A stretch of 22,383 bases of DNA from a virus. A program made the translations under genes and the position numbers. Where the stretch lies: positions 1 to 22,383 of the IMG/VR virus record IMGVR_UViG_3300025769_000929, one strand, 5' to 3'. Positions 1-22,383 of the stretch are shown here, in pieces. The stretch's first letter is position 1, and every line of letters starts with the position of its first letter. The notes beneath the pieces were generated by a model. The model did no database searches, had not been told where the DNA came from, and was given only the letters and a program-made list of their open reading frames with translations.

Positions 1-14
1 CAGTAAAGGTGCAA

Positions 15-81
15 GGCTAACTGATGAGACCTGATTGGTCGAAACCATCTTTTTTCCCCGCGAATCGAGATGGTCTTAGTC
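15..81 (+). ncRNA. Type I hammerhead ribozyme, copy 1
   Basis: All conserved parts of a hammerhead self-cleaving ribozyme are present in order. Stem I is GGCTAA (15-20) with TTAGTC (76-81). The core CTGATGA (21-27) is followed by stem II GACC/GGTC (28-31/37-40) around loop TGATT, core GAAA (41-44), and stem III CCATCT/AGATGG (45-50/68-73). The T74-C75 cleavage dinucleotide puts predicted cleavage after C75. Stems II and III are closed and stem I is open, so this is type I. The stem III loop is long (51-67) and pyrimidine-rich, unlike the tetraloops of copies 2 and 3. Stems II and III differ in sequence from the other copies yet pair fully, which is covariation support. The ribosome binding site and start codon of the next gene lie just downstream. 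Confidence 0.95.
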
Positions 82-107
82 AAACAAAATTAGGAGGGAC
101 TATGAAA
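76..107 (+). repeat. Post-cleavage leader with RBS, copy 1 (identical to 540-571)
   Basis: These 32 bases begin exactly at the predicted ribozyme cleavage site and run through the first two codons of the next gene. They are identical to 540-571. They hold the 3' strand of stem I, an A-rich spacer, the Shine-Dalgarno AGGAGGG (92-98) and the ATG at 102. A related but diverged leader follows ribozyme 3 (1003-1032). After cleavage this would be the 5' end of the mRNA, carrying a 5'-hydroxyl. Confidence 0.85.
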
Positions 108-494
108 GCATTAAACAAAAGAATAGAACAAGCAATAGCAACAAGAATGGAGCCTAAAGGATGGGGTGAGAACCCTGACGAACTAGTCAAAACAAACTCA
201 GGTCAAATTCATGTCACACCAAAAGAACTGGACAAGATTATTAGAATGCAGAAATGTATTAGTGTTTGCGTTTACATTAAGACTGATGGATATACAAAAG
301 AGTCTATCGATGAGGATAAGTATTATCCAAATGTCTTTACCAAATATTTGACCATAACCAAAAAACAAGCAAAAGAAATTGTAAAAGATATGATCAAAGA
401 TGCTGAAGAATATTCAAGCAAGGAAGACAAGCTTATCGAAATTAGATTATCTGCTTGGTGGTCAGATGATGGGCGTTTCTCGCTAAATTTCTAG
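102..494 (+). CDS. Hypothetical protein, 130 aa, downstream of ribozyme 1
   Basis: I do not recognise this protein. The frame is open upstream to 24, but those codons lie inside the hammerhead ribozyme. The ATG at 102 follows AGGAGGGAC at ideal distance, so it is taken as the start. The product is charged, with a lysine/glutamate-rich helical middle (KKQAKEIVKDMIKDAEEY) and a C-terminal segment with paired tryptophans (SAWWSDDGRFSLNF). No signal peptide or membrane segment is seen. The TAG stop (492-494) shares its last base with the first base of ribozyme 2, so gene end and ribozyme are physically fused. It is probably an accessory gene of the rightward early-type cluster. Confidence 0.85.
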   Translation: MKALNKRIEQAIATRMEPKGWGENPDELVKTNSGQIHVTPKELDKIIRMQKCISVCVYIKTDGYTKESIDEDKYYPNVFTKYLTITKKQAKEIVKDMIKDAEEYSSKEDKLIEIRLSAWWSDDGRFSLNF

Positions 495-545
495 GCTAAC
501 TGAAGAGCTCTCAATGAGCGAAACTCCCTACGGGGAGTCTTAGTC
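494..545 (+). ncRNA. Type I hammerhead ribozyme, copy 2
   Basis: Stem I is GGCTAA (494-499) with TTAGTC (540-545). The core CTGAAGA (500-506) has A at the position where any base is allowed. Stem II is GCTC/GAGC (507-510/516-519) with loop TCAAT, followed by core GAAA (520-523). Stem III is CTCCC/GGGAG (524-528/533-537) closed by a UACG tetraloop of the very stable UNCG class. The cleavage dinucleotide is T538-C539, so cutting is predicted after C539. The first base is the G of the TAG stop of the upstream gene. Stem III differs completely from copies 1 and 3 but pairs perfectly. Confidence 0.96.
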
Positions 546-571
546 AAACAAAATTAGGAGGGACTATGAAA
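540..571 (+). repeat. Post-cleavage leader with RBS, copy 2 (identical to 76-107)
   Basis: This is an exact 32-base match to 76-107, starting at the predicted cleavage position of ribozyme 2 and ending two codons into the next gene. It contains the stem I 3' strand, an A-rich spacer, AGGAGGG and ATG at 566. Exact identity of a non-coding leader next to unrelated genes suggests either selection on the leader or a recently copied cassette. Confidence 0.85.
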
Positions 572-955
572 AACTTAAATACTAAAACTGATGCCCAAGA
601 ATCTTGGGAAAGAGAAATGGTTATTGCTACTGAGATAATGGGCAAGGCTGAACAACAGGGAGCAGATGTTCTTGAATTTGGGGACACTAACTTCTTGAAC
701 TATGTTGAGCTCAAAAGATCATTTCATGAGCAAGCCATGGACATGGTCAAGTGGATCACCAAGGAACTATCCAAGGATCATGGTCTAGTTGAAGACTATG
801 CTTACTTCATGGATAAGGGCTACACCATCAACAAACCAGATAGATGGGATTATAGATCAGCAGTCTTTGGTGATCTTAAAGAAGCTATCCAGAATAATGC
901 TGAGTACGATGTTTATGAGATCGTGCAGAAGTGGGATATGTGGTATCACTCTTAG
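566..955 (+). CDS. Hypothetical protein, 129 aa, between ribozymes 2 and 3
   Basis: I do not recognise this protein. It starts at the ATG eight bases after AGGAGGG in the ribozyme-derived leader. It is acidic and aromatic, with many tryptophans in the C-terminal half (PDRWDYRSAVFGDLKEAIQN, then QKWDMWYHS), and looks globular and mainly helical, without membrane segments or a cysteine cluster. It shares only MK.LN with the start of the previous gene, so the two are not obvious duplicates despite their identical leaders. The TAG stop (953-955) overlaps the first base of ribozyme 3. The 91-residue overlapping frame at 789-1064 runs through ribozyme 3 and is a shadow. Confidence 0.88.
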   Translation: MKNLNTKTDAQESWEREMVIATEIMGKAEQQGADVLEFGDTNFLNYVELKRSFHEQAMDMVKWITKELSKDHGLVEDYAYFMDKGYTINKPDRWDYRSAVFGDLKEAIQNNAEYDVYEIVQKWDMWYHS

Positions 956-1008
956 GCTAACTGATGAGCTCTCAATGAGCGAAACTGCCAGCAATGGCAG
1001 TCTTAGTC
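955..1008 (+). ncRNA. Type I hammerhead ribozyme, copy 3
   Basis: Stem I is GGCTAA (955-960) with TTAGTC (1003-1008). Core CTGATGA (961-967) is followed by stem II GCTC/GAGC (968-971/977-980) with loop TCAAT, core GAAA (981-984), and stem III CTGCCA/TGGCAG (985-990/995-1000) capped by a GCAA tetraloop of the GNRA class. The cleavage dinucleotide is T1001-C1002, so cutting is predicted after C1002. Stem II and its loop are identical to copy 2, while stem III is different and fully paired. The stop codon of the upstream gene again overlaps the first base. Confidence 0.97.
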
Positions 1009-1029
1009 AAACAAACCAAAGGAGGGAAT

Positions 1030-1155
1030 ATGACTTACAAAGAAGAGATAGCAAAAAGGAATAGGGCTACCTATATTACTTTTGCTTTAATCATGGCAAC
1101 ACCAGTTGTCTTATCAATTTGGTTAGCAATAGCCTTAACTAACGGAGGGCAATAA
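1030..1155 (+). CDS. Small single-pass membrane protein, 41 aa, downstream of ribozyme 3
   Basis: A 41-residue frame begins at ATG 1030, six bases after GGAGGG, in the diverged leader of ribozyme 3. The N-terminal 13 residues are charged (MTYKEEIAKRNRA). A continuous hydrophobic stretch at residues 15-37 (ITFALIMATPVVLSIWLAIA) is a clear membrane helix, and the tail is short (NGGQ). The final codons carry the GGAGGG ribosome site of the next gene, and TAATG joins the two. The function is unknown. Small one-helix phage proteins can be holins, spanins or superinfection-exclusion factors, but nothing here decides between them. Confidence 0.75.
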   Translation: MTYKEEIAKRNRATYITFALIMATPVVLSIWLAIALTNGGQ

Positions 1156-1448
1156 TGGATATTAATACTTTTGTAGAAAGATATAAGCCTATTGATAATC
1201 ATCAATCAAATGATCACAGCTACTTCTCAGAAGATGATCAAGAGAAAGCTTTTGAGACTTATGGTGAAGAGCTTGATTTTGTTTTACAGCAAGACAATAG
1301 ATATGTCTGGACTATCTTAGATGATGGCACTGTTCAGAATGGCTACTGGCTTGTCAATAGACTTGCTTATCTTGTATGTGAAAACAAGTGGGAGCTTGAT
1401 AGAGGGCATATGGAATTTAGTTTATATGAGGAGGGTGACAATGGATAA
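1155..1448 (+). CDS. Hypothetical acidic protein, 97 aa
   Basis: The ATG overlaps the TAA of the membrane protein (TAATG) and sits behind GGAGGGC, so the two are translationally coupled. The product is acidic and aromatic, with a stretch around residues 45-70 that looks like a beta hairpin (NRYVWTILDDGTVQNGYWLV) and an acidic end (SLYEEGDNG). No family is recognised. The end of the gene overlaps the next start by 8 bases, and its GAGGAGGGTGAC supplies the next ribosome site. Confidence 0.85.
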   Translation: MDINTFVERYKPIDNHQSNDHSYFSEDDQEKAFETYGEELDFVLQQDNRYVWTILDDGTVQNGYWLVNRLAYLVCENKWELDRGHMEFSLYEEGDNG

Positions 1449-1623
1449 TTTCACAGCTGTAGGTATTGCAGAGGGATTCATCCCAGCTGATCATGAGGAT
1501 CAAGTTAGAGAGGCATGGCAACACTTAGTTGACACTGGTCTGGCTTGGCAACTTCAAGGCTGGTTTGGTAGAACTGCAATTAATTTAATAGAACAAGGTT
1601 TAATAACACAAGGAGGTGAATAA
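1441..1623 (+). CDS. Small conserved phage-type protein, 60 aa
   Basis: The start is ATG 1441, preceded by GAGGAGGGTGACA. The longer frame from 1321 lacks a ribosome site and runs deep inside the previous gene. The segment EAWQHLVDTGLAWQLQGWFG followed by RTAINLIEQGLI reminds me of a short domain often annotated as unknown function in phage and plasmid proteins, with a tryptophan-rich turn and a C-terminal helix. That likeness is from memory and was not searched. It is probably a small helical binding protein. Its last codons carry the GGAGGTG site of the next gene. Confidence 0.85.
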   Translation: MDNFTAVGIAEGFIPADHEDQVREAWQHLVDTGLAWQLQGWFGRTAINLIEQGLITQGGE

Positions 1624-1862
1624 TGAGCCTACATAATCAGAACTCTAAATTTGTTTCTTACTTTCTAGATTTTTATCGTGATAGTGGAGATGACATAACA
1701 CCCCTAGAGGCGTGTAAATATACAAAAATGTATAAAACAAATTTTCCTAATCTTTGGGGCGGTGGAGACAGCCTAGACAGAGAAAAGGTTTATGAATTAT
1801 TTTTAATGGGTAGGGCAGATGCTATTACCAAAGAAGTCAAACAAATCAGGGGGGTGAAATAA
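1623..1862 (+). CDS. Hypothetical protein, 79 aa
   Basis: It starts at ATG 1623 within TAATG behind GGAGGTGAA. It is mixed charged and aromatic (NSKFVSYFLDFYRDSGDDIT, then CKYTKMYKTNFPNLWGGGDS) with a helical C-terminus. No known domain is recognised. The last codons (GGGGGGTGAAATAATG) double as the ribosome site and start of the next gene, the same junction design seen at 2023 and 2486. Confidence 0.82.
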   Translation: MSLHNQNSKFVSYFLDFYRDSGDDITPLEACKYTKMYKTNFPNLWGGGDSLDREKVYELFLMGRADAITKEVKQIRGVK

Positions 1863-2023
1863 TGAAAAGGGTTGAAATAAAATTAATTGTAGATGTGGAT
1901 GTGACTGATGAAATGGTTTGTCCCAGTGGTGATCATTTAGAAGAAAACTGCGTATTGAATGCAGTCAACAATGATTTTTTTATGAATAATGTTGAAATAT
2001 TAAAAGTACAGGAGGTGAAATAA
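1862..2023 (+). CDS. Hypothetical small acidic protein, 53 aa
   Basis: A 53-residue frame from ATG 1862 (TAATG overlap) to TAA 2021-2023. The first residues alternate hydrophobic and charged (MKRVEIKLIVDVDVTDEMV), typical of a beta strand pair, then come a cysteine-containing turn and a short amphipathic helix with a final strand (NNDFFMNNVEILKVQ). It may be a small alpha/beta domain of about one ferredoxin-like half. The function is not recognised. The C-terminal QEVK is encoded by the CAGGAGGTGAAA ribosome site of the next gene. Confidence 0.78.
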   Translation: MKRVEIKLIVDVDVTDEMVCPSGDHLEENCVLNAVNNDFFMNNVEILKVQEVK

Positions 2024-2307
2024 TGACAACAGAAAATTTACAAGAATTGCAAAAGCAATTCAAGAAAATGAAAAAGACATACATTTTAGAATGTCATACA
2101 AAATATGGGGTTGATTATAAATTATTTAAACTAGAAAAAAGCCCTACTAAAAAACAAAGTAAATATTTGCATGATTTTTGGCAAAGAGAATGTGCAGAAA
2201 TGTTTGGCATGACTTTAAAAGAAATAAAAGAAGATGATCGAATATTTACTGAATGGTACGGGGAAGGTCTTGGAAAACCAATCGGAACAATACCAAGTGC
2301 ATTATAG
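2023..2307 (+). CDS. Hypothetical basic protein, 94 aa
   Basis: It starts in a TAATG overlap behind AGGAGGTGAAA. It is lysine-rich in the first two thirds (LQKQFKKMKKTYILECHTKY), then has a region with KEIKEDDRIFTEWYGEGLGK and a proline-containing tail. It is predicted helical, with no cysteine pairs or membrane segments. No family is recognised. The gene is followed by an 11-base gap holding AGGAGGTGCAACA and the next ATG. Confidence 0.83.
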   Translation: MTTENLQELQKQFKKMKKTYILECHTKYGVDYKLFKLEKSPTKKQSKYLHDFWQRECAEMFGMTLKEIKEDDRIFTEWYGEGLGKPIGTIPSAL

Positions 2308-2318
2308 GAGGTGCAACA

Positions 2319-2486
2319 ATGAAAACAATAAATAAAAACATAAGAAGATGTCTAGATCGCATACACGAAATTGATCTTGAGTATGACAAGAAGTTTGACA
2401 AGCTTGACTCTGAAAGAATCAAAAAGGTACAAGTTTATTTTGACTTGATTCGTGAAGAACAAAAGAAATTACAGGAGGTGAAATAA
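2319..2486 (+). CDS. Short coiled-coil protein, 55 aa
   Basis: The start is ATG 2319, eight bases after AGGAGG. The frame open from 2253 lies inside the upstream gene and has no ribosome site. The whole product reads as one or two charged helices (IRRCLDRIHEIDLEYDKKFD, KLDSERIKKVQVYFDLIREE) with hydrophobic residues at heptad-like spacing, so a dimeric coiled coil is likely. The function is unknown. Its last codons, ending QEVK, are again dictated by the ribosome site of the next gene. Confidence 0.78.
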   Translation: MKTINKNIRRCLDRIHEIDLEYDKKFDKLDSERIKKVQVYFDLIREEQKKLQEVK

Positions 2487-2986
2487 TGAGTGCGTTTTTA
2501 TGTAATGCTGATCATATAGGTGAGATGAGTAAGTTCTTTGCTAATGGTAGTGTGCCAATGGCTAGTGATGATCTTGTGACTCATGCCTATAACATGGTGA
2601 CTAGGGAGAAGATTTCTTTTTCTTCCCCGCAAGAGGCGGCTGAGATATTAGCCAGAGAGAATATCAAAAGCTTGCAGGCTAGATATCCAGATAGCTGGAA
2701 GGGTTTCTTTACATGGAACCCTGAAGGCAAGGATGGCGAGTTTGATGAGAGTATGATCCTACTCTTTGTTAATCAATGCCAAGCTAAGACCAAAGGATAT
2801 CCTAGGGTCAACAAGAAGGAGCTCTACGGCATGATCAGTTGCTACAGGTACCAATCCTGCGAGGATGATAACTGGGTCCAATCTGATGCTTACTGGTTGA
2901 CTCAAAACTTGAAGGATATTGTTTCCAGAAAGCTTATTGGTGATGTTGATATGTGGGAATATAAAGCAGAGGAGGATGTTGCATGA
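2486..2986 (+). CDS. Conserved phage/plasmid-type protein, 166 aa
   Basis: It is the largest protein of the left gene cluster. The N-terminus (MSAFLCNADHIGEMSKFFAN) and the late segment containing SCYRYQSCEDDNWVQSDAYW remind me of a family of unknown function in phages, plasmids and proteobacterial chromosomes that starts with MSAF and has a late CYxYQSCE motif. That likeness is from memory and untested. Two nearby cysteines in CYRYQSCED could bind metal or be redox active. It starts in TAATG behind AGGAGGTGAAA and overlaps the next gene by 4 bases (ATGA). No membrane segment is seen. Confidence 0.9.
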   Translation: MSAFLCNADHIGEMSKFFANGSVPMASDDLVTHAYNMVTREKISFSSPQEAAEILARENIKSLQARYPDSWKGFFTWNPEGKDGEFDESMILLFVNQCQAKTKGYPRVNKKELYGMISCYRYQSCEDDNWVQSDAYWLTQNLKDIVSRKLIGDVDMWEYKAEEDVA

Positions 2987-3264
2987 TTATTGATGGAAGT
3001 TTTGAGTTAGACTTTGTTGACAAAGGAACGCCACACTATGGCATGAGCACTGACTACGATGGGTTCGAACCTTTCTGGGAGGTTCAGTACCTAAGCAATG
3101 GCAATCTGTGGACAGGAAGCAAACAAGACTGCATTGAATGGATGGCTGAGCATTACATAGATCATTTCAATGAAGAGTCAAACACTGAAGCTGAGGCTGA
3201 AAAAAAATCTTTAGCTTGGGTCAATAAGTGTTTGAAAAAAGCTGAAGCAGAGGAGGTGGCGTAA
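2983..3264 (+). CDS. Hypothetical acidic protein, 93 aa
   Basis: It overlaps the previous gene by 4 bases and has GAGGAGGATGTTGC as its ribosome site. The protein is acidic and rich in aromatic residues in its first half (YGMSTDYDGFEPFWEVQYLS), with a charged helical second half full of Glu, Ala and Lys. No family is recognised. The DNA at 3061-3072 (GGGTTCGAACCT) looks like a tRNA T-loop but encodes part of this protein. The C-terminal EEVA is encoded by the next ribosome site. Confidence 0.83.
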   Translation: MIIDGSFELDFVDKGTPHYGMSTDYDGFEPFWEVQYLSNGNLWTGSKQDCIEWMAEHYIDHFNEESNTEAEAEKKSLAWVNKCLKKAEAEEVA

Positions 3265-3593
3265 TGGTAAAGTTATGTTTAGCTTCAGTGTCTGGCGATA
3301 TGTCAAAATTTGGCATAAGTTCTACCAACAAGATCATACCAATAGATTGGAAAGATAGGCACAGAATAGTAAAGTTCTTAGATGCCCAGAACAAAAGAGA
3401 AATTGCACATATGGTTTGTTCAGACTTTGGAAGCTCTGTTGTTCAAAATAGGTCTAAAAAGTTTTGGAAGCTTTTTCATGAACTTAAAGACTCTGGTGTT
3501 TTTTCTTGTAAGTGGGATGCCAGAACAGTTTGGAGCATGGAATACTATTATGAAGACGAGCTTCAAAACTACGAACCATGGGAGGTGGCGTAA
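3264..3593 (+). CDS. Hypothetical protein, 109 aa
   Basis: It starts in TAATG behind GAGGAGGTGGCG. The protein is mildly basic with an amphipathic helical middle ([20 protein letters not shown]) and an aromatic, acidic end ([20 protein letters not shown]). I see no zinc site, signal peptide or membrane helix and do not recognise it. Overlapping frames on both strands at 3382-3666 are shadows. Its last codons provide GGGAGGTGGCGTAATG for the zinc-ribbon gene. Confidence 0.83.
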
Positions 3594-3739
3594 TGACTTG
3601 TTCAGAATGTGGCGGCAACTCCAGAGTTGTAGATGTACGCAAGTATGTTGACGGATCAGTTAACAAACGCAGACGGGAATGTCTGGTATGTAAAAGAAGG
3701 TTTACTACATACGAGGAGGAGTATAAAAAGAAAAAGTAA
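3593..3739 (+). CDS. Orphan NrdR-type zinc ribbon protein, 48 aa
   Basis: The product has the four-cysteine zinc ribbon of the NrdR repressor: CSEC at residues 3-6 and CLVC at 30-33, followed by [11 protein letters not shown], with the typical basic strand RRREC before the second pair. Full NrdR (about 150 residues) adds an ATP-cone that senses dATP/ATP and represses ribonucleotide reductase genes. Here the protein ends right after the ribbon, so only DNA binding is plausible. It starts in TAATG behind GGGAGGTGGCG and is the last gene before the terminator. It may act as a phage regulator, or compete with host NrdR to relieve repression of dNTP synthesis. That role is inference. Confidence 0.82.
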
Positions 3740-3752
3740 CCTATGATTTGAA

Positions 3753-3782
3753 GAAGCGGGGTAATTACTCCGCTTTTTTTTG
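3753..3782 (+). terminator. Intrinsic terminator of the left gene cluster
   Basis: Stem AGCGGGG (3755-3761) pairs with CTCCGCT (3768-3774) with one G-T pair and loop TAATTA. It is flanked by AA on the 5' side and followed by a run of eight T. It lies 15 bases after the stop of the zinc-ribbon gene, as expected for the end of the plus-strand transcript. On the minus strand the hairpin is followed by TCTTC, a much weaker U tract. Confidence 0.9.
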
Positions 3783-3841
3783 TCTTTTTGAAATGTCAAG
3801 ACTGTTATTCATTTTTCTTTTTGATAAGATAGAGGGTTCCT

Positions 3842-4018
3842 ATGTTAGTAAAAGAAGCAATTATAAAAATAGCCAGAGAGCTGAAAGATCAAGAAGAAAA
3901 AATCTATCAAGACGGTAAGTTGTTTAATGGCTACCCAGAAGATTTAAATCAAGATGATATTAAAAAAGCTATGGTGGCTATCGCTTCTGTATCTGATGCA
4001 ATTGTAAATCTATATTAA
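3842..4018 (+). CDS. Hypothetical protein, 58 aa
   Basis: This frame begins at ATG 3842 behind GAGGG, after the terminator and a 60-base AT-rich gap. The product is mostly helical and charged (IIKIARELKDQEEKIYQDGK, then a C-terminal helix rich in Ala, Val and Ile). No family is recognised. It must use terminator read-through or a promoter in 3783-3830, where I see no convincing -35/-10 pair. Its end overlaps the end of the convergent minus-strand gene by 9 bases. Confidence 0.65.
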   Translation: MLVKEAIIKIARELKDQEEKIYQDGKLFNGYPEDLNQDDIKKAMVAIASVSDAIVNLY

Positions 4019-4207
4019 GTCAATCTCTTTAAAAGCATCTTCATAGTTGTTGCCTAGTTTAGACCATTCACTGTCACCACTAAGTTTATAAATCCATCCA
4101 CTTACTTTATGTTTCTTTCCATAAGGATTCTTTGGCACCCATCTTAGGCTTACCCTGTCATATCCTTGTTGCTGAAACCTTTGTATAAGGTCTTCTTTCT
4201 TACTCAT
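4010..4207 (-). CDS. Hypothetical protein, 65 aa, last gene of the leftward operon
   Basis: The first visible helix is polar (SKKEDLIQRFQQQGYDRVSL). It is followed by a basic strand-turn-strand region with tryptophans (RWVPKNPYGKKHKVSGWIYK) and a short acidic end. No known domain is recognised. It lies 5 bases downstream of the 57-residue gene, with only a weak ribosome site, so translation may depend on that gene. It converges with the 58-residue gene on the plus strand with a 9-base overlap. Confidence 0.7.
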   Translation of the reverse strand: MSKKEDLIQRFQQQGYDRVSLRWVPKNPYGKKHKVSGWIYKLSGDSEWSKLGNNYEDAFKEIDLI

Positions 4208-4212
4208 AGTAA

Positions 4213-4386
4213 TTAATGATAAGTTATATCATGATCATCGTAAACTAAAACTTCATTAAGTTCACCTATAAGATCAAGCCCTATATCATCTAAGATTCTT
4301 TGTGCTTGTTGGTGGTCTTCAGCGATTATTAGAAACTGTTGTGGTTGTTGTTCGTCTTGGGTTATTGACCCATAATATACCTTCAT
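4213..4386 (-). CDS. Hypothetical acidic protein, 57 aa
   Basis: The frame runs from ATG at 4386 to TAA at 4213-4215. It overlaps the upstream gene by 4 bases (ATGA), the normal coupling in this operon. The protein is acidic, with an N-terminal strand (MKVYYGSI), a Gln-rich segment (QDEQQPQQFLIIAEDHQQAQ), a helix and a second strand with Asp/His residues near the end. The Gln-rich part and alternating pattern suggest a small alpha/beta fold. It is unusual as an acidic protein within a run of very basic ones. No function is recognised. Confidence 0.72.
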   Translation of the reverse strand: MKVYYGSITQDEQQPQQFLIIAEDHQQAQRILDDIGLDLIGELNEVLVYDDHDITYH

Positions 4387-4727
4387 TTTTTAGGTGGAGT
4401 TTTTTTACTTCCCCCCGATCCAGCCCAGAGCTTCTTCCTCGCCCAATAGTTCGCAGAGAACTTATCATTCTTTGTAAGCCCGCCTGATTTGTTTTTGATT
4501 CCTGCGGATCGTGCAAGATAAGACTTCCTAGCTTTACTAGAATAATTATGCCCATAATCTTTATGCCCAAATCTGACAACTTTAATTTCATTACCTTTTT
4601 TTGCTAGCACTTCCATTTTGTGCTTGCTTGATCCTGTGTTTCTTCTTGGCTTGTTAAATCCTGGATATTTCTTACCTCGATACATAACACCACCAGAGAC
4701 TCTTTTTGTGTCTTTAGTTGTTGCCAT
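4383..4727 (-). CDS. Conserved basic phage protein, 114 aa
   Basis: The protein is strongly basic. Its pattern, FNKPRRN early, then KVVRFGHKDYGHN, KARKSYLARSAGI and SANYWARKKLW, matches a short family I remember from marine phages, in which an FGD-like turn is followed by an arginine/serine stretch and a final SxxYWxxxxLW. That match is from memory. Its function is unknown to me. The basic charge would suit nucleic-acid or virion-core binding. It starts in a TAATG overlap with the 80-residue gene and ends in an ATGA overlap with the next. The antisense and alternate frames over it are shadows. Confidence 0.83.
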   Translation of the reverse strand: MATTKDTKRVSGGVMYRGKKYPGFNKPRRNTGSSKHKMEVLAKKGNEIKVVRFGHKDYGHNYSSKARKSYLARSAGIKNKSGGLTKNDKFSANYWARKKLWAGSGGSKKTPPKK

Positions 4728-4969
4728 TATCTTTTCCTCCCCTTGTGTAATCCGTGTCTAGCATGCTGTTTACCTTTTGCGGTTGCTTTTCTTTTTACCC
4801 GATTAGCCTGTGCTAACTTTTTTCTACCTTTAGCTGTAGATTTAAGTTTTGCTATTGTTCTTGCTGGAGCATAGACTTCGCCAGTCTTACTAGATTTCTT
4901 TCCACTAGCAGTTCGCCACTTCTGCTTGGTCCACATTTTAAGTGATTTCTGTGATTTTTTTAATGGCAT
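4727..4969 (-). CDS. Basic phage protein with KWTKQKWRT-like motif, 80 aa
   Basis: About 40% of residues are lysine or arginine. The segment KSLKMWTKQKWRTASGKKSS followed by KTGEVYAPARTIAKL corresponds to a small domain of unknown function that I associate with marine phages (I think DUF6321, unverified). The C-terminal half is a run of Lys/Arg/Ala (RVKRKATAKGKQHARHG), suggesting nucleic-acid binding. It begins 18 bases after the 47-residue gene without an evident Shine-Dalgarno. Confidence 0.82.
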   Translation of the reverse strand: MPLKKSQKSLKMWTKQKWRTASGKKSSKTGEVYAPARTIAKLKSTAKGRKKLAQANRVKRKATAKGKQHARHGLHKGRKR

Positions 4970-4987
4970 AATGTTAAATAAGTGTAA

Positions 4988-5131
4988 TTATTTTTTAATT
5001 GCTTTTCTTTTTGCATTTGCTTTTCTTCTAACTCTAGATGTTTTTCTTTTTTGAGTTTCTTTTTTCATTATTCGTTGTTCATGTCTGTTTAGTGACCACT
5101 CTATAAACTTATCAAATAATCTTCCAATCAT
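4988..5131 (-). CDS. Very small basic protein, 47 aa
   Basis: This frame runs from ATG 5131 to TAA 4988-4990 and overlaps the upstream gene by 4 bases (ATGA). The first 20 residues form an amphipathic helix (IGRLFDKFIEWSLNRHEQRI). The rest is almost only Lys, Arg and Ala (KRKTSRVRRKANAKRKAIKK). Such a layout fits an RNA- or DNA-binding tail on a small helix, but no family is recognised. Support comes from the tight overlap and the conserved direction of all neighbours. Confidence 0.68.
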   Translation of the reverse strand: MIGRLFDKFIEWSLNRHEQRIMKKETQKRKTSRVRRKANAKRKAIKK

Positions 5132-5331
5132 TTTCTATAACCCCCGCCATTTGCTTTGTATTTTTTGGCTAACATTTGTGCTTTTCTTGCTGACCACTGA
5201 CCAGCTCTACCACCCTTTGACCCAGCCTTAATTTGATTGAATAATCTTTTACGCATTTCTGGTTTGGTATAGTTGCCAGCAGAATTGACCGTAGACTTTT
5301 TCTTTGTAGGCTTGCTACTTTTTCTTACCAC
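5128..5331 (-). CDS. DUF5872-like basic phage protein, 67 aa
   Basis: The segment KPEMRKRLFNQIKAGSKGGR with AGQWSARKAQMLAKKYK and GGGYRK matches the small GQWSARKAQ domain I know as DUF5872, common in cyanophages and other marine phages, function unknown. A TGA lies four codons upstream in frame, so the start must be GTG at 5331, which overlaps the end of the previous gene by 17 bases. The N-terminal 20 residues are a Lys/Ser/Thr tail. The charge suggests nucleic-acid binding, which is inference. Confidence 0.85.
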   Translation of the reverse strand: MVRKSSKPTKKKSTVNSAGNYTKPEMRKRLFNQIKAGSKGGRAGQWSARKAQMLAKKYKANGGGYRK

Positions 5332-5434
5332 TTCCTTTTCTCATTTTTTTAAAATCAGCACCTGTTATTTTATTTCTAGGCTTTGCAACCTTGGCTAATT
5401 TTTTTTGTTTTGGAGAATACTTTTTAAAAGGCAT
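5315..5434 (-). CDS. Very small basic protein, 39 aa
   Basis: The frame runs from ATG 5434 to TAG 5315-5317, with TAATG coupling to the 23-codon frame upstream. It begins MPFKKYSPKQKKLAKVAKP, continues with RNKITGADFKKMRK and ends in a lysine tail. This phrase (YSPKQKKLA...RNKITGADF) is familiar to me from tiny marine phage proteins, which supports it being real. It overlaps the GTG start of the next gene by 17 bases. The function is unknown. Confidence 0.75.
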   Translation of the reverse strand: MPFKKYSPKQKKLAKVAKPRNKITGADFKKMRKGSGKKK

Positions 5435-5505
5435 TACTTCTTTTTACCTTTTTTAGTTTTCTTTTTTTTTGGTTTTCCATAACCCATTTTTTTGCCATAG
5501 CCCAT
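5434..5505 (-). CDS. Tiny Gly/Lys peptide, 23 aa
   Basis: A 23-residue frame starts at ATG 5505 in a TAATG overlap with the upstream gene and ends at TAA 5434-5436 in a TAATG overlap with the next. The sequence is MGYGKK repeated (MGYGKKMGYGKPKKKKTKKG, then KKK). TAATG overlaps at both ends argue that it is translated. MGYGKK openings are familiar from marine phage proteins of the GQWSARKAQ type, so it may be a detached N-terminus or a degenerate duplicate of such a protein. Confidence 0.5.
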   Translation of the reverse strand: MGYGKKMGYGKPKKKKTKKGKKK

Positions 5506-5687
5506 TATTTTTTCCTCCAAGAATTTTTTGCTTTTGTTTTAGATTTGTTTGACAGTTCTCCAAAATGAAAAAGTCTTACGCTGCTAGAACTATGTCTTGC
5601 TCCAGAGTGCAAAGAGCCATCTGGCATTTTATGCGTTCCGCCTTTGTAAATAGTTCCATCTTTTTTGTAATGATTTACGCCTTTCAT
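5505..5687 (-). CDS. Conserved small phage protein, 60 aa
   Basis: The sequence MKGVNHYKKDGTIYKGGTHK, followed by MPDGSLHSGARHSSSSVRLF and HFGELS, is a pattern I remember as very widespread in marine phage genomes, without a known function. It is rich in Gly, His and Ser in the first two thirds, likely short beta hairpins, with a basic C-terminal helix (KSKTKAKNSWRKK). It overlaps the upstream gene by 4 bases (ATGA). The histidines could bind metal, but no clear site is seen. Confidence 0.85.
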   Translation of the reverse strand: MKGVNHYKKDGTIYKGGTHKMPDGSLHSGARHSSSSVRLFHFGELSNKSKTKAKNSWRKK

Positions 5688-5977
5688 TTTTTTCTAAATA
5701 TCCTTATCACTCTATGATAAACCATGTCTTTCATACCCTTCATGGTTTTATTATGTTCTGGCAATTCTTCCCATGCTTTTTTTCTTTCTTCCCGAGTTGG
5801 AAGGTTCGCAATGGTTTTAGGAATAGCCATCTGCATACTTAAAAGATACACCAAATCATGAAAGTTTTCATCTATATCAGACATATAGTTAATTCTCTCT
5901 TGATGAGTTTTTAGTAAACTTATTTGATTGGCGTAGCGTAGCGTATCTATTTGACCTGTTTGATCAACGTGCTTCAC
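5684..5977 (-). CDS. Hypothetical helical protein, 97 aa
   Basis: The protein is predicted mostly helical, with charged helices around a Met/Leu-rich middle (FHDLVYLLSMQMAIPKTIAN) and a basic end (MVYHRVIRIFRKK). The middle segment is too short and polar-flanked to call a membrane helix. No domain is recognised. It overlaps the DUF3310 gene upstream and the 60-residue gene downstream by 4 bases each, so it is firmly in the operon. Confidence 0.82.
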   Translation of the reverse strand: MKHVDQTGQIDTLRYANQISLLKTHQERINYMSDIDENFHDLVYLLSMQMAIPKTIANLPTREERKKAWEELPEHNKTMKGMKDMVYHRVIRIFRKK

Positions 5978-6186
5978 TTGTCAGAATACTCAAGCTCAAG
6001 CAGTAGTTCTGCATAATGAATTATTTTCTTAACATCGTCTATGCCGTTCTTATCCTTGTGCCTAACAGCGTATTTGATAATGTTAGACTCACAGTAATTA
6101 AGTTCATTGGCTTGAGCAAACTCTACTGGTTGTATTTTATATTTTTTGTAATGGGTCCCGCCTACTTGTTTTTTTGTTGCTGACAT
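5974..6186 (-). CDS. DUF3310 family protein, 70 aa
   Basis: The protein has the DUF3310 pattern: GGTHYKKYKIQPVEFAQAN near the N-terminus, then NIIKYAVRHKDKNGIDDVKK and a closing helix IIHYAELLLELEY. It consists essentially of this domain alone. The family is common in phages and is sometimes annotated as nucleotide-kinase-like, but its activity is not established to my knowledge. It overlaps the gene before it by 25 bases and the gene after it by 4. The recombination-nuclease and helicase genes lie upstream in the same operon. Confidence 0.92.
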   Translation of the reverse strand: MSATKKQVGGTHYKKYKIQPVEFAQANELNYCESNIIKYAVRHKDKNGIDDVKKIIHYAELLLELEYSDK

Positions 6187-6317
6187 TTTTCTTTCCTTTT
6201 TTCTTTTTTATTACCAAAAATTCTTTCATATCCTTCATTGTATTTTTTTTTATTTGATACCCTGTCTCTATCTCCCTTTCCACCATGCCAAGAGCCAAGC
6301 CTTTCTCTGTTTGTCAT
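6162..6317 (-). CDS. Small basic protein, 51 aa
   Basis: The frame runs from ATG 6317 (AAGGTG upstream) to TAG 6162-6164, overlapping the DUF3310 gene by 25 bases. It begins MTNRERLGSWHGGKGDRDRV, then YNEGYERIFG and a Lys/Arg/Glu tail. The pattern GGKGDxxR...Y.E.Y.RIFG is one I recall in short phage proteins, including T7-like and marine phages. The function is unknown. It lies directly between the HNH nuclease and DUF3310 genes. Confidence 0.75.
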   Translation of the reverse strand: MTNRERLGSWHGGKGDRDRVSNKKKYNEGYERIFGNKKEKRKEKCQQQKNK

Positions 6318-6326
6318 AGATGCACC

Positions 6327-6629
6327 TTAATCATTTTCAATTAACTCTTTCAACCTTTCTAATAAGTTGTATTGATTGCCATATCTCTTCTCAAACTCCC
6401 TTTTAAAAGGATGTCTTGAAACATACATATCATTGTTAACACCTTCTCTATGATGTTTGTAACAAAGTGGCAGTGTTTTAAAATGTGCTTCAGGTTTTGT
6501 TTTACCATCAATATGATGTATCTCTGCTGGGCTGTTGCATTGATAAAAAAGTTTGCAGACAATACAGCCAAAGTTAGATATAGAATCCATCCATTGTTTT
6601 TCTTTTTTATTTGGTGCTCTGCCTTGCAT
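6327..6629 (-). CDS. Ref-like HNH nuclease, 100 aa
   Basis: The sequence fits the nuclease domain of phage P1 Ref (recombination enhancement function, a RecA-dependent HNH nuclease). It has an N-terminal basic segment with GRAPNKKEKQWMDSI, the zinc pair C22-x2-C25, the HH pair H38-H39 in PAEIHHIDGKT, then LPLCYKHHREGV (C56, H59, H60) and VSRHPF (H73). P1 Ref is longer because of a disordered DNA-binding N-terminus, while this protein is the catalytic core only. It probably nicks or cuts DNA at RecA-bound loops during recombination, complementing Erf and YqaJ encoded divergently. Its start is overlapped by the end of the upstream 52-residue gene. Confidence 0.88.
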   Translation of the reverse strand: MQGRAPNKKEKQWMDSISNFGCIVCKLFYQCNSPAEIHHIDGKTKPEAHFKTLPLCYKHHREGVNNDMYVSRHPFKREFEKRYGNQYNLLERLKELIEND

Positions 6630-6765
6630 ATTCTTTAACTAAAAATTTATTGTTTTGTAAAACATATTGATCAAAATCTATTTGATCTTCATTATACTTT
6701 CTTCTTTCAGACTTACACTCTTCATACATCATTCTACAAAAATCTTTAAAGTTATCATGCTCCAT
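6607..6765 (-). CDS. Hypothetical charged protein, 52 aa
   Basis: The frame runs from ATG 6765 to TAA 6607-6609. It overlaps the upstream gene by 11 bases and the HNH gene by 23. The protein is acidic-basic mixed and helical (NFKDFCRMMYEECKSERRKY, then EDQIDFDQYVLQNNKFLVKE). Two cysteines at residues 9 and 17 are not arranged as a zinc site. No family is recognised. The overlaps on both sides and the filled gap support it. Confidence 0.68.
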   Translation of the reverse strand: MEHDNFKDFCRMMYEECKSERRKYNEDQIDFDQYVLQNNKFLVKEYARQSTK

Positions 6766-7090
6766 ATCTATTTCTCTCCATTCTTAAGTTAGCCATTTTT
6801 GTACGCCACTCTTCAAACTGCATATCTACAGCAGACTTTTCTGTTTGTAATGCATCTAGTTTTGCTTTAGCTTTAGCCACTAGCATTGATGCTTCGTAAT
6901 ACGACTCTGTAGCTTCAGCTTTTGATTTCTGTGCGTTGTATGATCTTTCTCCATCGTCTTTAGCTTGGCATAGCTCTACCCAGAATACTCTTTTGAGATT
7001 TACCTCTGCCTTAAGTACGTTTACCCTAGCCTCTGATATAGTTGGTATTATATCTCTTAGCTGTTGATGAAAGTTTTCAGATGATTCCAT
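6755..7090 (-). CDS. Coiled-coil protein, 111 aa
   Basis: Almost the whole protein is alpha-helical, with heptad-like hydrophobic spacing. An N-terminal helix (IIPTISEARVNVLKAEVNLK) is followed by a long Ala/Glu/Lys-rich coiled coil, residues about 45-105 (YEASMLVAKAKAKLDALQTE, then RTKMANLRMERN). It lies directly after the helicase gene with a 14-base overlap, so a role in replication such as a helicase loader or accessory factor can be imagined, but the sequence does not show one. Confidence 0.83.
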   Translation of the reverse strand: MESSENFHQQLRDIIPTISEARVNVLKAEVNLKRVFWVELCQAKDDGERSYNAQKSKAEATESYYEASMLVAKAKAKLDALQTEKSAVDMQFEEWRTKMANLRMERNRYGA

Positions 7091-8396
7091 AGTCTTTTTT
7101 CCTTGTTTGTTTTTTCCCGAATGCCTCCTCTTCGGGGTCTAAAAATTTTGATGTAGCTCCATCGAAGGCTAAGTTAAAGTCACCCGTTTCACCTAGGCGA
7201 TTTTTTCTAACAATTACTTCAGCCAGTCCTGTGTTTAGAGAATCATAATATTCTTCTCTGTATAACATTATAACCATGTCAGCATCTTGTTCTATAGAGC
7301 CACTATCTCTTAAATCTGAAAGGACTGGTCGTTTGTCCACTCTCGCCTCCACACCCCGATTTAATTGAGACAACGAGATTACTGGACAGCCAACGTCTTT
7401 AGCCAGCCCCTTCAGAAGATTGGAGATATAGGTCATTGAAGCCGCCCTGCTATCTGAATTACTTGGTGCTTTATTAGAAGTCATAAGTAATTGCAAGTAG
7501 TCAACGACTATTAGGTCTATATCTTTGATAGATTGTATTGCTTTTGTTTTGTTTACAAGCGTTTCAATAGTTATTGGTGACTTGTCATACACATATAAAT
7601 TTGAATCAGATAGTTTCTTTTCAATATCATTAAACTTATTCCATTCATCTGGTGTAAGATTTCCTGTTAATAAAGATTTCATTGAAAGATTAGACTCTGA
7701 GCTAATTATTTTTTTAATCAACTGTTCGTTAGTCATCTCTAATGAAAAAATTAAAACTGTTTTGCCCTTAAGTATATTGTTTGTTGCAATATTTAAAGCC
7801 CATGTTGTTTTACCCATTCCTGGTCTACCAGCAACAATAATAAGATCACCATCTTTAAAACCATTTAACCTTGAATCTATATTATGAAAACCTGTCTTTA
7901 TTAATTTTTGTTCAATAAGATTAGCGTCTTGTAGCTCTTGCTTTACAACAGACAAAATATCTTTAACTGATTTTGGTGACTCAGTATTTTTTGTAATTTT
8001 GTTTTCAATCAGCAATTGATTAACCTGATCAACCTTTTGCTCAATTGTTATTTTGTCTTCTACTATTTCAGGTATCTTCAAGGAAAGCTGCATCAACTTG
8101 TTGTTAGCGGTTTTGTCATGCATTGCTTTAATCCAATGTGTATATCCAGCCGCACTAATACAATAAGCTGATGCCTGTCTTATATCATCAAAAACAAAAT
8201 CATCGCTTATATTGTTTCTCAAGGTGACTATGTCTGATGCTTGGTTGTCTATCATTACCTCATATGCTTTTTTATACGAGCTGTTCTCAAAGTCTTCTGG
8301 CAAGAGTCCCTCCTCTTGTGCTTTCATAAACCTCTTATGATCAAGAACCATAGCCCCTAATAAATTTGCTTCCAGTTCATATATTTCTTTATCCAT
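7077..8396 (-). CDS. dnaB: DnaB-family replicative DNA helicase, 439 aa
   Basis: This hexameric helicase unwinds the fork in replication. The N-terminal DnaB domain covers about residues 1-130. The RecA-like ATPase domain carries Walker A GRPGMGKT at 190-197, the catalytic Glu in FSLEM (E220), Walker B DLIVVDYLQLL at 294-304, SQLNRGVEARVDKRPVLSDL from 343 with SGSIEQDAD, and the arginine finger segment RKNRLGETG at 397-405. The length is close to bacterial DnaB. No primase domain is fused, so priming is probably left to the host. It overlaps the initiator gene by 8 bases, the classic initiator-helicase pairing. Confidence 0.98.
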   Translation of the reverse strand: MDKEIYELEANLLGAMVLDHKRFMKAQEEGLLPEDFENSSYKKAYEVMIDNQASDIVTLRNNISDDFVFDDIRQASAYCISAAGYTHWIKAMHDKTANNKLMQLSLKIPEIVEDKITIEQKVDQVNQLLIENKITKNTESPKSVKDILSVVKQELQDANLIEQKLIKTGFHNIDSRLNGFKDGDLIIVAGRPGMGKTTWALNIATNNILKGKTVLIFSLEMTNEQLIKKIISSESNLSMKSLLTGNLTPDEWNKFNDIEKKLSDSNLYVYDKSPITIETLVNKTKAIQSIKDIDLIVVDYLQLLMTSNKAPSNSDSRAASMTYISNLLKGLAKDVGCPVISLSQLNRGVEARVDKRPVLSDLRDSGSIEQDADMVIMLYREEYYDSLNTGLAEVIVRKNRLGETGDFNLAFDGATSKFLDPEEEAFGKKQTRKKDYGII

Positions 8397-9027
8397 GTCT
8401 CCTCTCTATAATTGCGTCAAACTGGTTAATCCCTAGCATTGTTCCAAGTGTTGGCTTTCCATTCCAAAAAGATCTTATCCATTTCTTATGACCTTCTGAG
8501 TTAGCTATTTCAAAATATGCTTCCCAAAAATCATTTGATGTGAAATCTATTTTTCTCCCCGTTTTAGGAGAGACATATCCTTTTTTTGATTTAGCTATTT
8601 CTTTTAGTTTTTTATAAGGCACTACATATTTGTGAGCGTTTTGTGAATGAACATAAAATGCTTGATCACATTTGCTTTTAAAAATTTCATTTATCAAATC
8701 AATATCTAATATAAATTCATTTTTAGTATAAGCTTTAGTATTGTAGCCACCTCCCGACCCCCCATAGGCGTCTGCCGACCCCCCTAGTATTTTGTAATAA
8801 TTGCTAGTATTTTTTCTTTGGTCCCATTCTATGTGACCCATGTCTCTAAGTTTCTTTAGATTATCTTTTATAGCTGTGAGGGAAAGCCCAGTAAGTTCAG
8901 TCAACTTTTTATGGGAGGGATAAGAACAACCAAACTCATCTGAGTAATTAGCCAGAACAATAAGCAATAGCTTTTGTGTTGAATTAACCTCAACCCGTAA
9001 AACTTTTGTAATGTATTCAAGCGACAT
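8389..9027 (-). CDS. Phage replication initiator (O-like), winged helix, 212 aa
   Basis: The N-terminal 80 residues form a winged helix-turn-helix (STQKLLLIVLANYSDEFGCS, then PSHKKLTELTGLSLTAIKDN and LKKLRDMGHIEW). A Gly/Ser linker follows (residues 82-94, GGSADAYGGSGGGY), then a C-terminal domain ending in RSFWNGKPTLGTMLGINQFD, which resembles the PTLxWLL..xNF end of phage replication initiators that recruit helicase. It starts at ATG 9027 behind GAGGG and is the first gene of the leftward operon. By analogy to lambda O it may bind repeats inside its own gene (8754-8813). Family placement is by pattern, not by search. Confidence 0.85.
   Translation of the reverse strand: MSLEYITKVLRVEVNSTQKLLLIVLANYSDEFGCSYPSHKKLTELTGLSLTAIKDNLKKLRDMGHIEWDQRKNTSNYYKILGGSADAYGGSGGGYNTKAYTKNEFILDIDLINEIFKSKCDQAFYVHSQNAHKYVVPYKKLKEIAKSKKGYVSPKTGRKIDFTSNDFWEAYFEIANSEGHKKWIRSFWNGKPTLGTMLGINQFDAIIERRHG
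8754..8813. repeat. Paired direct repeats inside the initiator gene, candidate origin
   Basis: Two direct repeats sit back to back: CCGACCCCCC at 8754-8763 and 8775-8784, spaced 21 bases, then CTAGTATTTT at 8784-8793 and 8804-8813, spaced 20 bases. Both spacings are about two helical turns. The GC-rich pair encodes the Gly/Ser linker of the initiator, and the AT-rich pair follows at once. A GC-rich iteron-like pair next to an AT-rich pair inside an O-like gene matches the logic of the lambda origin. Codon repetition in a glycine linker could explain the first pair on its own. Confidence 0.45.
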
Positions 9028-9046
9028 ATTTTTCCCTCACTTGCGT

Positions 9047-9108
9047 ATATTAACTTTAATTATTAATCATTGTAAAGTATTGTTTTTAAATTAATAAAAG
9101 TTTACAAT
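9047..9108. promoter_or_regulatory. Divergent promoter/operator region
   Basis: This intergenic region separates the leftward replication operon and the rightward recombination operon. An 8-bp perfect inverted repeat, ATTGTAAA (9069-9076) and TTTACAAT (9101-9108), flanks an AT-rich core. A rightward promoter may use TTGTAA (9070-9075) and TAATAA (9092-9097, 16-base spacer). A leftward one may use TTTACA (complement of 9071-9076) and TAATAT (complement of 9047-9052, 18-base spacer). The left half-site is therefore part of both -35 candidates, so one dimeric repressor could control both directions. The composition is AT-rich, so chance matches are possible. Confidence 0.5.
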
Positions 9109-9125
9109 TCATGCAGGAGGTTTAT

Positions 9126-9749
9126 ATGAGTAATCAAAAAATATATACAGCACTTAAAAATGTGCAAAACTACATGTATCAAAACCCAATTGCAAAAGAG
9201 GGCGTTAATACATTTCAAAAATATAAATACAGGGGTATTGATCAGATCATACAATCTTTTTCAAAACCACTGCATGACAATAATGTTCTAACTTTGGTTC
9301 AGCCTGATCTTAAGGTATCAACTAAATTTCTAGATGATGGTAGATCAACATTAACTAGAATTGTTGGAACCCTTAGATTTATTTGTACTGAAGATGGTTC
9401 TTTTGTAGATAGGTCTTATGTGGGACACAGTAAGTCCCAACAGGGAAAAGATTTAGAATCTGCAAGATCTTTTGCATATCGTAACGCACTGTTAGAAACA
9501 TTCTGCGTACCCTTTGAGGGAGTGGTTGAGCCTGAGCTTGAAGGAATTGATCAGAGCTTTCCGGCGGAAGAGGAAGATGAAACAACAAGCATGGTTGAGG
9601 ACTTTACTAAAGAAATTAAAGCATGTGCAAACAAGGAAAAAGCAAAAGAAATTTATAAAAAGTATGAAAAGGTAGCCAACCTTAGTGGTGACGATGAAAC
9701 CAAGAAGCAACTTATACTAGCTTTTACAAAGGTTTATAAAAATGATTAA
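9126..9749 (+). CDS. erf: Erf-family single-strand annealing protein, 207 aa
   Basis: The protein anneals complementary single strands in phage recombination. The N-terminal Erf-type core is clear: KIYTALKNVQNYMYQ, then NTFQKYKYRGIDQIIQSFSK and a beta-rich segment, followed by GHSKSQQGKDLESARSFAYR, the usual Erf helix with a central lysine. The C-terminal part is an acidic linker (EEEDETTSMVEDFT) and a charged helix. The frame is open from ATG 9111, but AGGAGG (9116-9120) lies after that codon and six bases before ATG 9126, which decides the start. It is the first gene of the rightward operon, overlapping the exonuclease gene by 8 bases. Confidence 0.93.
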   Translation: MSNQKIYTALKNVQNYMYQNPIAKEGVNTFQKYKYRGIDQIIQSFSKPLHDNNVLTLVQPDLKVSTKFLDDGRSTLTRIVGTLRFICTEDGSFVDRSYVGHSKSQQGKDLESARSFAYRNALLETFCVPFEGVVEPELEGIDQSFPAEEEDETTSMVEDFTKEIKACANKEKAKEIYKKYEKVANLSGDDETKKQLILAFTKVYKND

Positions 9750-10680
9750 GCAAGGAACGCCTGAGTGGCATGATCAAAGAAAAAATAGAATTACAGGAAC
9801 GAGGCTACCTCGTGCCGTTAAAGAGTGTATGTGGGCAAAAGGAGACCAATGGGAGGCTTTAGGTAGAGATATCTACAGAGAGGCTCACAACCTGTCTCAG
9901 GACCCTTTTGATCAAAGAGCTATGTTTGCAATAACATATGGTAGTGACCACGAGCCAGTTGCTTTAGAACAATTAAAAAGCATGGGCTACAAAATTACAC
10001 AACCATCTTTTGTTGTGCATCCAAAACATGATTGGTTGGGAATGTCTCCAGATGGAGTAATTGTTTCTGGTAGAAATGGAAAAGTTTCTGCTGTAGAAAT
10101 TAAATGCCCACAAACAAAGCCCGTCAAAAATGTACAAGAACAAAAAAGAAACTATTGGCATCAAATGCAAATGGGTATGGAGTGCATGGATATAGATGAA
10201 ATGTTGTTTTTTCAATGGTATGAGCATGAACACTATCAAGAATGGGTTGAAAGAGATCCTAGATGGGCTGATATATATATACCAAAAGCAAAAGAATTTA
10301 TGGATTGGTATGCAGATGCGTCTAAAGATCCAAAATATATTGCTATGTGGTCAGAAACAAAACAAGAACCAGGAGTCAACTACAAACCTGTTGATGATGA
10401 TGACAATACATCACAATTAGCAGATGTACTTACCGAACTAAATGAGCTTAACGAAAGGAAAAGCTTGCTTGATAAAAGAAAGAAAGAACTTTCTGCCGAG
10501 GCTGTAAAAAAGCACGGAGGAGCATTTAGTACCTCAAGAGTGAAATGTCATATGACACAAGCTAGGGGTCGAATAAACTACGCCAGACTGGTAAAGGATC
10601 AGGATATTCCTTTTGACATTATGGAAGGCTATAGGTCAGAGGGCGACACCAGAATTTATACCAAACTACTGGAGGAATAA
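9742..10680 (+). CDS. YqaJ-like (lambda-exonuclease type) recombination nuclease, 312 aa
   Basis: This 5'-3' exonuclease would make single strands for the Erf partner. It starts QGTPEWHDQRKNRITGT, the typical YqaJ opening. The catalytic PD-(D/E)XK residues are visible: E71 in GSDHEP, D104 in MSPDGV, E119-x-K121 in VEIKCPQ, and Q143 in HQMQMGM. The C-terminal third is a charged helical extension (ELNELNERKSLLDKRKKELS) and a basic segment that might contact the annealing protein. It overlaps the Erf gene by 8 bases, the usual synaptase/exonuclease pair. Confidence 0.95.
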   Translation: MIKQGTPEWHDQRKNRITGTRLPRAVKECMWAKGDQWEALGRDIYREAHNLSQDPFDQRAMFAITYGSDHEPVALEQLKSMGYKITQPSFVVHPKHDWLGMSPDGVIVSGRNGKVSAVEIKCPQTKPVKNVQEQKRNYWHQMQMGMECMDIDEMLFFQWYEHEHYQEWVERDPRWADIYIPKAKEFMDWYADASKDPKYIAMWSETKQEPGVNYKPVDDDDNTSQLADVLTELNELNERKSLLDKRKKELSAEAVKKHGGAFSTSRVKCHMTQARGRINYARLVKDQDIPFDIMEGYRSEGDTRIYTKLLEE

Positions 10681-10848
10681 ATGACTATTAATAAAAATGA
10701 AAAAAAATCAATTAGTTCAAGGATTAATAAATCTACTTACGATAAACTAGTGTCTGCCACTAAAAAGGCTGGTCATAGGTTTTATGATCGTAAAGTTGCT
10801 TATATGGTTAACAAGATTTTAGATGACTGGGCTGATAAGGAGAAATAA
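10681..10848 (+). CDS. Ribbon-helix-helix-like protein, 55 aa
   Basis: The frame from ATG 10681 follows the TAA of the exonuclease gene directly, with GGAGG upstream. The polar strand KSISSRINKSTYDKLVSATK, then KKAGHRFYDRKVAYMVNKIL and DDWADKEK, fits a short ribbon-helix-helix (Arc/MetJ) layout, with one strand, a helix, a turn and a second helix. Such proteins bind DNA as dimers and often repress their own operons. It is a candidate ligand for the inverted repeats at 9069-9108 or 12348-12377, which is inference. Confidence 0.72.
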   Translation: MTINKNEKKSISSRINKSTYDKLVSATKKAGHRFYDRKVAYMVNKILDDWADKEK

Positions 10849-10849
10849 A

Positions 10850-11110
10850 ATGGCAGAATTTGATAATAAAAATCGTGGTGCGATTTGGAAAAACGATAAA
10901 AAAGAAACTGAAAGACATCCTGACTTTAGGGGTGAGCTTAATGTGGATGGAGTAGATTTTTGGGTAAGTGCGTGGAGAAGAGCTCCAGGTGCTCCAGAAA
11001 AAGCACCAGCCTTAAGCTTTGCTATAACACCTAAAGATAGTCAGAGTATTAAACCAAAATCTAATGAGGTGTTTCCAAAGGACATCACAGAAGATGACTT
11101 ACCTTTTTAG
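10850..11110 (+). CDS. SSB-like protein with acidic DLPF tail, 86 aa
   Basis: The protein begins AEFDNKNRGAIWKNDKKETE, then HPDFRGELNVDGVDFWVSAW, a small beta-rich fold, and ends DITEDDLPF. That end copies the acidic C-terminal tip of bacterial SSB (DDDIPF type), which docks SSB partner proteins. ATG 10850 follows AAGGAG at good spacing, and the longer frame from 10823 lies inside the previous gene. Placed among Erf and exonuclease genes, it most likely coats or manages single-stranded DNA. It is far shorter than SSB and I do not see a canonical OB-fold signature, so the fold is uncertain. Confidence 0.85.
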   Translation: MAEFDNKNRGAIWKNDKKETERHPDFRGELNVDGVDFWVSAWRRAPGAPEKAPALSFAITPKDSQSIKPKSNEVFPKDITEDDLPF

Positions 11111-11118
11111 GAGGAACT

Positions 11119-11442
11119 ATGGGTAAAATTGTAACGCCTGGTGGTGAAGAGGCTGTAAAAAATATCACCTTAAATGTGGATGGAGAGGCTAGAGAGTATG
11201 AAGTCGATAGCCTATCTAAAGAAGCAATTAATCGTTTGAATGTTCTTAACTTTCATTCAAGCAACATTATGCCTTTGCTTACTGAAATTATAAGGCTTGT
11301 ACAATTAGGTAATCAAGTTGATCAGAATCAGCTTACGGGTCTTCTCCCAGAGAAGTACACGGTTGTACAACAAGCTGAAGATGCGGTAGAATCAGATACA
11401 AAGAACACAAATGGAGCTGGTTCATCTAAAGAAAGCAAATGA
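11119..11442 (+). CDS. Hypothetical acidic protein, 107 aa
   Basis: It starts at ATG 11119 behind AGGAGGAAC. The N-terminal half (NITLNVDGEAREYEVDSLSK, then EAINRLNVLNF) resembles a short phage domain in which a beta hairpin with a DGxxYxVDSLS-like motif precedes a helix (DUF6447-like, from memory). The C-terminal 30 residues are disordered and rich in Glu, Asp, Ser and Asn. It ends in an ATGA overlap with the next gene. The function is unknown, and the operon context is recombination. Confidence 0.83.
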   Translation: MGKIVTPGGEEAVKNITLNVDGEAREYEVDSLSKEAINRLNVLNFHSSNIMPLLTEIIRLVQLGNQVDQNQLTGLLPEKYTVVQQAEDAVESDTKNTNGAGSSKESK

Positions 11443-11927
11443 ATGCAAAACTAGAAACGAGTCTCTCAGGTTCTGAGAGGCTCTCATCTGTATTAGGGGA
11501 GTCTTCCCTATCAGGGTCACCCTGTAATGGTGGAGTCTGCTCCACAACAATAGGCGATATTAGATGTAAGACTTGTGGTAGACACGAGGATGAAATCCGC
11601 CAGTGGAATAAACTTCCAGAATTAAAAAGAAAAATTATAAACATCAAGAATGCCGCTGAAGGTTATAAAATAAGGCAGGTGTCTTCTCAAGAAGATAGAT
11701 GGAGGGAACTACAAAAATTGAAAACAATAGACAACTTGACTGTTGGCGATGTGATAAAAAGAATAACTCAAGTCGCTACCCATCAATCAGAAATGTATCC
11801 ACAAGATCATAAATGCATAGCATTATTGAACAAGATAGCTGAGTCAAAACACAAGTTTAATGATATATCAGTGCAGTCAATAATGTCTGAAAATGACTAC
11901 GCAGAAATTAAAAACAAGTTCGAGTAG
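11439..11927 (+). CDS. DUF1289-like cysteine-cluster protein, 162 aa
   Basis: The N-terminal 28 residues are serine-rich and low in complexity (LETSLSGSERLSSVLGESSL) and coincide with four DNA hairpins. Then comes a cysteine cluster, C29-x4-C34 with C43-x2-C46, in GGVCSTTIGDIRCKTCGRHE, followed by DEIRQWNKL. This closely follows the DUF1289 pattern, a small probable metal or Fe-S site in which CxxC-GR precedes an E-x2-W helix. The rest is charged and helical. It overlaps the previous gene by 4 bases and the next by 35. A nucleic-acid or metal-binding role is likely; the details are unknown. Confidence 0.82.
   Translation: MNAKLETSLSGSERLSSVLGESSLSGSPCNGGVCSTTIGDIRCKTCGRHEDEIRQWNKLPELKRKIINIKNAAEGYKIRQVSSQEDRWRELQKLKTIDNLTVGDVIKRITQVATHQSEMYPQDHKCIALLNKIAESKHKFNDISVQSIMSENDYAEIKNKFE
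11463..11544 (+). other. Array of four short hairpins at the start of a gene
   Basis: Four small stem-loops lie in 82 bases: CTCTCAG/CTGAGAG (11463-11479, loop GTT), AGGGGA/TTCCCT (11495-11509, loop GTC, one G-T pair), CAGGG/CCCTG (11512-11524, loop TCA) and TGGAG/CTCCA (11531-11544, loop TCTG). They are inside codons 9-36 of the cysteine-cluster gene. Loops of three or four bases at short intervals are more than I expect in AT-rich phage coding DNA. Confidence 0.7.
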
Positions 11928-12354
11928 AGCTTTTCAAAAAGATCTTCTAACTGGGCAAGAGTTAGAAAACAAGATCTTAAAATCAATTCATAAAAAATAT
12001 CCTAGTGCTGTTCTGATACCAGGAAAGTTCAAACCTTACGACATATTTATACCAGAGAAAAATCTTAAAGTAGAAGTTAAGGTTGACTACAAGAGCCAAG
12101 AGACTGGCAACATTATTATTGAGCTGTATATGTTTGGCAAACCATCTGCCTTGCTTTCTACTGAGGCTGACTACTGGATCATACACACTGGCGTAAAAAA
12201 CTTGTGGATAAAACCAAAGAAAATATTAGAATGTATTTTGTTAAATAATATAAAGGTTAAAGATGTTTTGGGAGAGGGAGACACTCAAACTAAAAAAGCT
12301 TGCCTTATTCCTATAAACCTATTTAAAAAATATGTTATTGACAATAGTGTGTAA
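11893..12354 (+). CDS. PD-(D/E)XK-like putative nuclease, 153 aa
   Basis: The core FKPYDIFIPEKNLKVEVKVD gives D50 and E61-x-K63, the spacing of a PD-(D/E)XK nuclease active site, with an upstream Glu in GQELENKIL (E23 or E25) and a later strand NIIIELYM. The rest is alpha/beta with a basic end. It could be a small resolvase-like or restriction-like endonuclease serving recombination. The ATG at 11893 overlaps the previous gene by 35 bases and lacks a clear ribosome site, so the true start may be later. The stop is followed directly by the integrase promoter region. Confidence 0.75.
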   Translation: MTTQKLKTSSSRAFQKDLLTGQELENKILKSIHKKYPSAVLIPGKFKPYDIFIPEKNLKVEVKVDYKSQETGNIIIELYMFGKPSALLSTEADYWIIHTGVKNLWIKPKKILECILLNNIKVKDVLGEGDTQTKKACLIPINLFKKYVIDNSV

Positions 12355-12377
12355 TACATGTTTATAATGTATACACA
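12338..12377 (+). promoter_or_regulatory. Integrase promoter with overlapping palindromic operator
   Basis: A consensus -35 TTGACA (12338-12343) and consensus -10 TATAAT (12363-12368) are separated by 19 bases, slightly long. An inverted repeat, TGTGTA-a-TACAT (12348-12359) and ATGTA-TACACA (12367-12377), is centred on the spacer/-10 edge: 11 paired bases per arm with one bulged A and a 7-base centre. A dimeric repressor here would block the promoter. The short gene at 12400 and the integrase lie downstream. Confidence 0.7.
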
Positions 12378-12399
12378 GAATATTTAATAGGGGAAAACA

Positions 12400-12522
12400 A
12401 TGAATGGTTTAACAAAAAAAATTAACGCAATAAAAAAAGCTAAAAAAAAATCACAAGACCCTGAGTTTAAAAAAATATGGACTCAGCATGAAAAAATATT
12501 AGTTGCAAAAAATAAAAAATGA
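12400..12522 (+). CDS. Short basic protein upstream of integrase, 40 aa
   Basis: The frame runs from ATG 12400, behind GGGGA, to TGA 12520-12522, and the integrase ATG sits in an ATGA overlap. The product is lysine-rich and helical (LTKKINAIKKAKKKSQDPEF, then KKIWTQHEKILVAKNKK). It resembles no family I know. Its position, promoter-proximal and coupled to the integrase, suits a recombination directionality or leader function, but it lacks the look of a helix-turn-helix excisionase, so that remains a guess. Confidence 0.65.
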   Translation: MNGLTKKINAIKKAKKKSQDPEFKKIWTQHEKILVAKNKK

Positions 12523-13319
12523 AAACATTAACTGACGCAATTAAACAATATTATAGATTTAATAAAATGGGTAAGAATGATTTTACCTATAGAAAATACT
12601 TTGAGCCATTGTTTGAAAACATGGACATTAAAGATATTACTAAAGAACAAATAGCTGCGGCTAGATCTGGTATTCAAGGAGCACCAGGAACAGTCAACAG
12701 ATATTTAAACTACTTCCGTGCAATACTTATGTATGCATATGAAGAGTTAGGGTGGTTGGACACTAAGCCCATTATAAAAAGAGTAAAAGAGTCCCCTAAA
12801 AGAAATAAATATTTTACTCTTGAAGATATAAAAAAATTGCAAAAAGAGCTTCCCCCTCATTTGCAGAAACCATTTATATTTTCACTCCTCACTGGGGTTA
12901 GAATGTCCAACTGCTTTAATCTTAAATGGGCAGACATAAAACAAGATCAGATATCAATAGATGGAACTGAGACTAAAAATGGTAGAGGCTTATCAGTGCC
13001 TTTGAATGCTAAATGCAGAGAGCTCTTAGAATCAATTGATAGGTCTAGCCCTTATGTTTTCACCTATGCTGGTAGAAAAATGAACAGAGCTTCTAACACG
13101 GCTTGGTATAGTGCATTAGATAGAGCTGGTCTTAATGGATTTAGATGGCATGACATCAGACATACTTGGGCTACTCACCATGTACAAAACGGTACTCCTT
13201 TACATACGTTACAACATCTTGGTGGGTGGTCCGACTTCAATATAGTAAATAGGTATGCACACCTATCAAAAGATTATTTAAGCGATGCTTGTGAGGCAAG
13301 TAATACTCTGATATCTTAG
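12519..13319 (+). CDS. int: Tyrosine recombinase, phage integrase, 266 aa
   Basis: The enzyme integrates and excises phage DNA at att sites. The N-terminal part (about residues 1-90) is a SAM-like core-binding domain (TYRKYFEPLFENM, then GAPGTVNRYLNYFRAILMYA). The catalytic domain shows R128 in LLTGVRMSNCFNLKW, K153 in ETKNGRG, H211-x2-R214 in HDIRHTWATH, W237 in LGGWSDF and nucleophile Y246 in NRYAHLS. It is short, lacking an arm-binding N-terminal domain like that of lambda Int. It makes this phage potentially temperate. No repressor gene of classical type is seen in the window. Confidence 0.96.
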   Translation: MKTLTDAIKQYYRFNKMGKNDFTYRKYFEPLFENMDIKDITKEQIAAARSGIQGAPGTVNRYLNYFRAILMYAYEELGWLDTKPIIKRVKESPKRNKYFTLEDIKKLQKELPPHLQKPFIFSLLTGVRMSNCFNLKWADIKQDQISIDGTETKNGRGLSVPLNAKCRELLESIDRSSPYVFTYAGRKMNRASNTAWYSALDRAGLNGFRWHDIRHTWATHHVQNGTPLHTLQHLGGWSDFNIVNRYAHLSKDYLSDACEASNTLIS

Positions 13320-13363
13320 TTACTTAAACCTTCAGCAGGGCTGGTTTTCATATTCATATTCCC

Positions 13364-13391
13364 TCGCAGTGGATGATCACTGGCTCTGCGA
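13364..13391. other. Nested dyad between integrase and structural genes, candidate att site
   Basis: An outer inverted repeat TCGCAG/CTGCGA (13364-13369/13386-13391) contains part of an inner one, CAGTG/CACTG (13367-13371/13378-13382), around the 6-base centre GATGAT. Two short inverted arms around a 6-8 base centre, directly after an integrase gene, fit the core of a tyrosine recombinase site. The site ends at the stop of the convergent structural gene. It shows no similarity I can recognise to a tRNA 3' end. A terminator hairpin for either operon is an alternative, though no T run follows. Confidence 0.35.
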
Positions 13392-13392
13392 C

Positions 13393-16300
13393 TTAATCTC
13401 TTCCAATAATTGGTCTTGCTAATTTGTTAAACTCTTGATGTAGCTCATTTCTTTTGCGTTCAATATCATTGATTATGTCAAAATATTTTAATCTATCTTT
13501 GTCTTTAAGTTTTTCAGCAAGTCTTTCTCTTTCATTTAATTTTCTTAATTGTGTTTCAAATTTGCTTAATTTTTTATCTAACACTAAGTATTCATTTTTA
13601 AAATTTCTTCTAGATTTAAAATCTTCCAATCCTTTTTTATCACCCTTGTCCATATATGATTTGTAACTAGTTACCAATCCTTTGCCTGGTTTGTCAGGTG
13701 TTCCCCTTAATAATTCCTTGTATCTATAAAATTCTATTGCATCAGTATAATTTTCTGGCTCTGCTGTAAAGATTCTTCCAAACGGTATTTCATTCAAAGT
13801 TACATCTCTGTTTATTCCCTGTGATACATCTACTGCTTTTTCTATTCCGTTATAAGATCTTTCTGCTGTTGTATACATTCCCCCAAGATATGACTGTAAT
13901 AAATATTTAATAACATCTGGGCTGATATTTATTGATCCAGGATCTGCTTCTCCACCTCCCTCAATTCCAAGGGCTGGTAGGTCTACTTGATTTAACATTT
14001 TAGTAAAGTCTCTGTAAAACTCTTCCGTGTTTTTAAGTTTGGTGGATGATATTGGTAGCTTGCTTCCAAAGTATTGTTCTTTATATACAGGTGCTCCCGT
14101 CCACTTTTCGTTTATATAAACATCAAAAACTGGTTTAATAAATGAAGGCACTGCTGTTTTTCCTAGATCTACGCTTTCTCCACTGTATGCAATACCTACT
14201 GGAGAAAATGCACCAACAGCAATACCGCTTATGTCCTTGGCAAATTCAACACCAGATCTTCTTTCATAACCAGCTATGTCTTTTGTAGCTGTTTCCATAC
14301 CCATTCTTCCCATGTTAAAGAAAATATTGTATCCATAAGGAAGAGGTATTGTTACAGCTACTGGCTTCCCATTAACTTTATAAGTTCTTGTTTCCCTATC
14401 ATATACTGGTTTGCCTCTAGACCTCTTAACACCAGGCAGCATTATTATAAGATTTCTTTCTTGTTCATGTTGTGGAATCTTATCAATAAATAGTTTTCCA
14501 TCTTCATCTTCCCCAGAAACCAGGGTGTTATACAGGGCAACCAAACCTCCAAAGCCTACCCCTCCAGACATAACATATTTTTTCGCTTTTGATATAGGTT
14601 GATATTTCATTTTTCCATTTGAATCAAACCTAAAAGGAACCATGCCTCTGAAAAAATTAACATTACCTTGAACAGCTGCGTTTGCAAAAACATAAAAAGC
14701 ATTTACATAAGGTCCAAGCCTTCCAGATCTATTGAAGTTAATTGTTAGGTTTTTAGCTAAATTTGCTGCGTTTGCTATATCTGTTTTACTTGCTTTATCA
14801 ATACCACCAGATTCTTTTACAAAAGATTTAAACACCGCAAATCTAGATGCATTTTCTGCAACATTGTTGACGCTCTCTACAAATCTTGCGGTTGAGTTAA
14901 AAATTTTAACTGGGTTTAGGGGTATTCCGTCATGTGCTTTTGATAATGTAAGCATTTCTTTTTGTATTTGATCTACATCTTTTGCATTTACATAACCAGT
15001 TTGACCTCCATTTTCTAAGAATGCTCTAAAATATTTAAAAGCCTCTGGATCTGTTTCTTTTAGTCTATCAGTTACATAACCATGTCTAAGCTCTCTTAGT
15101 GTTTTTACCATTGATTTTGGATTTAGTGCACCTTTTAATTGTTTACCTAAAGCTCTGCCATCTGCAATTTCTTTTTCAGCTAGTAAATTAAAATAACCAG
15201 TCTGATAATCCCTAGTAAAGTTAGTAACAACAAACTCTGGTGAGTAAGATGTATATAGAGCAGACAAGGTGCTAGTTATCCCACGCATTAATCTTATAAA
15301 AGGATTCATGGTCTGATTACCAAACTCATCCAAACCTCTTGCAAGTCTTTCATCTTTTATAACTAAAAACTTAGTCTTACCTTCTTCTTTAAAAGGTATT
15401 AAAGATTTTTCTCCATCCCATTTATGTGGCTTTTCAAACCTTTGGGCTCCTTTTATGTCCCATATATTTTTAGATGGGAACTGTCTTACTAGTGAAGCTA
15501 ACTCCTTGTTGATTTCATTTCTTTCCCCGAGCACAGCTGCTTCAGATCTTCTTAATATTGCTTGCTCTAATGGATTTCCAGCCTCAGACTTTCTACCTTT
15601 AGCTTCTGGAATGATTGATCCATACAAAGATCTGCCGCCACCCTTTGGCTCAGGCTTACTGCTGTCTATAGTGTCAACAGCAAAACCTACCAAGGGAACA
15701 TAGTATTGATAATTAGCATTCCAATCAGCAACAGTTTCTTCACTTACTAGATCATTCTCAATATAAGATTGTCTTGTTTTATTTTGGTATGCATTAAGTA
15801 TATCAAAAGCTTTTAAAAGATTTTTACCCATTTCGTTACTAGGTTTAGCAACATCATTATCTGGATTGTATTCAATACCCATTTCATTAAGGGTGGTAAC
15901 TGCTTGATCAGTAGAAATACCAGATCCACTATCCTTGTACTTATTTAGTACATTTTCTCTTTTGGTTATCTGTCCTTTAATAACAGGAATTCTTTTTGCA
16001 TCAGTTTCTTCTTCTAATTGTTTTCTTAGCCCTGGTAATTCTTGTTCGTACTTAGAGTTTATAAATTTATTTCTTTCTGGTGCGTGTAGATTTTTTAGAA
16101 ACTGGTTAAACTCAGCTTCTTTTATATTGGAGCTTTTTAAAAATTTTAATAAACCATCTACTTCTTTTACAGCATCGTCTAGTTTTGTTTTTACTTTTCC
16201 GTAGAAAGTATCAGTAGATCTAATAATATCAAGATCTTTCATACCTTCTGGCAAATATGGTTTTAGTTTACCCATAAAACCTTTAAGCCTATCAAGCTTA

Positions 16301-19300
16301 TCTACAGCTAGCTCTTGTATGTTTGAATATTGTCTAAATAAAAAGGATGAATCTCCTTTTGTAAGCATGGACCCTATGTCGGGTACTTGAACTGTTTCAG
16401 AAAGATCTACTGGTTCTTGGATTCTTCTTTCAATTCTTGTTGTTGTGATTCCTGGGTCTCTATAGATTGAGTTGATTGATTCATCTCTTGTCCATCCATA
16501 TTTTTCTGAGAGGGTTGTGTCGACTTCATCAATTCTTGGTTGTAACTCCCTGACGATATCACGAACCTTTTCTTGAAGATCGGGTCGTCCTTCGAGGCTA
16601 GTTTGCGGGTAATTTTCACCATTTTTATTCTGACTCCAGTCATTTGTCACATAGCCAAGAGCGGATCCTGCTTCTATGACTTCTATATTACTTGCTAATT
16701 CTACCTCATTTAATACCTTGTCTACAAGTTTTGAAAATTGTATATTGTTGATACCATCCTCTTGTGCAAAATTTATAAATCTTACACCTTTGGGTGCTGG
16801 TATTGGATTTAAATAGTTTTTTCCAGAAACCTTTTCCATAGCATCGGCTAGCGACTGTATCTCTTCATTTGTAACCTGTCTTCCTATTCTTGCTTCATGT
16901 ATGTTTCTTTTAGATTTTGGAATGTTTGTTTGGTAAAAAGGCTTGTGATATCCAACAGCATCTTGTTTAAATAAAATTCCATACACAGAAGCATAAGCTT
17001 TAATAAGGTCTTCTGCCTCTGGCTGTATTACCTGATCTTTTGTCTTTCTTGCTTGTGGAACTGCTATTTCTATTTGAGTTCCAGGACTCAACTTGCCTTC
17101 GTAATATCCTGGTGCTTCAAACATTCCTGGCGACAATATGCCAAGCCTTTGGGCTATTATGTCATTACCATCTTGATCTAATATAGCTTTAGATGCATTT
17201 ACGTGATATTCCTGAACTTGTTCATAAGGTGCTTCAAACATTTCATTCATATGATTGTTTGTTCTTCCTGGTATAGTTTCTGTGCTTATTTGACCAAGAT
17301 TTTTTTGAATAGCATCTGAAAAATTAAAGCCAGCTTCTACTACCTCTGTCCCTTCCTCTCTTGCTTTCCCCGCAACCCATGCGGCTGCTTGAACTTGCTG
17401 TGGCTCCCAGCCTATTTCATCAGCAATTTTATTTATCTCTTCTTCTACAAATCTATACTCTGTTATGTTTACAGTGTCTTTACCGTATCCAAATAAACGC
17501 ATCATCCATAGATCAACAGTAACTCCTTGTGCTCTACTTGGATCAATAACACGCATTAAATTATTGTAAAACTTATCTGTTTTCTTACCCTTCCACTCTT
17601 GCCCACCAAAGGCTTGCTCTAACTTTTTGCTCATTTCTTGCGGGTATCTTCCAGTTTCTATGGGCTGACCTGCTTTGTATTGATAATAGGCTTGTAATGC
17701 AAAAGTTGTATTAACATCTACACTTGTGCTTGGTGATGTAATTGCGATTGCTTGTGCTAACTTGTCTGCGTCTTCTATGTTGTTGTTAGTTATGTCTAGG
17801 ATGGCTTTACTGCTTTCTTCATACCAGAATCTATTTGGCTCACCCTCTTTGACAAGACCTTTTACTTTTCTTCTTAAGGCACCAACTTTTCTTTGATTGT
17901 CTACTCCAGGAGGAGCTCCAACTATTTTTGGTAACTCAGATCGAATACGGTCCCTGTCTTCTGCTGTGGTCTCAACTTCCAACTCGCTTGTGGGCTGTTG
18001 CTCCTGATCGACTGATCTAGCAGAGATATCAGCTCCTCTTCTGGGAGGAACTTCAATACTTCTAGGGGCACGGGATGATTGAAAAGCCTGTAATACTCTT
18101 GCATTTTTTTCTCTAAGGCTGTCAACTGATATTGCATCATTTAATCTCTCTATAAGTGCGAATGTTTCTGGAGCATTTTCTCTCAAGAAATCTCTATTAG
18201 TATAATATAAAGAATACATTTGTGCGAATGTCTCAGCCTTAATTGTACTCATCAGGTTTTCATTTAATGTATTCATCTCAAAATATGACATAAGCTGACT
18301 TAAAGGATACCTAAGCATTGCTCCCTCGTGGTGTGCTTGTGGTTTATTAATATGAATGTTTAACGCTTCCATCATAACAGCACCACCGTCTGGGTCTGTT
18401 ATTTGTAGCAAATTAGATCCATCTGCAACCATATCAATATTGTTTAAATTTGGAATATTAAACAGTGGAGATGTGGAAGATGCTGGTGTATATATTTGAT
18501 AGCTTGACTTCATGTCTCTACCTAAACCAAAATCAATATGATGAGAAAGCTCGTGAACAAAAGTGTGTGTAAGCTGTGTCTTTGCCCCAAGCTGACTTGT
18601 GTAGTCAGATGTTTTCAAACCAATAAATGGGTTTAGTGCAATAGATTGTGTGGCAGGCTCATAAACGCCAAATGCTTGCACACCCTCTTGAGGGTCTACA
18701 GATTCAACACCTATATATCTAAGATCTGTAAATATGTCTAGCGGCATACCCATATTTAATAAGTCTATTGTTGCTTTGGATAAGTTATTTGATTCATCTA
18801 GACTAAGATCTCTAGTATTTCCAAGTCTTCTTGTATATATTTCTCTTGGTAATTGACCAAATTCTGGAATATTTTTTAATGTTCCTTCGTGAAATCTTCT
18901 TGGAAAAATAATTCTATTTCTAACAATGTCTAGCTCATCTTGATTGTATGTGTCATTTCTTATGATAGAGTTTTCTGGTAAGCCTTTTGTTTCCTCAAAC
19001 TGCATACGCACTGTTTGGTTATAGGCTTTGCTGTCCTCTTTCATTTCCTCGCCAACAATAAAGTTTTTTACTTGTTTTGTCTCTTTTGATAAAGGATCTA
19101 TAAAAGAAAAATCTTTAAAGTTTTCTGGAAACTTTTCATTTACCTGATTAACAATTCCTTCTTGTTTTTCTACCGCTATTCTTCCCTCTACTGGGTCTTC
19201 TAATCTTATAAAGTTGGTGTTTAAAAATGAGTCAGCCAAAAGCTCTTCTGCTGTAACTCCAGAAGTATAATTAGGATCTAATATATTTATAGTTGCTTTA

Positions 19301-20565
19301 TCTATGGCTTCATAATTTAAACTAGAGTTATTTACCATAGCATTAAAGTTTTCTATAAACTCATTAAGTGCTGGGTTATCTTTATTTTGTTTTATATAGT
19401 TGGTTATCTCAGGAGAATACATAACCTCTCCCGTAGTTCTAATAGATGATATAGATCCTGATGCTATTAATGAAGCAAGAAAAGAATGTCCAGCGACATC
19501 TTGTAATACTTGAGCCATGCTTGGACCCTCATATAGTGGATTGTTCCTATTGTCATAAGCTGTTCTTAAGTCTGACTCTAAGTCAAACATAGCTGTATTG
19601 ACCTCTTGTAAAACACCATTTATAACTTCCATACTGGTATCGGTTGCAACATCTACAAAACCATTTTGCATAATTTCTTTTGCAGTTTTGTTGCCTACTG
19701 GTCTTAAATATCTGAACACAGGCAATGCTTCGGTTCCAACTTCTAACAAGCCCTGTATATTTCCATAAGCTAAGGATGTTTTGTGATCCTTTCCTTGTCT
19801 TTTTGCTTCTGCGTAACTTACAGCCTGAGTTTGGAGTCCAAAATAACCAAGTGTTGTTGTCGCTGTTGGAGCTGTTAACCTTCCCCCGCTTAAACCGTTT
19901 GCTACCATTGCTGTTGTAATTACAGCCATTGACTCTAATCCACTAGATACTGTCCTTCCGTATTCTCCAAGATTTGAATCACTTTGTCTTTTGTTTATTT
20001 TTTTATTAATGTCAGCAATTGCTTTTTGTGTGTCCCTTCTTAAACCTTGCATTTCTTTTTCGTCTGCAAGTTTTTCTTCTTCTGACATTTCTGCATATCT
20101 CTTTGCCATAAATGCCTGCCCAAAATGATCATAACCCCCACCAGCACTTATTGGTAATTGAGTTGTTGTTTCACCCTTTAATTGAGAAAAAGCGTCTTCG
20201 GCAGCCTGTTCTTTCCAAGACTCCCACATTATCTTTGAGCGATCTATTAAATTTGCGGGTACATCTCTTGCTGCATCCATGGTGTATCTTAAAGTTTCAA
20301 AAAATGCATCTGGGTATCTTTGATCAGCCTCAAAGTTATAAGCCATGATAGGCTTAACTGTTGTTTCTGCCGCTATTTCAGCAGCTCTTAGTTTTAAATT
20401 TGTAGGTGAACCAATACCTTTAAGAGGGTTTATCCAATTAAAATCTTCTGCGGTTTTTTCTTGTATAGGCTGTTCAGGATCTTTTTGATCTTCTTCTTCC
20501 TCAATCAAAGGATCTGGTATTTTAATTCCCGCTAAAGGATCATCATATCTAAATTCTTGTGCCAC
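13393..20565 (-). CDS. Giant polyvalent virion protein, 2390 aa, with metallopeptidase motif and LPD38/PLxRFG-like region
   Basis: It starts at GTG 20565 behind AGAGG, one base after the upstream stop. Regions in order: an acidic start. A Gly/Ala-rich stretch near residues 200-300 (ITTAMVANGLSGGRLTAPTA, then YGNIQGLLEVGTEALP), of the kind seen in ejected virion proteins. A zinc-peptidase motif HELSHH at 671-676. A helical domain around 920-1080 with VTVDLWMMRLFGYG and VQAAAWVAGKA. Then, from about 1780, VTNFTRDYQTGYFNL, and NLAKNLTINFNRSG near 1940, typical of large polyvalent proteins (LPD38/PLxRFG type). Next come a hydrophobic stretch near 2005, IPFGRIFTAE, and a C-terminal coiled coil. 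It is probably packaged and injected with the DNA, like T7 gp16. Confidence 0.9.
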   Translation of the reverse strand: MAQEFRYDDPLAGIKIPDPLIEEEEDQKDPEQPIQEKTAEDFNWINPLKGIGSPTNLKLRAAEIAAETTVKPIMAYNFEADQRYPDAFFETLRYTMDAARDVPANLIDRSKIMWESWKEQAAEDAFSQLKGETTTQLPISAGGGYDHFGQAFMAKRYAEMSEEEKLADEKEMQGLRRDTQKAIADINKKINKRQSDSNLGEYGRTVSSGLESMAVITTAMVANGLSGGRLTAPTATTTLGYFGLQTQAVSYAEAKRQGKDHKTSLAYGNIQGLLEVGTEALPVFRYLRPVGNKTAKEIMQNGFVDVATDTSMEVINGVLQEVNTAMFDLESDLRTAYDNRNNPLYEGPSMAQVLQDVAGHSFLASLIASGSISSIRTTGEVMYSPEITNYIKQNKDNPALNEFIENFNAMVNNSSLNYEAIDKATINILDPNYTSGVTAEELLADSFLNTNFIRLEDPVEGRIAVEKQEGIVNQVNEKFPENFKDFSFIDPLSKETKQVKNFIVGEEMKEDSKAYNQTVRMQFEETKGLPENSIIRNDTYNQDELDIVRNRIIFPRRFHEGTLKNIPEFGQLPREIYTRRLGNTRDLSLDESNNLSKATIDLLNMGMPLDIFTDLRYIGVESVDPQEGVQAFGVYEPATQSIALNPFIGLKTSDYTSQLGAKTQLTHTFVHELSHHIDFGLGRDMKSSYQIYTPASSTSPLFNIPNLNNIDMVADGSNLLQITDPDGGAVMMEALNIHINKPQAHHEGAMLRYPLSQLMSYFEMNTLNENLMSTIKAETFAQMYSLYYTNRDFLRENAPETFALIERLNDAISVDSLREKNARVLQAFQSSRAPRSIEVPPRRGADISARSVDQEQQPTSELEVETTAEDRDRIRSELPKIVGAPPGVDNQRKVGALRRKVKGLVKEGEPNRFWYEESSKAILDITNNNIEDADKLAQAIAITSPSTSVDVNTTFALQAYYQYKAGQPIETGRYPQEMSKKLEQAFGGQEWKGKKTDKFYNNLMRVIDPSRAQGVTVDLWMMRLFGYGKDTVNITEYRFVEEEINKIADEIGWEPQQVQAAAWVAGKAREEGTEVVEAGFNFSDAIQKNLGQISTETIPGRTNNHMNEMFEAPYEQVQEYHVNASKAILDQDGNDIIAQRLGILSPGMFEAPGYYEGKLSPGTQIEIAVPQARKTKDQVIQPEAEDLIKAYASVYGILFKQDAVGYHKPFYQTNIPKSKRNIHEARIGRQVTNEEIQSLADAMEKVSGKNYLNPIPAPKGVRFINFAQEDGINNIQFSKLVDKVLNEVELASNIEVIEAGSALGYVTNDWSQNKNGENYPQTSLEGRPDLQEKVRDIVRELQPRIDEVDTTLSEKYGWTRDESINSIYRDPGITTTRIERRIQEPVDLSETVQVPDIGSMLTKGDSSFLFRQYSNIQELAVDKLDRLKGFMGKLKPYLPEGMKDLDIIRSTDTFYGKVKTKLDDAVKEVDGLLKFLKSSNIKEAEFNQFLKNLHAPERNKFINSKYEQELPGLRKQLEEETDAKRIPVIKGQITKRENVLNKYKDSGSGISTDQAVTTLNEMGIEYNPDNDVAKPSNEMGKNLLKAFDILNAYQNKTRQSYIENDLVSEETVADWNANYQYYVPLVGFAVDTIDSSKPEPKGGGRSLYGSIIPEAKGRKSEAGNPLEQAILRRSEAAVLGERNEINKELASLVRQFPSKNIWDIKGAQRFEKPHKWDGEKSLIPFKEEGKTKFLVIKDERLARGLDEFGNQTMNPFIRLMRGITSTLSALYTSYSPEFVVTNFTRDYQTGYFNLLAEKEIADGRALGKQLKGALNPKSMVKTLRELRHGYVTDRLKETDPEAFKYFRAFLENGGQTGYVNAKDVDQIQKEMLTLSKAHDGIPLNPVKIFNSTARFVESVNNVAENASRFAVFKSFVKESGGIDKASKTDIANAANLAKNLTINFNRSGRLGPYVNAFYVFANAAVQGNVNFFRGMVPFRFDSNGKMKYQPISKAKKYVMSGGVGFGGLVALYNTLVSGEDEDGKLFIDKIPQHEQERNLIIMLPGVKRSRGKPVYDRETRTYKVNGKPVAVTIPLPYGYNIFFNMGRMGMETATKDIAGYERRSGVEFAKDISGIAVGAFSPVGIAYSGESVDLGKTAVPSFIKPVFDVYINEKWTGAPVYKEQYFGSKLPISSTKLKNTEEFYRDFTKMLNQVDLPALGIEGGGEADPGSINISPDVIKYLLQSYLGGMYTTAERSYNGIEKAVDVSQGINRDVTLNEIPFGRIFTAEPENYTDAIEFYRYKELLRGTPDKPGKGLVTSYKSYMDKGDKKGLEDFKSRRNFKNEYLVLDKKLSKFETQLRKLNERERLAEKLKDKDRLKYFDIINDIERKRNELHQEFNKLARPIIGRD

Positions 20566-20566
20566 A

Positions 20567-22126
20567 CTACAAGCCTCTGGATTTTAAGTAAGCGGTCATA
20601 AACGCTAAATATTTATCGTCATCTAAGGATTCCCATGTTCCTGCTTCATAACCAGCTTGCTGAAATGCAGCTGCTGCCTCTGTTTTTATAGTTTCATAGT
20701 TATTAATTTTTTTAGACATAATGTCATCAAAATTTTCTTTCTTCGTATCAAATCTAAATACGCTGCCATTAAGCATATAGAATGGCTGTCTTCCATCACT
20801 AAATTGTGCAAGATTGCCATAAGTAGAATATAGATTTGCAATCTCAGCTGTAATTTTAGCTGGGTCAGCATATTTCATGACTAAGTCATCTTTAAACTTA
20901 TCTAAGCTTTCTCCCTCTCTAAGGTTATAAACAGAATCTCCAGTCCCATCATCTATTTTTTCTATATATTTTTTAGCTAAATCTGTTTCTTTTAAATATA
21001 AATGTCTATAAAAAGCATTATCAGGATCTAGTAAGTCTGCCTCCCTTGCTGATTCGGCACCAGAAAAAACATTACCAATATAGGTTTCGCCTTCTTTTTT
21101 CATTTTACGATGTTGCTCTACTTGTGCATTAATTAAAGATTGATCACCTTTATAATTTACCATGCCCTTAGCTGCTTCTTTAAAAACTCGATAGACACTA
21201 GGATTATTGACTGCATACATTGCAAAATCTTTTTCTGCCGCAACTCTATCTACAACATCTGCAACAGATACCGCCTTAGCGTCATCTCCTTCCATGTCTT
21301 GTCTAATTTCTTTAGAGGCTCTTGCGTTGTCTGGTAAATAAGACATTTCTTCTACAAGGTCATCTTGTCCCTCGTACTTAACCATAAACTTACCACCAAC
21401 TAAGAGGTTTGGAGTTCCCTCTATTGCATCAAAGTCTCCTGAAAAAGAAACATTTTCTATTATTCCTTTTTTGCCATCTTTTGACACAAAATTCTTACCC
21501 TGAAAAAGATTTAATCTTTCTTTAAATATTGTACTTAGAACATCAGAATCTTGTTCAACAATTGATACAAAATCACCCGCTTCTATTTTAGGTGCAATCC
21601 TCTCCCAACCATTCATATAATCATCATCAACAAATTTAGTAAAATCTAAATTATCTCGCAAAAAATATAACGGTTCTTCTAACATACTTGCAGCAACAGT
21701 TTCATTAATTTGACCTTCTGACAATAATCTATAAATATTTATTATTTGTGTAACAGATTTCTGATCATCAGCGTCCTGTATTTGTCCCATTGTTTGATCA
21801 TATATAAGTCTTTCTGTGTCGTTTTTTGTTTCTGCGGTGGAAAGTTTTAATGCATCTACTTTGCTATTATTAATCAATTGTAGTTCTGAAAATGTTAAAT
21901 TCTCTTGAGGCTGATCTTTCAACTCAACAGGAGTAAGTTTTGACATTCTTTGTTGCTCTTGTCTTTGTTCAACACTAAGCTTGTAATCCTCTTGGCGTAA
22001 AGACTCAGTAGCAATTCTTGACTCTGTGAGTCTGCCCATTCTTTCTTCTTCTTCTTTTTTTCTTTCGTTGTCGGCAAGCATCATGTAATAGCTAAAGCCG
22101 TCTTTAAATCCTGATGAAAAACTCAT
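20567..22126 (-). CDS. Putative internal virion/structural protein with coiled coil, 519 aa
   Basis: The N-terminus (SFSSGFKDGFSYYMMLADNE) has a Gly/Phe-rich phage-style start, followed by a long charged coiled coil at about residues 20-75 (RKKEEEERMGRLTESRIATE, then RQEQQRMSKL). The rest is acidic alpha/beta, with a likely beta-rich domain around 195-260 (FVSKDGKKGIIENVSFSGDF). It starts in a TAATG overlap with the membrane protein and is one base from the giant gene, so the three are coupled. By position it is probably an internal core or ejection protein comparable in role to T7 gp15, which is inference from order, not similarity. Confidence 0.82.
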   Translation of the reverse strand: MSFSSGFKDGFSYYMMLADNERKKEEEERMGRLTESRIATESLRQEDYKLSVEQRQEQQRMSKLTPVELKDQPQENLTFSELQLINNSKVDALKLSTAETKNDTERLIYDQTMGQIQDADDQKSVTQIINIYRLLSEGQINETVAASMLEEPLYFLRDNLDFTKFVDDDYMNGWERIAPKIEAGDFVSIVEQDSDVLSTIFKERLNLFQGKNFVSKDGKKGIIENVSFSGDFDAIEGTPNLLVGGKFMVKYEGQDDLVEEMSYLPDNARASKEIRQDMEGDDAKAVSVADVVDRVAAEKDFAMYAVNNPSVYRVFKEAAKGMVNYKGDQSLINAQVEQHRKMKKEGETYIGNVFSGAESAREADLLDPDNAFYRHLYLKETDLAKKYIEKIDDGTGDSVYNLREGESLDKFKDDLVMKYADPAKITAEIANLYSTYGNLAQFSDGRQPFYMLNGSVFRFDTKKENFDDIMSKKINNYETIKTEAAAAFQQAGYEAGTWESLDDDKYLAFMTAYLKSRGL

Positions 22127-22383
22127 TAATCAAATATCTTCTTAAGAAGATACCCTCCTGCTACTGCTAACAATACCCATGGTGCTGCTGCTGCCATGCC
22201 AGCCATCATGCCACCACTAGCAGCTGTTCCTGCTGCTGCTCCACCTGCTGCTGCTCCACCTGCTGCTGCACCGCCTGCTGCTGCTCCACCTGCTGCTGCT
22301 CCTGCACCCCCTGCACCTGTTGCAAGAGTTCCAGATAAAACACCAAAGCCTCCGCCTGCACCAGCTGCTGCACCGCCTTGTGC
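22126..22383 (-). CDS. Ala/Gly-repeat membrane protein, C-terminal 85 aa (truncated by window)
   Basis: The frame is open to the window edge, so the N-terminus is missing. The visible part is almost only Ala and Gly, with a GGAAA pentapeptide repeated four times and one partial copy. It is followed by a Met/Ala segment (GGMMAGMAAAAPWVLLAVAG) and YLLKKIFD at the end, which together read as a C-terminal membrane helix with a basic anchor. It probably belongs to the internal virion or ejection module with the two genes after it. TAATG couples it to the 519-residue gene. Confidence 0.78.
   Translation of the reverse strand, partial: AQGGAAAGAGGGFGVLSGTLATGAGGAGAAAGGAAAGGAAAGGAAAGGAAAGTAASGGMMAGMAAAAPWVLLAVAGGYLLKKIFD
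22232..22301. repeat. Tandem 15-bp repeat coding GGAAA
   Basis: Four 15-base units, GCTGCTGCTCCACCT on the plus strand (22232-22246, 22247-22261, 22262-22276, 22277-22291), are followed by a partial unit. The third differs at two positions, both silent. On the minus strand each encodes Gly-Gly-Ala-Ala-Ala. The unit is a multiple of three, so copy-number changes would keep the frame. Confidence 0.92.

Follow-up and report, generated by a model that had tools for sequence, protein, structure and literature searches.

We found that a stretch of viral DNA of 22,383 bases (the entire virus record, called the window here) carries three type I hammerhead ribozymes at successive gene junctions (Table 1). 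They probably cleave in cis and would thereby split one early-type phage transcription unit into separate mRNAs. The virus is, judging by its sequence, a temperate-type tailed phage, with genes for a tyrosine integrase, a DnaB helicase, a replication initiator, an Erf-like annealing protein and a YqaJ/RecE-like exonuclease; no tRNA was found near the integrase. A third of the record (positions 13393-20565, minus strand) encodes a 2,390-aa protein with LPD38 and DUF7178 domains. A nucleotide search with window positions 1-1200 against named phages gave no match, nor did a search with the ORF 2 protein; when hammerhead 2 with its leader was compared with named phages at E up to 10, the top matches listed, to Lactococcus phages, fell in the leader and ORF part and not in the ribozyme.

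Table 1. Features of the hammerhead region of the window (cleavage sites and products are predicted; covariance model E-values are rough for the tool used)
Feature	Position	Strand	Basis or remarks
Hammerhead 1, type I	15-81	+	Covariance model 62.5 bits, E 7.8e-14; fold; shuffles
Stem I of hammerhead 1	15-20/76-81	+	
Core CUGAUGA of hammerhead 1	21-27	+	
Hairpin II of hammerhead 1	28-40	+	
GAAA of hammerhead 1	41-44	+	
Hairpin III of hammerhead 1	45-73	+	Followed by U74 and C75
Predicted cleavage site 1, GUC^U	75/76	+	From structure
Leader of predicted 3' product 1	76-101	+	5'-OH-UUAGUCAAACAAAAUUAGGAGGGACU, 26 nt to ATG
ORF 1, 130 aa	102-494	+	PHROG 33541, weak match
Hammerhead 2, type I	494-545	+	Covariance model 73.0 bits, E 1.7e-16; fold; shuffles
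Predicted cleavage site 2, GUC^U	539/540	+	From structure
Leader of predicted 3' product 2	540-565	+	Identical to leader 1, 26 nt to ATG
ORF 2, 129 aa	566-955	+	ORF listing, protein comparison
Hammerhead 3, type I	955-1008	+	Covariance model 66.6 bits, E 7.1e-15; fold; shuffles
Predicted cleavage site 3, GUC^U	1002/1003	+	From structure
Leader of predicted 3' product 3	1003-1029	+	27 nt to ATG
ORF 3, 41 aa	1030-1155	+	Begins the part of the unit that has no ribozymes
Rest of unit, small genes	1155-3739	+	Without ribozyme; many overlapping stop/start codons, e.g. TAATG 1153-1157
Terminator-like hairpin	3750-3779	+	13 pairs and T tract; end of unit; same hairpin type as L125 12861-12890

In all three elements every position of the CUGANGA and GAAA core is intact, the NUH triplet at the predicted cleavage site is GUC, and the three stems, an open-ended stem I and the A15.1-U16.1 pair are present. 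Stem I (GGCUAA/UUAGUC, six base pairs including one G-U) is common to the three, stem II is GACC/GGUC in hammerhead 1 and GCUC/GAGC in hammerheads 2 and 3, and stem III has a different sequence in each. The presence of three complete hammerheads at the positions of Table 1, claimed in an earlier note made from the sequence, is thus confirmed, as are the identical stem I and the two forms of stem II. The three sequences of stem III also stood, but their perfect pairing did not, as an internal loop interrupts stem III of hammerhead 1 after seven contiguous pairs, one of them G-U. When excised, each element folds alone as a hammerhead, with z of about -3 relative to dinucleotide shuffles.

We analysed how far chance could account for such elements. 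The loose core pattern alone (CTGANGA followed by GAAA) is not significant, with 5 occurrences in the window and 2.5 expected, while a structural descriptor comprising the core and three stems had no match in 400 shuffles of the window. Over 1.23 Mb of retrieved loci the descriptor found 201 type I matches, versus 0.33 per shuffled set. A covariance model was built from 37 ribozymes after exclusion of all contigs for which shared sequence with the window had been detected; it matched exactly the three hammerheads and nothing else in the window. In the gap-free alignment of the 37, 11 of 16 pairs were changed on both sides, and the covariation score was 0.658, compared with 0.155 for shuffled and at most 0.087 for slid alignments. 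The members of this alignment were picked by a descriptor that demands pairing, which makes the percentage paired partly a matter of construction; the claim therefore rests on the excess over shuffles and on the held-out matches in the window.

The core is the same as in the Rfam families RF00163 (Hammerhead_1), RF02275 (Hammerhead_HH9) and RF03152 (RAGATH-1-hammerhead). The Rfam search that the earlier note had proposed nevertheless came out negative, as no model reached its gathering score in the window. The best, weak matches at the three sites were to RAGATH-1-hammerhead, Hammerhead_1 and Hammerhead_HH9, at 15.6-23.6 bits. For RF00163 the best window score was 20.1 bits against a gathering cut-off of 34 bits, which is a database rule and not a property of the ribozyme class. 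The cultured-phage loci described below likewise gave no match at the gathering score, and 12 array loci (L080, L084, L104 and others) yielded 3 calls by Rfam versus about 50 by the descriptor or the model. Current annotation thus lacks sensitivity here: most of the class falls below the Rfam thresholds and is therefore also absent from phage annotation.

Relatives of the window ribozymes are numerous. A pattern scan of viral contigs gave at least 120 stretches, so the class is common there; other stem I sequences are under-sampled, because the pattern fixes the inner part of stem I. Applied to 84,980 bacterial and archaeal genomes, this pattern found 29 stretches. The model accepts 3 of them, which indicates that most are chance occurrences or other forms. 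About 200 related ribozymes were retrieved from viral contigs. The core, GUC and the exact six-base-pair stem I are kept in 186 of the 201 type I matches, and the cleavage triplet is GUC in 153 of 161 relatives, the others having GUA, UUC or UUA. Many loci hold arrays of 2 to 9 hammerheads. Terminase, integrase, DnaB and replication genes mark such same-strand clusters as lying in phage DNA. The largest array, in a 39.8-kb phage contig (G007; L080, L168 and L169), has 14 type I hammerheads on the minus strand between 10,942 and 35,330; this contig encodes a T7-like RNA polymerase, and one hammerhead lies directly before the polymerase gene. A related contig, L123, has at 9908-9980 a second ribozyme (57.5 bits with the model) with a 21-nt insert resembling stem III of the third type, which may be either a recombinant or an assembly artefact.

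Single copies occur in the cultured Pelagibacter phages HTVC019P, HTVC131P, HTVC022P, HTVC304P and Jormungand, and in Flavobacterium phage elemoC. The Pelagibacter copies (L173 2947-3010, the position in HTVC019P, L175 2657-2702, L176 2296-2341, L177 2430-2475 and L178 5996-6059) sit between early small genes and a block of MarR-like regulator, integrase and RNA polymerase genes; in L175-L177 the stems are short, and these forms may be less stable. In elemoC (MT497067, ribozyme at 16950-17010; L174 5967-6074) the published annotation places a hypothetical protein, QMP84842.1, across the ribozyme on the opposite strand; it is probably a false gene.

The position of the ribozymes relative to genes is highly regular. 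Among 166 non-redundant relatives, a Shine-Dalgarno site and an ATG follow on the same strand within 60 nt of the predicted cut in 77% of cases, versus 8% for random positions and 0% in the opposite direction. The ribozyme starts at the end of an upstream ORF in 89%, versus 6% for random positions, and the median distance from predicted cut to start codon is 30 nt. The stop codon is often inside the ribozyme, as a TAG whose G is the first base, a UAA in stem I or a UGA in the core. The window follows the first of these forms twice: the G of the ORF 1 stop (TAG, 492-494) is the first base of hammerhead 2, and that of the ORF 2 stop (TAG, 953-955) is the first base of hammerhead 3. A Shine-Dalgarno site, AGGAGGG, lies between the predicted cut and the ATG in all three leaders. 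A hairpin of UAGUC with GACUA, between the 5' end and the start region, is possible in leaders 1 and 2, and is absent from leader 3 and from the leaders of L127 and L128. The frame of ORF 1 is also open upstream, through hammerhead 1 to an ATG at 24 (window 24-494, 156 aa), both in the window and in its relative L125; predicted cleavage would remove this start, and the open frame is probably due to chance.

Hammerhead 1 lies 15 nt from the contig end, and its upstream gene is visible only in relatives, in which the upstream search proposed by the earlier note was therefore made. The earlier note had suggested searching related phage contigs for junction arrays, and this search found, besides the further arrays described above, the same array in a 45.7-kb relative, L125, within one apparent transcription unit and in the order gene, ribozyme, gene, ribozyme, gene, ribozyme, remaining genes. 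There, an ORF at 8981-9442 ends directly before the counterpart of hammerhead 1. The first gene is preceded by a promoter-like site (TTGACA-16-TATACT, 8913-8940, 11 of 12 positions), and after the last gene of the unit comes a strong terminator-like hairpin (12861-12890); between the two, we found no comparably strong forward promoter-like site. The large terminase gene of L125 has at most 35% identity to those of named phages, with Roseobacter phage CRP-7 first.

Based on this arrangement, we propose that one polycistronic RNA would be transcribed from a single promoter and that each ribozyme would fold on emerging and then cut after its GUC, so that the first genes would end up on mRNAs of their own and the remainder on a single longer one. 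Each downstream mRNA would start with a 5'-OH and a leader of 26-27 nt with a strong Shine-Dalgarno site, and each upstream mRNA would carry the stem II/III fold directly behind the stop codon and terminate in a 2',3'-cyclic phosphate. RNAs with 5'-OH ends escape 5'-monophosphate-dependent RNase E, and resistance of the predicted ends to this enzyme is a reasonable inference. Cleavage would presumably be co-transcriptional and in cis in the infected cell, yielding monocistronic products of altered stability; the gain may be that translation and stability of individual genes are uncoupled. It may be speculated that, as the stop codon overlaps the ribozyme, a terminating ribosome would briefly cover stem I, with cutting perhaps occurring after termination. 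The earlier note had seen the likely role in the same way, as cutting of a polycistronic RNA at gene junctions that leaves stems II and III on the upstream piece, and the position, orientation and conservation of the ribozymes support it well. A relative of ORF 1 in L181 (5930-6002) also speaks for it: no ribozyme stands before this gene, which instead comes after a promoter-like TTGACA...TATAGC and a leader, AAGGAGGGAATATG.

Some observations, besides the Rfam scores below the cut-offs, count against such processing. The window ribozymes stand only at the first junctions of the unit: about ten further genes then follow that have no ribozyme in front, and their start and stop codons often overlap, so that the series of one ribozyme before each of several consecutive genes that the earlier note described holds for the first junctions but not for the later genes. 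In nearest-neighbour folding, the hammerhead folds of the three elements lie 0.5, 0.0 and 1.7 kcal/mol above the optimum when 40 nt of flank are included, and with 60-120 nt of flank stem I is often swapped for other pairings. Folding must therefore be local or aided by tertiary contacts. In favour of cleavage, two features that the search left free in the relatives, an A immediately outside stem I (146 of 161) and a conserved loop II of 5 nt, rich in A and U with U first, fit, together with the fixed six-base-pair stem I, the contact between loop II and stem I that fast hammerheads need, suggesting that one may form. ORF 2 homologues at about 50% identity have no ribozyme, which indicates that it is not needed for the function of the gene as such.

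It is also conceivable, though we think it unlikely, that the block of ribozyme plus leader is mainly a recombination joint, a repeat of about 90 bp through which phages could swap small genes by homology without ever losing a working stop, leader and start; this may be a role added to cleavage. Indeed, the ribozyme type that precedes ORF 1 stands before a relative of ORF 2 in L126, and the type that precedes ORF 3 stands before ORF 2 in L127. One stem III type (CCTTCTC...) is found before four unlike genes, in L127, L033, L045 and L061, and in L123 the types of hammerheads 2 and 3 are combined in a mosaic. The proteins downstream (n=155) belong to 91 families, of which 62 are singletons. Within a genome the stem I sequences are homogenised, with 38 of 66 neighbouring pairs fully cross-complementary versus 21% between genomes, and the window phage encodes its own annealing protein and exonuclease of the Erf and RecE kinds. 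A pure DNA joint, however, needs neither compensatory changes in all stems nor an invariant catalytic core and GUC, nor a consistent orientation on the same strand. We thus retain self-cleavage as the main reading, with the swapping of ribozyme types between unlike genes suggesting that the junctions are also recombination joints.

It is very improbable that the ribozymes are degenerate or inactive relics, or that their hairpins serve as terminators or as translation switches concealing the start site. The low Rfam scores and the competition of the flanks with the predicted stem I would fit such readings, but all catalytic positions are intact in the three window hammerheads and their relatives. 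No T tract follows the hairpins, and a scan gave no forward terminator-like site at them. Predicted accessibility of the Shine-Dalgarno site upon cleavage rises from 0.55 to 0.75 for hammerhead 1, with little or no change for the other two (0.62 to 0.65 and 0.71 to 0.71). Circularisation of the excised cistrons, through reverse ligation or an RtcB-like ligase joining the 5'-OH and 2',3'-cyclic phosphate, is hardly credible: since the three window ribozymes share stem I, the 5' end of an excised piece could pair at stem I with the ribozyme at its 3' end, but in other arrays 28 of 66 neighbouring pairs are not fully complementary, the opposite direction, which would be of no use, matches no less often (37 of 66) so that there is no directional signal, and Perreault et al. 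sought circular products and found none (PMC3088659).

Cutting of phage transcripts at gene junctions has a precedent in phage T7, whose early polycistronic mRNA is cut there by host RNase III into defined mRNAs with structured ends. The predicted process resembles it in the place of cutting, but here the RNA would cut itself with no host nuclease, and the predicted ends are 5'-OH and 2',3'-cyclic phosphate rather than 5'-phosphate and 3'-OH. In T4-type phages, mobile cassettes of a promoter and stem-loop are repeated between genes and are thought to mediate the shuffling of small genes; those cassettes supply a promoter, whereas the hammerhead cassette would supply an RNA cut.

The earlier note took a tandem series of hammerheads to be undescribed, which does not hold. 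In 2011, Perreault et al. described clustered hammerheads that flank single genes or short blocks in phage or prophage DNA, and already proposed that they make single-gene mRNAs from long transcripts; three tandem arrangements cleaved in vitro, and one of them, a triple from A. tumefaciens, also in E. coli (PMC3088659). A 2017 review noted that closely spaced hammerheads flank small ORFs and are linked to phages, and still called their prokaryotic roles open (PMC6155905). The clusters here resemble those in that two or more same-strand hammerheads in phage DNA flank single small genes whose identity varies. The arrays reported here differ in being uniformly type I with a six-base-pair stem I and in filling the junction from stop codon to leader, and in reaching 14 per contig, where the largest arrangement described in the accessible text of the 2011 paper is a triple. 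A uniform stop-to-start cassette, arrays of up to 14 and the swapping of types between unlike genes appear to be new, as none was found in the open-licence literature accessible to us.

With the predicted cut about 26-30 nt before the ATG and the upstream stop codon next to or within the ribozyme, the placement is uniform and allows the mRNA-processing hypothesis to be tested directly; cultured Pelagibacter and Flavobacterium phages, with a single copy each, could serve as bench systems. The type swaps and the 91 downstream families indicate that a gene is not tied to a ribozyme type. We infer that the cassette would give any inserted gene defined 5' and 3' mRNA ends, and that the repeat would ease exchange. 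More broadly, and as a tentative proposal that we hold with some doubt, a widespread phage group may divide its operons by ribozyme cassettes of one uniform stop-to-start form, with as many as 14 in a contig, such that self-cleavage, rather than extra promoters or nucleases, would set mRNA ends over a large part of a viral genome, and the cassettes, being near-identical within a genome, would double as joints for the exchange of small genes with stop, leader and start already in place.
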